Source: Ignavibacteriales bacterium (GTDB lineage Bacteria > Bacteroidota > Ignavibacteria > Ignavibacteriales > Melioribacteraceae). Taken from it: DNA of 64,000 bases. Numbering within the stretch: the first letter of the stretch is position 1; every line of letters starts with the position of its first letter. The stretch covers positions 1-64,000 of the forward strand of contig JAIOYW010000004.1 in assembly GCA_021740915.1 (NCBI GenBank), written 5' to 3'. The notes beneath the pieces are model-generated. The model worked only from the letters and a program-made list of their open reading frames with translations. It did not search any database and was not told the origin of the DNA. Positions 1 to 64,000 of this stretch are shown here, in pieces. Made by a program: the position numbers and the translations under genes.

Positions 1-12
1 CGTTTTTGGCTA

Positions 13-148
13 CAATAATATCACCCTGCCTGCGGCAGGCAGGCCCTTCGGGGTTCATGGTTTGCCAGGGGGTTTCATTTCTATAATAATTTCATCCCTT
101 CAGGATTAAAAAAGAATCATGTCAATCATTTAATCACATTAATCCTGG
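13..148. repeat. Intergenic repeat R2, copy 1
   Basis: This block, running from a GC-rich palindrome through the phrase ggggttcatggtttgccagg to attaatcctggttcagac, recurs almost identically at 2600-2745 and 2334-2445, with a degenerate copy near 31258-31345. No frame is preserved between copies, so it is a non-coding dispersed repeat. The palindrome at 29-48 recurs at 2613-2633. Confidence 0.8.
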
Positions 149-313
149 TTCAGACAGCTTCACGACTTGCACACCACACCCCACAAAAAATCCACCGGCA
201 CACTTCGCTTCACTCAGTGTGCCGCCCCTGCTTGCCCCGCAGAGCCCCGCTTGTCCCGCCTTGCGAAGCTACGCGGGCAAAGGGTTAAAATTAAAAAGAG
301 CAAACCTGCCTGC

Positions 314-332
314 CCTGCCTGCGGCAGGCAGG
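314..332. repeat. Perfect palindrome just downstream of the FGE lipoprotein gene
   Basis: cctgcctgcggcaggcagg is an inverted repeat able to form a hairpin or cruciform. It lies about 20 bp beyond the stop codon of the minus-strand gene ending at 351. It could be part of a terminator, since a T-run follows the stop on the minus strand, or the downstream hairpin often found next to DGR variable regions. The same palindrome is scattered through other spacers here, so it may just be a common repeat. Confidence 0.6.
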
Positions 333-350
333 CGCAGGCAGGAGAAAAAA

Positions 351-1433
351 CTATAAGTCCCGGGCAAGACGGAAACCGACGGCGTTGTGCGTGAAAGCTG
401 GATAGATCCAGGGGCGGAGAGTCGAACGGCAGCCGTCGAAGTTGTCGATGTTGTACCACGAGCCGCCGCGGAGAACACGGTCGCTGCCGCTCGCAGGTCC
501 CTGCGGATTCGTCTGCGGTGAGGAACTGTATTCGCCATACCTGTCCCAGCACCATTCAAATACGTTTCCGCTCATATCATAGATTCCTAATTCATTTGCA
601 GCTTTTGTTCCTACGTTATGTGTCCTGCCTCCGGAATTACCGGAATACCACGCTACTTCTTCTATATTATCACTCCCTGAGTATTTACTTGGGGAATCTG
701 AACCTGTCAAACCCTCTTTTGCCGCATATTCCCATTCTGCCTCTGTCGGCAGCCGGTAGCCTTTTTTTCCTGGATTAGTTGTTACTGTTGTTAAGCTTAC
801 TGTGTAATATCGTTCAAGTCCTTCCTCATCGCTCAGTGCATTGCAGAAATTTATTGCACCATACCAGCTTACCTGCTCAACAGGCAGATTGACACCGTCG
901 ACCCTGAACCCCGAAGGACTTGTGCCCATTACTCTATACCAAAGTTTCTGAGTTACTTCATATTTACCGATATAAAATGAACTCAGCGATACACTATGCA
1001 CAGGCTTTTCATTTGATTCACCTTCATTGCGGGTATCCCCCATCTGGTATGTGCCGCCGGGGACGAGAATCATTTCTACCGGCGTTATTGTGGTAACTTT
1101 CACTTTTACTGAGTCGATATCGTGGTGATGCGAAAGATCCTCTACATATACTCTTATGTAGTATTCTCCTGCTGTTCCAGGCGCTTTCCATAATACTGTG
1201 CTTCCTGTATTCCCATTCGGAAAACTTCCTGTCTGTGATGACCAGCTTACCATAATATTATCTTCATCGGGGTCTTCTGCTATGCAAGATAGTGTGGTCT
1301 CATCGTTTATTGTTATTTCTTCAGGAAATGCATATACCCCGCGTATCACCGGTGCTTCATTTTCCGGCGGCTCCGTTGGAGTACAGCTTATTGTTATCAT
1401 TAGCATAAGCATTATTTTTACCGCTTTTTTCAT
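351..1433 (-). CDS. FGE-sulfatase/SUMF1-fold surface lipoprotein, candidate DGR target 1
   Basis: This gene encodes about 360 residues. I chose the ATG at 1433 over an upstream start because MKKAVKIMLMLMITISC is a clean lipoprotein signal peptide with the lipid-modified Cys at residue 17. Next comes an Ig/PKD-like domain (about 25-120). A formylglycine-generating-enzyme/SUMF1 fold follows (about 125-360), with landmarks MILVPGGTYQMGD, YRLPTEAEWEYAAKEG, YDMSGNVFEWCWD and RVLRGGSW, ending in VGFRLARDL. The family includes sulfatase-activating enzymes, but also many C-type-lectin-like binding proteins that DGRs diversify. The last 40 codons are GC-rich, mostly end in C, and share a nucleotide-identical tail with the paralogue at 11900-12727. 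A surface ligand-binding role is more likely than enzymatic formylglycine generation. Fold call is firm; the DGR role is inferred. Confidence 0.9.
   Translation of the reverse strand: MKKAVKIMLMLMITISCTPTEPPENEAPVIRGVYAFPEEITINDETTLSCIAEDPDEDNIMVSWSSQTGSFPNGNTGSTVLWKAPGTAGEYYIRVYVEDLSHHHDIDSVKVKVTTITPVEMILVPGGTYQMGDTRNEGESNEKPVHSVSLSSFYIGKYEVTQKLWYRVMGTSPSGFRVDGVNLPVEQVSWYGAINFCNALSDEEGLERYYTVSLTTVTTNPGKKGYRLPTEAEWEYAAKEGLTGSDSPSKYSGSDNIEEVAWYSGNSGGRTHNVGTKAANELGIYDMSGNVFEWCWDRYGEYSSSPQTNPQGPASGSDRVLRGGSWYNIDNFDGCRSTLRPWIYPAFTHNAVGFRLARDL
353..479 (-). other. Candidate DGR variable region (VR1)
   Basis: This is the 3' end of the FGE lipoprotein gene, from the RVLRGGSW codons to the stop. Of the 27 codons between GGSW and the conserved GFR, 18 end in C (for example TAC AAC ATC GAC AAC TTC). 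That is what adenine mutagenesis of AAC codons in a template repeat would leave. The constant 3' segment cgtcttgcccgggacttat is identical to that of the second copy at 11902-12022 and could be the initiation-of-mutagenic-homing site. No template repeat or reverse transcriptase is visible in the window. Confidence 0.55.
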
Positions 1434-1783
1434 CTCTGTTCTCCTATGTTTATATTTTTTTATTAAAGCCAATCTCTGCCTTTTATTTGTAATATTACAT
1501 AGTATTTTCTCTAAACGAAAAATAATATATTTTTTTTATTCGTTCATTATTTTTTTTATTGATCTTTTCTTTTGTGTGTTTGTTTTCAGGTTCTTCTTTT
1601 TTTAATATTTATTCTATCTCTTTTGTTTACAATATATTAATTATTTTTTTGACGATTTCGGATTAAATATCATGCTGTGGTATATATATTAAGACTTCAT
1701 GTCCTTTTTATGATCCGATACTTCCTATTGATCGATTTTTTGCTTGTATGGGGTGCTTCGTGGACTTCTGTAAAGACATGCCA
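1434..1783. repeat. FGE-lipoprotein leader block, copy 1
   Basis: This AT-rich upstream region holds a block at about 1630-1783 that resembles 12918-13081. Both blocks lie about 190-200 bp upstream of an FGE lipoprotein start codon and both end in a cttcgtgnacttcngtanagacatgcc-type element. Similarity is patchy, not identical. It suggests the gene and its leader duplicated together, and the block probably contains the promoter. Confidence 0.5.
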
Positions 1784-1928
1784 TCCTCGCCAAGCCCCGC
1801 AGAGAGGGGCAAAGGGGACACAGCGAGCCTCGGATCTTTTTACCGAGACGCCGCGATCTCACTTCCTGAGTCTCCTATCTTAGAGATTGCTTCACCCCGA
1901 AAAAATGGGGTTCAGTCTACCCCGTTAG

Positions 1929-2336
1929 CGGGAAGGCGAAGCGATCTCCCGGATGACTCTGAGATCATGGTTTAGACCCTAACCTGAGATTGGCAATGAC
2001 ATGAATGCGAAATAATCTAATATGTCACCGACCCACCACACCTGTTGGTGGTTTTGCCGTAAAACAGTGCATAATTAGTTTAATCGGATTAATCTAATCA
2101 TTATCTAACCATCAGTGCTGATTCAGAAGAATAATGACGTGAAGCCAGGTTCCATAAACGAGATAAAGTTGGACTTGGGCATGACGAAAGTCTAAAAAGT
2201 GGAAGGGGTTCAAATAAGCGCCGAAGGTGCGGAATAAACTGAACTAACGAAATCGATTATAAAGATGAGCGGTATCTGTGGGAATAATCCCGCACCGTTG
2301 GCGCTTGTGAGAGTGTTCGTGTTATTTCATAACCTT
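1929..2336. repeat. Long intergenic repeat R1, copy A
   Basis: About 408 bp that recur with roughly 90% identity at 30110-30499 and 30853-31258. Shared blocks include gtttagaccctaac, gataaagttggacttgggca, gaactaacgaaatcgatt and gagcggtatctgtggg. Short palindromes such as gcgccgaaggtgc are embedded. Copies differ by small indels and by changes that ignore codon phase, so a conserved protein is unlikely. It may be a structured RNA, a non-autonomous mobile element or a relict. Confidence 0.8.
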
Positions 2337-2445
2337 CGGGGTTCATGGTTTGCCAGGGGGTTTAATTTCTATAATAATTTCATCCCTCCGGGATTAAAAA
2401 AGAATCATGTCAATCATTTAATCACATTAATCCTGGTTCAGACAT
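2334..2445. repeat. Intergenic repeat R2, copy 2
   Basis: Second copy of the R2 block, running from aaccttcggggttcatgg to ctggttcagac. It directly abuts the end of R1 copy A. The sequence beyond it, to about 2525, matches the sequence beyond R1 copy C (about 31345-31410), so R1 and R2 may be parts of one larger composite element. Confidence 0.75.
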
Positions 2446-2599
2446 CTTTTCTCTTTGCAACTCACAGCCCAATAAACCTGTCTGTTACCGCAGGAGTCAT
2501 TTTTCCATTAATAATTGACAATTAACCATTAATAATTATGCCGCAGGCAAGGCAGGCAGGGCATTCGGAGTCATTGATCTTTTCATTGGCGTTTTTGGC

Positions 2600-2745
2600 T
2601 ACAATAATATCACCCTGCCTGCGGCAGGCAGGCCCTTCGGGGTTCATGGTTTGCCAGGGGGTTTAATTTCTATAATAATTTCATCCCTCCGGGATTAAAA
2701 AAGAATCATGCTAATCATTTAATCATATAAATCCTGGTTCAGACG
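2600..2745. repeat. Intergenic repeat R2, copy 3
   Basis: Third copy of R2, including the upstream ataatatcaccctgcctgcg stretch and the palindrome at 2613-2633 also seen in copy 1. It ends about 60 bp from the 3' end of the aminotransferase gene. No coding potential is shared with the other copies. Confidence 0.75.
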
Positions 2746-2806
2746 ATTTATTCCCATTAATCCTCTGACAAGGGGGCATGCCCCCTTGCAGAAGAAATAC
2801 ATTAAT

Positions 2807-4006
2807 CTATTTGTTAATATATGCGCGGTAAAAATCGCCTATATTTTTATAGGCTTTCTCAAGTTTTTCCTCATTCGGAAGGAAAACAACCCTGAAATGA
2901 TTTGTACCCGGCACCTGCCCGAATCCCGTTCCGGGAACAACAACAACACCTGTCGCTTTTATCAGCCCGGCAACAAATTTATTGTCGTCACCATCCTTCA
3001 GCTTCACTGAAGGGAAAGCATAAAACGCTCCTTTGGGTGCAACGCAGGAAATGCCGTCTATTGCATTGAGCATCTCGACAGTCATATCTCTGCGGCGGGT
3101 CAGTTTTTCCATGACCTCTACAAGATGTCCGTCACCGCTGAGCAGAGCGGTTGGAATGGCATACTGCTCGGGATGATTTGCCGAAAGCCTTGCGCGGAGA
3201 AGTTTATTGATAGCTTCGATATAATCTGTGAGAACAGACTTATCCCCGCTCACAACTCCCCAGCCAATTCTGAAACCGGGAACCATGTAATTTTTCGAGA
3301 GTCCGCCGAAAGTTACAACAGGAACATCTTTATCGAGCGAGGCTAATGCAATATGCTTCTCACCGTCAAATAGCAGTTTATCGTAAATCTCATCGGCAAA
3401 AATCACGAGATTATGTTTTTTTGCAAGGTCAATCAACTGCAGCAGTGTATCTATGCTTGCATTAGAGCCTGTGGGGTTATTCGGATTGATAATGATGATA
3501 GCGCGCGTCTTATCGTTGATCTTGCTTTTGATATCTTCGATATCAGGCTGCCATCCGTTAGATTCATCAAGATAATATGGATTTTCGTACATCTGAAGTT
3601 TACTCTGGATTGCCGTATAAAGCGGATAGCCCGGAGTGGGAGTGAGCACGTTTTCGCCTTCGTTCACAAGCGCAGTTAAGCATACATCAATAGCCTCGCT
3701 GGCTCCTGTAGTCACAAAAATATCGTGAATGTTAGTAATGCCTTTTCTGTCGGCTTCCTTTGCGATTGCATCTACTGCCGATTTGATGCCCGAACTCGGC
3801 GAATATCCGTTGAAATTACTGAGCATAGCTTTGTAAGTGGATTCAACCATAGCTTTGGGTGGAGCGAAATCGAACAGATTCGGATCCCCGATATTAAGAT
3901 AAAGCATCTCTTTTCCCGTTTTCGCCGTCTCATTTGCCAATACAACGATATCCCTTACTGCGTAAGTTACATTTTCAGTTCTGATTGCTGGTTTGATCAT
4001 TTTCAT
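2807..4006 (-). CDS. PLP-dependent class I/II aminotransferase, alanine aminotransferase-like
   Basis: A 399-residue fold-type I aminotransferase, full length for the family. Landmarks are IGDPN near residue 39, PTPGYPLY near 123, NPNNPTG (174-180), DEIYD (about 205-209), the PLP-binding lysine in GGLSKNY (K238) and GFRIGWG after it. The enzyme would transfer amino groups between an amino acid and 2-oxoglutarate in the cytoplasm. Overall pattern resembles AlaA/YfdZ-type alanine or aromatic aminotransferases; the exact substrate cannot be read from sequence. No strong Shine-Dalgarno precedes the ATG, which is common in Bacteroidota-like genomes. It stands alone between repeat-rich spacers. Confidence 0.92.
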   Translation of the reverse strand: MKMIKPAIRTENVTYAVRDIVVLANETAKTGKEMLYLNIGDPNLFDFAPPKAMVESTYKAMLSNFNGYSPSSGIKSAVDAIAKEADRKGITNIHDIFVTTGASEAIDVCLTALVNEGENVLTPTPGYPLYTAIQSKLQMYENPYYLDESNGWQPDIEDIKSKINDKTRAIIIINPNNPTGSNASIDTLLQLIDLAKKHNLVIFADEIYDKLLFDGEKHIALASLDKDVPVVTFGGLSKNYMVPGFRIGWGVVSGDKSVLTDYIEAINKLLRARLSANHPEQYAIPTALLSGDGHLVEVMEKLTRRRDMTVEMLNAIDGISCVAPKGAFYAFPSVKLKDGDDNKFVAGLIKATGVVVVPGTGFGQVPGTNHFRVVFLPNEEKLEKAYKNIGDFYRAYINK

Positions 4007-4418
4007 GGTGTTTAAATGTTCTCGTAATTGAATAAAATCTAATGTGTAAAATTAATAAATAAATAAATTTTAATGGTTAATGGTTAATTGTTAATGAAGG
4101 ATTTGAGGTGAAACGAATATCAGACCACATCAAAAATCGATTTTGAAAAGATCTGATAATTTTAGCATTTTCTAAATCAATGAATGGATTACAGAAACAG
4201 ATCCGGTGGAAAGGATGATTGAGCCGCTGAAAGCTGAGCATCGTCTCAGGCATGGCGGATCAGGAAGGGGACTGAAAATAGCAGCCTGTTTGCAAATGAT
4301 GATGCCCTGATAAAATGTTATTTTCAGCTGCTGGAGATTTTTCCGGGAAAATGGTTAACAAATTCGAAACCGGAGCAATTGTATTACATCCTCCCCTGCC
4401 AAAAGCAGACATTTCAAT
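4007..4418. other. Spacer with a possible decayed reading frame
   Basis: No confident gene. On the plus strand, 4182-4310 reads as a short protein-like stretch containing MIEPLKAEHRLRHGG before a stop. It is vaguely reminiscent of the tail of DDE transposases, but too short to assign. The rest is AT-rich and featureless. Confidence 0.3.
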
Positions 4419-5639
4419 TTATTTTAGATGGATAACTCTTACTGCGCCAATACTCCCATCTATTGCCGTTCCGACAACAGTGTATATTCCCGAAGCAAAT
4501 TTACCAAAGTCATATTTAAAATTATTTTCTCCTGGACCAATATCGTTTTTATTGATTCTATCTACAAGTTGCCCTTGCATATCATAAATTTCAAAGGTCA
4601 CTTTTCCAAATCTATTGTTTTTATAAGGAATATTTACGAAACCATTTCCGGGATTTGGATATGGATTTCCTACTTCAAAATTCTTAACAGATTTTTCTAA
4701 ACTATTTTCTTCAACAACACTTGTCGGGGAATTAGGATCCTCTGTCAACATATAAGGTTCGACAGCATTAATTCCTGAAACTTGTCCATCCTCCAAAGAA
4801 AAATCAATTAGAATTATATCTGTAAAAAACCCATTTGCATATCCCCACCATTTAATCTTAACATCTTCATTAGCATTCATAGAAAAGTCTCCTGGGTGAA
4901 CTTCTTCATCTGTTTGAGGTTCAAAAAAATACCAATGGTCAAAATTTGTAGGGTCTGCTTGATATTTTGTCGTATCGTTTGGCCCAACCAATACAGCATT
5001 TATTCTATGGCCGGGGGGGTCACTTCCCGGAACTCCAGAAGTAATTTTAGTAAAGCCTCTCTGAACAGGGATATTAAATCTTGCATTCCGAGGATTTACA
5101 AACTTTCCATAATGAAGATAATTTTCAACATTTTCTGCACCATGAGAATTAACGAAGAATTCTTTTGCAAACCAACCGCAGTCATATTCTCCTGAAATAT
5201 AGGGGTTAGTATCTGTTTGATCTATTTCAATCATTTTTTTAGCCCAATCTCTTTTTTCAATTCCATTCAAATGATTCCAATGACTTGGCAATCCATCTCT
5301 ATTTCCAAAAACATATTCCCAAAGAATGTTCTGGTCATTTTGTGTTGAAGGAACTCCATCTCCATCAACATCTGCTCTATCATTTTGAATTCCCCCAACC
5401 ATCGCATTATAATCTTCAAAATCAACAAAACCACTGGAATCCGCGTCACCCGAGCCATAATAATCTGTCGGCAACCTTCCTTCTGTAATTTGAATATCCG
5501 GTTGAGAAAACGGGTCAAGAGTAAAAGGGGCAACTTGTCCCTTAAGGTCTTTAGGCATAACTAAGAAATATCCCAAAGCTACCGCTACAGCAGTCCCTTT
5601 AACAGCGCCCCACAACTTATAAGTTTTAGTCTTTTTCAT
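4419..5639 (-). CDS. T9SS-exported dockerin-like protein with papain/transglutaminase-like core, paralogue 1
   Basis: This gene encodes 406 residues. The N-terminus has a basic stretch and hydrophobic segment (about 13-28) that fits a signal peptide. Residues 64-110 contain two calcium-loop motifs, GDADSSGFVDFEDYN and DVDGDGVPSTQND, arranged like a dockerin. The middle domain has DCGWF (Cys154), GHRINAVLVG (His211) and WYFFEPQT (Glu240/Gln242). That order and spacing is seen in papain-fold and transglutaminase-like cysteine enzymes; the function is not established. Residues about 322-406, starting GNPYPNPGNG, are a T9SS type A sorting domain. It is a near-duplicate of the gene at 5931-7145: the first ~100 residues and the sorting domain are almost identical, while the middle domain has diverged. 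Confidence 0.85.
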   Translation of the reverse strand: MKKTKTYKLWGAVKGTAVAVALGYFLVMPKDLKGQVAPFTLDPFSQPDIQITEGRLPTDYYGSGDADSSGFVDFEDYNAMVGGIQNDRADVDGDGVPSTQNDQNILWEYVFGNRDGLPSHWNHLNGIEKRDWAKKMIEIDQTDTNPYISGEYDCGWFAKEFFVNSHGAENVENYLHYGKFVNPRNARFNIPVQRGFTKITSGVPGSDPPGHRINAVLVGPNDTTKYQADPTNFDHWYFFEPQTDEEVHPGDFSMNANEDVKIKWWGYANGFFTDIILIDFSLEDGQVSGINAVEPYMLTEDPNSPTSVVEENSLEKSVKNFEVGNPYPNPGNGFVNIPYKNNRFGKVTFEIYDMQGQLVDRINKNDIGPGENNFKYDFGKFASGIYTVVGTAIDGSIGAVRVIHLK

Positions 5640-5925
5640 TCTGGTTTTACTACCTAAGGGTTATTTAAAAAACTTTCTTAATTACAAATAAGAAAATTCA
5701 TAAGAAAGAAGCAAATTTAAGAGACATTTTCGAAGGGACAGATAACTGATTTTACCGGCTCTGCAACAAAGCTCGCCTATTGTTAAAGCCGTCGATAAGC
5801 ACTAAGAGGAAATCCGGGAATTATTAATTTTATTTAAAGCTGCAGAACGAAAAACACTACCTTGAATTTCAGAATTGACTTTTATACTACTGTTTTTAGA
5901 TACTCCCGTGCCAAAAGCAGGCGTT
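5640..5925. repeat. Duplicated upstream segment of the dockerin-like paralogues, copy 1
   Basis: This spacer between the two paralogues is repeated beyond the second gene. Its gene-proximal part matches 7146-7253, and its distal part, starting at gagacattttcgaagg, matches 7646-7835. It shows that gene plus leader was duplicated as a unit of about 1.5 kb. It probably holds the promoter. Confidence 0.85.
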
Positions 5926-5930
5926 TCAAT

Positions 5931-7145
5931 TTATTTTAGATGGATAACTCTTACTGCGCCAATACTTCCATCTATTGTCGTTCCGACAACATTGTATATT
6001 CCCGAAGCAAATTTACCAAAGTCATATTTGAAATAATTCTCTCCCGCCACAATATCGTTTTTGCTGATTCTATCTACAAGTTGCCCTTGCATATCATAAA
6101 TTTCAAAGGTCACTTTTCCAAATCTATTGTTTTTATAAGGAATATTTACGAAACCATTTCCGGGATTTGGATACGGATTTCCTATTTTAAAACTCTTGAC
6201 AGATTTTTCTAAACTATTTTCTTCAACAATACTCGTCGGGGAATTAGGGTCGTGTGTGAGCATCCAAGGATGAACCCAATAATTATTTGGATTTCCATCT
6301 TCAAGCAAAAATTCTACAAGGTTTAAATTTGTAGAAACTCCTGACGGAATTCCCCACCATTGAATTTTAACCTTTTCATTAGCATTCATACTCCAGTCTC
6401 CCGGATGAACCTCTCCATCTGTTTGAGGTTCAAAGAAAAACCAATGGTCAAAGTTTGTAGGGTTCGCCTGATATTTTGTTGTATCATTTGGTCCAACCAA
6501 AACTCCATTTATTGCATGTGCTCCTGGAAGGTTTGGAGGCAAAGGAGTGGTTCTTGTTACAACTTCCATAACAGGAATATTAAATCTAGCATTTCTAGGG
6601 TTCACAAATTTATTATAATGAAGATAATTTTCAATGTCTTCTGCACCATGAAAATTAACATAAGTCTCTCTTGTGAACCAACCACAATCATAAACTCCGG
6701 GAATACCTAAATTACTATCTGTTGGGTCTCTTTTAATCATTTTATTTACCCAATCTCTTTTTTCAATTCCATTCGAATGATTCCAATGACCTGGCAAAAT
6801 ATCTCTGTTCCCCCCAATATAATCCAAAAGAATATTCCGGTCATTTTGTGTTGAAGGAACTCCGTCTCCATCAACATCTGATCTGTCATTTTGAATCCCC
6901 CCAACCATCGCGTTATAATCTTCAAAATCAACAAAACCACTGGAATCCGCGTCACCCGAGCCATAATAATCTGTCGGCAACCTTCCTTCTGTAATCTGAA
7001 TATCTGGTTGAGAAAACGGGTCAAGAGTAAAAGGGACAACTTGTCCCTTAAGGTCTTTAGGCATAACTAAGAAATATCCCAAAGCTATCGCTACAGCAGT
7101 CCCTTTAACAGCGCCCCACAACTTATAAGTTTTAGTCTTTTTCAT
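5931..7145 (-). CDS. T9SS-exported dockerin-like protein with papain/transglutaminase-like core, paralogue 2
   Basis: This 404-residue protein has the same architecture as the downstream neighbour: signal-like N-terminus, dockerin-like double calcium loop (64-110), middle domain and T9SS type A sorting domain (about 320-404). The putative catalytic positions are kept: Cys154 in DCGWF, His210 in AHAINGVLVG and Glu239 in FFFEPQT. The region between Cys and His and the stretch before the sorting domain differ most, so the two may recognise different substrates or partners. DNA identity is highest in the leader and 5' third, consistent with recent duplication or gene conversion. Confidence 0.85.
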   Translation of the reverse strand: MKKTKTYKLWGAVKGTAVAIALGYFLVMPKDLKGQVVPFTLDPFSQPDIQITEGRLPTDYYGSGDADSSGFVDFEDYNAMVGGIQNDRSDVDGDGVPSTQNDRNILLDYIGGNRDILPGHWNHSNGIEKRDWVNKMIKRDPTDSNLGIPGVYDCGWFTRETYVNFHGAEDIENYLHYNKFVNPRNARFNIPVMEVVTRTTPLPPNLPGAHAINGVLVGPNDTTKYQANPTNFDHWFFFEPQTDGEVHPGDWSMNANEKVKIQWWGIPSGVSTNLNLVEFLLEDGNPNNYWVHPWMLTHDPNSPTSIVEENSLEKSVKSFKIGNPYPNPGNGFVNIPYKNNRFGKVTFEIYDMQGQLVDRISKNDIVAGENYFKYDFGKFASGIYNVVGTTIDGSIGAVRVIHLK

Positions 7146-7253
7146 TCTGGTTTTACTACCTAAGGGTTATTTAAAAAACTTTCTCAATTACAAATAAGAA
7201 AATTCATAAGAAAGAAGCAAATTTAAGAGACATTTTCGAAGGGACAGATAACT
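7146..7253. repeat. Duplicated leader of dockerin-like paralogue 2
   Basis: About 108 bp almost identical to 5640-5753, directly upstream of the second paralogue. Homology stops at a 27-bp direct repeat (7227-7253) that reappears at 7646-7672, marking the edges of an inserted stretch. Confidence 0.8.
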
Positions 7254-7362
7254 CCTGACTTGTACCCTTTAGTGCGGTAAAATTAAATATTTATATTCGT
7301 AAGTACATGATTTTACAACAGTTGCTTTATGGTTATTTTCAAATGGTACAAGCCGGGAGAGA
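7254..7362. repeat. 109-bp direct repeat, left copy
   Basis: The block containing agtgcggtaaaattaaat and ending near acaagccgggaga recurs at 7541-7649 with about 80% identity. The two copies flank a palindromic element, so the whole 7254-7645 stretch looks like an insertion into the duplicated leader. Confidence 0.75.
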
Positions 7363-7540
7363 ATCCCATTAATCATTTGCCCCGCATCGCGGGGCGAACT
7401 GACAAAGAAAGATAAAACAAACAAACGGCTTTAGCCACATTGCAGGCTGGTAATTGGGCTAAAGCCCGGAGATTATTCGGGCAGCTTTTTTTGCCGTCCG
7501 CTGAAGCAGACGGCAAAAATGAAGAAATAATTTGATCAAA
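7363..7540. repeat. Palindromic REP/MITE-like element
   Basis: Nested inverted repeats: gccccgcatcgcggggc, ggctttagcc pairing with gggctaaagcc, and ttgccgtccgctgaagcagacggcaa. The gggctaaagccc and tgaagt themes recur in degenerate form at 13405-13545. It has no coding capacity. Interpreted as a non-autonomous, hairpin-forming dispersed repeat. Confidence 0.6.
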
Positions 7541-7835
7541 CTTCTGACATATACCTTTTAGTGCGGTAAAATTAAATATTTATATTCGTAAGTAGTTGGT
7601 TTTACAATAGTTAATTTTTGGTTGTATTCAAAAGGTACAAGTCGGGAGACATTTTCGAAGGGACAGATAACTGATTTAACCGGCTCCGCAATTAAGCTCA
7701 CCTATTGTTAAAGCCGTCGATAAGCACTAAGAGGAAATCCGGAGATTATTAATTTTATTTAAAGCTGCAGAACGAAAAACACTACCTTGAATTTCAGAAT
7801 TGACTTTTATACTACTGTTTTTACATTCTCCCGCG
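7541..7835. repeat. Right 109-bp repeat copy plus orphan leader remnant
   Basis: 7541-7649 is the right copy of the 109-bp repeat. 7646-7835 repeats the distal part of the dockerin-protein leader (compare 5727-5925) but has no gene attached. It is the far end of the original upstream region, displaced by the insertion, or a relic of a third paralogue. Confidence 0.75.
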
Positions 7836-7918
7836 CCAAAGGTAAGCCGCCAATTATTAATTTATTAGTTTATCAACTTTCCAACTTTCCAACTTTCCAA
7901 CTTTATAACTTTATAACT

Positions 7919-8635
7919 TTATTTATCCTTCAGCAGATTCGGGTCGAGGCCATGCTGCGCAAAGAATTTTTCGTACTTTGTCCGCACTCCGTCTTTCACC
8001 TTGTCCAGTTCTTTAATAAACTGATTAAGTCCGAGATTTCCACCGTATTCGAAATAATAATCCGCCAGCATCGCAAGATATTTTCCGGTCATAAGAATAA
8101 TATTATCGAAAGACACATCCGACGAACCGTCAAGCAGATTAAGCCTTTCTTCTTCTTCGGGACGCAGTAATTCACTTTCACTCAGTTTCAGAAAATTATC
8201 CACATCACCCTGCAGATCGGAATGCAGACTCCAGAATTTGGCCATTATCAGCAATTGGTTAATTATCTCTCTTAGCCGCGTATCACGCACCTGGGAATAA
8301 TGTTCGAGAAGTTTTTCTTTCGGATCTTTCAGGAGTGCATCAATTGAAAGGGAACTCAGCATATGGTGAAGATCTGTAGTTTCCTTTTTCGATTCGGCGA
8401 TCTTCCTGAAAACTTCAACGGCGTTTTTTCTGAAAACAACATCACAGTCCGACTCCAGTCCGAATCTCCTGAGCAGCTCAATTATTTCATCAGCCATTTC
8501 AGGAAATTTGCGGTAGAGGTATTCCTCGCTGAATGAGAATGAATCATCGCATTCGTCCTTGTTATCAATCAGACTGATCAGATACGATCTAAGCCGAAGT
8601 AAAATTGAATAAATATCATAGTGTTCATCAGCCAT
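7919..8635 (-). CDS. Hypothetical helical acidic protein
   Basis: A 238-residue protein I do not recognise. It is predicted to be soluble, rich in Leu, Glu, Asp and Lys, and largely alpha-helical, with no signal peptide, membrane segment or metal motif. Its ATG overlaps the stop codon of the upstream membrane protein gene (TGATG, sharing position 8635), so the two are translationally coupled and probably work together. Codon use and length argue for a genuine gene. No function is proposed. Confidence 0.8.
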   Translation of the reverse strand: MADEHYDIYSILLRLRSYLISLIDNKDECDDSFSFSEEYLYRKFPEMADEIIELLRRFGLESDCDVVFRKNAVEVFRKIAESKKETTDLHHMLSSLSIDALLKDPKEKLLEHYSQVRDTRLREIINQLLIMAKFWSLHSDLQGDVDNFLKLSESELLRPEEEERLNLLDGSSDVSFDNIILMTGKYLAMLADYYFEYGGNLGLNQFIKELDKVKDGVRTKYEKFFAQHGLDPNLLKDK

Positions 8636-9063
8636 CAGAGTCCTCCGTTCTGATTTGGGAAAGCCGGTTCATCCCATCTTTCCACTTTATTGCTTCTGTC
8701 GAAATATATCACTCCGTCAATTCTTCCTGTTTCATAAAAAAAACTTGAGGAGTTTTCACCTTTATAAATATTATCGGGTTCGCCGAGCAGATCTCTTACA
8801 TCCGCCGGGGACATCCCCTGCCGGATATTGCGCCAGTTTGCTTCGCTCATTTTTTTCGAATGCTGCAGTAAGCCGGATTCCGCTCCCTCATGATCTTTCT
8901 GCTCCGTGATCTCTTTAATCAACGATTTTTCGATGAGCGCTATCCTGTCATCCATCTGATTAATATACCTCTGCTGAACAATAAACATAACCACAAGAAC
9001 AATCGTGATGATCAGGAAAATAATATTGATTATTGAAAACTTTTTTTCCGGATTGTCGTCCAT
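8635..9063 (-). CDS. Membrane-anchored protein with SmpA/OmlA (BamE-like) domain
   Basis: This gene encodes 142 residues. A single transmembrane helix lies at about residues 10-30, followed by a short acidic, coiled-coil-like stretch. The C-terminal half, with WRNIRQGMSPADVRDLLGEPD and later FFYETGRIDGVIYF, matches the SmpA/OmlA fold also found in BamE. That fold typically mediates protein contacts in the periplasm, but the protein is not lipidated and is not BamE itself. It is the first gene of a two-gene operon with the coupled helical protein downstream. Confidence 0.75.
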   Translation of the reverse strand: MDDNPEKKFSIINIIFLIITIVLVVMFIVQQRYINQMDDRIALIEKSLIKEITEQKDHEGAESGLLQHSKKMSEANWRNIRQGMSPADVRDLLGEPDNIYKGENSSSFFYETGRIDGVIYFDRSNKVERWDEPAFPNQNGGL

Positions 9064-9331
9064 GATATCCCCCCAGAATTATCCAATTAAAACAGGATTA
9101 TGTGAAGCTGCAAAAATGCCGTCGGCACATAAAGAAATAACCGTATTATAAATATAAAATATTATGCAGTAATGATAAATGAATCTTGATTGCCGCATCA
9201 GGTAAATGCACTATTTACCGGCATAAATACCTCAATTTTTGGATTACGTTAGCCAGCCCATGATTTTTAATTTTTAATTTTTGATCGGTAATTCTATCTT
9301 TGTGGTTTGATTAAAATTAAAATAAGTAAAT

Positions 9332-11029
9332 ATGAGACAGAGTAAAACATTTATCCCGACACTCAAAGAAGTGCCTTCAGACGCAACAATTCCAAGTCAC
9401 ATACTGATGCTGAGAACAGGAATGGTAAGAATGGTAGGCGCCGGAATTTATTCATTCCTGCCGGTCGGCTATAAAATGATAAAAAAAGTATCAGAGATCA
9501 TCCGCGAAGAAATGGATGCTATCGGTGCACAGGAATTCCATCTGCCCGCATTGAATCCAAAAGAGATATGGGAAGAAACCGGACGTGTTGAAGCTTTCGG
9601 CGATACGATGTTCCACATAAAAAACCGGGATTATGTGCTCGCCCCGACACACGAAGAAATTATGACATTCCACGCTAAAGGTGTCGTAAAATCATACAAA
9701 GACCTTCCGCAGATCTGGTATCAGATCCAGACGAAGTTCAGGAATGAACCGCGCCCCCGCTCAGGCGTTATCCGGGGTCGTCAGTTCCTTATGAAAGATG
9801 CTTACTCTTTCGATTCTTCGTTCGAAAATCTCGATAAATCCTACGACCTGCACGATAAGGCATACAGAAAGATCTTCGACCGCTGTGGACTGAAATATTT
9901 TGTTGTTGGCGCTTCGAGCGGTGCAATGGGTGGATCAAAATCGGAAGAATTTATGGTGAAATCCGAAGCCGGTGAGGATACGGTTGCATATTGCGAAAGC
10001 TGCGGATATGCAGCAAATGTCGAAGTTGCCGCTTCAATTACACATGGAGCACCCGCTCATAATGATAGCCCGGCAATATTCGAAATCCCGACTCCTGGCG
10101 TAAAGTCGATTGATGAACTCTGTGCATTCCTTAAAATTAATGAAATTGAAACTGCAAAATCAAGGGTCTATATCAGCTCGGAAAAACCCGTTCTTGTTCT
10201 GATGTCGGGCAACGATGAAGTTAACGAGACGAAACTTGAGGCTGTACTCGGCGATTTACGTCCTGGTCACCCTGATGAATTAAAAGAGTTAACCGGAGCC
10301 GATGCCGGTTCAATCGGACCTGTCGGATTCAAAGGCAGAATTATTGCCGATGTTCGTCTGAAAGACGCAAACAAACTTTATAGCGGTGCGAATAAAAACG
10401 ATTACCATATCGGAGGCATCGATATGAACCGCGACGTTCCGCAGGCAGAGTATTTCGATCTCAGGACTGTCTGCTCAGGCGAAACCTGCACCCGTTGCGG
10501 AAAAAATCTTGAAGTATTCAAAGCAATCGAACTAGGACATATCTTCAAGCTCGGTACAAAATACTCGGATGCGATGGGAGCAAATTTCTTAGATGAGGAA
10601 GGCAAAGATCACCCGATTGTGATGGGCTCTTATGGAATCGGAGTTGAACGTGTGCTTGCCTGTTTTATTGAGCAGAATAACGATGAACGCGGAATTGTCT
10701 GGAGTAAGGCACTTTCGCCGTTCGATGTTCATCTGCTTGGACTGAATATGAAAAAAGAAGCCGTTGCAGAAGCCTCGGAAAAAATATATGCGGAACTGAA
10801 GAACGCCGGATATGATGTTCTCTTCGATGACAGGCTCGATGCTCAGGCTGGGTTCAAATTCAACGATGCTGATCTTCTCGGAGCGCCGCTTCAGATAATC
10901 GTTGGCGAAAAGAATCTGCAGAATGGAAACCTCGAAGTGAAAGTGCGCCGTACCGGTGAAAGATCGCTTATTCCATTAGCCGGACTTATTGATTTTTTAA
11001 AAACTACTTTTGACTCGATGCCGGCATAA
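9332..11029 (+). CDS. proS: Prolyl-tRNA synthetase, bacterial type
   Basis: A class II aminoacyl-tRNA synthetase of 565 residues, normal for the bacterial-type enzyme that carries a YbaK-like editing insertion. The N-terminus RQSKTFIPTLKEVPSDA is typical. Motif 2 is in FRNEPRPRSGVIRGRQFLMK region (about residues 135-155), motif 3 in GSYGIGVERVL (about 430), and the editing insertion spans roughly 225-405. The anticodon-binding domain occupies the last ~100 residues. It charges tRNA-Pro in the cytoplasm. A TAtcTTTG box at 9295-9302 resembles a Bacteroidota -7 element. The stop codon lies inside an intrinsic terminator hairpin just before rsmI. Confidence 0.97.
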   Translation: MRQSKTFIPTLKEVPSDATIPSHILMLRTGMVRMVGAGIYSFLPVGYKMIKKVSEIIREEMDAIGAQEFHLPALNPKEIWEETGRVEAFGDTMFHIKNRDYVLAPTHEEIMTFHAKGVVKSYKDLPQIWYQIQTKFRNEPRPRSGVIRGRQFLMKDAYSFDSSFENLDKSYDLHDKAYRKIFDRCGLKYFVVGASSGAMGGSKSEEFMVKSEAGEDTVAYCESCGYAANVEVAASITHGAPAHNDSPAIFEIPTPGVKSIDELCAFLKINEIETAKSRVYISSEKPVLVLMSGNDEVNETKLEAVLGDLRPGHPDELKELTGADAGSIGPVGFKGRIIADVRLKDANKLYSGANKNDYHIGGIDMNRDVPQAEYFDLRTVCSGETCTRCGKNLEVFKAIELGHIFKLGTKYSDAMGANFLDEEGKDHPIVMGSYGIGVERVLACFIEQNNDERGIVWSKALSPFDVHLLGLNMKKEAVAEASEKIYAELKNAGYDVLFDDRLDAQAGFKFNDADLLGAPLQIIVGEKNLQNGNLEVKVRRTGERSLIPLAGLIDFLKTTFDSMPA

Positions 11030-11043
11030 GCCGGCATTTTTTT
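11018..11043 (+). terminator. Intrinsic terminator straddling the proS stop codon
   Basis: An 8-bp perfect stem, atgccggc / gccggcat, closes on a 4-nt loop that contains part of the TAA stop, and is followed by a run of eight T. The T-run ends directly at the rsmI start codon. Confidence 0.85.
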
Positions 11044-11736
11044 ATGTCCGGGGTATTATATCTCGTAGCTGTGCCGATTGGAAACCCGAAGGATATTTCC
11101 TTCCGGGCAATCGAAACACTTAACTCCTGCGATATTATCGTATGCGAAGAATTAAAGCCCGCCCGCAGGCTTCTTGCATATCACGGCATTTCCAAAGAGC
11201 TTTTTCCTTATAACGAACACAACGATACCGAAGAAACCCCATCGCTGCTTAAAATACTCAGTAATGGGCAGAGCATCGCCCTGATTTCCGATAACGGAAC
11301 TCCCGTTTTCAGCGATCCCGGTTACGATATTGTCGCCGCCTGCATTTCGGCTGGTATCCGTGTTGTACCTGTGCCGGGAGCAAATTCTATTATTCCGGCG
11401 CTGATCGTTTCGGGATTCGAACTCAGTTCATTTTATTTCTGCGGCTGGCTTCCCCGCAAAAATGAAGAACGCGCAAAACACCTCAGGAAGATATCTTTGA
11501 CAAAAGACCTGCTCGTTATTATGGAAACCCCTTACCGGCTTAATAAATTACTTGAAGAAACGGCATCCGTTTTTGGCGGTGAAATCCCTGCTTCCCTTGC
11601 ATACCGGCTGACATTTGAAGATGAGAATATTATTCGCGGAACTCTTGATTCAATAAGGAAAACCACTCTGAAAAATCAACTGAAAGGCGAATTTGTTCTC
11701 GTGATAAATAACAGAGGCAAAGGGAAAAGAAGCTGA
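11044..11736 (+). CDS. rsmI: 16S rRNA 2'-O-ribose C1402 methyltransferase
   Basis: A 230-residue tetrapyrrole-methylase-fold enzyme that methylates the ribose of C1402 in the decoding centre of 16S rRNA using S-adenosylmethionine. Diagnostic segments are LYLVAVPIGNPKDIS at the N-terminus, the LISDNGTPVFSDPG motif (about 80-93) and the VPVPGANSIIPAL loop after it. The protein lacks the longer C-terminal extension of some homologues. It starts 14 bp after proS, immediately after the terminator T-run. It is therefore either transcribed by read-through or has a promoter inside proS. Confidence 0.93.
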   Translation: MSGVLYLVAVPIGNPKDISFRAIETLNSCDIIVCEELKPARRLLAYHGISKELFPYNEHNDTEETPSLLKILSNGQSIALISDNGTPVFSDPGYDIVAACISAGIRVVPVPGANSIIPALIVSGFELSSFYFCGWLPRKNEERAKHLRKISLTKDLLVIMETPYRLNKLLEETASVFGGEIPASLAYRLTFEDENIIRGTLDSIRKTTLKNQLKGEFVLVINNRGKGKRS

Positions 11737-11836
11737 GGTTCCTTTGCCACTTAATATGTCATCAAGAGTTTTACAGTTTCATCGTAAAACGAAGCGATCT
11801 CAGCATGCAGACTAAATCTCACAAAACACTGGTTAT

Positions 11837-11863
11837 TTCGTGAACTTCAGTAGAGACATGCCA
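11837..11863. repeat. Short dispersed repeat (ttcgtgaacttcagtagag type)
   Basis: The 27-bp element recurs at 13054-13080 with near identity and, with mismatches, at about 1757-1783. A shortened form occurs at 29713-29730. Three of the copies flank the FGE lipoprotein genes. Confidence 0.65.
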
Positions 11864-11864
11864 T

Positions 11865-11878
11865 CCCCGTCTGCGGGG
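11865..11878. repeat. Small hairpin downstream of candidate VR2
   Basis: ccccgtctgcgggg forms a 5-bp GC stem with a 4-nt loop, about 21 bp beyond the stop of the minus-strand FGE gene. Hairpins with 4-nt loops just after the variable region are known to promote retrohoming in characterised DGRs. Alternatively it is a weak terminator. Confidence 0.4.
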
Positions 11879-11899
11879 TGGGCAGCAAGTCAAAAAAAA

Positions 11900-12727
11900 T
11901 CATAAGTCCCGGGCAAGACGAAACCCGATGAAACCAAACCAAATGTCAGGGTCGCTCCAGTTGCGGCTCTCAGAATGGCAGTAGTGGTCGAAACTGCCCC
12001 ACGAACCGCCGCGAAGGACACGGGCGGTACCGCCAACAGGACCTTTCGGGTCATTTGCCGGGCTACTGCCATAGTAATTCACACCGTACCAGTCGCTACA
12101 CCATTCCCAAACGTTTCCGCTCATATCATATATCTCAAGTTTATTCGGCTTCTTCTGTCCTACCGGATGGGTTTTATTGCCTGAATTACCCCCATACCAG
12201 GCGACTTCATCAATATTGTCACTTCCAGAATATTTATACGTGGTGGCTGAGACTATCGAAGCCCCCTCTTTCGCAGCATATTCCCATTCCGCTTCTGTCG
12301 GAAGTCGTCCGACCGCCCATTTTGCATAAGCGTTGGCATCATTCCAACTGACATGGATAACTGGATGAGAGTCTTCTTCCTGAGATCGTTTATCTCCTTT
12401 CTCATTACATCTCCAGCTTACTCCATCTCTTTTTTCTAAACTTTCACCATTCCAGATCAAACTAAAACCATACTTTTCTGCATCCGTCTTGTATCCAGTT
12501 GCTTCGATAAATTTTCTGAATTCATTCACAGTTACTTCATATTCCCCGATATAAAAACTGCTAACTGTGACACTGTGTATGGGCTTTTCATCACTTTCCC
12601 CATCATTTCTTCCCATAATAAATGTGCCCCCTTCAACCAGTATCATCCTGCCCGGTTCAATTATTTCCTCCTCACAACTTGTTATGACCATAATAACTAG
12701 TAATATAAAAAGTAATCTTTTCAGCAT
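11900..12727 (-). CDS. FGE-sulfatase/SUMF1-fold surface lipoprotein, candidate DGR target 2
   Basis: This gene encodes 275 residues. I chose the ATG at 12727 because it gives the lipoprotein signal MLKRLLFILLVIMVITSC with Cys18; a longer frame upstream lacks such a signal. The FGE/SUMF1 fold follows directly (about 28-275) with MILVEGGTFIMG, VGRLPTEAEWEYAAKEG, YDMSGNVWEWCSDWYG and RVLRGGSW, and ends in IGFRLARDL. Unlike the gene at 351-1433 it lacks the Ig-like spacer. The family includes sulfatase modifiers and lectin-like DGR targets. The 3' end looks like a variable region paralogous to the first gene's. A displayed binding protein is the best guess. Confidence 0.9.
   Translation of the reverse strand: MLKRLLFILLVIMVITSCEEEIIEPGRMILVEGGTFIMGRNDGESDEKPIHSVTVSSFYIGEYEVTVNEFRKFIEATGYKTDAEKYGFSLIWNGESLEKRDGVSWRCNEKGDKRSQEEDSHPVIHVSWNDANAYAKWAVGRLPTEAEWEYAAKEGASIVSATTYKYSGSDNIDEVAWYGGNSGNKTHPVGQKKPNKLEIYDMSGNVWEWCSDWYGVNYYGSSPANDPKGPVGGTARVLRGGSWGSFDHYCHSESRNWSDPDIWFGFIGFRLARDL
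11902..12022 (-). other. Candidate DGR variable region (VR2)
   Basis: Segment from the RVLRGGSW codons to the stop. 14 of the 25 codons between GGSW and GFR end in C (GGC, TTC, GAC, CAC, TAC and so on). Compared with VR1 the framework (GGSW, D, C, S, R, W, P, GFRLARDL) is kept while most positions between differ and two codons are missing. The terminal 19 nt cgtcttgcccgggacttat are identical to VR1. Confidence 0.55.
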
Positions 12728-13746
12728 TTCTTTTCGTTCGTTATTTTTCTGATAATTCAAAATATTTCTTTTTAAATGTTTGTTACACATTTATTTCACT
12801 TGGTTTATAAAATAATATATTTTGTAGTCTTTTAATAATACTCACGACTTTTTTTTACATTTCCTGGTTAGCTTGAAGTTAAATACTTTCATAATATTTA
12901 CATTATCCTATTAGTTTATAGTATGTTAACTAATTTTTTGAGGTTTTCAGATTAAATGATGTTCTGCTTTGTATATATTAAGATCTCATATCTTTTTTAT
13001 GACTGGATATCTCTTTTAGCTGAAATATTTGCCTATATGGGCACATCGGCAGCTTCGTGAACTTCAGTAGAGACATGCCAGACCTAGCGGAACAGTGTGA
13101 GATGCTGCGATCTCTCCCCGCGCCTGATGCCGCTATGGAACACAATTTGAGTGTAAACTCAAAAATATTTTGCCCGCTCTCTTTTTTTCAAATATTGTGT
13201 GATCTCACAGCAATAATCTGAACTGTACTTTTGGGATAGCCTCTGCCTGAACGGTAGAGTTCGTGACGTGAAGCTGGGTGAAGGAGAAAAAGATCGTGCG
13301 GTACCTTCGAAATCGTTTACTATCTCAATATCGTCATTTCTATAAACATTTGATACCTTCGTCATCGGGTGAAGCAGACCTATCTGCACACAAGTGAATG
13401 TTTTTATTGCGGTTGACTTCAGTCAACCGGGAGGTGGTGAATATGACAATAAGAAAACTTTAGTTCCATTTCTGGCTGTATTTGGGCAAAAGCCCGAATG
13501 GAGTAGGACTATTTTTGCTATCATTCCCGTTCACTGAAGTAAACAGCACTAGCTAAGTGATAATGTGATCTATGCCTGTCACCTGACTTCTTGCAACAGA
13601 AAAATATTGATAATTAACTTGAGGCAAAGTGGTAAAGATCTTAATATTATAGTAGTCCCAAAATTTAACAGAAAACTGTGATTCACTTTTTGCTTTTACT
13701 GAAATGCGCTTCAAGAGTTCAGGCTGAAATTCGCGGAAGCTAACTG
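12728..13746. other. Long spacer with leader block and palindromic repeats
   Basis: 12918-13081 is the leader block shared with 1630-1783. 13405-13545 contains gttgacttcagtcaac, gggcaaaagccc and ttcactgaagtaaaca, a degenerate version of the palindromic element at 7363-7540. I see no credible gene; the short minus-strand frame at 13159-13389 has no recognisable features. Confidence 0.55.
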
Positions 13747-14334
13747 CTAATCTTTGTGTCCACCTTCTTTTCCTGCGAAGTATTCATCCGATAGAATCCC
13801 ATAATGCACTGTATCGAACCAATTATTATTTTTATGCAGTTCTTTCCTTTGAACACCTTCCTTTATCATGCCGGATTTTTCCATCACTCTGCCGGATGCA
13901 ATATTCCCTTCGAGATAATGAGCTGTTATTTTATGCAATCCGAGTGTCTCAAATCCAAAACTGATCAGCGCTCTCAGGGCTTCAGTCGCATAGCCCTTAT
14001 TCCAGTAGGGCACACCGATCCAGTAACCGGCATCGCCAATTAAACCTGATTTATCTATCCGCAGACCCATGGCACCCAATAACTCACCCCCTGCTTTGAT
14101 TGTCACGGCAAAAGTCTGTTCACTTCCCGAAATTCTTTTGCGCCGGGTTGAGCGTATCCACCTGGCTGCAAGTCCATCGGGATAAGGATGCGGAATAAAA
14201 AGCACAGTATCGGACACTTTCTTATCACCTGCAAGGTGCATCACAACTTCTGAATCGGATAAACTTAAAGGACGGAGTAATAATCTCCCGGTCTCAAACG
14301 AAACGGCATTTGAATGAATTATTTTCTTTCCCAT
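13747..14334 (-). CDS. GNAT N-acetyltransferase, RimJ/RimL-like
   Basis: A 195-residue GCN5-related acetyltransferase that transfers an acetyl group from acetyl-CoA. The N-terminal FETGRLLLRPLSLSDSEVV and the acetyl-CoA-binding core YWIGVPYWNKGYATEALRA (about 125-143), followed by HKITAHYLEGNIASGRVMEK, are typical of the RimJ/RimL branch, which acetylates ribosomal protein N-termini or small molecules and antibiotics. The substrate cannot be read from sequence. It is transcribed divergently from the symporter gene, with starts less than 90 bp apart. Confidence 0.88.
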   Translation of the reverse strand: MGKKIIHSNAVSFETGRLLLRPLSLSDSEVVMHLAGDKKVSDTVLFIPHPYPDGLAARWIRSTRRKRISGSEQTFAVTIKAGGELLGAMGLRIDKSGLIGDAGYWIGVPYWNKGYATEALRALISFGFETLGLHKITAHYLEGNIASGRVMEKSGMIKEGVQRKELHKNNNWFDTVHYGILSDEYFAGKEGGHKD

Positions 14335-14420
14335 CGGGATTCTCTATATATACTGCGAAGTTTGCAAAAATTTACCTATTTTTTTACTATGGCAAAATAA
14401 TAAATAATCTCGGTAGCTTT

Positions 14421-15983
14421 GTGAAAATACCCAAATTAAAAATTCATACTCAGATACTTCTGGCATTACTTCTCGGCTCCATATTCGGCGCAATATTCAG
14501 CATCAATCAGACAAAATTATTTATAAGCCATTCTGAAAACGGCATCATAAAGGAGAGCGCTGTTGAGAAATGGGAAAGCCTTACAGTTTACAGCGCCGGG
14601 GAGAAGATTATTGCAAATGATTTCTCCTCAAAAGAACAGGTTGAAATAATTGCATACGTAAGAAAACTTATAAAAAAGAACAGCGATTTTTCCATTACTG
14701 TAAAAAGCTTCAAAAATTCAAATGGCGAAATTGTATCTGAAAAAGAGTTCAGGGAAGTTAAAAAGGTATATAAACAGAAAACAGCGCCAATGCAGATAAA
14801 GTGGATAGGCGATCTGTTTATCCGCCTGCTTAATATGATAGCTATTCCGCTTGTAATTGCCTCACTTATTGTGGGGGCTGCAAGTCTGGGAGATATCAGG
14901 AAAGTAACTCGTATCGGGGGCAAGACAATCGGGCTTTACCTTATTACGACATTTATCGCGCTGACAATCGGAGTATCCATAACAAATCTGATCAAACCCG
15001 GATCGATTCTCAGCGAGGATACAAAATCGCGCCTGCTTGCAGCATACGAGAGTGAGGCTGCCGATAAATTTGAAACGAATGTGGAAATGGATTTCAGCCA
15101 GGAGGTTGTGAATCTTTTTCCAAAGAACCCCTTCGAAGCAATGTCTTCGGCAAATATGCTTCAGATTATATTTTTCATAGTGTTTTTTGGAATATCCCTA
15201 AGTTCGGTCTCGCGGGAGAAAAGTGAGCCGGTTATAAACTTCTTCGACGGCGTTAGTGAGACGATGATTAAACTCGTGGATTATGTTATGATCATCGCTC
15301 CGTATGGAGTTTTTGCACTGATCGCCGCTACCGTAAGTGAATTCGGCTTTAATATTCTTCAGACACTGTTCTGGTATTCTCTTACTGTTGTGCTTGGGTT
15401 GCTGCTGCATACACTTGGGGCATATTCATTACTTATTAAACTTTTTACAAAAATGAAGTTGTCTGTTTTTTTCAGAGGAATGCGCGAAGTTCATGCCGTT
15501 GCTTTCAGCACGAGTTCCAGTGCCGCGACCCTGCCGCTGAATATGGAGATGTGCCAGAAAAACTTTGGAACTTCAAAAAGTATTACAAGTTTTGTGCTCC
15601 CGCTCGGCGCTACAATTAATATGGATGGCACTGCTTTATATCAGGGGGTAGCTGCAATTTTTATATCGCAGGTCTATAGTATGGAGCTCAATATAATGCA
15701 GCAATTAACAATTATACTTACTGCAACACTTGCATCAATTGGAACAGCGCCTATTCCAGGAGTGGGAATCGTAATGCTTGCCGTAGTTCTGCGCTCAGTA
15801 GGAATACCTCAGGAGGGAATTGCGATGATCCTCGGAGTTGACAGAATACTCGATATGTGCCGCACTGTTACGAATGTTACTGGCGATGCTGCCGTTACTG
15901 TATCTGTTGCTGCAACAGAAAATGAACTGAATCATGGAATTGCAATGGCTGCTGCTTCCGGAAAGCAAAATGCCGCATCTTAA
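14421..15983 (+). CDS. Dicarboxylate/amino acid:cation symporter (GltP/GltT-like)
   Basis: A membrane transporter of the DAACS family, about 521 residues from the GTG at 14421. I prefer this start because VKIPKLKIHTQILLALLLGSIFG is the usual N-terminus and first membrane helix; an in-frame start at 14310 would add 37 atypical residues. Diagnostic motifs are the serine-rich SSSAATLPLNMEMC, NMDGTALYQGVAAIF and the SIGTAPIPGVGIVML hairpin region, then VDRILDMCRTVTNVTGDA. These bind substrate and Na+ or H+. There is an unusually long hydrophilic insert (about 35-125) between helices 1 and 2. It probably imports glutamate, aspartate or C4-dicarboxylates. It overlaps the channel gene downstream by 14 bp. 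Confidence 0.9.
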   Translation: MKIPKLKIHTQILLALLLGSIFGAIFSINQTKLFISHSENGIIKESAVEKWESLTVYSAGEKIIANDFSSKEQVEIIAYVRKLIKKNSDFSITVKSFKNSNGEIVSEKEFREVKKVYKQKTAPMQIKWIGDLFIRLLNMIAIPLVIASLIVGAASLGDIRKVTRIGGKTIGLYLITTFIALTIGVSITNLIKPGSILSEDTKSRLLAAYESEAADKFETNVEMDFSQEVVNLFPKNPFEAMSSANMLQIIFFIVFFGISLSSVSREKSEPVINFFDGVSETMIKLVDYVMIIAPYGVFALIAATVSEFGFNILQTLFWYSLTVVLGLLLHTLGAYSLLIKLFTKMKLSVFFRGMREVHAVAFSTSSSAATLPLNMEMCQKNFGTSKSITSFVLPLGATINMDGTALYQGVAAIFISQVYSMELNIMQQLTIILTATLASIGTAPIPGVGIVMLAVVLRSVGIPQEGIAMILGVDRILDMCRTVTNVTGDAAVTVSVAATENELNHGIAMAAASGKQNAAS

Positions 15984-16962
15984 AAAATTCTGGAACGGAA
16001 TCCTGACTATCTTTCTTACTGTGTTTTTCGGTACCGCCGGATATTTTGTAATTGAGCCGGGGATGAGTCTTTTTGATGCATTTTACATGACTATCATAAC
16101 TATTTCAACAACCGGTTTCAAGGAAGTGACTGAACTTTCAGATGCGGGCAGATTTTTCACAATCATACTTATAGTTATGGGCGTCTCTGCAATTGGTTAT
16201 ACAGGCGGCAGAGCAATACAAACATTGATGGAATACAATATCATCAGGAAAAGAAGAATGACCAGAAGAATTGAAAATATGGCAGAACATTATATTGTCT
16301 GCGGTTATGGAAGGATGGCGAAAAGAATCTGCGGAGAGTTGAAAGAAAACCGGATGAATTTTGTTGTAATTGAAAACAATCCACCAGAGATCGAGCGGCT
16401 CGAAACTTCCGGATATCTTTTTATTAATGGCGATGCAACAAGAGACGAGGATCTGATAAAAGCCGGGATTATGAGAGCCCGCGGATTAGTCGCGGCAATC
16501 GGCAGCGATGCCGAAAATGTTTTCGCAACTCTTTCGGCAAAGGGATTAAACCCTGATATATTTGTTGTTGCGCGTGCACTTGAAGATGCAACGCAATCGA
16601 AACTTAAAAAAGCAGGAGCCGACAGGGTTGTAATGCCTTATGAACTTGGCGGCAACAGAATGGTACAATTGCTTCTGCGCCCGGGAGTAATTGATTTTAT
16701 AGATGGTTTCGGAAAAGCTTCAAGTTTTGATATCGGACTCGAGGAAATTACTGTAAGTCCAAAGTCGTCACTCATCGGAAAAAGTCTTGCAGAGTCACCA
16801 ATACGAAGCGAACTAAACGTGATTGTTGTTGCGATCAAAAGCAAAGACGGGCACTTTGTTTATAACCCGAAATCATCGGCAGTGATCAGAGAATCAGATA
16901 AGCTGATTGTTATTGGTGAAGAAGTGAATCTGCACAAATTTAATGAATTGTGCCAGCCTTAA
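15970..16962 (+). CDS. Potassium channel with RCK (TrkA-N/TrkA-C) domains
   Basis: This gene encodes 330 residues from the ATG at 15970, which has ggaaag just upstream; an earlier in-frame start would lie deep in the symporter gene. Two membrane helices flank a pore loop (about 10-85) whose filter reads TISTTGFKEV rather than the canonical TVGYGD. A Rossmann-type RCK domain follows, with YIVCGYGRMAKRICGEL (about 104-120), IENNPPEIE and INGDATRDEDL, and a TrkA-C domain covers about 240-328. Such channels gate K+ flow in response to nucleotides or ions. The unusual filter leaves selectivity uncertain. Overlap with the symporter gene implies co-expression and coupled translation. Confidence 0.88.
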   Translation: MPHLKKFWNGILTIFLTVFFGTAGYFVIEPGMSLFDAFYMTIITISTTGFKEVTELSDAGRFFTIILIVMGVSAIGYTGGRAIQTLMEYNIIRKRRMTRRIENMAEHYIVCGYGRMAKRICGELKENRMNFVVIENNPPEIERLETSGYLFINGDATRDEDLIKAGIMRARGLVAAIGSDAENVFATLSAKGLNPDIFVVARALEDATQSKLKKAGADRVVMPYELGGNRMVQLLLRPGVIDFIDGFGKASSFDIGLEEITVSPKSSLIGKSLAESPIRSELNVIVVAIKSKDGHFVYNPKSSAVIRESDKLIVIGEEVNLHKFNELCQP

Positions 16963-16982
16963 GATTTCTTAACTCCCGATAT

Positions 16983-17019
16983 GCGGCAGGATTTGCTTAT
17001 AAAGATACTCTCCTGCCGC
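16983..17019 (+). terminator. GC-rich hairpin after the channel gene
   Basis: gcggcagga and tcctgccgc form a 9-bp stem around a 19-nt loop, about 20 bp after the channel stop codon. There is no good T-run after it, so it may be a weak terminator or an RNA-stabilising hairpin. Confidence 0.5.
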
Positions 17020-17222
17020 CGGTAGTTTTGACGATTATCAACTGCACAAAAGAAAGTTTCCATTAATTCGATTTTTTTTCTATTATTGCAAGTCTGTTTC
17101 TTAATGACGAATTGTATTCTGATCCATTTCGGAAATTTTTAGAAATAACCTGAAACCCGCCGCTGTAAATGAGATTTGTTATAGGGTGGAATAATTATTA
17201 TTTTCAATGCTGAGGAGGCGAA

Positions 17223-20200
17223 TTGAAAAAATTATTTTTTCTTCTGGCTCTGACATCTGTGATATATTCACAGTCATACCATACGATAACGACCAATGAT
17301 GGTGTAAACGACTTTAACACACAGAATGAAAGATTTAACACAACCAGGCAGCAGATATATTCCTACATTACCTGGGATAAAGATTACATCTATTTTGGTT
17401 ATTCCGGCTCAACCCCCGGCGGTTCTATAACCGATAACGACAGGGTATTCCATATCTATATTGACAGTGATCCGAATCAGGATCCAATGGAAGGCGAAGG
17501 CACAACTGATGGCGAGCAATGGAGATGGGATCCTGTCCTTCCATTTACCGCCAACTATCATTATGCTTTTAAAACTGTGAACAATGAAGAAATCCGGAAA
17601 GTTTATTCGAATAATGCTTGGGTGAATTCTGATTTCGGCACGCAAAATTACAAAGCAACAAACTACTGGGAGCTCAGGATCAACCGGAGCGGATTAGGTA
17701 ATCCTTATCAGATCAATGTGCTTGCTTATATTGAAGAGGATTGGAACAGCACCGCTTCAATAACCGGAGGAGTACCTTTTAATCTTTTTACTGACAACAC
17801 AAATCAGGGTTTAATCAATTTTAACAATCATTGGGTAAATCTGCTGCTTATCGACCAGATATATCCGAACAATGCATTTAACAAGGATAATATCCAATGG
17901 AGCCTGAGATTAAAAGCTTCAGTTAATTCACTTTCGGATACTGCGACATACGCCGGTATGGCAGTTAATGCAACTGATGGTTTCGATAGCGGGATCGATC
18001 TGGCAAAGCCGCCAACTCCGCCTTCGAATTATGTCGAAGTGTTTTTCCCGCATTCCGACTGGAATGAAACTGTGTTAGGCCCAAAATTTTCAAGAGATTT
18101 TAAAAGAAAGGTGCTGCTCGATTCAACAACTTCCTCCTGGGATTTTTCCGTTGTTACGAGCGTTGAAAATGGTTCGGTAACTATTACGGCAGATAATTTC
18201 AGTTTTATCCCGGCTAACTATGGAATCAGGATTTACGACATTACGGCGGACTCCACGCACGATGTCCGTAATTCAGGGACATATCAGTACACAAGCGGCG
18301 CTGCTGAATTCGAGAGGCAGTTCACTCTTATTATCGGCACAACTTTCTCCGATCAGAACATAAGTGTTTCGGCAAATAATCTGAATTTCGGCACAGTAAA
18401 AACTGATTCAGATTCAACTATAAATTTGACCTTAAGAAATACCGGACAGCTTCCGCTCACTATCAGCGGATTATCTTCGTCAAACCAGGCTTTTACATAT
18501 ACCGTGAATCTGCCTGCCGTGCTTGAGCAGAATCAGCAGCTTGTTGTCCCGGTAACATTCACCCCGCTTGCCGCAGCAGTTTATAGCGGTACGCTCTCGG
18601 TTACAAGCGATGACCCTGATACCCCGCTCCTGAACGTTTCACTCACGGGAACGGGACAAACGCTTTCCCCTGATATCAGTTCTTCTACAAGAACGCTCGC
18701 ATTCGGTGGTGTCCGGGTGGATTATTCCTCGACTCTGAGTTTCAAAATTTATAACAACGGCGACACTACACTTGCCGTCAGCAGTATCTATGTAGCCGGC
18801 TCTGCTTTCACCTATACCGGAAACACATCATTTAACGTCAACGTAAATGATTCTGCAACAATTTCATTGATCTTTGAACCACTCGCAGTTACTCTGTACC
18901 AGGGAACTGTCGGTATCGTAAGTAATGACCCCGATACGGATACTCTCACGGTTCAGCTTAGCGGTGAAGGTGTCACATCAACTGTGGCAAAAGTATATCC
19001 GGCCGGCTGGAGTATGGTATCCGTTCCTGTGATACCTGATAATGGACTGGCTTCGGTGGTATTCGGTGATGATTTCTCTTCGTGGTTTCTTTATAATTAT
19101 TCCGGAACAGGCGGATATTTTTCTGCAGATACGGTAAAACCTGGAAGAGGATATTGGCTCGGTATCGAATCGTCGGATACTCTCGACGTTACCGGTACTC
19201 CTATTACCGATTCGCTCGCTTATTCGCTCAATGCAGGATGGAATATGGTCTCTTCTCCATTCCTCAGGAAATATCTTGCCTCAGAGGCATTTTTCAGTAA
19301 GGATGGAGAGCTTAAGACTGCCGCAGCCGCAGCTTCCGCAGGATGGATACAGAATATTTACCATTACTATCAGACTTCACCAGGAAGTTATGCTCAGAAA
19401 GACACACTCGAGCAATGGAACAGCTATTGGCTGACAACCCTCACTTCCGGTGTGGATATAGTGTTTTACCATAGCAGTTCAGTCGGAACTCCGCTCAAAA
19501 ACGGAAGTCCTTTCAAACTCGATCTGAACAATTGGATTGCATCAATTACCGCAGAAATGAACGGCAAAACAGACAAATTGCTTGGTTTCGGAGTACGAAC
19601 TGAAGCTTCTGACGGATTTGATGCTTTGTACGATTATGCGAAGCCGCCAATTGCTCCGGCTGCAGGTGCATTCGAAACATATTTCCTGAAAACGGACTGG
19701 TCGGAATATATCACAAAATTCGCAGCGGATATCAGGGCGCCATACAATCTTCCCGAACCGGGAAAATCCTGGGATTTCAATTTCAGAAGCCGCGCTCAGG
19801 GAACAGTAACACTCCGTTGGGAGAATATACTTGAACAGATACCGCAGGCCATCCGCGATAATTATTATTTTATGCTCGAAGGAGAAGGATTACAAGGCAG
19901 CATAAATATGCTGAGCCAGAGCTCACACTCGTTCAATGCGGCGGCCAATGCTGTTTATTCATTCAGAATAAACAGCAGCCTTACCGGCATCGGTGATGGC
20001 GGAGAAAAGGACTATTCCTTCCGACTCGGACAAAATTATCCTAACCCGTTTAATCCTTCGACTATCATAAGCTATGAACTCAATTCAGTAAGCTATGTCA
20101 CACTGAAAGTATATGATTTTCTTGGAAAAGAAGTAGCAGTTCTGATTGACGGTGAGAAATCAGCCGGAAATCATACAGTTTCATTTAGTGCAGAACCCCT

Positions 20201-20291
20201 TGCAAGCGGAATTTATTTCTATACAATTGAAGCAAGAGGCAGTGACGGCAGCTTCAGAAAAGATGTTAAGAAGATGATGCTTCTGAGGTAA
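17223..20291 (+). CDS. Large secreted T9SS protein with choice-of-anchor (ASH-like) repeats
   Basis: This gene encodes 1,022 residues. The start is a TTG preceded by a strong gaggagg at 17212-17218; it gives the signal peptide MKKLFFLLALTSVIYSQS. Residues about 20-240 form a beta-rich domain with YIYFGYSG and IYIDSDPNQDP, resembling domains that read T9SS or carbohydrate-binding contexts. Two ASH/choice-of-anchor-D repeats follow (about 380-585; LNFGTVKTDSDSTINLTLRNTG type). A mixed beta region comes next, and the C-terminal NYPNPFNPSTIISYEL domain (about 940-1022) is a T9SS type A sorting signal. It is probably a surface or secreted adhesin-like protein; no catalytic motif is visible. A terminator follows. 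Confidence 0.87.
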   Translation: MKKLFFLLALTSVIYSQSYHTITTNDGVNDFNTQNERFNTTRQQIYSYITWDKDYIYFGYSGSTPGGSITDNDRVFHIYIDSDPNQDPMEGEGTTDGEQWRWDPVLPFTANYHYAFKTVNNEEIRKVYSNNAWVNSDFGTQNYKATNYWELRINRSGLGNPYQINVLAYIEEDWNSTASITGGVPFNLFTDNTNQGLINFNNHWVNLLLIDQIYPNNAFNKDNIQWSLRLKASVNSLSDTATYAGMAVNATDGFDSGIDLAKPPTPPSNYVEVFFPHSDWNETVLGPKFSRDFKRKVLLDSTTSSWDFSVVTSVENGSVTITADNFSFIPANYGIRIYDITADSTHDVRNSGTYQYTSGAAEFERQFTLIIGTTFSDQNISVSANNLNFGTVKTDSDSTINLTLRNTGQLPLTISGLSSSNQAFTYTVNLPAVLEQNQQLVVPVTFTPLAAAVYSGTLSVTSDDPDTPLLNVSLTGTGQTLSPDISSSTRTLAFGGVRVDYSSTLSFKIYNNGDTTLAVSSIYVAGSAFTYTGNTSFNVNVNDSATISLIFEPLAVTLYQGTVGIVSNDPDTDTLTVQLSGEGVTSTVAKVYPAGWSMVSVPVIPDNGLASVVFGDDFSSWFLYNYSGTGGYFSADTVKPGRGYWLGIESSDTLDVTGTPITDSLAYSLNAGWNMVSSPFLRKYLASEAFFSKDGELKTAAAAASAGWIQNIYHYYQTSPGSYAQKDTLEQWNSYWLTTLTSGVDIVFYHSSSVGTPLKNGSPFKLDLNNWIASITAEMNGKTDKLLGFGVRTEASDGFDALYDYAKPPIAPAAGAFETYFLKTDWSEYITKFAADIRAPYNLPEPGKSWDFNFRSRAQGTVTLRWENILEQIPQAIRDNYYFMLEGEGLQGSINMLSQSSHSFNAAANAVYSFRINSSLTGIGDGGEKDYSFRLGQNYPNPFNPSTIISYELNSVSYVTLKVYDFLGKEVAVLIDGEKSAGNHTVSFSAEPLASGIYFYTIEARGSDGSFRKDVKKMMLLR

Positions 20292-20322
20292 AATACTCTT
20301 TAGCTCTAACTTGTGATTTTAG

Positions 20323-20354
20323 AAAGGCTGTTCATATTGGGCAGCCTTTTTTTT
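20323..20354 (+). terminator. Intrinsic terminator of the 1,022-residue protein gene
   Basis: aaaggctg and cagccttt form an 8-bp stem around an 11-nt loop, followed by a T-run. It lies about 30 bp after the stop codon. Confidence 0.85.
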
Positions 20355-20761
20355 GCCTGTTCTCGCGGATACTTCGATACATTCCCCTATGAGGTTTCGT
20401 CAACTCGGCAAACAAAGTGCGAATCACTCAGCCTTCTGGCACCGACGTGCCCCCATTGTTGAGTCGTCCCCCCGGTTCTGCCCAGCATTGCCCTGTGAGG
20501 CTAAAGGAGACGTATCGAAACAACCTGCAGAGTAAATCCTGGTCACGGATCTGCCTTGGGAATTCATCTGAAATACACTCCTTACAAAAAGAAAACTGAG
20601 GCTGTCTCAAATTGCAAGGTTAATTTTTCTTCCATTCGCAGGGGTGTGTACCCCACACAAATCAGCACTTCGGTCACTTCGATACAATCCGACTCTCTAA
20701 CACATATTCGAATCCTGATAAGGAATGAAGAGCGATGCCCTGCGCCCAGTCTATAAGGTTG

Positions 20762-20886
20762 TGTCCTGCACACGGTCGAAGGGCGGTGTCCTGCACACGG
20801 TCGAAGGGCGGTGTCCTGCACACGGTCGAAGGGCGGTGTCCTGAGCACGGTCGAGGGGCGGTGCCCTGAGCGGAGCCGAAGGGCGG
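20762..20886. repeat. Five tandem 25-bp repeats
   Basis: Units start at 20762, 20787, 20812, 20837 and 20862. The first three are identical (tgtcctgcacacggtcgaag plus ggcgg); the last two drift toward ccctgagcggagccgaaggg, which resembles a short palindromic repeat seen between genes in many unrelated bacteria. The array looks like local expansion of such an element. Confidence 0.9.
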
Positions 20887-20887
20887 A

Positions 20888-21056
20888 TCACTCAGTGACC
20901 TTTTTGGTTTCTCTGAATAAATCCGTCATCGCTCAATTAACGGAGTAGTTTTACCATGAGTACCGGCGATTGCCTGAAATGTTCATAAACATCCAAGCCT
21001 CCCCCACACCCCGGCGCTTCGCGCCACACCTCCCGAAGAGGGGAATTTTCCGCTTG
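20888..21056. repeat. Intergenic repeat R3, copy 1
   Basis: The segment from ctcagtgacctttttgg to about gaggggaattttccgc resembles 29723-29886. Shared blocks include ggagtngttttaccatg, cctcccccacaccccggcgc and ttccgc. Identity is roughly 75-80% with indels. There is no shared reading frame. The rest of 20355-21292 outside the repeats shows no gene. Confidence 0.65.
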
Positions 21057-21292
21057 CAATGAGTGTATGTAGGATGATTAGCGCCACCAAGTAAAGCTTC
21101 TTCAGGTAAAATCTGTCATTGCGGGGCAGGGCATTGATTCGCTGACAAGAAACTTAAATTTTAACTGCATTGCACGAGCCTTAAATCCTATCTTTCCATT
21201 CGCGGCGATCCTCTCACGCCAAATTTAATCTGTTTTTCATCTTTGCAATTAGTAATTTGTAATTTGCAATTATTAATTACCGGGTATTTTTC

Positions 21293-21721
21293 ATGGCTTC
21301 AAATGCTTATGACAGAGGACTGTTATTCTTCAGGATCGCTGCCTCTTCGGCAATGATCTACGCTCACGGATTTCCGAAACTCGCGAAACTGATCGCTGGC
21401 AATTTTGCTTTCCCCGATCCGCTTGGAATTGGTCACGGTCTCAGTCTTGGACTTGCAGCCTGGGCGGAATTCTTCGGCGCAGCGATGATTATCCTCGGGA
21501 TTTTCACCCGGTTTCATTCGACATTATTAATTATTACTATGTCTGTTGTGATTTTTATGCATAAATCCGGCAAATCCTTTGGAGAATATGAACTGGCTTT
21601 TTTATACCTGCTGATTTTTATTACACTGTTTATTACGGGTCCCGGAAAACACTCACTCCAGAACGGCGCATACCGTCTTTTCGGAATCAAAAGTAAAATC
21701 ATGAAGGTTATCCTGGGATAA
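21293..21721 (+). CDS. DoxX family membrane protein
   Basis: A 142-residue protein with four predicted transmembrane helices, matching DoxX/YphA-type proteins in length. The N-terminal DRGLLFFRIAASSAMIYAHGFPKL and the middle AWAEFFGAAMIILGIFTRF are typical. Members are linked to quinone/thiol redox reactions or oxidative stress in some bacteria, but most are uncharacterised. It is followed 119 bp later by the Nfu gene, possibly a shared redox theme. Confidence 0.85.
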   Translation: MASNAYDRGLLFFRIAASSAMIYAHGFPKLAKLIAGNFAFPDPLGIGHGLSLGLAAWAEFFGAAMIILGIFTRFHSTLLIITMSVVIFMHKSGKSFGEYELAFLYLLIFITLFITGPGKHSLQNGAYRLFGIKSKIMKVILG

Positions 21722-21840
21722 ATGCAGGCAGCTTAACCCGTTGGAATTACCAAAGGTTGAGATATTATTGAGTAATGTAGTAAATTTGGAAACGGGAATT
21801 TTTTCCTGTTTATCAAATTGAAAAAAGAAACGGAGTTGAA

Positions 21841-22383
21841 ATGCTAATTGTTGAAGATGTTGACTTAACGCCGAATCCGCAAGCGCTTAAATTTATACTG
21901 AATAAAAAACTGCTGAAACGCGAAGCAAGAAATTACGCGAACAAAGAAGAAGCTGCCAATGATCCCCTGGCTACGGGTATATTTGGACTGCCGGGAGTAG
22001 TTTCTGTCTTCTATATGGATAAATTTATCACTGTCGAAAAGGACCCGAAAAGGAACTGGGGTGAAATCCAAAGGGCTTTTGTTCCTTTTATTAAGGCATT
22101 TGACGAGAAAAAGATCCCTGCAGAAAAAGAGCTAAGCGGAACCACAGATGCAGAAACCGAACTGCTGCAAAAGATAAATGATATTCTCGATAAACGAGTA
22201 CGTCCCGCATTGGCGGGTGACGGTGGCGGACTTGAGATCATGGGGCTTGAAGGGCTTACGCTGAAAATAAAATATCAGGGCGCATGCGGAAGTTGCCCGA
22301 GTTCCATACGGGGTACTCTTGTTGCTATTGAAAATCTCCTGCGCCGGGAAGTGAATGAATCAATTGAGGTTGTATCTTCCTGA
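21841..22383 (+). CDS. NifU-like/Nfu iron-sulfur cluster scaffold protein
   Basis: A 180-residue protein with an N-terminal Nfu domain (about 5-88, TPNPQALKFILNKKLL) and a C-terminal NifU domain (about 103-172). Cys149 and Cys152 in GACGSCPSS bind an assembling Fe-S cluster between two subunits. It delivers clusters to apo-proteins in the cytoplasm. Two-domain Nfu proteins of this size are common in Bacteroidota and mitochondria. It ends at a good terminator and has its own spacer upstream. Confidence 0.93.
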   Translation: MLIVEDVDLTPNPQALKFILNKKLLKREARNYANKEEAANDPLATGIFGLPGVVSVFYMDKFITVEKDPKRNWGEIQRAFVPFIKAFDEKKIPAEKELSGTTDAETELLQKINDILDKRVRPALAGDGGGLEIMGLEGLTLKIKYQGACGSCPSSIRGTLVAIENLLRREVNESIEVVSS

Positions 22384-22440
22384 GGATAATCTTAGCAGGT
22401 TATTGAATTTTGCTTTTTGCTAATTACTTTTAAAAATACA

Positions 22441-22476
22441 ATGCCGGAAATAATAATTAGTTTCCGGCATTTTTAT
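22441..22476 (+). terminator. Intrinsic terminator of the Nfu gene
   Basis: atgccggaaa and tttccggcat form a perfect 10-bp stem around a 10-nt loop, followed by ttttattttta-like sequence. Confidence 0.88.
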
Positions 22477-22672
22477 TTTACAAAATGATAATTCCCCCTT
22501 CAGTGCAGATTTTTTTTCAAGATGCTTTTTATAAGTATTATTTACGGTTGTAAAAAAGTCTCTTTATCAGTTAACCCGGTCACCTTTTCATTTCGCCATA
22601 ACGCCCTCGATCCGTTCAATCCGGGTAACTATCAGCGAAGTTTATTTATAATGGTAGCGGGTTCTTCAAACG

Positions 22673-23173
22673 TCAATCGTAAAATTTCAATCCGCACTTT
22701 GAGCAATACCTTGTGCTGAAAACCTCGCCCAATAAACTGTTGCAGCCTGGGCATCGCCAGGAAATTATGATTCCTAAAACATCAGCAAATATTAATAAAT
22801 AAAAATAAGGTGCCCAAACTGATTTAGGCATTCCAAATAGGCGCCATGAAGGAAATGCTAGTAAAAACGCAAGAACCATGAATGTGATTGTTACCGCAAA
22901 TGTTACAATACGGAACTTTCTCCTTTTGTGAAAAATTTTCCTGTAATTCTCAACCTCCTTATCAATAATTTTATTATCAGTGTCCTGGGTAAGATCAACG
23001 CCAAGAACACCACTCATTATCCGAAGTGAATACATTCTTGGTTTAACTTCCTCCTGTTCAATCCTTTGAATTGTTCTGATATCAAAATGACATTTTTCTG
23101 CGAGTTCGGCTTGTGTGAAACCCAGCTTTTTCCTGGCTTCAAGCACTTTTTTACCAATCGAAATGCGTTCCAT
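22673..23173 (-). CDS. XRE-type HTH regulator with two membrane helices and a zinc ribbon
   Basis: This gene encodes 166 residues from the ATG at 23173, preceded by ggagtg; a TTG 15 bp upstream is less likely. The N-terminal helix-turn-helix (about 5-65) reads KVLEARKKLGFTQAELAEKC and RTIQRIEQEEVKPR, typical of XRE/Cro regulators. Two hydrophobic segments follow (about 90-107 and 120-140). The tail, CPGCN and CSKCG spaced by 15 residues, is a zinc ribbon. The DNA-binding domain would therefore be tethered to the inner membrane, with the ribbon cytoplasmic as well. Target genes and signal are unknown; it has no operon partner. Confidence 0.85.
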   Translation of the reverse strand: MERISIGKKVLEARKKLGFTQAELAEKCHFDIRTIQRIEQEEVKPRMYSLRIMSGVLGVDLTQDTDNKIIDKEVENYRKIFHKRRKFRIVTFAVTITFMVLAFLLAFPSWRLFGMPKSVWAPYFYLLIFADVLGIIISWRCPGCNSLLGEVFSTRYCSKCGLKFYD

Positions 23174-23829
23174 AAGCAGACACTCCAATTATTAAACATA
23201 ATTGCTCAAAGATATCCCTTTAGAATGATGTTGTCAACGACATTTGTACGGCATTTTCAAAAGAGATTTATTTTAATCCCGATGTATTCCCTAATTTACG
23301 CCGGAATGCTCCGAAAGTTTGTTCGATGCATAAAAACTCAATTTTGAATTGAAAAAGCGTTCCCTGAGCGTTCCTGCCTTCGAGGTGCGGATCCCGGAGT
23401 AAAAAAGCAAGAGCCACCTATACCAGTAATCACAATTAATGCCTGAAAAACAAAATAAAACTTTTTCAATTTCTACCTGTATTCACCATTTTTATTCTAA
23501 AAAATATAATATGCTTGTCGCTATCTATTATCCCCCAAAGTATAACGGATATGGAGATGACGGCAACCGGATATTTTACTTAAGGAGGCGATACTACAGG
23601 ACAATAACAATTTCAACACCAATTTATTTAGCCTCCTATATTACACCATTAATTACGCTCGCTCTTTGTAACTATGCGAATTCTCATTTACTAAACCTAT
23701 TTCACACACTCGTTTTTAGCATCCTTTTGAGTTCATTCTGATCAAAACGGATAGAATAATGTTGATGGCCAAAAAACCCGCGTGGAATGCTTGCCAAATT
23801 ATACAAAACCCATCTTAAATTGTTATTTC
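23174..23829. other. Spacer without a supported gene
   Basis: About 650 bp separate the HTH regulator from the transglutaminase-like lipoprotein. A 100-codon plus-strand frame at 23439-23741 is present but lacks family features and codon regularity. I see no repeat shared with the rest of the window. Confidence 0.4.
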
Positions 23830-24735
23830 TTATTCAAAATTCAAAGATTTGTTATCTGCTTTCAATCTTTCGAGGTCAGACAGATTACTATCCGGACTAT
23901 TCAGCAATGCCGCAATATTATCTAAAAGCCGAATTTCGGAATTTGTCAGATCATTAAGGCTGTTCTCAATTCCGGTCACTATTTCAGGATCTTTCCAATA
24001 TGGCTCTTCGGCTCTGAGAATATAAGACAAATCGAGCCAGACAAGGTGCGCCGTAGCCTGATCCACAGTCTTATATCGCGAGATGTAATATCTCTTGTTA
24101 ATGTCTCCATCTCTTAATTTTTGCCAGGTTTCGCCTGCAAATTCGAATTCATTCCGGCTGAAATCAATTCTGTTCCGGTCCGGATCAACCAGATACCACT
24201 TATTGCGATTTTTATCCCAGACTTCACAGATCACATGTGTAACCCGGATCCTCTTATCTCCGCCTATATATTTTGCATTTCCTGCGCGGAGCCTTACAGG
24301 TATGCCTTTATACCGGAGAATTGATGCGAGCAGCATACTATGATGGACACAGGCAACAACTAATCTTTCTTCCGGTTTTCGTGATACGTTAAGACCACTA
24401 TTATTGCGGTTAAGAAGCGCATTAAGCATTTCTTCTACTGTCTGAAGCGATTCGTCTTCATTCATCCGATTTACGGGGATCTTATCCCCGAATTTTTCAA
24501 TATCAAATGGATGAATCAGTTGGCTTTTTATCAGACTGCAAATATCCTCCACAGACTCAGGTAAATCCTTATAAAGATAACCAAACCCGCCGGGATCAGT
24601 ATATTTACTGAATGTTGCATATCTGTGAAGGAATTCTTCGGAATGAATAAAATCAGGTGCTTCCTCAGAACATGATACTGAGATCATTTGTAGCAGGAGG
24701 AGAAGTAATGCCATATTTCTATTGCAAATTTTCAT
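23830..24735 (-). CDS. Transglutaminase-like lipoprotein
   Basis: This gene encodes 301 residues with a lipoprotein signal ending in SVSC (Cys22). The core matches the transglutaminase/protease superfamily: Cys129 in VVACVHHSMLLASILRYKG, His167 in RVTHVICEVWD and Asp184 in WYLVDPDRN give the expected Cys-His-Asp triad and spacing. Such periplasmic or surface enzymes act on peptides or cross-link or cleave proteins; the substrate is unknown. The gene starts 110 bp downstream of an integral membrane protein gene on the same strand and may be co-transcribed with it. Confidence 0.85.
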   Translation of the reverse strand: MKICNRNMALLLLLLQMISVSCSEEAPDFIHSEEFLHRYATFSKYTDPGGFGYLYKDLPESVEDICSLIKSQLIHPFDIEKFGDKIPVNRMNEDESLQTVEEMLNALLNRNNSGLNVSRKPEERLVVACVHHSMLLASILRYKGIPVRLRAGNAKYIGGDKRIRVTHVICEVWDKNRNKWYLVDPDRNRIDFSRNEFEFAGETWQKLRDGDINKRYYISRYKTVDQATAHLVWLDLSYILRAEEPYWKDPEIVTGIENSLNDLTNSEIRLLDNIAALLNSPDSNLSDLERLKADNKSLNFE

Positions 24736-24845
24736 ATCTCCCTTATAATATTAGAAAATAACGACATCTCCGTTTGCCTGAAACGACGATAATGCAAATT
24801 CCGTCACGAGCCAGGGTAATCAGACTTTGACTTTTATGCCGGAAA

Positions 24846-25313
24846 TCAATTTTTCTCATTGTCCCCCGGCTGGTTGCCATATTTAATTAAAATGACTGAG
24901 TAAATCAGTGCAGATATTATCCCGAATATAATAGTGGCAAACATATCATTGATATCAATAGAAGTCTTCCCGGTAAGATTAATAAGTTCGTAAATCAGTA
25001 AACCGGCAGTTATTATGGATATTATTCTTAAATCACGCTTTGTTCCGGAGCCGGAAAGAGTAATTATCATAAATACGGCTGTCATTGTTCCAAACGAATT
25101 CCCAATGGTGTCGGCAATTAACCAGTCATTCAGCTTATTGGAATATATAAAAGGTCTGTAAAAACTTCTGCCCAATTCGGTAACAGTATAAGAAAATGAT
25201 GCGATAAAAAGTGCTGCCTTCTTAAGCGGAGTGTAATCGCCCTTTTTCTTCAGATAGTGCCGGACACCCATGAAGATAAATGGGATCAGTATGAACGGTA
25301 TATAATTATCCAT
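24846..25313 (-). CDS. Hypothetical four-helix membrane protein
   Basis: A 155-residue integral membrane protein with about four hydrophobic segments (near 5-17, 33-45, 74-86, 97-112, 125-142) and a polar C-terminal tail (GNQPGDNEKN). I do not recognise the family. It may share a transcript with the transglutaminase-like lipoprotein downstream. No catalytic or transport motif is visible. Confidence 0.75.
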   Translation of the reverse strand: MDNYIPFILIPFIFMGVRHYLKKKGDYTPLKKAALFIASFSYTVTELGRSFYRPFIYSNKLNDWLIADTIGNSFGTMTAVFMIITLSGSGTKRDLRIISIITAGLLIYELINLTGKTSIDINDMFATIIFGIISALIYSVILIKYGNQPGDNEKN

Positions 25314-25404
25314 AAGTGAAATATCTCTGCAATCTTCTTACAAAGATAACGGTTTTCGGCTAAACCGCAGATCAAGGTTATCAAAGAAAGATCGCCTGCC
25401 TCCC

Positions 25405-25696
25405 CTACCTATTATCCTGTCCCTGCAAACAATTTTTTAGGAGGGGCTGCCCGGACACGAGCCGCTCCACATGCAAAGCTAATATCAGGACAAAAGCAGA
25501 TATGGCCAGTAGTGCAGCGGGGTTACATGATCTGCTTACCGTGATCGCCGCGAAATATATTGCTGTGAGGCAACACCTGCAACAAAAATCCCGACTACGG
25601 TGGCGCTCTGCCTGCCAGTCACAATTCCGGCAATCAGTAGGCAATACCAAGTAAAATAATAAAAGATGCCAGTAACTCACGTGTAGATGTCTGCAT
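25405..25696 (-). pseudogene. Frameshifted small membrane protein remnant
   Basis: Reading the minus strand from the ATG at 25696 gives MQTSTRELLASFIILLGIAY before a stop. Shifting one frame continues as CLLIAGIVTGRQSATVVGIF, and a further shift yields AALLAISAFVLILALHVERL to about 25405. Each piece is membrane-like and they join into one plausible protein of about 95 residues. This suggests at least two frameshifts in a decayed gene, or sequencing errors. The family is not identified. Confidence 0.5.
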
Positions 25697-25884
25697 AAAA
25701 CACTTCCAACCAAATGTAAAAGCTACATAATGTGCTTGTGCAAGTTAATCAAAGACAATTTGATAAACCCGAGTGGGTTAAGGTGAAGCTGCGCCCGCTT
25801 CCTGACTGCTGAAGGGCTTGCAAACAGATCGTCAGTTTTAATCAATTTTTGCTCAAATTATGACATAGAAAACTGTGCTTGTAA

Positions 25885-25914
25885 TTGACACATTTTTTGT
25901 GCATATTGTACACA
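25885..25914 (+). promoter_or_regulatory. Putative promoter/operator of the toxin-antitoxin pair
   Basis: A ttgaca box (25885-25890) is followed by the imperfect palindrome tgtgcatattgtacaca (25898-25914), 24 bp before the antitoxin ATG. Ribbon-helix-helix antitoxins usually bind such inverted repeats to repress their own operon. Confidence 0.35.
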
Positions 25915-25937
25915 CAATTTTAGTATTCGGAGATAGT

Positions 25938-26192
25938 ATGCCCTCAGTTCAGCAGAAAAATAAAAAAGATCGACTTAGTTTTTTCGTGAATTCTGAATTA
26001 TCCGATAAGGTAACCAGAATTTCCAGGCAGACGAAAGTACCTGTAAGCGAAATCGCGCGAAAGGCTTTACAAAACTATATTGATGAGGTGGAAAAAAAAG
26101 ATCTTGAAAATGAGCTCGAGGAAGGTTACAAAACCAATTATAACTATTATCTGAAGGCTCAGGACGAATGGAAATATGCAGACAATGATTAA
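25938..26192 (+). CDS. MazE-type/ribbon-helix-helix antitoxin
   Basis: This gene encodes 84 residues from the ATG at 25938, chosen because cggagat lies just upstream and the extra upstream residues look non-native. The N-terminal part, RLSFFVNSELSDKVTRISRQ then VPVSEIARKALQNYI, is a ribbon-helix-helix DNA-binding domain. The acidic C-terminal tail (about 50-84) probably wraps the toxin. It overlaps the toxin gene by 17 bp, the classic arrangement. It would repress the operon and neutralise the toxin. Confidence 0.85.
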   Translation: MPSVQQKNKKDRLSFFVNSELSDKVTRISRQTKVPVSEIARKALQNYIDEVEKKDLENELEEGYKTNYNYYLKAQDEWKYADND

Positions 26193-26556
26193 GCAAGGAA
26201 TTGTTTTTCCATTGCTTCGAGGAGATGTTTACCTTGTTAATTTAGATCCGATTATAGGAAAAGAAATTGGTAAAGCAAGACCTGCTGTTATTATCCAAAA
26301 TGATGTTGGAAATAAATTTAGTCCGGTTACGATTATTGCACCAATTTCCAGCAAGAAAGAAATCACCAACCCCCTACCAATTATGATATTTCTTGAAAAA
26401 GGTGAAGGTGGATTACAGGAAGAAAGTTATGCCGACTGTGGACAAATCAGAACCATTGATAAAAATGAAGGACTTATAACTAAATTTGGTTCAATCAGCA
26501 AATCTAAAATGAATGAAATAGATAAAGCGTTAAAAATTTCTCTATCTCTTAAATAG
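26176..26556 (+). CDS. MazF/PemK-type endoribonuclease toxin
   Basis: A 126-residue toxin of the MazF/PemK family. Key segments are LLRGDVYLVNLDPIIGKEIGK (Arg15 region and the beta-barrel start), ARPAVIIQND, and the TIIAPISSK and ADCGQIRTIDK motifs that shape the RNA-binding active site. It would cleave mRNA at short sequences when the antitoxin is lost. The protein is full length with no visible disruption, so it is probably functional. Confidence 0.92.
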   Translation: MQTMIKQGIVFPLLRGDVYLVNLDPIIGKEIGKARPAVIIQNDVGNKFSPVTIIAPISSKKEITNPLPIMIFLEKGEGGLQEESYADCGQIRTIDKNEGLITKFGSISKSKMNEIDKALKISLSLK

Positions 26557-26607
26557 CGCGATGAACCTTGTTGATGCTAAGGCGCCGCTCTTGGCCTGCA
26601 ATTTCAC

Positions 26608-26790
26608 TTAGTCTTCAAAATAATCAGAATCAATTTTTATAACACTTAAGTTGGAAAGATACTTTTGAGGAATAGAAAAGTGAAAAAACCCACATATAAG
26701 GAAGAAGCTTTGAGAGTCGCCTTGCTTATGGAAGAATGCAATTTCTAACGCAATTAGCGTATTTTCCTTCTGAAGTAAGTAATTTAGCAC
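26608..26790 (-). CDS. Possible small hypothetical gene overlapping the zinc-ribbon gene
   Basis: A 60-codon frame beginning with GTG inside the last codons of the zinc-ribbon gene (overlap of 7 nt) and ending in DSDYFED. Overlap could give coupled translation and the composition is protein-like. There is no recognisable domain and it may be spurious. Confidence 0.3.
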   Translation of the reverse strand: MLNYLLQKENTLIALEIAFFHKQGDSQSFFLICGFFHFSIPQKYLSNLSVIKIDSDYFED

Positions 26791-27377
26791 AAAAAATTTA
26801 GTTGTAAACCTTTAAGTAGTTCACGCACAAATTCCACGTCTTTTTCATTAACATAAAACAATGTAGTGCGAAATGAATTTACTTCGGTAGATTCGGGAGT
26901 CAGCTCACTATCGAAAAAGTAATCGACATTCGGATGTCTCTCCAAACTCCATTGTATTGAACCCATATCTTTTTGTTGAAGCGATATAAGCTTAATATAT
27001 TTTTTGCCGCCTACAGTTTTCGTTTTTGGAAAGCGATTCTCTTCCCAAAAATCATTCCGATGTTGATCCTCCAAATTCTCCATTCGACGGAAAATTTCTT
27101 CAATTTCCCTGTTTTTATTTTCCTCTCTGAATGTTTTCCAATAAATTATTCGGGTGCAAATCCCGTATAACAACCTAAAAAACTTTATAATCGGATTGGG
27201 ACCAGAAACAGCACGATTGATTTCATTTACATATTTTTTATGTTTTCTTTTTACATTACGACGATCACGCTTACTGCCTTCACCGATTCCTCCTAATTCT
27301 ACTCCACACTTTGGGCATCTGTTTTCACTGCCCTCAAGAGCTGCACCACATGAACTGCAATAAAAATGTCCGTTCAT
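26784..27377 (-). CDS. Zinc-ribbon hypothetical protein
   Basis: This gene encodes 198 residues. I start it at the ATG at 27377 so that the protein opens with the zinc ribbon FYCSSCGAALEGSENRCPKCG; the longer frame upstream adds a Phe/Ile-rich stretch unlike a native N-terminus. A basic linker (about 34-50), a hydrophobic patch around 62-78 and a mixed alpha/beta C-terminal region (about 115-195) follow. The C-terminal part resembles no family I can name. Zinc-ribbon N-termini often mediate nucleic-acid or protein contacts. Confidence 0.75.
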   Translation of the reverse strand: MNGHFYCSSCGAALEGSENRCPKCGVELGGIGEGSKRDRRNVKRKHKKYVNEINRAVSGPNPIIKFFRLLYGICTRIIYWKTFREENKNREIEEIFRRMENLEDQHRNDFWEENRFPKTKTVGGKKYIKLISLQQKDMGSIQWSLERHPNVDYFFDSELTPESTEVNSFRTTLFYVNEKDVEFVRELLKGLQLNFLC

Positions 27378-27923
27378 ATATATTCTCAAAAAGATTGTGA
27401 ATAAAAATATCCTGATCCTTGCAAAACCATGAATACCGAATCTGCCAAAAGAAATTCCACAGAAAATACCGCAGAAAAACAGAATACATTTTCCCGTAAG
27501 AATTGACCTTGCCAATTGGCAAGATTGAGACTGGAATATTTTCGGACAAATGAAGAAAAATCCTTCAAAGAATAATTCCTTCTACTATCAGAGGAAATAT
27601 AGGAAAAAATAAAAGCATTATTTCACAATTAGATATCTCCGGAAAAAGCTGTGCTTTTGATATTTTTTCTGTATTTAATAAAACGAAACTTTGTTATACT
27701 TAAAATTTCTTGCGGAAATAAGTCATCACATCTTTTCAAATAATTTTTTCATTTTTGAGATATTTTAAAACTATGGATAGGTTGTAACTGAGCGATAAAG
27801 AAAAACTGGTATTCCTTAGACAGGCAAAATTGGGTGGTGATGTTTCAAAGGCGATACCCGGTAAGAAGAGTATCACCCCTGAAAATTATAAGACATCAGA
27901 TAGTATCCTCTTTCAGGAACTTC
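27378..27923. other. Spacer with a perfect 16-bp palindrome
   Basis: No gene is supported. A perfect palindrome, cttgccaattggcaag, sits at 27508-27523, about 130 bp upstream of the zinc-ribbon gene. A hairpin with stems ggcgatac (27850-27857) and gtatcacc (27870-27877) lies just beyond the KamA-like gene and may be its weak terminator. Confidence 0.45.
27508..27523. promoter_or_regulatory. Perfect palindrome, possible operator
   Basis: cttgccaattggcaag is a perfect 16-bp inverted repeat in an otherwise AT-rich spacer. Its position upstream of the zinc-ribbon gene would suit a dimeric repressor, but no promoter can be placed with confidence. Confidence 0.35.
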
Positions 27924-29294
27924 TCAATTCCAGACCGATGCAGCAAATCCGTCCATTTCGTGCGAACTGCTTCCTATCGGGACGGCAGTCAGTTTCTTCA
28001 ATTCATCTTCATAGAAGAATTTCGACTTGCCCCATGCCGGCTGAAGTTCATCGAGCCATGAAGCTGCTTTGTTGTACTCGGCAAAAAAGGGACGCTTAAC
28101 CCAATCCGGATTCCTGCCCTGAATAAAATTGAGCACAAAATATTTTTCGCCATGGATATCTGCAACGCCTTCGATCACAACTTTGCCGGGCTTTGCCGAC
28201 ATCGATGGTCCCCTCACCGTCCGTGATAATCCCGATACTTTTGTCACTGCATTCCTGAAAATATCGAACGCTTCTGCGAGCGGCACTTTAAAGTACTGTG
28301 ACGAACCTGTATGTCTTTCCACAAAAAAATAATATGGAATTACGCCGATTTTCACCTGCTCTTTCCACATACGCGTCCATACCTTTGCGCTGTCGTTAAT
28401 GTTTCTGATCAGCGGCGACTGGCTTCGTATCTCAGCGCCTGTATCCCTGATTCTCCTTACAGCTTCTTTTGCGATATCTGTACTTAGTTCCACCCAGTGA
28501 TTATAGTGTCCCATTATTGCAAGATGTTTACCCGACTTCACTACCTTTTCGAAAAGTCTGAGTACATCATCGGCATCTTTATCGGTTACAAAACGATATG
28601 GCCAGTAGGAAACAGATTTTGTGCCAATCCGGATATTCTGAATATGATCAAAGTCCGGGCCTAAAAGTGGTTCGATGTAAGTTTTCAGCTTCTTATATGT
28701 CATAACCATAGGATCGCCGCCGGTGAAAAGAATGTCCGTAAGTTCCTTGTGCGAAGCAATATACTGCTGGAACCGGCGGGATTCATCGGTGGCGAACTTG
28801 AGATCATCGAGCCCGACAAACTGCGCCCATCTGAAACAGAATGTGCAGTATGCGTGGCAGGTCTGACCGCTTGAGGGAAAAACGAGGCATGTTTCTTTGT
28901 ATTTGTGCTGGACTCCCGGTATTGGTTCATCATCCATTACCGGTACATTTGCGGCTAACTGGCCGTTGGGGTGTGGATTTAATTCATATCTGATCTGATT
29001 TGCGACCTGGCTGATCTTTTCCGGCGGAGCCTTCTCATGAAGCAATGTTGCCATTCTGGAAAACTGGTTTGATGTGAGCATCTCCCTTTGCATGAATGTA
29101 AGCTGAAACATCGGATCATCGGGAACGTTGTTCCAGTTAATTAAATCTTCTATTACATAATTATTGGAACGGAATGGTAACACGTGGGCAACTACTTTTG
29201 TGGCAAATCTTTCTTCCGCGCTGAGATTCGCCATTTGTGGAATGAGATCAAGATCTTTTAGATTATAGAGTTTTAACCTCCGGGGTTCAATCAT
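27924..29294 (-). CDS. KamA family radical SAM protein (lysine 2,3-aminomutase-like)
   Basis: This gene encodes 456 residues from an ATG with aaaggag 8 nt upstream. The radical-SAM cluster motif is Cys146, Cys150 and Cys153 in QTCHAYCTFCFRW, and GGDP follows in ILFTGGDPMV. Regions SGKHLAIMGHYNHW and PYYFFVERHTGSSQY fit the KamA/EpmB superfamily, which uses PLP plus a 5'-deoxyadenosyl radical to move an amino group. The protein lacks the usual short spacing seen in classic KamA, so the true substrate may not be lysine. It stands alone. Confidence 0.85.
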   Translation of the reverse strand: MIEPRRLKLYNLKDLDLIPQMANLSAEERFATKVVAHVLPFRSNNYVIEDLINWNNVPDDPMFQLTFMQREMLTSNQFSRMATLLHEKAPPEKISQVANQIRYELNPHPNGQLAANVPVMDDEPIPGVQHKYKETCLVFPSSGQTCHAYCTFCFRWAQFVGLDDLKFATDESRRFQQYIASHKELTDILFTGGDPMVMTYKKLKTYIEPLLGPDFDHIQNIRIGTKSVSYWPYRFVTDKDADDVLRLFEKVVKSGKHLAIMGHYNHWVELSTDIAKEAVRRIRDTGAEIRSQSPLIRNINDSAKVWTRMWKEQVKIGVIPYYFFVERHTGSSQYFKVPLAEAFDIFRNAVTKVSGLSRTVRGPSMSAKPGKVVIEGVADIHGEKYFVLNFIQGRNPDWVKRPFFAEYNKAASWLDELQPAWGKSKFFYEDELKKLTAVPIGSSSHEMDGFAASVWN

Positions 29295-29341
29295 TTTGAA
29301 CTCCTTTCTTTAATTAATAAAACACCCTTTACAATTTGGGT

Positions 29342-29384
29342 ATAAAAAAACCTTAGACCGCAGCAGATTATGCGCGACCTAAGG
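29342..29384 (-). terminator. Intrinsic terminator of the DUF4295-like gene
   Basis: On the minus strand, ccttaggtcgc pairs with gcggtctaagg (with a small internal loop) and is followed by a T-run (29344-29350). It separates the DUF4295-like gene from the KamA-like gene. Confidence 0.75.
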
Positions 29385-29402
29385 TATTGTATTTAAAAAC
29401 AA

Positions 29403-29567
29403 TTATTTGAGTTCGGTGACTTTGCTGATATCATCGAGTCTCACAAATTTTTCCTGGAATTTGAATGTACCTTTATCAGTTTTAACGGTCTTTACCATCT
29501 TAACATTAACAAAAGTTGATTTCTGCTTTCCTTTCGCTTTATCGCCGAATGATTGCTGTTTAGCCAT
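29403..29567 (-). CDS. Small basic protein, DUF4295-like
   Basis: This gene encodes 54 residues from the ATG at 29567, which has aaggat 8 nt upstream; a longer frame is unlikely. The sequence MAKQQSFGDKAKGKQKS followed by VKMVKTVKTDKGTFKFQE resembles the DUF4295 family, short lysine-rich proteins conserved in Bacteroidota and often encoded near ribosomal protein genes. The function is unknown; a ribosome-associated role is a guess from the family. It is monocistronic with its own terminator. Confidence 0.75.
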   Translation of the reverse strand: MAKQQSFGDKAKGKQKSTFVNVKMVKTVKTDKGTFKFQEKFVRLDDISKVTELK

Positions 29568-30025
29568 AATATAATCCTTGCTTTTATTCTTATACGCAAA
29601 AATATGAAAAAAGTTTCTCAAATGAAACTCTTTTTATTTGCCGGCTTTCTATTCCATTTTGCGGTGAATGAGGCGGGCGCCTAAACAAACTCTACCTGCC
29701 CTAAGTCAGGTCGCTTCGTGAACCTCAGTGACCTTTTGGGTGTCCCTAAACAAATTTTTTAATCGCTCGATGGGCGGAGTTGTTTTACCATGGGTACCCG
29801 CGATTGCCCGCAAAACTCGAAAGCATCCAATCCTCCCCCACACCCCGGCGCTTCGTGCCACCCTGCTCCCAGAGGTGAATCTTTCCGCAAACGCAGTGAT
29901 CTGATATTATGCCCAGGTGGAGATTGCTTCACCCCGAAAAAATGGGGTTTCCCGCTTTGCGGGATAGAGCGGGTCAATGACATGTATTCGCTATTAGCTG
30001 ATACTTTGAATATATCATCGTCCCG
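29568..30025. repeat. Spacer with R3 copy 2 and a 30-bp shared element
   Basis: 29723-29886 is the second copy of R3 (see 20888-21056). 29919-29948 matches 1884-1913 (gagattgcttcaccccgaaa and on). A small hairpin, cccgctttgcggg, sits near 29951-29963. I see no gene. Confidence 0.6.
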
Positions 30026-30499
30026 TTGTGCCCCGGCCGGCGGGGCTGAGTGGGACGGGGCAATTACACGATTCCTATGTACCGGGGTTACTTGTCATCG
30101 TCCCGCTTTGCGGGAAGTCGAAGCGATCTCCCGGATGACTCTGAGATCATGGTTTAGACCCTAACTTGAGATTGGCAATGTCATGAATGCGAAATAATCT
30201 AATATGTCACCGACCACACCTGTTGGTGCTTTTGCCGTAAAACAGTGCGTAATTAGTTTAATCGGATTAATCTAATCATTATTGCACCTTCAGTGCCGAT
30301 TCAGAAGAATAATGAATGTAAAGCCAAGTTTCATAAACGCGATAAAGTTGGACTTGGGCATGAGGAAAGTTTAAAAAGTGGAAGGGGTTCATATAAGCGC
30401 CGAAGGTGCGGAATAAACTGAACTAACGAAATCGATTATAAAGATGAGCGGTATCTGTGGGAATAATCCCGCACCGTTGGCGCTTGTGAGAGTGTTCGT
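30026..30499. repeat. Long intergenic repeat R1, copy B
   Basis: 30110-30499 matches copies A and C. The preceding 84 bp, from ttgtgccccggccggcgggg, are shared only with copy C (30769-30852). Copies B and C therefore form a direct repeat with a period of about 743 bp upstream of tRNA-Thr. Confidence 0.85.
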
Positions 30500-30768
30500 T
30501 TGATTTCACAGCCCTTTGGGCTGTGTTACTGATCACCGCACCTTCGGTGCTCAGGGTCTATGCTCTCAGGAGGGGAATTTTTACCATCTTCTGTATGTAT
30601 AAAAGAGCTGCAGAGCAGCGGTATGTTTGTAGATTATTCACATTGGCATGGTTTATAGCTGCATAGCTGCGACATGTCAGGAGTTAAAGGCTCCCGAAGC
30701 CCCGGGATAAAAAAACCAGCGGGGTAATAGGTATTCCAAACTCACCGAGTTGGCATGACAACGTCCAG
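30500..30768. other. Spacer between R1 copies B and C
   Basis: It contains gcaccttcggtgc palindromes and a ctgcagagcag / agctgcatagctgcg inverted arrangement, but no gene and no further copy of the window's other repeats. Confidence 0.45.
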
Positions 30769-31258
30769 TTGTGCCCCGGCCGGCGGGGCTGAGTGGGTCG
30801 GGGCAATTACACGATTCCTATGTACCGGGGTTACTTGTCATCGTCCCGCTTTGCGGGAAGGCGAAGCGATCTCCCGGATGACTCATAGATCATGGTTTAG
30901 ACCCTAACTTGAGATTGGCAATGACATGAATGCGAAATAATCTAATATGTCACCGACCCACACCCGTTGGTGGTTTGCCGTAAAACAGTGCATAATTAGT
31001 TTAAGCGGATTAATCTAATCATTATCGCACCTTCAGTGCTGATTCAGAAGAATAATGAATGTAAAGCCAGGTTCCATAAACGCGATAAAGTTGGACTTGG
31101 GCATGACGAAAGTTTAAAAAGTGGAAGGGGTTCAAATAAGCGCCGAAGGTGCGGAATAAACTGAACTAACGAAATCGATTATAAAGATGAGCGGTATCTG
31201 TGGGAATAATCCCGCACCTTCGGTGCTTATGAGAGTGTTCGTGTTATTTCATAACCTT
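30769..31258. repeat. Long intergenic repeat R1, copy C
   Basis: Third copy of R1 (core 30853-31258). Beyond it, 31258-31410 matches the R2-like sequence that also follows copy A, including aatcctggttcagacatctt and the caggagtcattt stretch. Base differences from A and B are scattered, including a swap of gcaccgttggcgc for gcaccttcggtgc that keeps the hairpin. Confidence 0.85.
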
Positions 31259-31500
31259 TGGGGTCATTGATCTTCCGTCTGGGGTTTTTCTCTGGGATGA
31301 AAAACATCATGCTAATCATTTAATCAAATAAATCCTGGTTCAGACATCTTTTCTCTTTGCAGCTCACGCACGATTAACCCGTCCGTTACGGCAGGAGTCA
31401 TTTAACCATTAATAATTATGTGTCAGGTCCGCCCGCCGAAGCCAGCAAAATCCTGATAATCTTAAAATCCTGTAATTCATGATTCAGATATTTTTTCCTC

Positions 31501-31531
31501 TTGCTAAAGATTAAAATCTTTATTATTTTTG
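31501..31531 (+). promoter_or_regulatory. Bacteroidota-type promoter of tRNA-Thr
   Basis: TTG at 31501-31503, a 20-nt spacer and TAttTTTG at 31524-31531 match the -33/-7 consensus used in this group. The tRNA begins 23 bp further on, a suitable distance for a short 5' leader. Confidence 0.55.
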
Positions 31532-31553
31532 TTTGCTCAAATCAAAACAATAT

Positions 31554-31626
31554 GCTGGTGTAGCTCAGTTGGTAGAGCAGCGCACTTGTAATGCGCAGGT
31601 CGCGGGTTCGAGTCCCATCACCAGCT
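31554..31626 (+). tRNA. tRNA-Thr (anticodon TGT)
   Basis: The 73-nt cloverleaf has the acceptor stem gctggtg / caccagc, D-arm gctcagttggtagagc, anticodon stem gcgca / tgcgc with loop cttgtaa (anticodon TGT, reading ACA/ACG codons) and T-arm with ttcgagt. CCA is not encoded. It is followed by an intrinsic terminator. Confidence 0.97.
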
Positions 31627-31630
31627 CTGA

Positions 31631-31664
31631 AAAGCTCTGGAATCAATTTTCAGGGCTTTTTTAT
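31631..31664 (+). terminator. Terminator of tRNA-Thr
   Basis: aaagctctg pairs with cagggcttt (one G-U pair) around an 11-nt loop, followed by a T-run. Confidence 0.8.
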
Positions 31665-31766
31665 TTTAAACTGCAATTTATCACAGCCTTTCTCTCCTGA
31701 TCCGCCCGTTTTTTCCTCGACATATATATATTTCGTAATGAAATTAATAATAATTCGTTTACGATT

Positions 31767-32852
31767 ATGAAATGGCTGCTTGCATTTATTGTTCTTTTTC
31801 ATGGATTGATTCATTCACTTGGATTCATTAAAGCATTCGGTATTGCTCCTGTTGAAAAACTCACCCGGGATATATCCCAAAAGAACGGATTGGTCTGGCT
31901 GGGTGTTGCAATTCTGTTTATTGTAGTATTTCTGCTGATTGTTTATGATATTTCAGTCTGGTGGGAATCAGCGCTGCCAGCTCTCCTGATTTCGCAGTAT
32001 CTTATATTCAGTTACTGGGGAGATGCAAAATTCGGTACGATTGCAAACATAATAATTATGATCGCAGCAATCGTTTCTTATGCCGACTCCGCATTTCAAA
32101 CTCAAACCGGAAACGAGCTTAAGAAACTTATTGCCGATAATAAACATTCATCAATAATTCTAACCGAAGAAATGACTAATACCCTTCCGCCGCCTGTCCG
32201 AAGGTGGCTCATGTATTCGGGCGCAGTTGGCAAAAATATCCCCTCGGAGGTTTACCTCACTCAGTCCGGTAAACTAAAAACAGCCCCCGATGGCAAATGG
32301 ATGAAATTCAGCGCTGAGCAATGGTTTACTCCACAATCCCCAGGCTTTTTGTGGAAAACGAATGTGCAGATGTTCCCCGGATTTTTTCTCTCGGGACGTG
32401 ATTTGTTCTTCGGAGGAAAAGGTTCGATGAAAATCAAATTGCTCTCTTTGTTTTCAGTGGCAGATGCAGCAGGAGAAAAAACTGATATCTCCACTATGCA
32501 AAGATATCTTGGTGAAATTGTCTGGTTTCCTGCCGGAGTGCTTCATAAAAGTATCAGATGGGAACCTTTAGATGAAAATTCTGCAAAGGCTCATTTTACA
32601 ATTAACGGGCTGACTGCAACGGCAGATTTCAGATTCGATGATCAGGGCAGGTTTCTTTCGATCCATGCAGAAAGATACCGTGAACGAAACGGCAAACATG
32701 TACTTTCAGACTGGTATGTTCAGGCGTTTGATGATGCTTATAAGGAATTCGGCGGCATAACAATCCCGAACAAATTAAAAGTTATCTGGAAATTGGAAAA
32801 TGGTGACTTTGAATGGATGAACGTTGAAATAACAAGCATCAGCTACCGCTGA
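31767..32852 (+). CDS. Membrane protein with DUF6544/DUF6920-like domain
   Basis: This gene encodes 361 residues. The N-terminal ~115 residues hold about four membrane helices, beginning MKWLLAFIVLFHGLIHSLGF. The remaining ~230 residues, with LPPPVRRWLMYSGAVG, FSAEQWFTPQSPGFLWKT and DISTMQRYLGEIVWFPAGVL, match a conserved domain I know as DUF6544 (later DUF6920). Its biochemical role is unknown. The gene is monocistronic downstream of the tRNA. Confidence 0.8.
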   Translation: MKWLLAFIVLFHGLIHSLGFIKAFGIAPVEKLTRDISQKNGLVWLGVAILFIVVFLLIVYDISVWWESALPALLISQYLIFSYWGDAKFGTIANIIIMIAAIVSYADSAFQTQTGNELKKLIADNKHSSIILTEEMTNTLPPPVRRWLMYSGAVGKNIPSEVYLTQSGKLKTAPDGKWMKFSAEQWFTPQSPGFLWKTNVQMFPGFFLSGRDLFFGGKGSMKIKLLSLFSVADAAGEKTDISTMQRYLGEIVWFPAGVLHKSIRWEPLDENSAKAHFTINGLTATADFRFDDQGRFLSIHAERYRERNGKHVLSDWYVQAFDDAYKEFGGITIPNKLKVIWKLENGDFEWMNVEITSISYR

Positions 32853-32951
32853 TTTCATGATCCTTAACATTGTTCATATCTTAAGAGTTATTGGCATTTG
32901 ACAATAACTTCGAAAATATTTATTTTGGCATATGCTAATTACTAATTGTTT

Positions 32952-33353
32952 ATGCCGCGTCCAATAAAATGCCGCAGGATCACCGGAGCGCCAGCCGCAG
33001 TTTATTTTAAACCTGCCGGTATTCCGATGAGAGAATTAATCGAAACGGTACTTACTCTCGACGAATTCGAAGCGTTACGACTCTCGGATTACAAGGGATT
33101 ATACCATGAAATTGCGGCAAAGCATATGGGAGTTTCAAGGCAGACCTTCGGGAATATTCTCTCCTCAGCACGACATAAAATTGCAGATACACTTCTGAAT
33201 GGGAAAATATTACGGATTGAAGGTGGCAATATTGAACCCGGTTCTGAAACGCTTGTATGTGGGAAATGCCGCCATAAGTGGGATAAACCTCCGCAATTGA
33301 ATGCTAAGTCAACTTGTCCTGAATGCGGAAGCGGAGAAATAGACAAAGAATAA
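32952..33353 (+). CDS. DUF134 family HTH protein with zinc ribbon
   Basis: This gene encodes 133 residues from the ATG at 32952; a TTG two codons earlier is less likely. It belongs to the DUF134/UPF0251 family: MPRPIKCRRI opens the protein, LTLDEFEALRLSDYKGLYHEIAAK and MGVSRQTFGNILSSARHKIA form a sigma-factor-like HTH (about 38-85), and CGKCRHKW with CPECG make a C-terminal zinc ribbon. Such proteins commonly neighbour NifX/NifB-like cofactor proteins, as here, where it may regulate them. First gene of a three-gene operon. Confidence 0.9.
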   Translation: MPRPIKCRRITGAPAAVYFKPAGIPMRELIETVLTLDEFEALRLSDYKGLYHEIAAKHMGVSRQTFGNILSSARHKIADTLLNGKILRIEGGNIEPGSETLVCGKCRHKWDKPPQLNAKSTCPECGSGEIDKE

Positions 33354-33390
33354 TTAGCAGAAAACAAAATTATAAAATCGGAGCAATAAA

Positions 33391-33843
33391 ATGAAAATCG
33401 CAATACCTGTCCTGAATCCTGATGGTTTTGATTCGAAAGTTAACGGACATTTTGGCAGTTCACCTTATTTCGCATTGTTCGATTCCGGGAATGAGAGTCT
33501 TACCTTTATTCCAAATGAAAACAATCATCACGAGCACGGGAAATGTACCCCTGTCGGTTCACTTATCGACCATGATGTAGAGGCGGTAATAACAAGAGGT
33601 ATGGGAATGAGAGCAATTAGTAATCTTCAGAATATAGGGATAAAAGTGTTCTATTCCACTTCAGGGGCAACTCTGAATGAGATGGTTACCGACATTAAAG
33701 CCGGGAATTTTGTTGAAATGCGGGCTGAGGATGCCTGCAGTCATCATGGCGGCGGGCATGGCGATCATAATCATGAGCACGGTCATGATCATCATCATGG
33801 CCATGGACACGACCATCATCACCGCCACGGTCAGAATAATTAA
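33391..33843 (+). CDS. Dinitrogenase iron-molybdenum cofactor (NifX/NifB-like) family protein with His-rich tail
   Basis: This gene encodes 150 residues. Residues 1-110 match the NifX/NafY-like Fe-Mo-cofactor family: MKIAIPVLNPDGFDSKVNGHFG, then VITRGMGMRAISNL. The last ~35 residues are an extreme His/Asp/Gly tail (HHGGGHGDHNHEHGH and further), probably for metal binding. No nitrogenase genes are present, so it is more likely a general metal-cluster carrier or metal buffer. It lies 37 bp after the DUF134 gene and 7 bp before the thioesterase gene. Confidence 0.9.
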   Translation: MKIAIPVLNPDGFDSKVNGHFGSSPYFALFDSGNESLTFIPNENNHHEHGKCTPVGSLIDHDVEAVITRGMGMRAISNLQNIGIKVFYSTSGATLNEMVTDIKAGNFVEMRAEDACSHHGGGHGDHNHEHGHDHHHGHGHDHHHRHGQNN

Positions 33844-33850
33844 TCTGCTT

Positions 33851-34294
33851 ATGCACGGAGATAATATTAACCAAACCATTGTCCGGGCGCGATACGGGGA
33901 AAGTGACCAGATGGGCTTTATCCATCATTCTGTATATATAATGTGGATGGAATTGGGACGAATTAATCTTATGCGGGATTTTGGCATTGAGTACAGGAAA
34001 GTTGAACTGGAAGGGCTGCTTATGCCGGTATTACAAGCCGATGTGAAATATGTCAGCCCTGCCTTTTTTGATGATGAAGTAAAAATTCTTACCGGTATCT
34101 CTAAATTCTCAGGCAGCAGATTAAGAATGGACTACAGAATACTTCGCTCAGATGATACTCTTCTGGCAAAAGCATTCACAGAGCATTGTTTTATAAAAAA
34201 AAGCGATTATAAGCCTTTGCGAATTCCGGATAATCTTCTTCAAAAATTCAGGAGTTCAGAAAAAGCGGCGGAGTGGAGCCTCAGGAAGTTATAG
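33851..34294 (+). CDS. Acyl-CoA thioesterase, YbgC/4-hydroxybenzoyl-CoA thioesterase family
   Basis: This gene encodes 147 residues from the ATG at 33851; a longer frame would run through the His-rich tail of the previous gene. The hot-dog-fold signature RARYGESDQMGFIHHSVYI (with catalytic Asp19) and WMELGRINLMRDFGI are diagnostic. The enzyme hydrolyses short-chain or aromatic acyl-CoA thioesters in the cytoplasm. It is the third gene of the DUF134/NifX-like operon, a grouping with no obvious functional logic. Confidence 0.9.
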   Translation: MHGDNINQTIVRARYGESDQMGFIHHSVYIMWMELGRINLMRDFGIEYRKVELEGLLMPVLQADVKYVSPAFFDDEVKILTGISKFSGSRLRMDYRILRSDDTLLAKAFTEHCFIKKSDYKPLRIPDNLLQKFRSSEKAAEWSLRKL

Positions 34295-34423
34295 CTGAGC
34301 ATCAGAATAAAATTTGACATTGCTCCGTGACCAGTTGATACAATCGCCACTTCCCTGCACAACTTGAAATTTAGCAAATTAAAAAGCATTTTAAGAGGAT
34401 TAAAAATATATGGTTCTCTTAAA

Positions 34424-36250
34424 ATGCTCTTTTATTATGTTTTGTTATCCTTCTTCCTTTCATTAGCCGGTATCATTCAGCCGGCCGAAAATGGTCTTAT
34501 AAATGTTCAGAACAGATCAAGAACTTCACTCAACGGAGAGTGGAAAATTATTGTTGATCCCTATGAAAATGGGTATTACAATTACAGGTATGAGGCTTTC
34601 GATAATTCACCAAACCCCGGGAAAGCGGCATATTTTACGGATTCCAAAGCCGCTGGCAAAACCGAATTGGTAGAATATGATTTCGATAGATCAGAATCCC
34701 TTATTGTACCCGACGACTGGAATACACAGAATGAAAAATTATTTTATTACGAAGGGACAGTCTGGTACCGGAAGAAATTTGATTTTAGTATTAAGACTGG
34801 GACGAACCAGGTATTTCTTTATTTCGGGGCCGTAAACTATATAGCGGAGGTATATCTGAATGGCAGTAAACTTGGAATCCATGAGGGCGGCTTTACACCA
34901 TTCATATTTAATATCACTGACAGGATAAAAGAAAAAGATAATTCACTTGTAATAAAGGTTGATAATAAGCGGATAAAAGAAGGCGTACCGACACTCAATA
35001 CCGATTGGTGGAATTACGGTGGTATCACGAGGGATGTTGATATTATTGAAGTTCCCGGAACATACATCAGTGATTATATGATACAACTCAATCCTTCCGC
35101 CGGGAAAGAAATTACAGGCTATATAAAACTTGGCGGGATTGACATTTCAAACCGGCAGATTACATTATTTATCCCCGAATTAAATATCAAAGAAAAGTTT
35201 AAGAGTGATTCAAACGGGAAATGCATAATCTCGCTTGTATCAGATAGTATTCAATATTGGAGTCCCGACTTGCCTAAATTATATTCTGTCACAATTGCAG
35301 CGCCGCAGGATACTATTAACGACCGTATCGGATTTCGTACAATAAAAGCTGACGGTAGCAAATTGCTCCTAAATGGCAGGAAAATATTTCTGAAAGGGAT
35401 TTCAATACATGAGGAGAAGCCTTTTGGAGGCGGAAGAGCTAATTCAAAAGAGGATGCTTTGCAATTGCTCAATTGGTCGAAAGAATTGGGCTGTAATTTT
35501 GTGCGCCTTGCACATTATCCTCATAACGAATTTATGCCCCGGCTGGCTGATTCACTTGGAATTATGCTCTGGGAAGAGATACCTGTTTACTGGACAATAC
35601 AATGGGAGAATGAATCAACAAGTCAAAATGCAGAAAATCAGCTCTCCGAAATGATCTTCCGCGATAAGAACAGGGCGTCTGTTATACTTTGGTCGATGGC
35701 AAATGAAACTCCGGTAAGTGAAGCCAGAAATAATTTCCTGATCAGACTTTCCGCGAAAGCAAGAATGCTTGATAAAACAAGATTGATCAGTGCTGCACTT
35801 GAGCAAGGCAGTTATATGGGAGATCCGTTAAAAAGGACAATTTCTGATCCTTTCGCTGAGGTAGTTGATGTACTGAGTTTTAACCAGTATATCGGATGGT
35901 ACGATGGCACTCCCGAAAAAGCAGAAACAATCACCTGGGAAATAACACAGAATAAACCGGTTATCATTTCCGAGTTCGGCGGCGGCGCAAAAGCAGGATA
36001 CCACGGCAAGAGGGAAGCAAGATGGACTGAGGAGTATCAGGCTTATCTTTATGAGGAAAATATTAAAATGCTTCAAAAAATTGATAAGTTATGCGGGATG
36101 TCCCCCTGGATACTTAAAGACTTTCGTTCACCGCGAAGAGTTCTGCCCGGAATCCAGGATGGATGGAACAGGAAAGGACTTATTTCCGAAGCAGGAGAAA
36201 AAAAGGCTGCCTTTTATGTCCTCAAAAATTTCTATGAAAATAAAAACTGA
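34424..36250 (+). CDS. Glycoside hydrolase family 2 (beta-galactosidase/beta-glucuronidase-like)
   Basis: This gene encodes 609 residues from the ATG at 34424, which yields the signal peptide MLFYYVLLSFFLSLAGIIQ; a TTG at 34364 would add 20 basic residues. The sugar-binding domain (about 25-170), Ig-like domain (about 195-290) and TIM barrel (about 295-600) are in family order. The acid/base Glu is in WSMANETPV (Glu428) and the nucleophile in ISEFGGG (Glu517). HYPHNEFMPRLADSLGIMLW precedes them. It would cleave beta-galactosides, beta-glucuronides or related sugars outside the cytoplasm. It lacks the C-terminal extensions of longer family members. Confidence 0.92.
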   Translation: MLFYYVLLSFFLSLAGIIQPAENGLINVQNRSRTSLNGEWKIIVDPYENGYYNYRYEAFDNSPNPGKAAYFTDSKAAGKTELVEYDFDRSESLIVPDDWNTQNEKLFYYEGTVWYRKKFDFSIKTGTNQVFLYFGAVNYIAEVYLNGSKLGIHEGGFTPFIFNITDRIKEKDNSLVIKVDNKRIKEGVPTLNTDWWNYGGITRDVDIIEVPGTYISDYMIQLNPSAGKEITGYIKLGGIDISNRQITLFIPELNIKEKFKSDSNGKCIISLVSDSIQYWSPDLPKLYSVTIAAPQDTINDRIGFRTIKADGSKLLLNGRKIFLKGISIHEEKPFGGGRANSKEDALQLLNWSKELGCNFVRLAHYPHNEFMPRLADSLGIMLWEEIPVYWTIQWENESTSQNAENQLSEMIFRDKNRASVILWSMANETPVSEARNNFLIRLSAKARMLDKTRLISAALEQGSYMGDPLKRTISDPFAEVVDVLSFNQYIGWYDGTPEKAETITWEITQNKPVIISEFGGGAKAGYHGKREARWTEEYQAYLYEENIKMLQKIDKLCGMSPWILKDFRSPRRVLPGIQDGWNRKGLISEAGEKKAAFYVLKNFYENKN

Positions 36251-36685
36251 GTAGTGCAATTATATCCCCGTCATCGAAATAACTTCTGTCATTTTAAATA
36301 AATAGTAAGTATATTTAAGCAAGATTTTCTTATTACTTACAGATACTTTTACAGAAACATTAACGTGTCTGTTTTTATAAACAGCATTAGGATTTTCCAT
36401 TGACTATGGGAATGAATAAGAATATTGTTTCAGGTATTTCACTTATACCAGCGCTGAGAATTGAGCAAATTCTCAAAGGATACGCTCAAACATTCCGCAG
36501 AAAACGATCACATAACAATTTTATTCACCACGATATTAATAATTTCACTAATAATAATTTTTCCGGGAGCAAGACATACACCCCGGGAAAAAGAATTCGT
36601 TTAACTGAATCTGTTTCAATCTATTCCGTTTTCAAACCGATATATATTTCCATTCACGAGACGAATGAATGAAGGATTGTTTGAA
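36251..36685. other. Spacer without a supported gene
   Basis: About 435 bp between the glycosidase and the response regulator. A 90-codon frame (36400-36672) has a TTG start and low-complexity Asn-rich composition, so I do not call it. I see no repeats. Confidence 0.4.
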
Positions 36686-37801
36686 ATGAAAAAGATACTT
36701 ATCATCGAAAGCGTTTCAATGCCTGCAAGGGAATTGGGAAAGAGTCTGCAGGACTTCGGCTATACTGTCGAGGATGTTAATACAGGAGAATCGGGTTTTA
36801 ATCATGCAGTGACGGAAAACCCCGACCTTGTTATTATTGATAATAATCTCCCGGATATTGAAGGAATTGACCTCTGCAAAAAACTCAAAAAAAATAAGTT
36901 TCTTTCACCGATAATTATTATAACTGAAGGCAGTGAGGAAACTATACCGCAGAAAGGACTTAAGGAGCCTCCGGATGCCTGGCTTCATAAACCTTTTTAT
37001 ATGAAAGAAGTGATGTTTAGAATAAGAAGCGTTCTGAAGGAATCAAATAAAAAAGAAAAAGCCACACCGAAAGATAATAAGGAAGCAAAGCGGATAAGGG
37101 AAAGGACTTTGCCCAGTCAGCTTCCAGAGATAAAAGGGCTGGATATTTTTTCACTAAATATCCCTTCAATGCACACCGGAGGTGATTTTTTTGATGTCTT
37201 TTTAACAAACGAAGGTAAAGTGGGGTTTGTTATTCTTGATGTCTGCGGCAAGGGCTTGACCGCAGCGATGATGATCCAGAATGTATCCGAAATTATCGGG
37301 TCATCCAAAGAAAGATTCACGGCTTCATCCGATATTCTGTTCACTCTTCAATCAGAGATAGCCGATTTTCTTACCCCATACTGTTTCCTTACAAGTGTTG
37401 CCGCAATTTATAACCCGTATGATGAAACAATTGAAATCTCGCGCGCCGGTCACCCGTCTCCTCTTTTTATGCGCGAAGGTAAAGTAAGGGAGGTTGATCC
37501 TTATGGAATTTTTATCGCAAAAAATACAGGAGGTGTTTTTCAAAGTTCACTTGAAAGATTATCTTTAAATTTCGAACCGGATTCGGTATTATTATTCCAT
37601 TCCGATGGATTGACAGAGCTTAAGGATAAGAAACGCCGCAATTATGGAACCGACAGGCTGAAATCATCACTGGCAAAAAACAATAATTATAATGCTGAAA
37701 CAATTGCAAGAAATTGTCTTAATGAAGCGCTGCTTTTTGCCGATCCTGATTACGAGATGGATGACATAACTGTTATTTGTATTAAAAAATCTCCAAATTG
37801 A
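36686..37801 (+). CDS. Response regulator with SpoIIE-type PP2C phosphatase domain
   Basis: This gene encodes 371 residues from the ATG at 36686, with aagga upstream; a start 7 codons earlier is possible. The receiver domain (about 1-115) has VIIDNNLPDIEG, whose Asp should be the phospho-acceptor. A charged linker (about 116-140) leads to a SpoIIE/RsbU-like phosphatase (about 150-371) with GGDFFDVFL, VILDVCGKGLTAA and LLFHSDGLTELKD metal-binding motifs. It would dephosphorylate an anti-sigma-factor antagonist or similar partner in response to a sensor kinase. The next gene, a lipoprotein, begins 25 bp downstream and is likely co-transcribed. Confidence 0.92.
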   Translation: MKKILIIESVSMPARELGKSLQDFGYTVEDVNTGESGFNHAVTENPDLVIIDNNLPDIEGIDLCKKLKKNKFLSPIIIITEGSEETIPQKGLKEPPDAWLHKPFYMKEVMFRIRSVLKESNKKEKATPKDNKEAKRIRERTLPSQLPEIKGLDIFSLNIPSMHTGGDFFDVFLTNEGKVGFVILDVCGKGLTAAMMIQNVSEIIGSSKERFTASSDILFTLQSEIADFLTPYCFLTSVAAIYNPYDETIEISRAGHPSPLFMREGKVREVDPYGIFIAKNTGGVFQSSLERLSLNFEPDSVLLFHSDGLTELKDKKRRNYGTDRLKSSLAKNNNYNAETIARNCLNEALLFADPDYEMDDITVICIKKSPN

Positions 37802-37826
37802 CTCAAAAAATACAGTCGGATGCAAA

Positions 37827-38750
37827 ATGAAAATACTAAAACACAATCGATTGTTTTGCTTGATAATATTAATATCTTTGCAGGGCTGTATGAACGAGGT
37901 CGTCCAGGAGGCTTTTCTTATTGATGCTGAGATAACACTGCCGTATAATCCTCCGATAACTCATTATTCGATTAATAAAAAGGTCGGTGAAGCTGCGATA
38001 ACTCCTGTTTTGATGTTCAGTCCGACGGGGAATTCCAATCCGTCCCTCACTCCCAATTATTTCGACAAGAGTAATTTCCCAGATACTCTGACTACCCGGC
38101 AAAAATATAACTCGAATATCAACTCCACAAATTTCGTGATCGGACTCGATTATGATATGGCTTTTAACGAACACCTCGCTGGTTTCTATTCGGTGAGATT
38201 CACGAAAAAAGATAAAACCGAGTTATGGAATTTTACAGTGGGAACCGGGTTTTTCTCATCTCAGCCGGATTTTGCTTTCAGGATTGATGCAGGAATTATG
38301 TATCAGCAGTATTATTACAGTGCGAACAGCATCGTATTCGATTATGAAGGCAAAAAGGATAATACACCCGAGAGAGTTAATTATTATTCCGCCGAGGGCA
38401 GGAATTACAGCCTGTTCCCCTTTGTGAATGCCAGTATTCAAAAAGCTATCATTAATGATATCGCCGCCGTTTTCCTGACCACCGGCTATTTCCGTTCAGA
38501 GGTTATCAATTTCCAGCCAGTTGAGGGCAAAGTATTGCATTATCTTTCGGGGACAAGTGAAATATCGGCTTCCGATACCGAGATAAAAAATTATGCCGGG
38601 TTTTTCTATCTGAATCCCGGAATTGTTATGCTATTTGATGCAAATATCAGAATCACTGCCTCAGCGTATCTTATGAAAGAAATAGAACTGGACAAAGCGG
38701 ATGAGAACTGGATATTTCAGCCAGCAATGATGTTCAGTATCAGTTTCTGA
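37827..38750 (+). CDS. Beta-rich surface lipoprotein of unknown function
   Basis: This gene encodes 307 residues with a lipoprotein signal ending in LQGC (Cys21). The mature part alternates aromatic and polar residues (for example NFVIGLDYDMAFNEHLAGFY, YQQYYYSANSIVFDY) and ends in MMFSISF, like an outer-membrane beta-barrel. The family is not recognised. Its position just after the phosphatase response regulator suggests a shared transcript. Confidence 0.75.
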   Translation: MKILKHNRLFCLIILISLQGCMNEVVQEAFLIDAEITLPYNPPITHYSINKKVGEAAITPVLMFSPTGNSNPSLTPNYFDKSNFPDTLTTRQKYNSNINSTNFVIGLDYDMAFNEHLAGFYSVRFTKKDKTELWNFTVGTGFFSSQPDFAFRIDAGIMYQQYYYSANSIVFDYEGKKDNTPERVNYYSAEGRNYSLFPFVNASIQKAIINDIAAVFLTTGYFRSEVINFQPVEGKVLHYLSGTSEISASDTEIKNYAGFFYLNPGIVMLFDANIRITASAYLMKEIELDKADENWIFQPAMMFSISF

Positions 38751-39232
38751 TGGATTTTTTTTTAGTCCGCATTCTCTCTTCTACAATTTAACAATTGAAA
38801 GAAGTGTGGTTTTGTATGCCCTTATTGCCATTGAGAACTTATATCTATGTAAAATGAACTTCAATAATTTCAAAAAAGATACAATTCAATTTGTATCATT
38901 ACGGATATTTTATCCCCTTTGGTGAGTAATACGAATTGCTGATAACATTTTGAAAAGTTCTTAACCAAAACTGGCAAATTCATTTTCTTTAGTATCAAAA
39001 GTGATATCCAATAATCAAATTCTTAGTTATATTTCGTTCATAAACGAATTGATTTATTTAAATTTTTAGTGCAAAAAAATTTAACTATAACCATCACGCA
39101 AATAAAATTGAAGCAAATAAGAAGTTTTGTTGATGATTGTGATGAGATTGGATAGGATTATAATCAAAGAGAAACAACAATAAAATCAGCATTGTAAAAT
39201 TTTTAATTATGAAATCTGTGAAGGAGAAAAAC
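38751..39232. other. AT-rich spacer upstream of arsM
   Basis: No gene or repeat is evident. The stretch ttcgttcataaacgaa near 39033-39048 is an imperfect inverted repeat and could be an operator for arsenic-responsive control, but this is speculative. Confidence 0.35.
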
Positions 39233-40027
39233 TTGAAAACAAAGAACGATATCAAACAGGTGGTTAAAGATAAATATGGTGAAATTGCGGTCAAATCCGG
39301 CGGTTGCTGCTGTGGATGCAGCGGTGATGATAAAATCGCCGGCTTTAATATTATGATGGATGATTATTCAGGACAAAAGGGGCATGTCCCCGATGCTGAT
39401 TTAGGGCTCGGCTGCGGATTACCAACAGAATTCGCTGATATCCGTGAAGGAGATATTGTTGTTGATCTTGGTTCCGGAGCAGGGAATGATATCTTCATCG
39501 CAAGAGAAATTGCAGGAGAAAAAGGACATCTTATAGGAATTGATTTCACAAAAGAAATGATTGATAAGGCAAACAGAAACAATGATAAACTCGGCTTTAA
39601 GAATGTCGAGTTCAGATTAGGTGATATTGAAAAGCTGCCGGTAGAAAGTGAGATTGCAGATGTTGTTATCAGCAATTGCGTGCTTAACCTTGTCCCCGAT
39701 AAAATAAAGGCTTTTTCCGAAATCTATCGGATATTAAAACATAACGGGCATTTTTGTGTGTCTGATATAGTGATCGAGGGCGATCTGCCTGAAAAATTGC
39801 AGAGATCAGCCGAAATGTACGCCGGATGTATTGCCGGTGCTGTTCAGAAAAATGAATATCTCAGAATTATTGAAGCGGTTGGTTTTTCACATCCGGTTAT
39901 TAACAAAACAAAAATTATCGATCTGCCGGACAGCATTTTGGAAGAATACCTCAATTCAAAAGAAATAGTGGAATTCCGCAGCGGGAATACAGGCATTTTC
40001 AGCATAACGGTAACAGCGAGTAAATAA
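39233..40027 (+). CDS. arsM: Arsenite methyltransferase
   Basis: A SAM-dependent arsenite methyltransferase that converts As(III) to methylated species. I favour the TTG at 39233 (264 residues) because aaggag lies 6 nt upstream and MKTKNDIKQVVKDKYGEIA is the usual family start; an ATG at 39209 would add 8 residues. The Cys cluster GGCCCGCSG, LGLGCGLP, SNCVLNLV and YAGCIAGA supply the arsenic-binding cysteines, and VVDLGSGAGND is the SAM-binding motif. No other ars genes accompany it. Confidence 0.93.
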   Translation: MKTKNDIKQVVKDKYGEIAVKSGGCCCGCSGDDKIAGFNIMMDDYSGQKGHVPDADLGLGCGLPTEFADIREGDIVVDLGSGAGNDIFIAREIAGEKGHLIGIDFTKEMIDKANRNNDKLGFKNVEFRLGDIEKLPVESEIADVVISNCVLNLVPDKIKAFSEIYRILKHNGHFCVSDIVIEGDLPEKLQRSAEMYAGCIAGAVQKNEYLRIIEAVGFSHPVINKTKIIDLPDSILEEYLNSKEIVEFRSGNTGIFSITVTASK

Positions 40028-40208
40028 AAGCCTCTCTGAAAATAACCCATTTCTTTCGGAGAAAAAATGTTGACTAAGATTTGAGTCTGAGTTCAATTAA
40101 TAATCTCAGGTTCAGAATCGAGAGTGGAAGTTTTTTACTCTATCTTACTTATGTGAGTTAGTCCTTCTAATAAATACCGGGGTTTATTTACGAAGGCTCA
40201 AGTCAGGA

Positions 40209-40751
40209 TTAATCCTGCTGACGGCTTGTCTCAAACTTACCGGGATCATATCCGTTTTTTAGAAGTATCCCATCAATTGTTTTCATCTGATCTGCAGAAA
40301 GAGATTTTGTTCTTGCAAGCACCCAGCCATATTTCCGTGAAGGAGTGGCGATAACGGCATATTCGTAATTTTCACCAAGACCAATTATCCAGTAATCCCC
40401 CCATACCGGCCGCCATCCTAGTATGCTGAAAAAACTCACACCAAGTTTTGAATTGCTTTCTTTATCATTTATCCTCGCAATTCCCTCGGTTATATTCCTG
40501 CTTCCATCTTCTTCAGTGCATGAATTTATGACCTGAATTTTTCCGTCTTCCCTAAGTTTATATTCAGCGGTTGTGCCGCTTACACAGTCATCCTGAAAAC
40601 TGTTTGGAATCTTTTTGATTTCATACCAGAGTCCGGCATATTTTTTCAGGTCCACTTTTCCCACAGTTACCATTTCATTCTTTTGCTGACCATAAATTTG
40701 AGAAAATAAAACGATTATGATTATTATTGAACAGATAGATGAGCGTAACAT
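40209..40751 (-). CDS. Lipocalin family protein (Blc-like)
   Basis: This gene encodes 180 residues with an N-terminal secretion signal (MLRSSICSIIIIIVLFSQIYG). The lipocalin hallmark GLWYEIKKIPNSFQ (GxW near residue 40), the second motif NCTEEDG-like region and YAVIATPSRKYGWVLART near 130-150 match bacterial Blc lipocalins, which bind lipids in the cell envelope. Unlike Blc it is not an obvious lipoprotein. It follows the TPR histidine kinase gene by only 3 bp on the same strand, so the two are an operon. Confidence 0.9.
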   Translation of the reverse strand: MLRSSICSIIIIIVLFSQIYGQQKNEMVTVGKVDLKKYAGLWYEIKKIPNSFQDDCVSGTTAEYKLREDGKIQVINSCTEEDGSRNITEGIARINDKESNSKLGVSFFSILGWRPVWGDYWIIGLGENYEYAVIATPSRKYGWVLARTKSLSADQMKTIDGILLKNGYDPGKFETSRQQD

Positions 40752-40754
40752 AAT

Positions 40755-42839
40755 TTATCCAATTTCATTTGATTTATAACCTGCAGGCAGGACAAGTCTA
40801 AAAGAAGTAAATTCTCCAACTTTGGATTCAGCCCAGATTCTGCCATCATTCAGATCAGTCATATTCTGAACTAACTGCAAACCCAGACCGGTGCCTTTTT
40901 CATGAAATGTTCCCGGCAGGGATTCTATGTTTCCAGTAAATATCTGGCTTAATTTGTCTTCATCCATTCCAACGCCAAAATCCGAAACCGAAACAAGTAC
41001 CTCTGATTCCTTAATATGTGAATGGATTTCAATATTCCCATCCGGTTTTGAAAATTTGATTGCATTTGAAATGAGGTTTCTGATAATAATATTGAACATC
41101 TGCCGATCAGCCCTCACAAAAAGATCGTTTTCACATTTAAGGTCGAAATTTAGTTTTTTAAGTTTTGCGAGAGGATTGTATAACCTGAGTGTTGTATCAA
41201 TTTCATTTTTGACATTTATGTTCTCAGGGTTTAATTTATATTTTCCTGCATTCAATCTTGCCCATTGAATAAGATTTGAAAGCAAATTATCAAGATCGTT
41301 AATTCCTGAAATAATATGATTCAGCATCTCCTGTGCTTCCGATTCAGGAAGTTCCTTGTATTCTTTCAGAAGTATTTCCGAATATCCTTTAATAGCGAGA
41401 AATGGATTCTTGATATCATGCCCGATAATGCCAATTAAATTGTCTTTATCAGAAATAACATTTTGGAGTGAGTTATTTAATCTGCCAAGCTCTTCATTTT
41501 GAAGATTCAGCTGCTTTCCTGTTTCCTCAAGCTGGCGGGCATATTTTTTCGATTTCCCGAAATTCACAGCCAGGATCATGAGAGAAACAGATAATATGAT
41601 AAGCGAAGTAATAAGAAGATACTGGAATTTTTTTCTGGCGGAGTCTTTTTCTTCAAGAAATTTAATCTGTAGTTCTTTGTTCGATAATTCATGTTTACGC
41701 TGCAACTCGGCAATAGAGGAAGCTTTCTGCATTGCGTATCCTGAATCTTTTTTTGCCCAATACCATTTGTTATAGAAAAGGGCTTTCCTGTAATTACCCA
41801 TTTTTTCAAGATAATCACTGAGGAGGAAAACGACATGACCTATTCCCCTTTCATCGCCGTATTTGATATGAAGACTTAAAGTGTTTTCAAGATATTTTAC
41901 TGCCTCCTTCAAATTGCCCTGAGTCACATTAATGTCAACAATAAAGGACATACTCCAGACCAGTCCGAGGCTGTCGCCAATCTCTTTTTTTATTTGAATC
42001 GATTTTAAGAAATATGCTTTTGCCTCCTTAAACTTCTCAAGCCGGCGGTCAATAATCCCGAAATTATCGTAAATACCGGCAAGCCGGAATTTATCGTTTG
42101 TCTTCAGCCAGTGATCATATGCTTTTCGGAAATATTCTTGTGCTTTTGGAAAATCAGGTGTATCAAGCTTCAGAAGCCCCTTATGCTCATAAACAGATGC
42201 ACTCAGCCAGTCATCTTCCAATTCCCCGGCAATTTGAGAGGCTTCGTTCAGATATTTTTCAGCATAATCAAAATCTTTGAGAACATAGTGCAGAATACCC
42301 AATCCATTAAGCGCCTGAGCTCTTAATCCCGGATTATTTATTTCTACTGCTTTCTTCTCGGCGCCAAAAAAATATTCCGCGGCTTTATCGTATTTGGTAA
42401 GAGTGATCTCTATGTAACCAAGTTTAATGAAAGTATCAGTATTGAGTTTCATGAGATTGTGTTTACTGCTGATCTCAAGCACTCTCAGAAATATCTCTTT
42501 TGCCTGAAGAAATTTCCTGTATCTTTGAGTAAGATATCCCTTGACATAAAGATATGCGGCATATTTAGCCTCATCAGTCTGCGGATTGATTCTTTTTAGA
42601 AGCAGGTCAACCTCTTTCAAAACTGAATCAGGTTTCGCATAGGAGGCTCTAACTAATCGGAATGCTGTGTCTTCGGGACCGCCTTTGGTGTTTTCGGTTG
42701 CAGACTTATTCTGAGAATAGATAATTGTTGAAAATATCAGTATAATGATAAAAGGATAAAATAAATATCTATTCGATCTGTTTTTTATTTCGACCGCGAT
42801 ATTCAACTTTTTCGACCTGTGTAAAAAAGAGTAGGACAT
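40755..42839 (-). CDS. Sensor histidine kinase with TPR repeats
   Basis: This gene encodes 694 residues. A hydrophobic N-terminal segment (about 25-42) acts as signal or anchor, then TPR-like helical repeats occupy about 60-370 outside the cytoplasm. A membrane helix follows (about 408-430). The cytoplasmic part has a dimerisation region with the phosphorylated His in IIGHDIKNPFLAIKGYSEIL, and an HATPase domain with NLISNAIKFSKPDG and GTGLGLQLVQNM. There is no receiver domain, so the response regulator is elsewhere. The lipocalin gene immediately downstream may be co-transcribed. Confidence 0.92.
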   Translation of the reverse strand: MSYSFLHRSKKLNIAVEIKNRSNRYLFYPFIIILIFSTIIYSQNKSATENTKGGPEDTAFRLVRASYAKPDSVLKEVDLLLKRINPQTDEAKYAAYLYVKGYLTQRYRKFLQAKEIFLRVLEISSKHNLMKLNTDTFIKLGYIEITLTKYDKAAEYFFGAEKKAVEINNPGLRAQALNGLGILHYVLKDFDYAEKYLNEASQIAGELEDDWLSASVYEHKGLLKLDTPDFPKAQEYFRKAYDHWLKTNDKFRLAGIYDNFGIIDRRLEKFKEAKAYFLKSIQIKKEIGDSLGLVWSMSFIVDINVTQGNLKEAVKYLENTLSLHIKYGDERGIGHVVFLLSDYLEKMGNYRKALFYNKWYWAKKDSGYAMQKASSIAELQRKHELSNKELQIKFLEEKDSARKKFQYLLITSLIILSVSLMILAVNFGKSKKYARQLEETGKQLNLQNEELGRLNNSLQNVISDKDNLIGIIGHDIKNPFLAIKGYSEILLKEYKELPESEAQEMLNHIISGINDLDNLLSNLIQWARLNAGKYKLNPENINVKNEIDTTLRLYNPLAKLKKLNFDLKCENDLFVRADRQMFNIIIRNLISNAIKFSKPDGNIEIHSHIKESEVLVSVSDFGVGMDEDKLSQIFTGNIESLPGTFHEKGTGLGLQLVQNMTDLNDGRIWAESKVGEFTSFRLVLPAGYKSNEIG

Positions 42840-43093
42840 ACTTTAAATTTAACTTAATTATTACAAATTAACCAATAAATTATTACACAAATCCTGCCGG
42901 AGTAAAGAAATCCATCTTACTTTTCCAATATTTATTATAAAGATATTACAACTCTCATTTTAATAATTCGGCAGAGTTTTTCACCTTCTCAAACATACAA
43001 TTCCTGCTTCAGCCGGCGGCATCAGCCGAAGTTTGTTTTGTGCTTTTTAGACATTAGCTTAGATTTGAATTTTCTAATATTGTTTACTAATAA

Positions 43094-45310
43094 ATGCTAA
43101 GACCAATTAAGGCAGTCCTTTTAATTCTGATTTTATCTTTTCCTTCGTTCGCTTATTATGCAAATGGAACAATTCGTGGGTTCGTAAGCGACTCCAGCAA
43201 CGGAGAGGCAATAATCTTCGCTAATATTTACCTTCAGGAAATCCACTACGGCGCTGCTACAAACAATCAGGGATACTACGTTTTGAATGGAGTCCCTGAA
43301 GGCAAACATACTCTGATCGTGTCGTACCTCGGATACCAGTCTAAAAAACTTACAGTATTTGTTGCTTCAGGTAAAATTACAGAAGTTAATCTCAGGCTTT
43401 CTCCGGGGACTATTCAACTCGATGAACTCACTGTTTCAGGAAAACGAATCAGCGAGCCGATGGATATTTCAATGGACAAGATTACATCAAGAGAAATACA
43501 ACTCTTACCTGCCGCAGTTGAAGCCGACCCGATCAGAATGATGCAGATATCCCCTGGTGTTACAACAACCGGGGATGTTACTGCAAAATTCTTTGTACGT
43601 GGGGGAGCAGGAGACCAGAATGCATTTTTAATTAATGGCGCTACTCTTTACTATCCCTTTCATGCGGTGGGCATATTGAGTGCAATTGATCCTGAGATAA
43701 TATCTTCGTTAGAATTCAGCAAAGGGGGCTTTGGTCCGGAATATGGAGGAAGACTCTCCTCAATTTTGAATATTAATACAAGAGATGGAAACAAAAACAG
43801 ACTTTCTGCCACTGCAAGCGCAACTCTTCTTGCTGGAAAACTCTCTCTCGAAGGTCCTATTCCAGGTGGGTCATTTATTGCAGCAGGAAGAAAAAGTTAT
43901 TATTCAGGGGCACTGAAAAATTTCCTCAGGAATGACGATGTGCCTTTCGATTTTTATGATGCCTCGGTGAAATTAAATTATTCGAATGATGCAATAAGTT
44001 CAGGCAGTAAATTTACACTATTCGGATTTTTCTCAGGCGATTTGATGGATTTTGAAGATCCTCTGCGGGAAGATTATAATATTTCAAATCAGATATATGG
44101 AGTCTCCTGGCGAAAAATTTGGGCAGACCCGCTCTATTCCATTTTTAATTTTTCCTATAGCGGATACTCAGCCGATCTTGACCCGAATCTTGGCGAATCT
44201 AAACGCAGAAACAATGATATAAGCGATGTCTCAGCCAATTTCGATTTTTCTTACGTTTATTCGAATAAAGATCAGTTTGATTTCGGGCTTCAGTCCAAGT
44301 TTCTCTCCACAAGACTCCAGATTGAAAACCTCCTGGGAAATACTTCAGAGATTGAACAATCCGGATCAGATATCAATTTGTTTGGAAAATACCGCTTTCT
44401 GAGGTGGGAAAATTACAGTTTTGATATTGGTATCCGGACAAAACTTGTGGCGCTTTCGGAGAAGAGACCCTTCCTGATAGAGCCGAGACTTGCAATGACC
44501 TACCGCGTTATTCCACAGGTGATGTTCAAATTTGCATACGGGCGTTATTCACAGGAGATCATAGCGCTTAGTGATGAGAATGAACTTATCTCTGTATTCG
44601 AACCCTGGATAATAATACCGCCGGAGATTGCGTCAATGCAGTCAGACCATCTGATTGCGGGTCTGACTTTTATTCTGAATGAAGAGATTTCTTTCGAGAC
44701 AGAATATTATTATAAAAGCCTTATTAATTTGAACGAAATTAACCGGAAAAAATTTGATTACCGCTTCAGGGATCTGATTAACCTTGACGGTGAAGCATAT
44801 GGAGCTGAATTTCAGTTTAAGTATGAAAATCCGTCTTTCTACTCAAATATTGGATATTCTCTTGGTTGGGTGCATAAGATAAACAATGGTGTCCGGTTCG
44901 CCCCCCGTTACGATATACGTCATTCTTTCAATATTTTATCAGGTGCCAAACTGCCATTCGACTTTCAATTTTCTGCAAACTTTCAATTACGGTCAGGTAT
45001 GCCTTTTACCCCGATTGCCGGTTATTTTGATCATTTGAATATCATAAAGAATGAGACATTCTTCAATTTTAATGAATTCCTTCCAACCACATTACGAGGC
45101 AGGGTCAATTCACAGAGGCTTCCTTATTATCACAGACTCGATTTAGGATTGACCAAAAATATTAGCTTCGGAACTTCTGATTTATCCTTAGGTATTAATG
45201 CTATTAATGTTTATAACAGGAAAAACATCTTTTATTTCGATCCGGATACCGGAGAGCAAATAAATATGCTCCCAGCCCTTTATACTTTTTTTATCAGAGT
45301 TAAAATATGA
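43094..45310 (+). CDS. TonB-dependent outer membrane receptor
   Basis: This gene encodes 738 residues with a signal peptide (about 1-22). A carboxypeptidase-regulatory-like beta-sandwich (about 25-110, with VSDSSNGEAIIFANIYLQE) precedes the plug domain (about 125-235; VRGGAGDQNAFLINGATLYY and GPEYGGRLSSILNINTRDG). A beta-barrel of about 500 residues follows. It lacks a recognisable SusD partner, so it is not a typical SusC. It overlaps the DUF4249-like lipoprotein gene by 4 bp (ATGA). The pair probably imports an iron complex, peptide or oligosaccharide. Confidence 0.93.
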   Translation: MLRPIKAVLLILILSFPSFAYYANGTIRGFVSDSSNGEAIIFANIYLQEIHYGAATNNQGYYVLNGVPEGKHTLIVSYLGYQSKKLTVFVASGKITEVNLRLSPGTIQLDELTVSGKRISEPMDISMDKITSREIQLLPAAVEADPIRMMQISPGVTTTGDVTAKFFVRGGAGDQNAFLINGATLYYPFHAVGILSAIDPEIISSLEFSKGGFGPEYGGRLSSILNINTRDGNKNRLSATASATLLAGKLSLEGPIPGGSFIAAGRKSYYSGALKNFLRNDDVPFDFYDASVKLNYSNDAISSGSKFTLFGFFSGDLMDFEDPLREDYNISNQIYGVSWRKIWADPLYSIFNFSYSGYSADLDPNLGESKRRNNDISDVSANFDFSYVYSNKDQFDFGLQSKFLSTRLQIENLLGNTSEIEQSGSDINLFGKYRFLRWENYSFDIGIRTKLVALSEKRPFLIEPRLAMTYRVIPQVMFKFAYGRYSQEIIALSDENELISVFEPWIIIPPEIASMQSDHLIAGLTFILNEEISFETEYYYKSLINLNEINRKKFDYRFRDLINLDGEAYGAEFQFKYENPSFYSNIGYSLGWVHKINNGVRFAPRYDIRHSFNILSGAKLPFDFQFSANFQLRSGMPFTPIAGYFDHLNIIKNETFFNFNEFLPTTLRGRVNSQRLPYYHRLDLGLTKNISFGTSDLSLGINAINVYNRKNIFYFDPDTGEQINMLPALYTFFIRVKI

Positions 45311-46293
45311 TTACTTTTAAAAAAGCTCTACTGCTTATTATACCTGCGTTATTGCTTTCCTGCGAAGAAAATTTCAGTCCGAAAACAGAAATAAAAGATA
45401 CTTATATAGTTACATCCGTCCTTGGAACAAATGGCGAAGTCAACAGTCTCGCAGTGAGCGTTACTGTCACCAGAGTCTATGATGTTGATGGTTATGATCC
45501 TTATACGAATGAAACTGACCCGTTCGTACATGATGCAGATGTATATTTCACACTAAGAGGAAAAGACTATTCTGCTGTTTTGGTTTCACAGCCCCGTGAT
45601 ACTGTCATTTCACGATACAAGACCAGAGAGTTTTATTATCAGGCAATATTCCCTGCTCCGTTACCAACTGAACAGGTCAAGCTTACAGTGATCACTCCTG
45701 AGAATAAAAACCTCTCCGCGGTGACAAGAATGCCAAGAAGGAGTTATTTCGAGCTCTCTTATCCGTTTAACAGCGGTATAACTACCAATATTAACCGTTT
45801 CAACTGGGGAGATGAATGGCGGATAACATGGAATACTGAATCCGGATCAATTTATTTTCCAACTCTGGTTCTGCACTATTTACAGGAAATTGATGGTAAC
45901 ACCCTAAACAAATACATTCAGGTGCCACTTCATATTGCAAACAAGGATAACAGGCGGAACTGGATAAATCCCGGGCACACTTATGACGGATCAGTTGAAT
46001 TTAATTATGCCAACATCGACTCGGTTATGAGCAGGATTTCTGAGGGAGTGGAGGATAAATCAACGATAACGGTACAGGAATTTATCCTTAATGTTACTTC
46101 GTTCGACCCCAATCTTTCGAATTACTATTCGAGTACGAATGGTTATCTTGATGAACTGACTGTCCGGCTTGACCAGAATATCTATTCGAATATCACGGGA
46201 GGAATTGGGATACTCGGCTCTTACTGGGAAAGTGCACAGACTTTCAATATTGAAAAGGTTTACGGAGCGTCATTCGGATATAAAGTGCGATAA
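45307..46293 (+). CDS. DUF4249-like lipoprotein partner of the TonB receptor
   Basis: This gene encodes 328 residues with a lipoprotein signal ending in LLLSC (Cys19). The N-terminal part, VTSVLGTNGEVNSLAVSVTV then HDADVYFTLRGKDY, resembles the DUF4249 family, lipoproteins encoded directly after TonB-dependent receptors in Bacteroidota. It probably sits on the outer surface and helps the receptor capture its substrate. The start codon overlaps the receptor stop, so translation is coupled. Ends 10 bp from a convergent gene. Confidence 0.85.
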   Translation: MITFKKALLLIIPALLLSCEENFSPKTEIKDTYIVTSVLGTNGEVNSLAVSVTVTRVYDVDGYDPYTNETDPFVHDADVYFTLRGKDYSAVLVSQPRDTVISRYKTREFYYQAIFPAPLPTEQVKLTVITPENKNLSAVTRMPRRSYFELSYPFNSGITTNINRFNWGDEWRITWNTESGSIYFPTLVLHYLQEIDGNTLNKYIQVPLHIANKDNRRNWINPGHTYDGSVEFNYANIDSVMSRISEGVEDKSTITVQEFILNVTSFDPNLSNYYSSTNGYLDELTVRLDQNIYSNITGGIGILGSYWESAQTFNIEKVYGASFGYKVR

Positions 46294-46303
46294 AAAAAGA
46301 ATA

Positions 46304-47209
46304 TCATACTCCCCTCAGGATTTCATCGGACAGGCTGCAAAAATTCTTATATCCATCAACTGTCTCCGGGAGTTTTTCAGGTAATATATTTTTTATCGCA
46401 AAATCGGCTATCGATAATTTCAGATCACGTTTTCCGGGTTTTCTTCCTTCCTGCAGATTTTTTGCAATATGTGAATAATTTGCAGGGAAAAGTTTGAAAT
46501 AATCATAAACACTCACATCACAGAGATATCTAATTTTCCTCGCAGTATCGTGCAGAAGGCTGTGATTACTTATATTCCATCTGATGACAGAACCCGAAAC
46601 CAACTCCTCAATCGCTTTTTTATTTTTCGCCGAATCAAGTCTGAAAATAAAAATAACTCGGCGGTTCTCATCAATAACGCTGAGTCCCGATTCAACGAAT
46701 ACCCGTTCTCCTGAACGATTTACTATCAGTCCAGAGACAAACAGATTTTGCCCGCCTGCTTCGAAAACGATGCGAGGATTCAGGAAAAAATAGCTCAGAG
46801 ATTTAGTTTGCCTGTAATCGAAGATTCCCTTTCCATTTAGTAACTCACTAAGAAGTTCATCTTTCAAAGCGCTGGACGGAGATTCGATGGCGAGGGCAAC
46901 ATTGTCCACGATTCTTACTCCGCCTCCTTTTTTACTCAACTCTATAAGATGATCGTTAAGAATTGATGTAAGCGTTTCATTCGATAATTCAGACGATTTG
47001 TTGCCGAAGTTTCCATAATGGACAGCAACTTCGCTGATAAGTGATTGATTAATTGAATATTTTGATCTTTTATGAGAGAGGAAGAGCTCTTCTCCATTAT
47101 TCATAAATATGAGATCCTGAGCAAGAGCTCTTATAACATTTCTCTCTGTACTGCCCTCTTGTGATTCCGCAGTTTTGGGACGACGGATGTCGGCGGGATT
47201 AAATGTCAT
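46304..47209 (-). CDS. Hypothetical protein coupled to an ARPP-1 domain protein
   Basis: This gene encodes 301 residues, no family recognised. No signal peptide or membrane segment is visible. It begins with a TAATG overlap with the ARPP-1 (DUF6569) gene, so it is translated with it. Segments include FMNNGEELFLSHKRSKY near residue 35 and an alpha/beta region rich in VFVESGLSVIDENRRVIFIF near 165-190. The gene may encode a partner of the ARPP-1 protein. Confidence 0.8.
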   Translation of the reverse strand: MTFNPADIRRPKTAESQEGSTERNVIRALAQDLIFMNNGEELFLSHKRSKYSINQSLISEVAVHYGNFGNKSSELSNETLTSILNDHLIELSKKGGGVRIVDNVALAIESPSSALKDELLSELLNGKGIFDYRQTKSLSYFFLNPRIVFEAGGQNLFVSGLIVNRSGERVFVESGLSVIDENRRVIFIFRLDSAKNKKAIEELVSGSVIRWNISNHSLLHDTARKIRYLCDVSVYDYFKLFPANYSHIAKNLQEGRKPGKRDLKLSIADFAIKNILPEKLPETVDGYKNFCSLSDEILRGV

Positions 47210-48123
47210 TATTTCGTACTTTTAGTTTTGTCTTTGAATAAACCGTAATAAATAACATAGTCTAAATATTCCAGTGAAGTGCCTGTAAAGTCTGATCCGC
47301 TGAATCTCTTTTCAATACCGGCTCCGACACCTTTGAATTCTGATTTATTTACTTTCTCAGCTTTAGCAATTAATTTTTTTGTTAACGAAATTGCTTCTGC
47401 GCTTTCGAGTTGTGCGTCCGTTTTTTTATTGACCGGAATTTCTATCGCTGCACTCTGGATGATTTTATGAAAATATTCTTTGTAAACATCCCGGCTATGA
47501 AAGATATCCAGACTAAGAATATGATTTTCAAGAAAAATTGCGATACCATTAGCCTCAGCATTACATTCATATTCTTTAATAAAACTGCTCAGATCGATTC
47601 TTTCTTTAAGATCTGTCAGGTTCGATGTTTCTGAATCGACTTTGTATTTCTTGTGATATTCCTTAACTGTTTTCCAAACCTCACCCTGTTGGGCATCTCT
47701 TACTCCCCTTTCTTTTAATGCCTCATGCGTTGCTTTTATTTTTTGCAATCTGAGTTCTGAAGGAGCAAAAAATTCGGATGGTGAAAAATCAGTTGTGGAA
47801 TAACGCCACCTTCCACTTTCAACACAGGAAACTGGAATTACAACTTTACTGTTTGGGAATAATAAAACGCTTGTATTTAATACCCTGTTCTGTTTTGCGC
47901 CCTCCAGTATATCCCCGTCATTTAAAAAAATGTAATCGGCAGAACTATTGAGAACAAGGAGTGAATTTACGCTTCCAGCCTCATTTAATTCTTTTACCTG
48001 AATAACATTTCGCTTAAATGCTTCATTAATGCTGAGGTAATTAAATTCGTCTGGTATGCCGGCTAAAAACTGGAAAACACCGAGTTTATTAAATGATTTG
48101 AAATTAAGTGGTGCGATTTGCAT
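47209..48123 (-). CDS. ARPP-1 (DUF6569) domain protein
   Basis: This gene encodes 304 residues. I start it at the ATG at 48123 because ggagg lies 6 nt upstream; a start 8 codons earlier is less likely. The core IFLNDGDILEGAKQNRVLN, followed by SKVVIPVSCVESGRW, matches DUF6569, also named ARPP-1. The domain is linked in computational work to ADP-ribosylation-type systems and small-molecule conflict pathways; its activity is unknown. It is cytoplasmic, and coupled by TAATG to the 301-residue downstream gene. Confidence 0.85.
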   Translation of the reverse strand: MQIAPLNFKSFNKLGVFQFLAGIPDEFNYLSINEAFKRNVIQVKELNEAGSVNSLLVLNSSADYIFLNDGDILEGAKQNRVLNTSVLLFPNSKVVIPVSCVESGRWRYSTTDFSPSEFFAPSELRLQKIKATHEALKERGVRDAQQGEVWKTVKEYHKKYKVDSETSNLTDLKERIDLSSFIKEYECNAEANGIAIFLENHILSLDIFHSRDVYKEYFHKIIQSAAIEIPVNKKTDAQLESAEAISLTKKLIAKAEKVNKSEFKGVGAGIEKRFSGSDFTGTSLEYLDYVIYYGLFKDKTKSTK

Positions 48124-48206
48124 ATATCCTCCAAAATTTACTTTCAAAAGGTATATGCTATTCTTTTTAAAACAGTATCATTGAATGATACTAATTGATG
48201 GGGGTA

Positions 48207-51200
48207 TTAATTCACCGGAAAACGGATAATAAATTCAGAGCCTTTTCCTTCAACACTTTGCAGAGTGATTTGACCGCCAAGCAGCAATACATATTTTTTT
48301 ACGATTGCAAGTCCAAGTCCGGACCCCTGGAATGATCTTGTTGTTCCTTCCGAAGCTTGACGGAATTGTTCCCATATAATATCCTGCTTTTCAGCCTTGA
48401 TGCCGATGCCTGTATCCTTGACAGATATTTCAAGATAATTTAAGAATTCGTCTGAAATTATTTTGGCATCAACACTAATACTACCTGCGTTTGTGAACTT
48501 AATTGCATTGCTGATAAGATTGCTAAGCACTCCCCCGAGAAGATGCGGGTCGGTTTGGAAAATGAATTTGGAAACTGCGAAATTATTATTGAGAATGAGA
48601 TTTTTCTGTTGGACTGATGCTGAAAATTCCTCGCAGACTGCTTTAATTGCTTCAATAATATCCACTTCGGTCAAATTTACTTCGGTCTTTTCAAATTCGA
48701 GTTTGGTAACCTCAAGAATATCCGTAAGAGTTTTGGTCAATCTTTTTGAACTATCAAGTATTCCAAGAGCGAGTTCACGATCCTCAGGGTCTTTAATTGA
48801 TTCAAGCAATAATTCTGCGTACCCCGTAATTCCCCAAAAAGGTGTTCTCAATTCATGGCTCATATGCGCGAAGAAATAGGATTTAATCCTGTTCATCTCC
48901 TCCGCACGATCACGTGCTTCGATCAATTCATCAATTAGTTTTTTCTTATCGGTTATGTTCCGGAATATGCTTAACAGCATTCTATTCTTACCGGGAATAT
49001 CGAGATAAGAATTGGAGAGTTCTACCCATAATTCTTTCCCGTTCCAAAGTTTAATCTTGGCATCAAAAAGTTCTTTAATTGTTCGGGTTGCAAATCTGTC
49101 CTTATAAGAACTGAGATCAGTTAAATATTTATCCTGTAGCGGATAAATTGAGATGTACGGTTTTCCGACAAGTTTATGAGCGGGTCTATCCACAAGTTCA
49201 CAAAAGGCTTTGTTGACGTCGATAATTGTTCCATTGCCGTCTAAAAGCCTCATGCCGTCCACAGAGTTTTCCCAAATCGCTCTGAATTGTGATTCTGAGG
49301 AAAAGATCTGTTCGAGCATTGCTTTTTTTTCGGTAATATCTTCTTTTACAGCAAGATAATGAGTTATTTCTCCGGATTCATTCTTAATTGGTGAGATGAT
49401 CGCACTCTCCCAGAACAAGTCGCCATTCTTTTTCTTGTTATGCAGATGCCCTGACCAATCCTTCCCGGATGTTATTATCTGCCACATCTTTTTGTAAAAA
49501 TCTTGCTGTTGTTCTCCTGATTTTAATATTTTGGGATTCTGTCCTATAACTTCCTCCAGAGAATAGCCTGTTAAATCAAGAAATTTCGGGTTAACGTATT
49601 CAATATTTCCACGCAAGTCTGTAATCAAAATGCTAACGGGACTCTGTTCTGTGGCTTTGGATAGTTGAAGCGCTTTGAGTTCAGCTTTTTTATGCTCGAT
49701 ATATATGCTTAATTCATGAGCAATAATCTCAAGAATCTCTTTAGAATTTTCGTTGAATGTGGATTGATCTTCATAATTCTGCACCACAATTGCACCAATT
49801 ATTCTGCTTCCAAGAATTAATGGAACACCGAGCCAAACTTCAGGAATTGTGCCGATTAAATTTAGTTTTTTATCGGAAACAAGCGTTTCGATTTCATTTT
49901 TCTTAAGCAGGAGAGATTTTTTCTGATCAATAATCATTCCGGTCAGCGAACCTTCCGCCTTCCAGGAAGAAATATCGTCCTTTTCATCTGTATCAATCAG
50001 CGATGTAAATATTCCGGTAACCTGATCATAAAACGCATAATAGAAATTTTTTATGTCAATGACTGAACTCAATTCATTATGAACAGTTATCAGTAATTCT
50101 TCCAAATTTTTTGAATTTACTACTGCTTTTGCAATATTAAACTGTACCTGCTTAAATTGCTCGGCTTTTTTCTTTTCGGTGATATCCCTGCCGACCCCGA
50201 CGAAAGCTTCAATATTTCCTTTTTCATCAAAAACAGCAGTATTCTGCCAACCCAGCCATTTCCAACCATTTACTGTCAAAGCTCGTTGTTCAATATAAAT
50301 CGAGTGCGGAGGTAACTGAAGATTTTTTAATCCCTTTTCATTTAAGGATTTTTCGTCTTCCTGTATCAAAGGATAAAAAGTGTTTCCAAGTAATTCCACT
50401 TCATCTTTTCCGAACATCTTACAATAGGTGGGACTCACAAAAAGAAACTTTCCATCTGTGTCAATCTTTACGACGAGATCTGTCTGATTTTCGACAAGGA
50501 GCCTGTAATTTGCCTCTTTTGCTTTGAGTTCTTCCTGAAGACGGATAAGTTCAGTAATATCAGAGAATATCAATAAGATATGTTCTACATTGTTTAACAG
50601 CAGAATATCCGCAGAAAGAAATACCTTGATTGGTTTTCTATCTTTAGTCCAAACAACTGTGATACGATTACGTAAACTCCCGGATTTTCGTAATTCTTCA
50701 ATAAAAGTCTGCCGGAGCAAATTGAAATTCTCAACATAATTATCTAAACCGATATTGCCGTTAAGATCTTCCTTACTGAAACCAAGAAGCTCAATCATTG
50801 AATTGTTAATTTCAACTATTCCAGGCTCATTCAATTTGGTAATAACTATTCCGGACTGACTTTGCTCGAAAATTTTTCTGAATTTCGATTCGCTTTCAGT
50901 AAGTAATTTTCTTGACGCGCGTTCGCCAGACTGATCCCTAAGTACAAGAACGGCGCCAACAATTTTACCTTTGTCATTCCTTATTGGTGATCCATTATGA
51001 GCAATAGGTAATTTCTTCGCATCTTTTGAGATAAGCATCAAATTATTTGAAAGATCGATTGGTCTGCCCTCAAGCAGCACTTTTTCCACCGGATCAGGTA
51101 TCTGTTCTCCCGTTGATTCATCAAAAGCCTGGAAAATATTCCGGGAAGGTTTTCCAATAGCTTCAGATTCTTTCCAGCCAGTGAGATTTTCAGCCGTCAA

Positions 51201-51881
51201 ATTCATATTCCGTATCTTTCCGCCAGAATCAGTTGTGATTACCGCATCAGCAAGACTATACAAAGTTGTCCTGAACAAGTTTTCACTTTTTTTCAGATTT
51301 TCAATACTTGACTGCAAAAATTCCTGGTCTAAAAGAATTTTTCCAGCAACTAAGCTAATGATTGGATAAACACCCAGAATCATAAGAGAAAGAGTTTTGA
51401 AAGTGAGGGCTACTAACGGTGTAGGGAGCGTCAAAATAAGCAGGAACATAACTATGTGGACCAACAGCCCGAAGATGTAAAGCCGGATTATCGTGATTTC
51501 GAATCTTTTTTTTATTTTTATGAAGTAATGGAAAGTCCATCCGAGAAAAAAAGAAGCCAGGATCACTAATAATCCCATTACGATTCCATGTCCTCCTATA
51601 TAGATCCTGTATGCAGCAGCCATCAATGTCGCGATGAAGCCGGTAACAGGTCCAAAGAACAATGTTCCAAGACTAATTACAATTGATCTTCCATCGAATA
51701 TAAGTCCTTTTTCAATCACAAAAGGAAATATCATTCCAATAACTACTGTCAGCCCAAAAAGTACTCCCTGGAGTATTTTCCCAGGAATTTTTTCCCTGTT
51801 TATTCTCGTATCTATAAAACCGGAGATAACGATTAATAGAGTTATCAGGAATAGATTATATAAAAGTTCGCCAATCAGCAT
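48207..51881 (-). CDS. Multi-PAS/GAF hybrid-type sensor histidine kinase with LytS-like membrane domain
   Basis: This gene encodes 1,224 residues from the ATG at 51881. The N-terminus is a 5TMR-LYT-type membrane sensor (about 1-190; FFGPVTGFIATLMAAAYRIY). PAS domains follow at about 205-325, 335-450 and 455-575, a GAF domain at about 585-745, and PAS domains at about 750-870 and 880-1000. The kinase core has the phospho-acceptor His in FAHMSHELRTPFWGITGYAE (about 1010) and HATPase motifs NLISNAIKFTNAGS and GSGLGLAIVKKY. No receiver domain is attached. It senses several inputs, possibly membrane and redox or small-ligand. Confidence 0.93.
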   Translation of the reverse strand: MLIGELLYNLFLITLLIVISGFIDTRINREKIPGKILQGVLFGLTVVIGMIFPFVIEKGLIFDGRSIVISLGTLFFGPVTGFIATLMAAAYRIYIGGHGIVMGLLVILASFFLGWTFHYFIKIKKRFEITIIRLYIFGLLVHIVMFLLILTLPTPLVALTFKTLSLMILGVYPIISLVAGKILLDQEFLQSSIENLKKSENLFRTTLYSLADAVITTDSGGKIRNMNLTAENLTGWKESEAIGKPSRNIFQAFDESTGEQIPDPVEKVLLEGRPIDLSNNLMLISKDAKKLPIAHNGSPIRNDKGKIVGAVLVLRDQSGERASRKLLTESESKFRKIFEQSQSGIVITKLNEPGIVEINNSMIELLGFSKEDLNGNIGLDNYVENFNLLRQTFIEELRKSGSLRNRITVVWTKDRKPIKVFLSADILLLNNVEHILLIFSDITELIRLQEELKAKEANYRLLVENQTDLVVKIDTDGKFLFVSPTYCKMFGKDEVELLGNTFYPLIQEDEKSLNEKGLKNLQLPPHSIYIEQRALTVNGWKWLGWQNTAVFDEKGNIEAFVGVGRDITEKKKAEQFKQVQFNIAKAVVNSKNLEELLITVHNELSSVIDIKNFYYAFYDQVTGIFTSLIDTDEKDDISSWKAEGSLTGMIIDQKKSLLLKKNEIETLVSDKKLNLIGTIPEVWLGVPLILGSRIIGAIVVQNYEDQSTFNENSKEILEIIAHELSIYIEHKKAELKALQLSKATEQSPVSILITDLRGNIEYVNPKFLDLTGYSLEEVIGQNPKILKSGEQQQDFYKKMWQIITSGKDWSGHLHNKKKNGDLFWESAIISPIKNESGEITHYLAVKEDITEKKAMLEQIFSSESQFRAIWENSVDGMRLLDGNGTIIDVNKAFCELVDRPAHKLVGKPYISIYPLQDKYLTDLSSYKDRFATRTIKELFDAKIKLWNGKELWVELSNSYLDIPGKNRMLLSIFRNITDKKKLIDELIEARDRAEEMNRIKSYFFAHMSHELRTPFWGITGYAELLLESIKDPEDRELALGILDSSKRLTKTLTDILEVTKLEFEKTEVNLTEVDIIEAIKAVCEEFSASVQQKNLILNNNFAVSKFIFQTDPHLLGGVLSNLISNAIKFTNAGSISVDAKIISDEFLNYLEISVKDTGIGIKAEKQDIIWEQFRQASEGTTRSFQGSGLGLAIVKKYVLLLGGQITLQSVEGKGSEFIIRFPVN

Positions 51882-52138
51882 CAAGTAATTATTTCTAAAT
51901 TAATTCTTTATTAAAGAAAAATTTAACTGCCGGAAAAATTCACTGAAAGGAAAGTATTTGTCGCTTCCGAAGAATCAATGAAATAGAAAGTATATCATTT
52001 TAAAACATACAGAATTCCCGCTAAAATTAATAATTTCTTCATGAGAATTTTTTCGCAAATTTTTCAGAAAATATTGAGTCAATAAAAAATGAGACACGCA
52101 TAATTTTTATATATTAGCAGTAATTTCCCGGAGAAATT

Positions 52139-53002
52139 ATGCGAAGTTATTCAAATAAAATTAAAAGACAATGTGAAATAATCGGGATTATAATAAGCAG
52201 TTCAGCGGAGGTAAACATTCCTGAACTATCTGTTATATTCAACTGCGAAGAACTGACTATTAAAAGAGATCTTCAGGAAATGAGAGGTATGGGTATTGAT
52301 ATCCATTCCACAAAGCGTGGAGGTGTAAAAATCGCTCAGTTGCCCGATAAAAAATCACTCGATGAATTATTAATGGATTATGCTCATATTACTGCATTTA
52401 ACAGATCATTCAGCAAGGCGATCTCAGTATTGAGTGATAAACTTAACGAAAAAGCTATAGTATTTCTTACTTTTATTCAACGGGCAATAGAAAAAGGGCA
52501 ATTTATCCGTATCAGGTATATAAAAAATGATAGCGGTAAACAATCAGAAAGAAAAGTTGGTCCGCTTTTAATTTTTGAAAGTGATGGCAAATGGCGGCTT
52601 CTTGCTGTCCATGAAAATAAACGCAAACAATTTCTTCTGAATTGCATTTTGGACGTCCATATTCTTGACGATCATTTTACATGCGAATTCAACACAACAG
52701 GTGATTTTTTTGGTAACAGTTTCAGGAGCTGGATCGGCGATGACAGAATCGAAGTTAGGCTTGAGCTTGGACTGCCGTGGAAGAATAGGGTTGGTTCAAT
52801 TATTATTAATGAGACCCAGGAAATTTCGATCCAGCCTGATGGCAGGACAATTCTAAAAGTCACAGTGAATTCGCTGAGTGAGATTGCTGCCTGGATTGTT
52901 TCAAGAGGTTATGGTCTTGTCGTCATCGAACCGGAGGAGCTAAAGGCAAAAGTAATTTCACTCGCCAAAGAAACTCTGAGGAATTATGAGGAATCTGAAT
53001 AA
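52139..53002 (+). CDS. WYL-domain transcriptional regulator
   Basis: This gene encodes 287 residues. The N-terminal winged HTH (about 5-65; CEIIGIIISSSAEVNIPELS, TIKRDLQEMRGMGIDI) resembles DeoR-type regulators. The middle holds a WYL-like domain (about 115-210, with FIRIRYIKNDSG and GPLLIFESDGKWRLLAVHE) and the tail a WCX-like region. WYL regulators often sense oligonucleotides or nucleotide derivatives and control stress or defence genes. It is divergent from the large kinase gene and faces the giant cohesin gene. Confidence 0.85.
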   Translation: MRSYSNKIKRQCEIIGIIISSSAEVNIPELSVIFNCEELTIKRDLQEMRGMGIDIHSTKRGGVKIAQLPDKKSLDELLMDYAHITAFNRSFSKAISVLSDKLNEKAIVFLTFIQRAIEKGQFIRIRYIKNDSGKQSERKVGPLLIFESDGKWRLLAVHENKRKQFLLNCILDVHILDDHFTCEFNTTGDFFGNSFRSWIGDDRIEVRLELGLPWKNRVGSIIINETQEISIQPDGRTILKVTVNSLSEIAAWIVSRGYGLVVIEPEELKAKVISLAKETLRNYEESE

Positions 53003-53030
53003 AAAAAACGCCGCCCGTTTCCGGACGGCG
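53001..53030 (-). terminator. Intrinsic terminator of the giant cohesin gene
   Basis: On the minus strand, cgccgtccgg pairs with ccgggcggcg-type sequence around a short loop (53009-53030), followed by a run of eight T (53001-53008). It lies 28 bp beyond the minus-strand stop and also abuts the stop of the convergent WYL gene. Confidence 0.85.
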
Positions 53031-53057
53031 CTATAAATCAGCGATAAATAAATGTTA

Positions 53058-56000
53058 TTATCTTAGAAGTATCATCTTTTTAACACTCGAGTATTTTTTG
53101 CCTGTCGATAACCCTTCGGCGCTGAATGAGTATATATACATACCCGATGCAGCTTCATTGGCATTCCAGATAATACTATAATAACCCTGCTCCATCACTT
53201 CATTCACAAGTGTCCCGACAATTTGACCAAGAGCATTATAAATTGTCAGGCGCACCCTTGACTGTTCGGGTAATGAGAATTTAACCGTTGTAGCGGGATT
53301 AAAAGGATTGGGATAATTCTGTGCAAGGCTGAATTCCTTAGGAGTAAAATCAACATCTACTTCAATGATATTCAGGTACTCATAAGTCCCGTCATAATTG
53401 ATCTGTCTGAGACGGTAGGAAACAATACCCTTATAAGAAAAGTCGGAGAAATTATCACGGTATGAGTATTCGCTCTGCCGGGTGGTTGAACCCATTCCTT
53501 CGATAAATATGAGTTTTTCCCAATTACCGTTTGTCTTCCTTTCGAGATCGAAGCCTTTGTTGTTGGTCTCCGTTGCAGTTGACCATGCAATGTTAATATT
53601 AAAGCCCTCAACGGAACCGTTAAATGACACAAGTTCAACCGGGATTGGTATTTCGACGATTGCCTGATTACTGTATGCTGAGACAGTATCAGCATTGTAA
53701 GCCTGCAGACGATAAGTGTAAAAAGACGACGGAGCAACTGTAGTGTCGGTATAATGTATTGTATTTGCAGCAACCGAATCAATAATGATATAAGGAGCAA
53801 CAAACAAAGAATCTCCGTCCTTTCTTTCAATAATAAAACCGGATTCATTTGAAGAATTGTCAATCCATTGTAATTCTACATCACCGGGTTGAGTAGCAAC
53901 TGCAAAAAGATCTGATGGGGCAGCGATAGGTTCATAGCTTATGTTTAATATTCCGGAAACATTGCTGTTGCCATTCCAGAATCCACCGCCATCGGTGCTG
54001 TATCCACCATAAACATATTCACTGTTATTCAATCTGAATCTGCTGGCATAAAACCATGTGCCGTTCGGAATATCTGAACCAAGTGAAGCAGTATATTCAT
54101 CCTGATCTGAAAAGTCAGCATCATAAGCCGCAATAATCCAGTTATTCCATCCCGAGGGGTTTGTGTTCGAACTATTGTAACCAACCCAGACTTCAATCCC
54201 GGCACCCTGTCCCTGCCCGGTTGTTATTCCATTGGCAAAAACGCGGGCTTTTACATCAATAGAATTCCCCGTATAAATAGAAGCATTCCCGGGAGACTGC
54301 AAATTGGCGAAGCCTATTGTCTCAAGAGTTGTGAAATTACGAGGATCAGTCCATTCAGACTCACCCCCTGTGTTGATTACTTTTACTCTCCAGTAGTAAG
54401 TTTGATTTCCTGATAAACCGGCGACCGTATAAAGAGTGTCCTGAACCAGAACATCAGTAAATATATTTTGGAATTGATTATCGGTTGCTACCATAAGGCG
54501 ATAATCAATTGCGCGAAGAGCTTCTCCCCAAACAAGTTCGGGATTAACAGATACCCCCGTTGCGCCATCTGACGGAGATATAAGATAAGTTGATCCCGGA
54601 GGTAAACTGTTTACGGAGCCGTTATCATAATTAACTGAAAGCGGTTGTCCCAGGATATCAGCTATTTCTGATTGGTCCGGATCAAATGTCAGTGCTGAAT
54701 AACCTGATACATACTGGAATTTGAGTTCTGTGAGAACCCCCATTCCTAAACTGGCTCCATTAATATCGTCCCAGGCTATAACAAGTTTTCCATTTACGGC
54801 ATTTGCAAGAGCGCCATCAAAAGCCGGATCCCAGTTTAGCGCCCTTCCCCATTTAAGAACTGTGGGGTCAAAATTAATTGTAAGTGTTATTGCGCCTACA
54901 TTAAACATATTCGAAACATTCAGAGGGAAAACAATACTATCGCCAAATTCCGCCGTTTTATCTTCAAGACTAAATAAAGGTGGTAAAACTTCGCCAATTG
55001 TGAATGCTGCATCGCTCTGATCTGATATTGACGGATTAGTGCTTGAACTGACCTTTATAAATGCATCCGGGGTCTGAGTATCAGGAACCAGCCATGAATA
55101 TGAATAGAGCATCGTGGATGATTGAATTCCGTTTCCGCCTTTAGTTTTCTTCGATTTAGAGACCCCGGAATTCACATTTCTTGAATTAGATTTTGCAGGA
55201 TCATAATCCCCGACAACTTCAATCCATGTGCCGCCGCCATCGGTCGAATAGTCAATATCGAACACAGAAATGCCTTCTGCACTCCATTCAACTGACTGCA
55301 TTGTATTTGCATTCCAGATTTCACCGCCATTAGGTGCAGTGATAGCTACCGATGCTCCGGGTGTGATCTGGAACGGGGCATCACTCACATCAGAAATCGT
55401 TGGCGATTCCTCCGCTGTAAGTTTAATGAGCGCTTCCGATGTCTGAATTGAAGGCACTGTCCATAAGTAAGTTCCGCTTAAAGGAGAGACTCCCATTGCA
55501 ATAGAGTTCCATGAATCGCCGGCATCGGATGAATACTCAATTTTAATTGATTGAATCCCGTTACTCAGCCATTTGATCTCTTCACTAGTGTTTCCGCCGA
55601 AAATTTCTCCGCCGTTCGGTCTAAGAACAACAAGATATTCTTCAAGTTCTGTGGAAACTGAACCATTTACATACATCGGCTCGAGTACGCTTACATTAAC
55701 ATCTACGATTTCTGACATATCCTCATTGAAATCCAGAACCGTTGTTCCGCCAGCATAGTCGAAATGAAGATCGACGAGAAGTCCTGCTAAGAGGGAAGCG
55801 CCATTGACATCGTCCCAGGCTAAAGTTACTTTACCATCCCCGCCGTTGGCAAGAGCACCATCAAAAAGCGGGTTCCAGTTTTCTGCTGATACCCAATCCA
55901 AAACGTCTTCATTATAATTAATAACGATTGTGAATGCACCAATATTGTTGAAATTATCAACTGTTATAGGAACAGTAACGTTTTCGCCGGGATTCGCAAT

Positions 56001-59000
56001 GACTTCAGCAGCTGTTACAGTTAATTCCAAAGTCGCAACAATGGAAAATACAGCATCACTGGTGTCATTTATCTGCGGATCATCTGCAGAAACAATCCTG
56101 ACCAGCGCCTGATCTGTATTCATAGCCGTGACCGTCCAGTTATAAGATTGATCTATTGCTGGCACTCCCTGTGCTATATTCACCCATTCGCTGCCGTTAT
56201 TTGTGCTTAACTGAATATCGACAGAATCAACTCCAATGCTGCTCCATGTAATCTGTTCCATCGTATTTCCAACAAATAATTCCCCGCCGTTCGGACGTGT
56301 GACCATAATTTCCGGCTGGATAGTAATTGTGAAAACAGATTCACTAACCGAAGTGATTGAGGGATTTTGGGAATCGGTAAGCCTGATCAGGTTTTCGCTG
56401 CCGGAGATCAATGGCACAGTCCACTCATATGAGTTATTTGAGGCAGTTACTGAATTGGCAATTGGTGACCATGAATCTCCATTATCAGTACTCAGTTCAA
56501 TGTTGAGGGTTGTAACCTGTCCGGATATCCATTGAATATTCACGAGAGAACCTGCAAAAAGTGTTTCCCCGCCATCAGGATAAATTATATTTACATACTG
56601 ACTGACTGATGAACTGACTTCCCCATCAATCAGATTAAGCTCATAAACTTCTCCGAGCTCATTTGCAATTTCAGTAGCAGTCTCATTCAGATCAACTGCA
56701 GCGGTCCCGCCATAATAATCGAACACTCCGTCAAACATGAGAGAATTCTCAAGCGATACTGATTCAACGGCATCCCATGCAAGTGTAAGAACACCATTGA
56801 CATCGTTAATGAGTGCACCGTCCAGGAGTGGATTGATGTTCTGAGCTTCAACAAACAGTAGTTTTGAGGTATCGTAATTAATTACCAGAGTTACCGCACC
56901 TACCTCATTAAAATTCTCTACAGAAATAGGAACTATTACCTGAGTTCCGGGAACTCCGCTGACATTACCAGCAATCACAGTATGAATGAGTTGTTCATTA
57001 ATTACAAAAGTTTCGCTCACATGATAATTTAAAGCACTATTCCCTGTCTCTGAGACACGCACCTTGCCCTGAACAGTAGGAGTATTGGGCACAGTCCAGT
57101 TGTAGGATGCAGGAGAAGCCGGAACAGAAGCAGCGACTGAAATCCAGCTGTTACCGAGATCTGTCGAATAATCAATATTAATATTCGCAACCCCGAGCTG
57201 TTTCCATTTAATCTGGAAAATGTCATCAGGATATAAAGTATCTGCCGATGTCGGAGCCAGAACAAGAACATATGGTAATGTTATTGTAAAATCTGATTCA
57301 CTTTCATCGGTTGTTGAGGGATTATCGACATCAGTCAGCCGGACTCTTGCTGCACTTGTTACAATCTGTGGTAATGACCATGAATATGATCCGCCCGCAG
57401 CCGGAGTACTTTCGATGACTGTCTGCCAGCTTTGCCCGGAATTTGTCGAGTACTCAATCTTGATATTTGTTACTCCGCCGCTTTGCCATAAAATGTCCTG
57501 CATCGAACCGGATAACCATTCCTCACCACCATTTGGAGTCGTAAGAGATATGGCACCTGATGCTGTAATCGTAAATGAATTATCCGAGATATCAAAGTAA
57601 TTGCCGTTATCGGAATTCCTTACTCTTATTCTGGCATTTTGCGTTAGAACCTGCGGTACAAGCCATTCTCTCGAATTGGCTTTATCAGTTGGGAAAATGA
57701 TATTGATCCAGTCGGCGCCCCCGTTTGTCGAATAATCAAATTCTACAGGGAATACACCAAAATTTTCCCAGCTTAAGGTATAGACAGAACCCGACTGTAA
57801 AACTTCCCCGCCATTGGGAGCAAGCAAAAGTAACGGGTAAGGATTTATCGTCGAATTTTCAAAAGTGACAAGCAGAGGGTTGCCAAGTATATCAGTGATT
57901 TCCGAATTTTGCGTATTAAAAGTTATCAACCGGGAACCGTCAGCAGGTGTTCCGGTAAATATGAATTTCAGTTCAACAAAAGTGCCGGGAGGCATTGTGG
58001 CACCTGCAAGGTCGTCCCAGGCTATTGTAACTGTACCACCCTGACCATTTATCAACACTCCGCTGAAATTCTCATCCAGATTTTCATACCCTGAAAATTC
58101 GAAAAGCTCAGCATCATAATTAATATTTAGAGTAAGCGCTCCGGCACCTATCAGGTTATCAGCGAGAAGCGGCACGTTTATCGTATCGCCCGGTTTAACG
58201 TCTTCAAGCGAAGAGAGAGTCAACCCAATGGGTTCAATTGTAAAAGGTCCGTACTCTTCGGAAATATCATGAGCTGGAGAATTGCTGATCCTTAACAGAG
58301 CATTATCTGTGATCATACTCTCTTCAACTACAAAATCATAACTCGAATCTGTGGAAGCCTGGACGAGATAACTCCACCCGTTTTCCTGAGTAAATAGTTC
58401 CAGATCGAAGGAGCTTATCCCGAAGGAAGTCCACTTTATTTCGTTTGTGGAACCCGGTACCAGAGTTGAGAAGTTGACGACCGGATCAAAATTAACGTAG
58501 GGTTCGGCAATGGAAAAATTAGCTGCGCTAATATCTTTTACGTCAGGGTTTGAAGAATCGGTGATCCTGACTAAAGCGGATGCCGTTGGTGTGTTCGGAA
58601 CCGTCCACTGATATGTGCCCGTTCCTGCCGGCAATGATTGGGCAACGCTGATCCAGTTCATTCCATTATCAGTCGAGTAATCCAGATCAACATTTTCCAC
58701 ACTCACGCTGTTCCAGGTGACAGGGTGAACTGACCCAACAGCCCAGACTTCTCCTCCGTTCGGTGAAATCAGACTTATTGCTGAAGCCGCTGCTATTGTA
58801 AAATCGGCGTCGCTTTCATCGTAAATCTGAGTATCTGATGAGGATGAGATTTTAATTAATGCCTGATCAGTAAGCGTATTAGGTATTGTCCATGAATAAC
58901 CGAAATTTGTGGTCTGAAATGCATCTTCTATCGTTGTCCAGTTACTTCCTGAATTTGTTGAGTATTCAATCTTAAATGATGTAAGATTATAGGCTTCCCA

Positions 59001-60764
59001 TGTAATTGTCTGAGAAGTTCCGACCTGCCATATTTCCCCGCCATCCGGTGCTGTCACCAGGAGTGGGAATGGAGTGAAAGCGGCATCAGCAAAATCAGCT
59101 GTAAGTGGATTTCCCGATATGTCTGTGATATCAGTAAGCTGCTGATCAAAAGCTAATGCGGCTTCTCCAGTAGCTGGAGTACCGAGATATTTGAAATTAA
59201 AATCGGCAATTTTGCCGGCTGCAATCGAAGTGCCGCTGAGCGCATCCCAGGATACAGTAAGTACTCCGTTTACTGCGTTTATTGTTGCACCGGGCAAAGA
59301 CTGGTTCAGGTTTGTATAAGAAATATAATTATAAACCTGAGGATCAAAATTGATTTTTATCGTGATTGCACCAACACCGAGCAAATTTTCCACATTGAGT
59401 GAGGAAGTAATATCGGCATCGGGTAGAATACTGTCCCCACCGGTAAGGCTGAGATGTATATAGTCAATAACAAAAGCCTCATCGCTCGTATCGGATAACT
59501 GCTGATCCGCTGCATCGGTAATTTTAATAAAAGCATTTTCAGATAAGGCATCCGGAACCATCCAGGTGTATGATCCGGAACCCGCATTCAGCCCTGCTGC
59601 TATCGCCGTAAAAGACTGCCCTCCGTCCGTTGAATAATCAATATCAACTGTGCTTATTCCAACGGAATTCCATGTGATTTCATAAGCAGAACCAACGACA
59701 AGAACTTCTCCGCCATTTGGGTTCAGAACCGTGACAGAGGGCGGAATGATACTGAAAACAGATTCACTCACATCGCCGGTATTTGCATTCGACTGATCGC
59801 TTACCCTGACGAGAGCCTGATCAGTCGCAGGTGAAGTAACTGTCCACTGATATGTGCCTGATGAAGCGCTTACGTCCTGCGCAATTGTTGACCAGTTCTG
59901 TCCATTATTAGTAGAATACTCGATGAGGACATTATCAATAAGCGAACTCGACCAGGTGATATTCTGCTGAGACCCGATCAGCCACTCTTCGCCGCCGTTC
60001 GGTGCAGTAAGATTAATAGTAGGCGATTCAGTTATTGTAAACACAGCATCACTTAGATCAAGATACTGACTATTAGCAGAATTTATAACTCCAATCAGGT
60101 TCTGCTGAGATACAGTCTCAGGCACCAGCCATGAATAACTCCCGGAGGCTGTAGAAAGATTTTGTACCACAGGAATCCATGTCGCACCATTATCAGTACT
60201 ATGTCCGATATCAATGTTTGATATCTGATAAACCTCAAAAGTTATATCTTTTGTGGAACCTGCCTGCCATACTTCTCCCCCGTTTGGCGAAGTCAGAAGG
60301 ATTGGATAAGGATCGATAAAACCATCGGTATAATCTGTCTGCAGCGGATCGCCAAGTTCATCACTTACAATGCTCGAAGCATCAAAGGCAAGTTCAGTCC
60401 TTCCGTCGCCGGCAGTTCCGGTGTATTTTAGTTTAAGATCAAGGAGTTGTGCATCACCAAGGTTTATTGCTTCAAGACCTAACCAGTCCATAATAATCTG
60501 ACCCTGGTTGATGGTAACGACCAGATCCTGAGCGACTGCAGGATTAATATTTAATGCTCTGCCGCCTTCAACCTCTGTTGCGTCAAAATTCAGTTTCAAA
60601 GTGAAACTTGCAACCCCGTTGAAACTTCCCAAATCAATCGGGATTATTACACTGTCACCCGGTGATGCGTCTGCGGCATTTCCGGCAGTAACTGTAATCT
60701 GCGCAGTTACTGCGGAAAATCCGGTTAACAGTAAAATCATTAAAACTTTTATTAAACTTTTCAT
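53058..60764 (-). CDS. Giant T9SS surface protein with six cohesin-like and thirteen Ig-like modules
   Basis: This gene encodes 2,568 residues. I start at the ATG at 60764, which gives the signal peptide MKSLIKVLMILLLTGFSAVT; three earlier ATG codons add only 4-10 residues. Cohesin-like modules lie at about 22-150, 437-572, 847-983, 1260-1385, 1579-1705 and 1930-2052 (pattern PGDxVxxPI, GAxTLxINFD, then NGxLxxAWDD). Between them are Ig-like modules opening with PNGGE, in groups of 3, 3, 3, 2 and 2. The C-terminal part has an Fn3-like domain, a beta-rich domain, two more Fn3-like modules (about 2280-2470) and a T9SS sorting domain with NYPNPFNP (about 2480-2568). It has the layout of a scaffoldin, though no cellulose-binding module is visible. 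Confidence 0.9.
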   Translation of the reverse strand: MKSLIKVLMILLLTGFSAVTAQITVTAGNAADASPGDSVIIPIDLGSFNGVASFTLKLNFDATEVEGGRALNINPAVAQDLVVTINQGQIIMDWLGLEAINLGDAQLLDLKLKYTGTAGDGRTELAFDASSIVSDELGDPLQTDYTDGFIDPYPILLTSPNGGEVWQAGSTKDITFEVYQISNIDIGHSTDNGATWIPVVQNLSTASGSYSWLVPETVSQQNLIGVINSANSQYLDLSDAVFTITESPTINLTAPNGGEEWLIGSQQNITWSSSLIDNVLIEYSTNNGQNWSTIAQDVSASSGTYQWTVTSPATDQALVRVSDQSNANTGDVSESVFSIIPPSVTVLNPNGGEVLVVGSAYEITWNSVGISTVDIDYSTDGGQSFTAIAAGLNAGSGSYTWMVPDALSENAFIKITDAADQQLSDTSDEAFVIDYIHLSLTGGDSILPDADITSSLNVENLLGVGAITIKINFDPQVYNYISYTNLNQSLPGATINAVNGVLTVSWDALSGTSIAAGKIADFNFKYLGTPATGEAALAFDQQLTDITDISGNPLTADFADAAFTPFPLLVTAPDGGEIWQVGTSQTITWEAYNLTSFKIEYSTNSGSNWTTIEDAFQTTNFGYSWTIPNTLTDQALIKISSSSDTQIYDESDADFTIAAASAISLISPNGGEVWAVGSVHPVTWNSVSVENVDLDYSTDNGMNWISVAQSLPAGTGTYQWTVPNTPTASALVRITDSSNPDVKDISAANFSIAEPYVNFDPVVNFSTLVPGSTNEIKWTSFGISSFDLELFTQENGWSYLVQASTDSSYDFVVEESMITDNALLRISNSPAHDISEEYGPFTIEPIGLTLSSLEDVKPGDTINVPLLADNLIGAGALTLNINYDAELFEFSGYENLDENFSGVLINGQGGTVTIAWDDLAGATMPPGTFVELKFIFTGTPADGSRLITFNTQNSEITDILGNPLLVTFENSTINPYPLLLLAPNGGEVLQSGSVYTLSWENFGVFPVEFDYSTNGGADWINIIFPTDKANSREWLVPQVLTQNARIRVRNSDNGNYFDISDNSFTITASGAISLTTPNGGEEWLSGSMQDILWQSGGVTNIKIEYSTNSGQSWQTVIESTPAAGGSYSWSLPQIVTSAARVRLTDVDNPSTTDESESDFTITLPYVLVLAPTSADTLYPDDIFQIKWKQLGVANINIDYSTDLGNSWISVAASVPASPASYNWTVPNTPTVQGKVRVSETGNSALNYHVSETFVINEQLIHTVIAGNVSGVPGTQVIVPISVENFNEVGAVTLVINYDTSKLLFVEAQNINPLLDGALINDVNGVLTLAWDAVESVSLENSLMFDGVFDYYGGTAAVDLNETATEIANELGEVYELNLIDGEVSSSVSQYVNIIYPDGGETLFAGSLVNIQWISGQVTTLNIELSTDNGDSWSPIANSVTASNNSYEWTVPLISGSENLIRLTDSQNPSITSVSESVFTITIQPEIMVTRPNGGELFVGNTMEQITWSSIGVDSVDIQLSTNNGSEWVNIAQGVPAIDQSYNWTVTAMNTDQALVRIVSADDPQINDTSDAVFSIVATLELTVTAAEVIANPGENVTVPITVDNFNNIGAFTIVINYNEDVLDWVSAENWNPLFDGALANGGDGKVTLAWDDVNGASLLAGLLVDLHFDYAGGTTVLDFNEDMSEIVDVNVSVLEPMYVNGSVSTELEEYLVVLRPNGGEIFGGNTSEEIKWLSNGIQSIKIEYSSDAGDSWNSIAMGVSPLSGTYLWTVPSIQTSEALIKLTAEESPTISDVSDAPFQITPGASVAITAPNGGEIWNANTMQSVEWSAEGISVFDIDYSTDGGGTWIEVVGDYDPAKSNSRNVNSGVSKSKKTKGGNGIQSSTMLYSYSWLVPDTQTPDAFIKVSSSTNPSISDQSDAAFTIGEVLPPLFSLEDKTAEFGDSIVFPLNVSNMFNVGAITLTINFDPTVLKWGRALNWDPAFDGALANAVNGKLVIAWDDINGASLGMGVLTELKFQYVSGYSALTFDPDQSEIADILGQPLSVNYDNGSVNSLPPGSTYLISPSDGATGVSVNPELVWGEALRAIDYRLMVATDNQFQNIFTDVLVQDTLYTVAGLSGNQTYYWRVKVINTGGESEWTDPRNFTTLETIGFANLQSPGNASIYTGNSIDVKARVFANGITTGQGQGAGIEVWVGYNSSNTNPSGWNNWIIAAYDADFSDQDEYTASLGSDIPNGTWFYASRFRLNNSEYVYGGYSTDGGGFWNGNSNVSGILNISYEPIAAPSDLFAVATQPGDVELQWIDNSSNESGFIIERKDGDSLFVAPYIIIDSVAANTIHYTDTTVAPSSFYTYRLQAYNADTVSAYSNQAIVEIPIPVELVSFNGSVEGFNINIAWSTATETNNKGFDLERKTNGNWEKLIFIEGMGSTTRQSEYSYRDNFSDFSYKGIVSYRLRQINYDGTYEYLNIIEVDVDFTPKEFSLAQNYPNPFNPATTVKFSLPEQSRVRLTIYNALGQIVGTLVNEVMEQGYYSIIWNANEAASGMYIYSFSAEGLSTGKKYSSVKKMILLR

Positions 60765-60798
60765 ACTCATATCCATATTATTTGCAGTAAACACAATG

Positions 60799-61557
60799 CT
60801 ATTTCAGTAATAATACTTTATGGATCGATAATGATCCGCTCTCCTGTTCAAAGGGTATTGCACGGACCATGATAAAGTATTGACCGCTCGGATAAGCCGA
60901 GAAATCAAGATTTTTGCTAAATCTCCCTTTTATTGCTTCAAATCTGCCGGGCGAATTATTCATTAACTGTCCGGTCAGATCAAATATTTTAACTTCCATT
61001 TTCGTTTCAGAATCCGATTCAATAGAAAGTGCGCTTGAGGAGTTGAAGGGATTCGGGTAAACGGAAGATCGGAAAACCCGAGAATTGTCCTGTGAATTTT
61101 CCACGGAACTGATAGCGGGACTGATTAGTCCGTCTAAGTAAGTTATACTTTTAGGGTTACCCACTGTGTCGGTGATTTCCGAAAAATCCTGATCAAAAGA
61201 GATCAGTGAACTGATTCCTGTAAATTCAAAGGTGAAACTAATTATTTCTTCATCTGATATTGTCACTCCGGCAATATTCTCCCACGACAAATAAATACTG
61301 CCCGAAATACTATTGATAAGCGTCGATGAAAAATCCGCATTTAGAATCTGTGAGGATATAAAACGCAGCGAAAGAGTATCAAAATCAATTTTTAGAGTAA
61401 TCGCTCCGGCAGCATTCAAAGATGAGTAAAGTACTACTGTCAGGTTTTCACCCTGTGCCGCTTCGGCGTCATTTATCCGCATAAATTCCTGCCCGTAGGA
61501 GCCGGGAAAATTTGCAAATGCAAGCGCCAACATCAGTATGAGAATTTCATTTTTCAA
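60799..61557 (-). CDS. Small T9SS protein with a single cohesin-like module
   Basis: This gene encodes 252 residues with a signal peptide (about 1-22). Residues about 26-148 form one cohesin-like module: AAQGENLTVVLYSSL, GAITLKIDFDTLSL, then GSIYLSWENIAG. A T9SS type A sorting domain with YPNPFNSSSALS occupies about 165-252. It lies 34 bp upstream of the giant gene and 51 bp downstream of the truncated neighbour, all on one strand, so the three probably form an operon. Confidence 0.88.
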   Translation of the reverse strand: MKNEILILMLALAFANFPGSYGQEFMRINDAEAAQGENLTVVLYSSLNAAGAITLKIDFDTLSLRFISSQILNADFSSTLINSISGSIYLSWENIAGVTISDEEIISFTFEFTGISSLISFDQDFSEITDTVGNPKSITYLDGLISPAISSVENSQDNSRVFRSSVYPNPFNSSSALSIESDSETKMEVKIFDLTGQLMNNSPGRFEAIKGRFSKNLDFSAYPSGQYFIMVRAIPFEQESGSLSIHKVLLLK

Positions 61558-61570
61558 TATTCTTTTAGTT

Positions 61571-61595
61571 ATGCGGGAGGTTATACCTCCCGCAT
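61571..61595 (-). terminator. GC-rich hairpin between cohesin genes
   Basis: atgcgggaggt and acctcccgcat form an 11-bp stem with a 3-nt loop. There is no T-run, so it may attenuate transcription or set mRNA ends within the operon. Confidence 0.55.
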
Positions 61596-61608
61596 ATATT
61601 AATTGAAA

Positions 61609-64000
61609 TTATTTCATCAGCATCATTTTAAGGGTTCTTGTAAATGATGAACCCGGTGAAACTGCGTTTAGTCTGTAAACATATATACCTGATGCAAGAT
61701 TTCCTGCCTCAAAAGTGACTTCGTATGAACCCGCTTTCTGGCTTTGATTAACGATTGTTGCAACTTTCTCACCGACAATGCTGTAAACTTCGAGAGTTAC
61801 TGAGCTGTTATTCGGCAGATCGTAAGTTATCGTTGTAGAAGGATTGAACGGGTTTGGATAATTCTGTTTAAGTGAGAAATCGGTAGGTCTGAATATCTCA
61901 ACGGAATTGGTCGATAATTGCAGATCGATAGATTTGGCAAGGACATCTGCAAATTCATTTTCGGCCGAAGTCTGGAAATCGAAAATTGTACCAGCATCAG
62001 CATTTTCTGATACCTTAAATACGAGCGAGAATAAAGTCTCTCCCGCTTTTACCTGAAGAGGCTGCAAATCGTCCCATGCTATGCTGATCAAACCTTCATT
62101 TTCATTGAAAACTAAACCGCTGCCGGCAAATCTGATAGATTTGAAACTCAGATTATCAGAATCATATTTAATTCCGGCAGTTATTGCAGCTATGTCGGCA
62201 TTATAGTTAACTGATACTGGCAATTCAAAGGTTTCGCCCGGTTTTACGTACTGTTTTGTTCCGGCGCTTAAAGCCAGAAACTCGGTTGATTTTGCTATCG
62301 GAATATTTGAATATGATGCATTGACATCACCTACAGTCAATCCGAGCAAGTTTTGTGTGGCATTTTGTCCTGCAACTGTAACATCGGGTTTTGTAAATTT
62401 CCAGTCACCGGCGGCGAAGCCTGGATCGAGACCGACAGTCCTTCTTCTGATAAGCAGCGCATCGGTAGAATTAACAGAGTTACTTCCATTAACATCTGCT
62501 ACAACAAGTCTCAACCCTTCGAGAAGAGTCAAACCTACTGTGTGCCTGCGTACAAGCAATGCGTCAGTTGAATTGACACCACCCCATGCTTTTGTCGTTG
62601 TCGAGCTGATAGTATAGGTTCCGTTCTCAACCTGATCAATCTGATATGCTCCATCTGAACCGGTAAGATCAGTCCCAATGCTTTGACCGCCGAGCATCAG
62701 ACTGACAGATACATTAGAAAGAGCCGTATTTGCAGTATTATCATACTGAACAAGTCCGCTCACTGAATATGTCGAGGGTAAGATTGAAAAATAAGCATCA
62801 CTTACGTCGTAAGTCATAGGATTGGAAGCATCCGATATTTTTATCAAAGCTGACGTGGTGGGTGTATTCGGCACTGCCCACTGATAAGAACCTGTTGAAG
62901 CATTCAGCCCGGTTGCAATGGTCTCGAAATTATTTCCGCCGTCAGTCGAGTAAGCAAGATCAACCTGGGCAATGTTAAATGTGAGCCATTCGATTAGGAA
63001 ATCGGAAGAAGCAAATATGTTCTCACCGCCATTTGGAGTGGTAACAGTAACCGGTGCTACACTTACATTTCCGTTTTCGTAAAATACTGTTATCAGATTA
63101 CCTTCAGGATCGCTGACTTCGCATCCCGCAACATTGAAGTCTATCCCTGATTCTCCGCCAATATATGTGAATTTGATATCAAATAACTTTCCGTCCGGAA
63201 CATTTATTCCGGTAAAAGTATTGTCAACCCATGAAAAGTTTACAAATCCATTAGAAGCATTTGCAAGAGCGCCGGTGATCTGAGGATTGTAATTCGTCAA
63301 TGCCTGATATGTAAGAACTGCGGGATCGTATGCAATCTTAAAAGTGATTGCACCAACATTGTTAAAATTCATTGCAGTAACAGGAACATAAACTGTATGC
63401 CCGGGAGCTGCCTGAACCGTTCCTGCTTTTACCAGAACAGGTGTAACAACATGAATTGTAGATGTAACTTCATCAAAGAGGTCACCATCTGATACTTTGA
63501 CTGTAAAGGTGAAATCGCCTGTGTTTTGGGGAGTCCACTCAAAAAATCCGGCAGGGCTTAATGTCGCGCCATCCGGCAGATCAGCGGATGAGAATATCAG
63601 ATCATCATTTTCAGGATCTTCTGCATCATACGGATACGGGAAATACATACCAACAGGAATCGTGGTTTCCGAGATGTATTGAGTAAAATAAGGAGCTGTA
63701 TTTCCAAGTGTTGTCACCGTAGCGACATTACTGTAATCCGACTCAAGTTCGGTATTAAAAGCTTTGACCCGGTAATTATAAGTTGTAAATTGTGCAACTG
63801 AGTTATCCGTATAGGATGTTTCATTCTCACCTAAAGTAGCAATTACTGTGAATGTCTTTTCAGTGCCCTCTTCGCGTTCCACTGTAAATCCGGTTTCATT
63901 CGAAGAATTATCTGCCCAGGTTAGTGCAACTGAACCTATACCAAGATTTTCTGCACTCAAATCAGAAGGAGCATTGATTCCCGGAGCTTCGGTAGAATAA
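61609..64000 (-). CDS. T9SS surface protein with Fn3, cohesin-like, Ig-like and dockerin-like modules (5'-truncated by window)
   Basis: The frame is open at the window edge, so the N-terminus is missing; about 797 residues are visible. From the N-terminal side: an Fn3 module (APSDLSAENLG to about 64-90 residues on), a cadherin/He_PIG-like module (AEDPENDDLIFSSADLPDG), a cohesin-like module (APGHTVYVPVTAMNFNNVG), a PNGGE Ig-like module, a carboxypeptidase-regulatory-like sandwich, then a dockerin-like segment with GGVNSTDALLVRRHTVG and DVNGSNSVNSTDALLIRRR (about 62430-62590). A second cohesin-like module and a T9SS sorting domain (NYPNPFNPSTTITYDL) end the protein. The presence of both dockerin- and cohesin-like parts is unusual. 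Confidence 0.88.
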   Translation of the reverse strand, partial: YSTEAPGINAPSDLSAENLGIGSVALTWADNSSNETGFTVEREEGTEKTFTVIATLGENETSYTDNSVAQFTTYNYRVKAFNTELESDYSNVATVTTLGNTAPYFTQYISETTIPVGMYFPYPYDAEDPENDDLIFSSADLPDGATLSPAGFFEWTPQNTGDFTFTVKVSDGDLFDEVTSTIHVVTPVLVKAGTVQAAPGHTVYVPVTAMNFNNVGAITFKIAYDPAVLTYQALTNYNPQITGALANASNGFVNFSWVDNTFTGINVPDGKLFDIKFTYIGGESGIDFNVAGCEVSDPEGNLITVFYENGNVSVAPVTVTTPNGGENIFASSDFLIEWLTFNIAQVDLAYSTDGGNNFETIATGLNASTGSYQWAVPNTPTTSALIKISDASNPMTYDVSDAYFSILPSTYSVSGLVQYDNTANTALSNVSVSLMLGGQSIGTDLTGSDGAYQIDQVENGTYTISSTTTKAWGGVNSTDALLVRRHTVGLTLLEGLRLVVADVNGSNSVNSTDALLIRRRTVGLDPGFAAGDWKFTKPDVTVAGQNATQNLLGLTVGDVNASYSNIPIAKSTEFLALSAGTKQYVKPGETFELPVSVNYNADIAAITAGIKYDSDNLSFKSIRFAGSGLVFNENEGLISIAWDDLQPLQVKAGETLFSLVFKVSENADAGTIFDFQTSAENEFADVLAKSIDLQLSTNSVEIFRPTDFSLKQNYPNPFNPSTTITYDLPNNSSVTLEVYSIVGEKVATIVNQSQKAGSYEVTFEAGNLASGIYVYRLNAVSPGSSFTRTLKMMLMK

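Follow-up and report, generated by a model that had tools for sequence, protein, structure and literature searches.

Proteins that combine an enzyme with a dockerin have been described before, and for papain-like and transglutaminase-like domains the precedents come from Ruminococcus flavefaciens (PMC2930009, PMC5301203, PMC3573020). In strain FD-1, five tandem dockerin proteins (group 4b, ORF01263-01267) are called "transglutaminase-like" in the text of the report, and one of them appears in its table as LRR-Doc (PMC2930009). As described there, these proteins resemble the pair reported here in being secreted, head-to-tail paralogues that join a thiol-enzyme-like domain to a dockerin, in having one conserved and one variable part, and possibly in a lengthened calcium loop. 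They differ in that their dockerin is C-terminal and belongs to a Gram-positive cellulosome, and no T9SS tail is described for them; the likeness is one of published description. A second described protein, RflaF_05439 (PDB 4EZY), is a papain-like (NlpC/P60) X-dockerin protein in which, by the published account, a Cys-His-polar module is joined to a dockerin and one related copy deviates from the conserved Cys (PMC3573020). There, however, the dockerin is terminal and accompanied by an X module, and the third residue is Gln. This too is a likeness by description, and the profile of our middle-domain family matched no PDB chain at E 10. The kind of protein that we describe is therefore ordinary, but its arrangement is unusual.

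The two genes lie in tandem in an Ignavibacteriales genome. By "the window" we mean the whole 64,000-nt stretch that was analysed (JAIOYW010000004.1, positions 1 to 64,000), and coordinates count from its first letter. The relevant features are as follows.

4419..5639, minus strand: paralogue A, an ORF of 406 aa with a signal-like N-terminus, a double calcium-loop segment, a Cys-His-Glu middle domain and a T9SS type A tail
4710..5294, minus strand: middle domain of A, residues 116-310, with Cys154, His211 and Glu240 (family alignment, AlphaFold2)
5279..5471, minus strand: double calcium-loop (dockerin-like) segment of A, about residues 57-120, nested between DYYGSG and WN motifs (sequence reading, family profile)
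5721..5915, minus strand: 195-bp repeat upstream of copy A (self-BLAST)
5931..7145, minus strand: paralogue B, an ORF of 404 aa with the same architecture as A
6222..6800, minus strand: middle domain of B, residues 116-308 (alignment with A)
7646..7840, minus strand: 195-bp repeat upstream of copy B (self-BLAST)

A and B are 80% identical. By eye, both start with an export-signal-like N-terminus, followed by a PF-x-QP...DYYGSGD stretch ahead of the double loop, and both carry the motifs DCGWF (Cys154), HRINAVLVG or HAINGVLVG (His211 in A) and FFEPQT (Glu240). The first-pass annotation had read the pair as a double loop, a motif-bearing middle domain and a T9SS sorting domain, and this three-part architecture stands, with both ORFs and the motifs in place. 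The C-terminal sorting tail is the sole part of either protein that scores above a Pfam cut-off: PF18962 reached 41.7 bits in A and 40.6 bits in B (cut-off, 27), and TIGR04183 reached 31.4 bits on the tail of A (cut-off, 23). These values exceed the curated cut-offs for C-terminal sorting domains, which places the proteins in the T9SS type A group and confirms the sorting domain that had been claimed. A search of the whole genome with A returned 93 places, namely the two copies and matches mostly restricted to sorting tails; at the sensitivity of this search, the double-loop segment was found in no further protein of the genome.

Nine homologues elsewhere retain the middle domain, which is rare and patchily distributed. 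A scan of 84,980 species genomes, restricted to two peptide patterns, confirmed five loci among 46 pattern matches: L014, whose record is titled uncultured archaeon; L015, from Bacteroidales; L016 (genome G042), from Ignavibacteriales, the same order as the window genome; L017, from Planctomycetales; and L018, from a Porphyromonadaceae genome that also holds a second copy, L035. Of 79 genomes in the family to which the window belongs, 5 matched at E <= 0.001 (its own, G580, G719, G668 and G023, the last with a truncated copy). Samples of genomes gave matches in 2 of 395 for the phylum (its own and G023) and in 1 of 314 for the phylum of L017 (that of L017 itself). Smaller queries matched 2 of 58 genomes (the window's own and G042), 2 of 395 (its own and one chance match) and 6 of 391 (its own, three real and two by chance). 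Three candidates were dropped as chance matches: L012, which lies in a YidC-like frame (E 0.0016), and L023 and L024 (E 0.0016 and 0.0054), the genome of L023 (G638) giving no match with a larger profile. Phage and plasmid collections yielded no family match, and none of 12 pattern matches in viral contigs was confirmed.

We note that the member titled as archaeal (L014:633-1994, CAIKWG010000003.1; see also L053) has a T9SS-type tail and lies near a contig end. The contig carries archaeal genes, including an archaeal proteasome beta-like gene, aCPSF1 and an archaeal CCA transferase-like gene. The gene itself aligns at 82.7% identity with L035 (808 bp) and at 74.5% identity with L018 (769 bp), both in the Porphyromonadaceae genome. 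A recent transfer between domains, or a contig end that is chimeric, would explain this.

Loop 1 of A reads by eye as D65-x-D67-x-S69-G-F-x-D73-x-x-D76, a canonical EF/dockerin loop. Loop 2 begins D90-x-D92-x-D94 and is one residue over the usual length, with the extra residue before the last Asp. Judged by the dockerin pattern of acidic or polar residues at positions 1, 3, 5, 9 and 12, loop 1 of A fits and loop 2 is lengthened; in L015, loop 1 is degenerate. As in type I dockerins (PF00404), there are two EF-like loops, and a helix follows each of them in the model of A (residues 74-82 and 100-110). Pfam Dockerin_1 (PF00404) matched neither A nor B even at E 10. Its cut-off of 22.9 bits was exceeded over the double-loop segment by the homologues L014 (24.9 bits) and L035 (28.0 bits), and with a limit of E 5 the family matched four of ten members (best E 1.2e-4). 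A seven-member family profile matched solved dockerins over the loop stretch (2y3n_B, E 1.6e-4; the CelS dockerin 2mte_A, E 6.2e-4) and, over the same stretch, a chain named 'Serine protease' (8x3a_A, E 3.4e-7). A plain search with the double-loop segment of A returned mostly EF-hand proteins, weakly, the best being a calcium indicator (E 7.6e-4). Judged from these profile matches, the double loop is dockerin-related, in keeping with what the first-pass annotation had proposed. L017 and L021 lack the segment yet retain the motifs on either side of it (DYYG- or DFYN-like, and W), and for this reason the double loop looks like a dockerin-derived, optional insert nested in the putative enzyme module. 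It is in this internal and optional placement, in the longer loop 2 and in the missing PF00404 match that A and B depart from type I dockerins.

The middle domain was aligned in 11 rows (A, B, L014-L018, L020, L021, L028 and L035), with the truncated L022 left out. Over this domain, identity to A is 26-53% for members apart from B. Of the 11 rows, 10 retain Cys154, all 11 His211 and 10 Glu240; the exception is L021, which has no Cys and carries Asp in place of Glu. L022, truncated before the His, is also without the Cys. The residues are spaced by 57 (Cys to His) and 29 (His to Glu) positions in A and by 55 and 21 in the Planctomycetales member. Because identity between the paralogues alone is little proof, the motifs gain weight from their recurrence in homologues from other genomes, and the order of Cys, His and acidic residue on which the first-pass annotation had remarked is preserved across them. 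Apart from L021 and L022, the family thus shows the conserved Cys, His and acidic or polar residue of papain-like and transglutaminase-like enzymes. The alignment contains a single conserved Cys, so there is no conserved disulfide within the domain.

The same order of residues is seen in the transglutaminase-like superfamily (PF01841), whose known members have a spacing that resembles that of A and B. However, Pfam gave no match between this superfamily and the middle domain. The window encodes a separate Transglut_core protein (PF01841, E 2.4e-5) at 23830-24735 on the minus strand, and a profile comparison of the middle domain with it detected no relation (probability, 0.2%). More broadly, no family in Pfam or NCBIfam covers the middle domain, which agrees with the earlier suggestion that the family may be undescribed. 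Sequence profiles gave no credible match to peptidase or transglutaminase families in Pfam, NCBIfam, PHROGs or PDB sequences; weak matches of the family consensus in Pfam (best E 0.023) and in PHROGs (best E 0.023; one endolysin at E 0.15) were taken as chance. Literature searches on Ignavibacteria with cohesin or dockerin, and on transglutaminase-like proteins with dockerin, T9SS or peptidase, returned no title or abstract describing this family.

An AlphaFold2 model of A was built from seven rows and reached a mean pLDDT of 50.4, with middle-domain blocks at about 40-70 up to residue 255 and below 40 beyond. At this low to moderate confidence, a helix (residues 154-166) begins at Cys154 and is followed by strands at 192-198, at 210-217, which carries His211, and at 236-239, with Glu240 directly after it. 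The papain-like core, as outlined in the relevant part of PMC10318531, has the Cys at the N-terminus of a helix, the His on strand 2 and a polar residue on strand 3. The order of elements in the A model agrees with this core, at a local pLDDT of about 60-70 at best, so that the structure prediction suggested by the first-pass annotation places helix and strands in the right order. Modelling of L017, the Planctomycetales member, gave a poor result (mean pLDDT, 40.7), with a short strand at the Cys and no helix. A fold search with this poor domain model found no solved structure at Z 2 or more. With the whole-protein model of A, the matches listed all spanned only the C-terminal tail, mostly to immunoglobulin-like or fibronectin-like folds; a search of the A model against viral models gave nothing usable. 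Because the confidence of the middle domain was low to moderate, the L017 model was poor and there was no fold match, the papain-like fold is one that we infer. The absence of a fold match is no demonstration of a new fold.

The divergence of the two paralogues is mosaic. Values of dS between A and B are 0 over residues 1-36, 0.13 over 37-60 and 0.26 over 61-115, rise to 0.85 over 116-310, and are 0.15 over 311-406. In rounded counts, synonymous differences fall on 60 of 117 sites for the middle and on 18 of 136 for the flanking parts (Fisher p 5e-11). The middle domain is 67% identical between A and B and is under purifying selection (dN/dS, 0.29), with the lowest value in the domain, 0.09, in the block round the Cys (residues 150-190). 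The contrast in dS would follow if the ends had undergone gene conversion or the middle had been exchanged. The 195-bp upstream repeats (5721-5915 and 7646-7840) are 95% identical, and copy B has about 390 bp of extra sequence (7254-7645) between this repeat and a gene-proximal repeat; the extra sequence is itself flanked by 111-bp repeats of 86% identity. A literature search on gene conversion of tandem paralogs with dockerins found nothing relevant.

Taken together, these data suggest that A and B are T9SS-exported, probably surface-attached thiol enzymes of papain/transglutaminase-like type, with a dockerin-derived insert and belonging to an unnamed family, a reading to which we give a probability of roughly 55%. 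In such an enzyme, the target of Cys154 would be an amide bond in a protein or peptide, with His211 activating the Cys and Glu240 orienting the His. The acyl-enzyme would be resolved by water, as in a peptidase or amidase, which is the likelier course, or by an amine, resulting in cross-linking. The double loop, towards the N-terminus of the enzyme module, may stabilise or gate the enzyme or dock some partner. The export and calcium parts may have stayed alike through a tandem duplication followed by gene conversion of both ends, with the enzyme parts diverging under purifying selection.

A conserved Cys and His could also serve structure or metal binding. The middle domain might be a recognition domain at the cell surface, degenerate or never catalytic, in which both residues are structural; this would fit the absence of the Cys from L021 and L022, the Asp of L021 and the divergence of the domain between the paralogues, and in R. 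flavefaciens 17 a papain-like X-dockerin module is likewise described as departing from the conserved Cys (PMC3573020). We consider it unlikely, however, that the proteins are non-catalytic, since nearly every aligned row retains the Cys and the block round it has the minimum dN/dS of the domain. Given that the domain has no fold or family match and that model confidence is limited, one may also ask whether it is a metal-binding or adhesin-like domain of some other fold, its Cys-His-Glu order being coincidental. The agreement of the predicted helix and strand order with a papain-like core, and the presence of one conserved Cys with no conserved disulfide, speak against such a coincidence, which we hold to be improbable.

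The first-pass annotation had further proposed that the pair are clients of cohesin proteins in the same window. Clustered at 53058-63960 of the window are T9SS-tailed proteins rich in cohesin modules. The protein at 61609-63960 combines a dockerin and two cohesins in one chain, and the other two Dockerin_1 chains of the genome have one or two. As scaffold clients, the enzymes would use a working dockerin to plug into the multi-cohesin proteins 53058-60794 and 61609-63960, forming a T9SS-based cell-surface counterpart of the R. flavefaciens peptidase-dockerin proteins. This idea draws on the cohesins in the window and the 10 cohesin matches in the genome at E <= 0.01, on the dockerin relationship of the double loop, and on the transglutaminase-like and papain-like dockerin proteins described for R. 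flavefaciens (PMC2930009, PMC3573020). Against it stand the lack of any Dockerin_1 match in A and B at E 10, the lengthened loop 2 and the internal rather than terminal position of the segment. Moreover, the residues round the loops differ between A/B and the three Dockerin_1 matches above cut-off in the genome, each of which is in a chain also bearing cohesins. Of the 9 genomes that carry the family, 6 had cohesins (E <= 1e-3), versus 23 of 27 same-family genomes without it, the latter hand-picked, mostly for completeness. Cohesins were not found in the family-bearing G721, G723 and G724, and the match in G719 was below the cohesin family cut-off; in G721 and G724, family members exceed the dockerin cut-off, yet there was no cohesin match. 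Co-occurrence with cohesins was therefore dropped as support, there being no association across genomes, and the comparison of genome content neither favours nor rules against a cohesin partner. Finally, a T9SS type A tail would by itself suffice to anchor the protein. The proposed link to the window's cohesins is thus not borne out, and we regard this R. flavefaciens-like arrangement as improbable; for the thiol enzymes that we favour, a stabilising or gating role of the double loop, or docking to another partner, would be likelier.

Among the secreted proteins of Bacteroidota-like bacteria that are probably thiol enzymes, the pair represents a further family, unnamed and patchy in distribution, in which the dockerin-like unit sits inside the enzyme module instead of at its end. 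A bolder scenario, which we hold to be rather improbable, is that these are calcium-gated surface thiol enzymes in which a dockerin captured inside the module became a calcium switch, that gene conversion keeps the export and calcium parts of tandem copies alike as the catalytic parts diversify, and that the family has moved between Bacteroidota and an archaeon. If calcium does gate activity, dockerin folds can serve beyond docking tags. The mosaic paralogues, for their part, offer a ready-made comparison for finding the part that determines the substrate.

What the first reader, a model, noticed from the sequence alone, without database searches (positions are those of the whole stretch)
53058..64000. 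Cohesin-rich T9SS locus resembling a non-cellulosomal scaffold
Three same-strand genes in a row carry nine cohesin-like modules in total (six, one and two). All end in T9SS sorting domains. The largest repeats cohesin modules separated by Ig-like modules in a regular 3-3-3-2-2 pattern, as a surface scaffold would. Classical cellulosomes are from Firmicutes; a T9SS-exported version has, to my knowledge, little description.
Basis: partly seen in the sequence, partly recalled or inferred. Interest (0 to 1): 0.75.

Follow-up and report, generated by a model that had tools for sequence, protein, structure and literature searches.

The report
Enzyme-free cohesin-dockerin surface operon
Three neighbouring genes in a relative of Melioribacter encode exported surface proteins carrying nine "sockets" (cohesins) and one matching "plug" (dockerin) but no enzymes, which suggests that the parts known from cellulose-digesting complexes are used here to assemble structural proteins on the cell surface.

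Summary
The three minus-strand genes carry 6+1+2 cohesin modules. Ig-like modules sit between them in a 3-3-3-2-2 pattern, and every protein ends in a T9SS tail. One Coh-Ig-Ig-Ig unit models well (pLDDT 89), and its cohesin matches solved type I cohesins (Z up to 17.4).

The third gene runs on past the window (1202 aa in all), and it carries a type I-like dockerin between its two cohesins. The operon therefore encodes its own plug as well as its sockets. The whole genome has only three dockerins, all in Coh-Doc-Coh-T9SS proteins. None is on an enzyme, so this is not a cellulosome.

The arrangement recurs. In 17 loci fetched, from Ignavibacteriota, Balneola and others, a dockerin gene is followed directly by a gene with a cohesin right after the signal peptide. 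One is in the cultured Melioribacter roseus; another is an ortholog of all three genes.

Best reading: a self-contained, enzyme-free cohesin-dockerin system that assembles surface proteins exported by T9SS. Binding is inferred, not shown. A structure prediction of the dockerin gene failed, and co-variation of plug and socket was inconclusive once relatedness was controlled. Verdict: new variant of a known kind.

The parts
61609..64000 (-). Gene A (first gene of the operon; continues outside the window to contig position 65217, 1202 aa in all): signal peptide - unknown module/FN3 repeats - cohesin - Ig - CarboxypepD_reg - dockerin - cohesin - T9SS tail
63088..63426 (-). Gene A cohesin before the dockerin (CohN), same lineage as the cohesins of genes B and C
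   Evidence: PF00963 46.4 bits; own profile 5e-32; tree
62428..62610 (-). Type I-like dockerin of gene A: two near-identical repeats GVNSTDALLVRRHTVGL / SVNSTDALLIRRRTVGL (14 of 17 identical), second calcium loop canonical, first degenerate
   Evidence: PF00404 33.2 bits; profile 3.7e-24; 1ohz/2ccl dockerins about 1e-4
61924..62259 (-). Gene A cohesin after the dockerin (CohC)
   Evidence: PF00963 38.7 bits; own profile 4e-21
61663..61860 (-). Gene A T9SS type A sorting tail
   Evidence: TIGR04183 34.7 bits
60799..61557 (-). Gene B (252 aa): signal peptide - one cohesin - T9SS tail
61147..61476 (-). Gene B cohesin
   Evidence: own profile 4e-18 (a seed of that profile); not found by Pfam; ortholog L026:11922-12641 scores 2e-23
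53058..60794 (-). Gene C (2578 aa): six-cohesin scaffold with Ig spacers, FN3-like modules, T9SS tail
60339..60680 (-). Gene C cohesin 1
   Evidence: own profile 7e-25
59466..60317 (-). three Ig-like (Kre9_KNH-type) modules
59109..59453 (-). Gene C cohesin 2
   Evidence: PF00963 32.8 bits
58245..59072 (-). three Ig-like modules, the third with a degenerate start motif
57885..58223 (-). Gene C cohesin 3 (modelled: cohesin fold, Z up to 17.4)
   Evidence: PF00963 38.9 bits
57000..57845 (-). three Ig-like modules (modelled)
56628..56987 (-). Gene C cohesin 4
   Evidence: PF00963 31 bits
56040..56603 (-). two Ig-like modules
55665..56021 (-). Gene C cohesin 5
   Evidence: PF00963 36.6 bits
54993..55643 (-). 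two Ig-like modules
54627..54977 (-). Gene C cohesin 6
   Evidence: PF00963 26.9 bits
53097..53315 (-). Gene C T9SS type A sorting tail
   Evidence: TIGR04183 36 bits

Best explanation
The operon encodes a self-contained, enzyme-free cohesin-dockerin system on the cell surface. All three proteins leave the cell through T9SS and are processed by PorU (inferred from tails and machinery). The dockerin of protein A then binds in trans to the cohesins of protein B (one socket) and protein C (six sockets), so several copies of the A protein's N-terminal FN3 and unknown modules are displayed along an Ig-spaced scaffold. Because A also carries a cohesin of the same lineage as those of B and C, A molecules could also chain to each other. 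The product would be a structural or adhesive surface assembly, not a digesting machine. Shown: the modules, the fold of one unit, the T9SS tails and machinery, the gene order and its conservation, and the absence of dockerin enzymes. Inferred: binding, stoichiometry, surface location, biological role.
For: Cohesin fold matching type I cohesins solved with their dockerins. Dockerin related by sequence to the C. thermocellum Xyn10B dockerin, with the same NSTD stretch in both repeats. Only three dockerins in the genome, all in Coh-Doc-Coh-T9SS proteins. Dockerin gene followed directly, on the same strand, by a gene whose first cohesin starts at residue 25-38, in 17 loci, including all five dockerin loci (two of them near-identical) that were fetched only for similarity to gene A. 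Orthologous three-gene operon in G014. CohN of gene A groups with the cohesins of genes B and C (96/75 support). Cohesin and dockerin co-occur in 296 genomes of the phylum: 62 have both, odds ratio 21, p 5e-25. SprA and PorU present.
Against: No binding evidence. AlphaFold on the Coh-Ig-Doc-Coh part of gene A failed (pLDDT 40). Dockerin and partner cohesins co-vary (r 0.43, p 0.0004), but after control by the T9SS tail only r 0.21, p 0.065. The first calcium loop of the dockerin is degenerate. The dockerin might instead pack on its own neighbouring cohesin. Co-occurrence is partly built in, because many dockerin proteins also hold a cohesin, and relatedness of genomes is not controlled. Most loci were fetched because they had cohesin or dockerin hits.
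Confidence: 0.58

Rival explanations
1. The dockerin pairs within the same chain, with the neighbouring CohN or CohC. The module is a stabilising clasp next to the T9SS tail, and the cohesins of genes B and C are only stiff spacers.
For: In all 24 dockerin proteins with a T9SS tail in the fetched loci, about 130 residues or more lie between dockerin and tail, and in 19 of them a cohesin is recognised there. These after-dockerin cohesins cluster on the tree (7 changes against 17.7 in shuffles), as a separate structural class would.
Against: Does not explain why a cohesin-only gene follows the dockerin gene so regularly, nor dockerin proteins without any cohesin of their own that sit beside such a gene (L034).
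Confidence: 0.2
2. A true cellulosome-like enzyme scaffold whose dockerin enzymes are diverged or come from other cells.
For: Six-cohesin scaffold; T9SS scaffoldin with dockerin enzymes reported in Ca. Stygibacter (PMC8542988); some relatives put dockerins on CotH-kinase, DMFA2_C-like and matrixin-like proteins.
Against: Only three dockerins in this genome even at E 10 with a dedicated profile, none on an enzyme; no carbohydrate-binding module found in gene C; in Melioribacter roseus the authors found no dockerin on cellulases (PMC3534657).
Confidence: 0.07
3. All modules are generic building blocks of large surface proteins, without any cohesin-dockerin binding.
For: The genome has at least 150 T9SS-tailed proteins; fold alone does not show function.
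Against: A dockerin is not a beta spacer; its two repeats are nearly identical and keep NSTD. In the operon's cohesins and their G014 orthologs, conserved sites besides glycine and tryptophan lie on strand 3 (GAxT), part of the sheet that binds dockerin in known cohesins (exposure inferred from strand alternation).
Confidence: 0.15

Closest known systems
Clostridial cellulosome (CipA-type scaffoldin and dockerin enzymes)
   Same: Repeated type I-like cohesins on one scaffold; dockerin with two repeats; the modelled cohesin matches CaCohA2, ScaC and CipA cohesins.
   Different: No dockerin on any enzyme, no carbohydrate-binding module found, T9SS export in a Gram-negative cell, and a dockerin that sits between two cohesins of a protein with its own sorting tail.
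Ca. Stygibacter (Cloacimonadota) cellulosome-like complex, PMC8542988
   Same: C-terminal domain for surface attachment on a large multi-cohesin scaffold.
   Different: There the dockerins are on GH18, GH57, S8 and C25 enzymes and the scaffold has CBM2/CBM3; here neither is found.
Archaeoglobus fulgidus non-cellulosomal cohesin-dockerin pair (Bayer 1999, Voronov-Goldman 2011; PDB 2xdh)
   Same: Cohesin and dockerin outside a cellulosome; from memory, two adjacent genes, one with both modules and one with a cohesin; 2xdh matches the model at Z 16.7; the pair binds and was used as a tool in PMC9705933.
   Different: Archaeal; single cohesins, no six-cohesin scaffold, no T9SS.
ANME archaeal dockerin/cohesin proteins, PMC9012536
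   Same: Non-cellulosomal proteins with one dockerin and up to five cohesins.
   Different: Common dockerin-bearing partners there are ABC-transporter binding proteins; no T9SS.
Clostridium perfringens glycosidase cohesin modules (PDB 2vo8, 2jh2, 2w1n)
   Same: Cohesin fold used outside cellulosomes, in one case next to an FN3 module.
   Different: There the modules are on enzymes.

Membership tests
Cohesin (type I-like) | PF00963 sequence match above cut-off | tested here: met
   7 of the 10 listed places in the genome lie in this operon, all over the cut-off; gene B's module only by own profile
Cohesin (type I-like) | jelly-roll cohesin fold | tested here: met
   unit model pLDDT 89; type I cohesins Z 15.3-17.4, type II about 12-13; tested on one of nine modules
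Dockerin type I | PF00404 match and two duplicated segments | tested here: met
   33.2 bits; repeats 14 of 17 identical
Dockerin type I | two calcium-binding loops | tested here: inconclusive
   second loop DVNGSNSVNSTD canonical; first loop TTKAWGGVNSTD lacks the usual ligands at positions 1, 3 and 5 by sequence; calcium binding not measured
Cellulosome | scaffoldin with several cohesins | tested here: met
   six in gene C
Cellulosome | dockerin-bearing carbohydrate-active enzymes in the same genome | tested here: not met
   three dockerins only, none on an enzyme
Cellulosome | carbohydrate-binding module on the scaffoldin | tested here: not met
   no CBM family in the Pfam scan of gene C at E 0.1; one 130-aa stretch (residues 2160-2290) stays unassigned
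T9SS cargo | C-terminal type A sorting domain | tested here: met
   all three proteins
T9SS cargo | T9SS machinery in the genome | tested here: met
   SprA 1015 bits, PorU 941 bits
T9SS cargo | signal peptide | tested here: inconclusive
   hydrophobic N-termini seen by eye in all three; no predictor run
Non-cellulosomal cohesin-dockerin system | demonstrated cohesin-dockerin binding | not testable with these tools
   model of gene A failed

The most novel reading that the evidence does not exclude
The dockerin-first operon is a dedicated surface-assembly system, used without enzymes in several T9SS-bearing groups (Ignavibacteriota, Balneola and others). The dockerin protein varies in its N-terminal part from species to species (beta-helix, BACON, FN3, unknown giants) and is plugged into a cohesin protein encoded next to it, or polymerises with itself through its own cohesins into fibres.
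Probability: 0.35. Interest if true: 0.72.

Novelty: new variant of a known kind. Interest (0 to 1): 0.52.

Why it matters
Cohesin-dockerin pairs are among the strongest known protein pairs and are studied mostly in enzyme complexes. A recurrent operon that carries both partners, exports both by T9SS and has no enzymes would show a second, structural use of the pair in Gram-negative bacteria, and would supply new orthogonal pairs for engineering. It is directly testable, because a version of it lies in the cultured Melioribacter roseus, whose genome paper states that its cellulases carry no dockerin or scaffoldin domains and concludes that cellulosomal structures are absent (PMC3534657).

Tried and rejected
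AlphaFold of gene A (window 61612-63468): pLDDT 40, unusable; I think the permitted alignment was too thin and diverse. Alignments A3 and A4 were dropped because they stacked dockerins on cohesins.

Co-variation of dockerin and partner cohesins: significant alone, not after control for relatedness; I do not count it as evidence.

Search for hidden dockerin enzymes with a dedicated profile at E 10: none.

The one genome-contig scan was dominated by T9SS tails, so most of its 80 loci carry no cohesin; five dockerin loci came out of it.

Plasmid search: the matches listed lie only in the FN3/T9SS end of gene C.

A cohesin-only reading of the operon was rejected because of the dockerin in gene A. 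A cellulosome was rejected for lack of dockerin enzymes.

Peer et al. 2009, the review of non-cellulosomal cohesins and dockerins, is not held in the library and could not be read.
Full report
WHAT IS THERE. The window is the first 64 kb of contig 5 of a 4.35-Mb genome. At its end lie three minus-strand genes in the order A (61609 to beyond the window), B (60799-61557) and C (53058-60794), with gaps of 51 and 4 bases. Gene A continues to contig position 65217 and is 1202 aa in full. Pfam finds six cohesins in C and two in A; a profile built from these modules adds one in B. B's module was a seed of that profile, so its score is not independent, but its ortholog in another genome scores 2e-23 with the same profile. 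The Ig-like spacers of C are arranged 3-3-3-2-2. All three proteins end in T9SS tails.

Gene A also holds a type I-like dockerin at 62428-62610, between its two cohesins. Its two repeats are nearly identical (14 of 17 residues) and both carry NSTD; the C. thermocellum Xyn10B dockerin is among the PDB matches. The second calcium loop is canonical, the first is degenerate. A CarboxypepD_reg module precedes it directly.

FOLD. One Coh-Ig-Ig-Ig unit of gene C was modelled from the window's own repeats with pLDDT 89. Its first 130 residues match type I cohesins at Z 15.3-17.4, rmsd mostly about 2, and type II cohesins at Z 12-13 (Foldseek TM 0.70-0.77). The part of gene A with the dockerin could not be modelled (pLDDT 40), so no structural statement about docking is made.

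THE GENOME. With Pfam and with a dedicated profile at E 10 the genome has three dockerins. All three are in proteins with the order Coh-Doc-Coh-T9SS tail; the two others carry FG-GAP and LVIVD repeats at the N-terminus. None is on an enzyme. SprA and the PorU sortase are present, and at least 150 T9SS tails. A cellulosome needs dockerin enzymes; that feature was tested and is not met.

RELATIVES. In genome G014 the three genes recur in the same order with the same architecture (909+ aa cut by the contig end, 239 aa, 2582 aa), and cohesins 1 and 6 of gene C pair with their counterparts there (100/99 and 100/95 support). More widely, a dockerin gene is followed directly and on the same strand by a gene whose first cohesin begins at residue 25-38, just after the signal peptide, in 17 loci, counting the near-identical L042 and L044 once. 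Twelve of these come from genomes of the same family or order that were fetched because they had cohesin or dockerin hits, so they are a selected set. The five dockerin loci from the named collection (L038, L041, L042, L044, L071) were fetched only for similarity to gene A, and all five show the same order. In the two other dockerin loci of the own genome (contigs 10 and 18) and in L031 and L032 no cohesin-only gene follows; in L021 the genome's cohesin genes are on another contig. In L028 cohesin genes lie on both sides. The N-terminal part of the dockerin protein varies freely: unknown regions of about 2000 residues, beta-helix, BACON, FN3.

MELIORIBACTER. Genome G008 has a single contig of 3,300,414 bases, the exact chromosome length that the genome paper gives for Melioribacter roseus (PMC3534657). 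I take G008 to be that species; the window's genome would then belong to the same family. It holds a 2166-aa dockerin protein followed by three genes with five cohesins. [quoted passage not shown] the word cohesin does not occur in it together with Melioribacter in the library search.

CO-OCCURRENCE. Of 296 genomes of the phylum, 88 have a dockerin, 83 a cohesin and 62 both (odds ratio 21, p 5e-25). Part of this is built in, as many dockerin proteins also hold a cohesin; relatedness of genomes is not controlled. Of 117 dockerin places entered, 33 have a cohesin in a different reading frame within 6 kb; the lists were cut, so this is a lower bound.

MECHANISM. The most likely reading (0.58) is that A docks by its dockerin onto the cohesins of B and C outside the cell, giving an enzyme-free surface assembly with up to six A copies per C. 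CohN of A is of the same lineage as the cohesins of B and C (96/75), so chaining of A is possible. In the operon's cohesins, sites of strand 3 (GAxT) are among the most conserved besides the tryptophan of strand 6; this strand belongs to the sheet that binds dockerin in known cohesins (established knowledge; exposure inferred from strand alternation). Dockerin and partner-cohesin distances correlate (r 0.43) but not clearly after control by the T9SS tail (r 0.21, p 0.065). The main rival is pairing within one chain: a module of about 130 residues or more, in 19 of 24 cases a recognised cohesin, lies between dockerin and T9SS tail, and these after-dockerin cohesins cluster on the tree. The rival does not explain the adjacent cohesin-only gene.

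KNOWN OR NEW. A multi-cohesin scaffold with a C-terminal attachment domain and dockerin enzymes has been described in Ca. Stygibacter (PMC8542988). Pairs outside cellulosomes are known in Archaeoglobus (2xdh; PMC9705933) and proteins with one dockerin and several cohesins in ANME archaea (PMC9012536). Searches for cohesin with Melioribacter or Ignavibacteria found no paper that, by title and abstract, describes such an operon; the library lacks most subscription journals, including Peer et al. 2009. The combination seen here (both partners in one operon, both with T9SS tails, no enzymes, dockerin gene first) is a new variant of a known kind.

Noticed in passing
L034:347-9241 (genome G029): Two dockerin proteins (CotH kinase type, 918 aa; DMFA2_C-like, 743 aa) end 44 residues after the dockerin with no T9SS tail, and are followed by a T9SS-tailed protein with an N-terminal cohesin: candidates for cargo held only by its dockerin.
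   Followed up: partly
L021:7567-10896 (genome G012): A protein with a weak matrixin (M10) match ends in a dockerin, without T9SS tail; the genome's cohesin genes are on another contig.
   Followed up: partly
genomes G277, G100, G186, G074, G190: Genomes of the same phylum with 7 to 13 dockerins each, which may hold true T9SS enzyme complexes.
   Followed up: no
window 53925-54317 (gene C residues 2160-2290): A 130-residue stretch (NLQSPGNASIYTGNSIDVKARVFANGITTGQGQGAGIEVWVGYN...) without Pfam match; could be a binding module.
   Followed up: no
L009:1610-5218, about residues 20-170 and 262-410 of gene A (outside the window): An unknown module occurs twice, nearly identical, at the N-terminus of gene A (SVPVDVSDGVGGQYVLTFGLHPDATDGLDPALGEEELPPAPPAGIFDTRFQLPNS...).
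   Followed up: no
genome G000, C8:98301-102917 and C8:120538-125511: Two further long proteins with partial matches to the T9SS sortase model (PorU), below its cut-off, lie about 20 kb apart.
   Followed up: no
window 34364-36250: A glycoside hydrolase family 2 gene; no dockerin or T9SS tail match in the Pfam scan.
   Followed up: no
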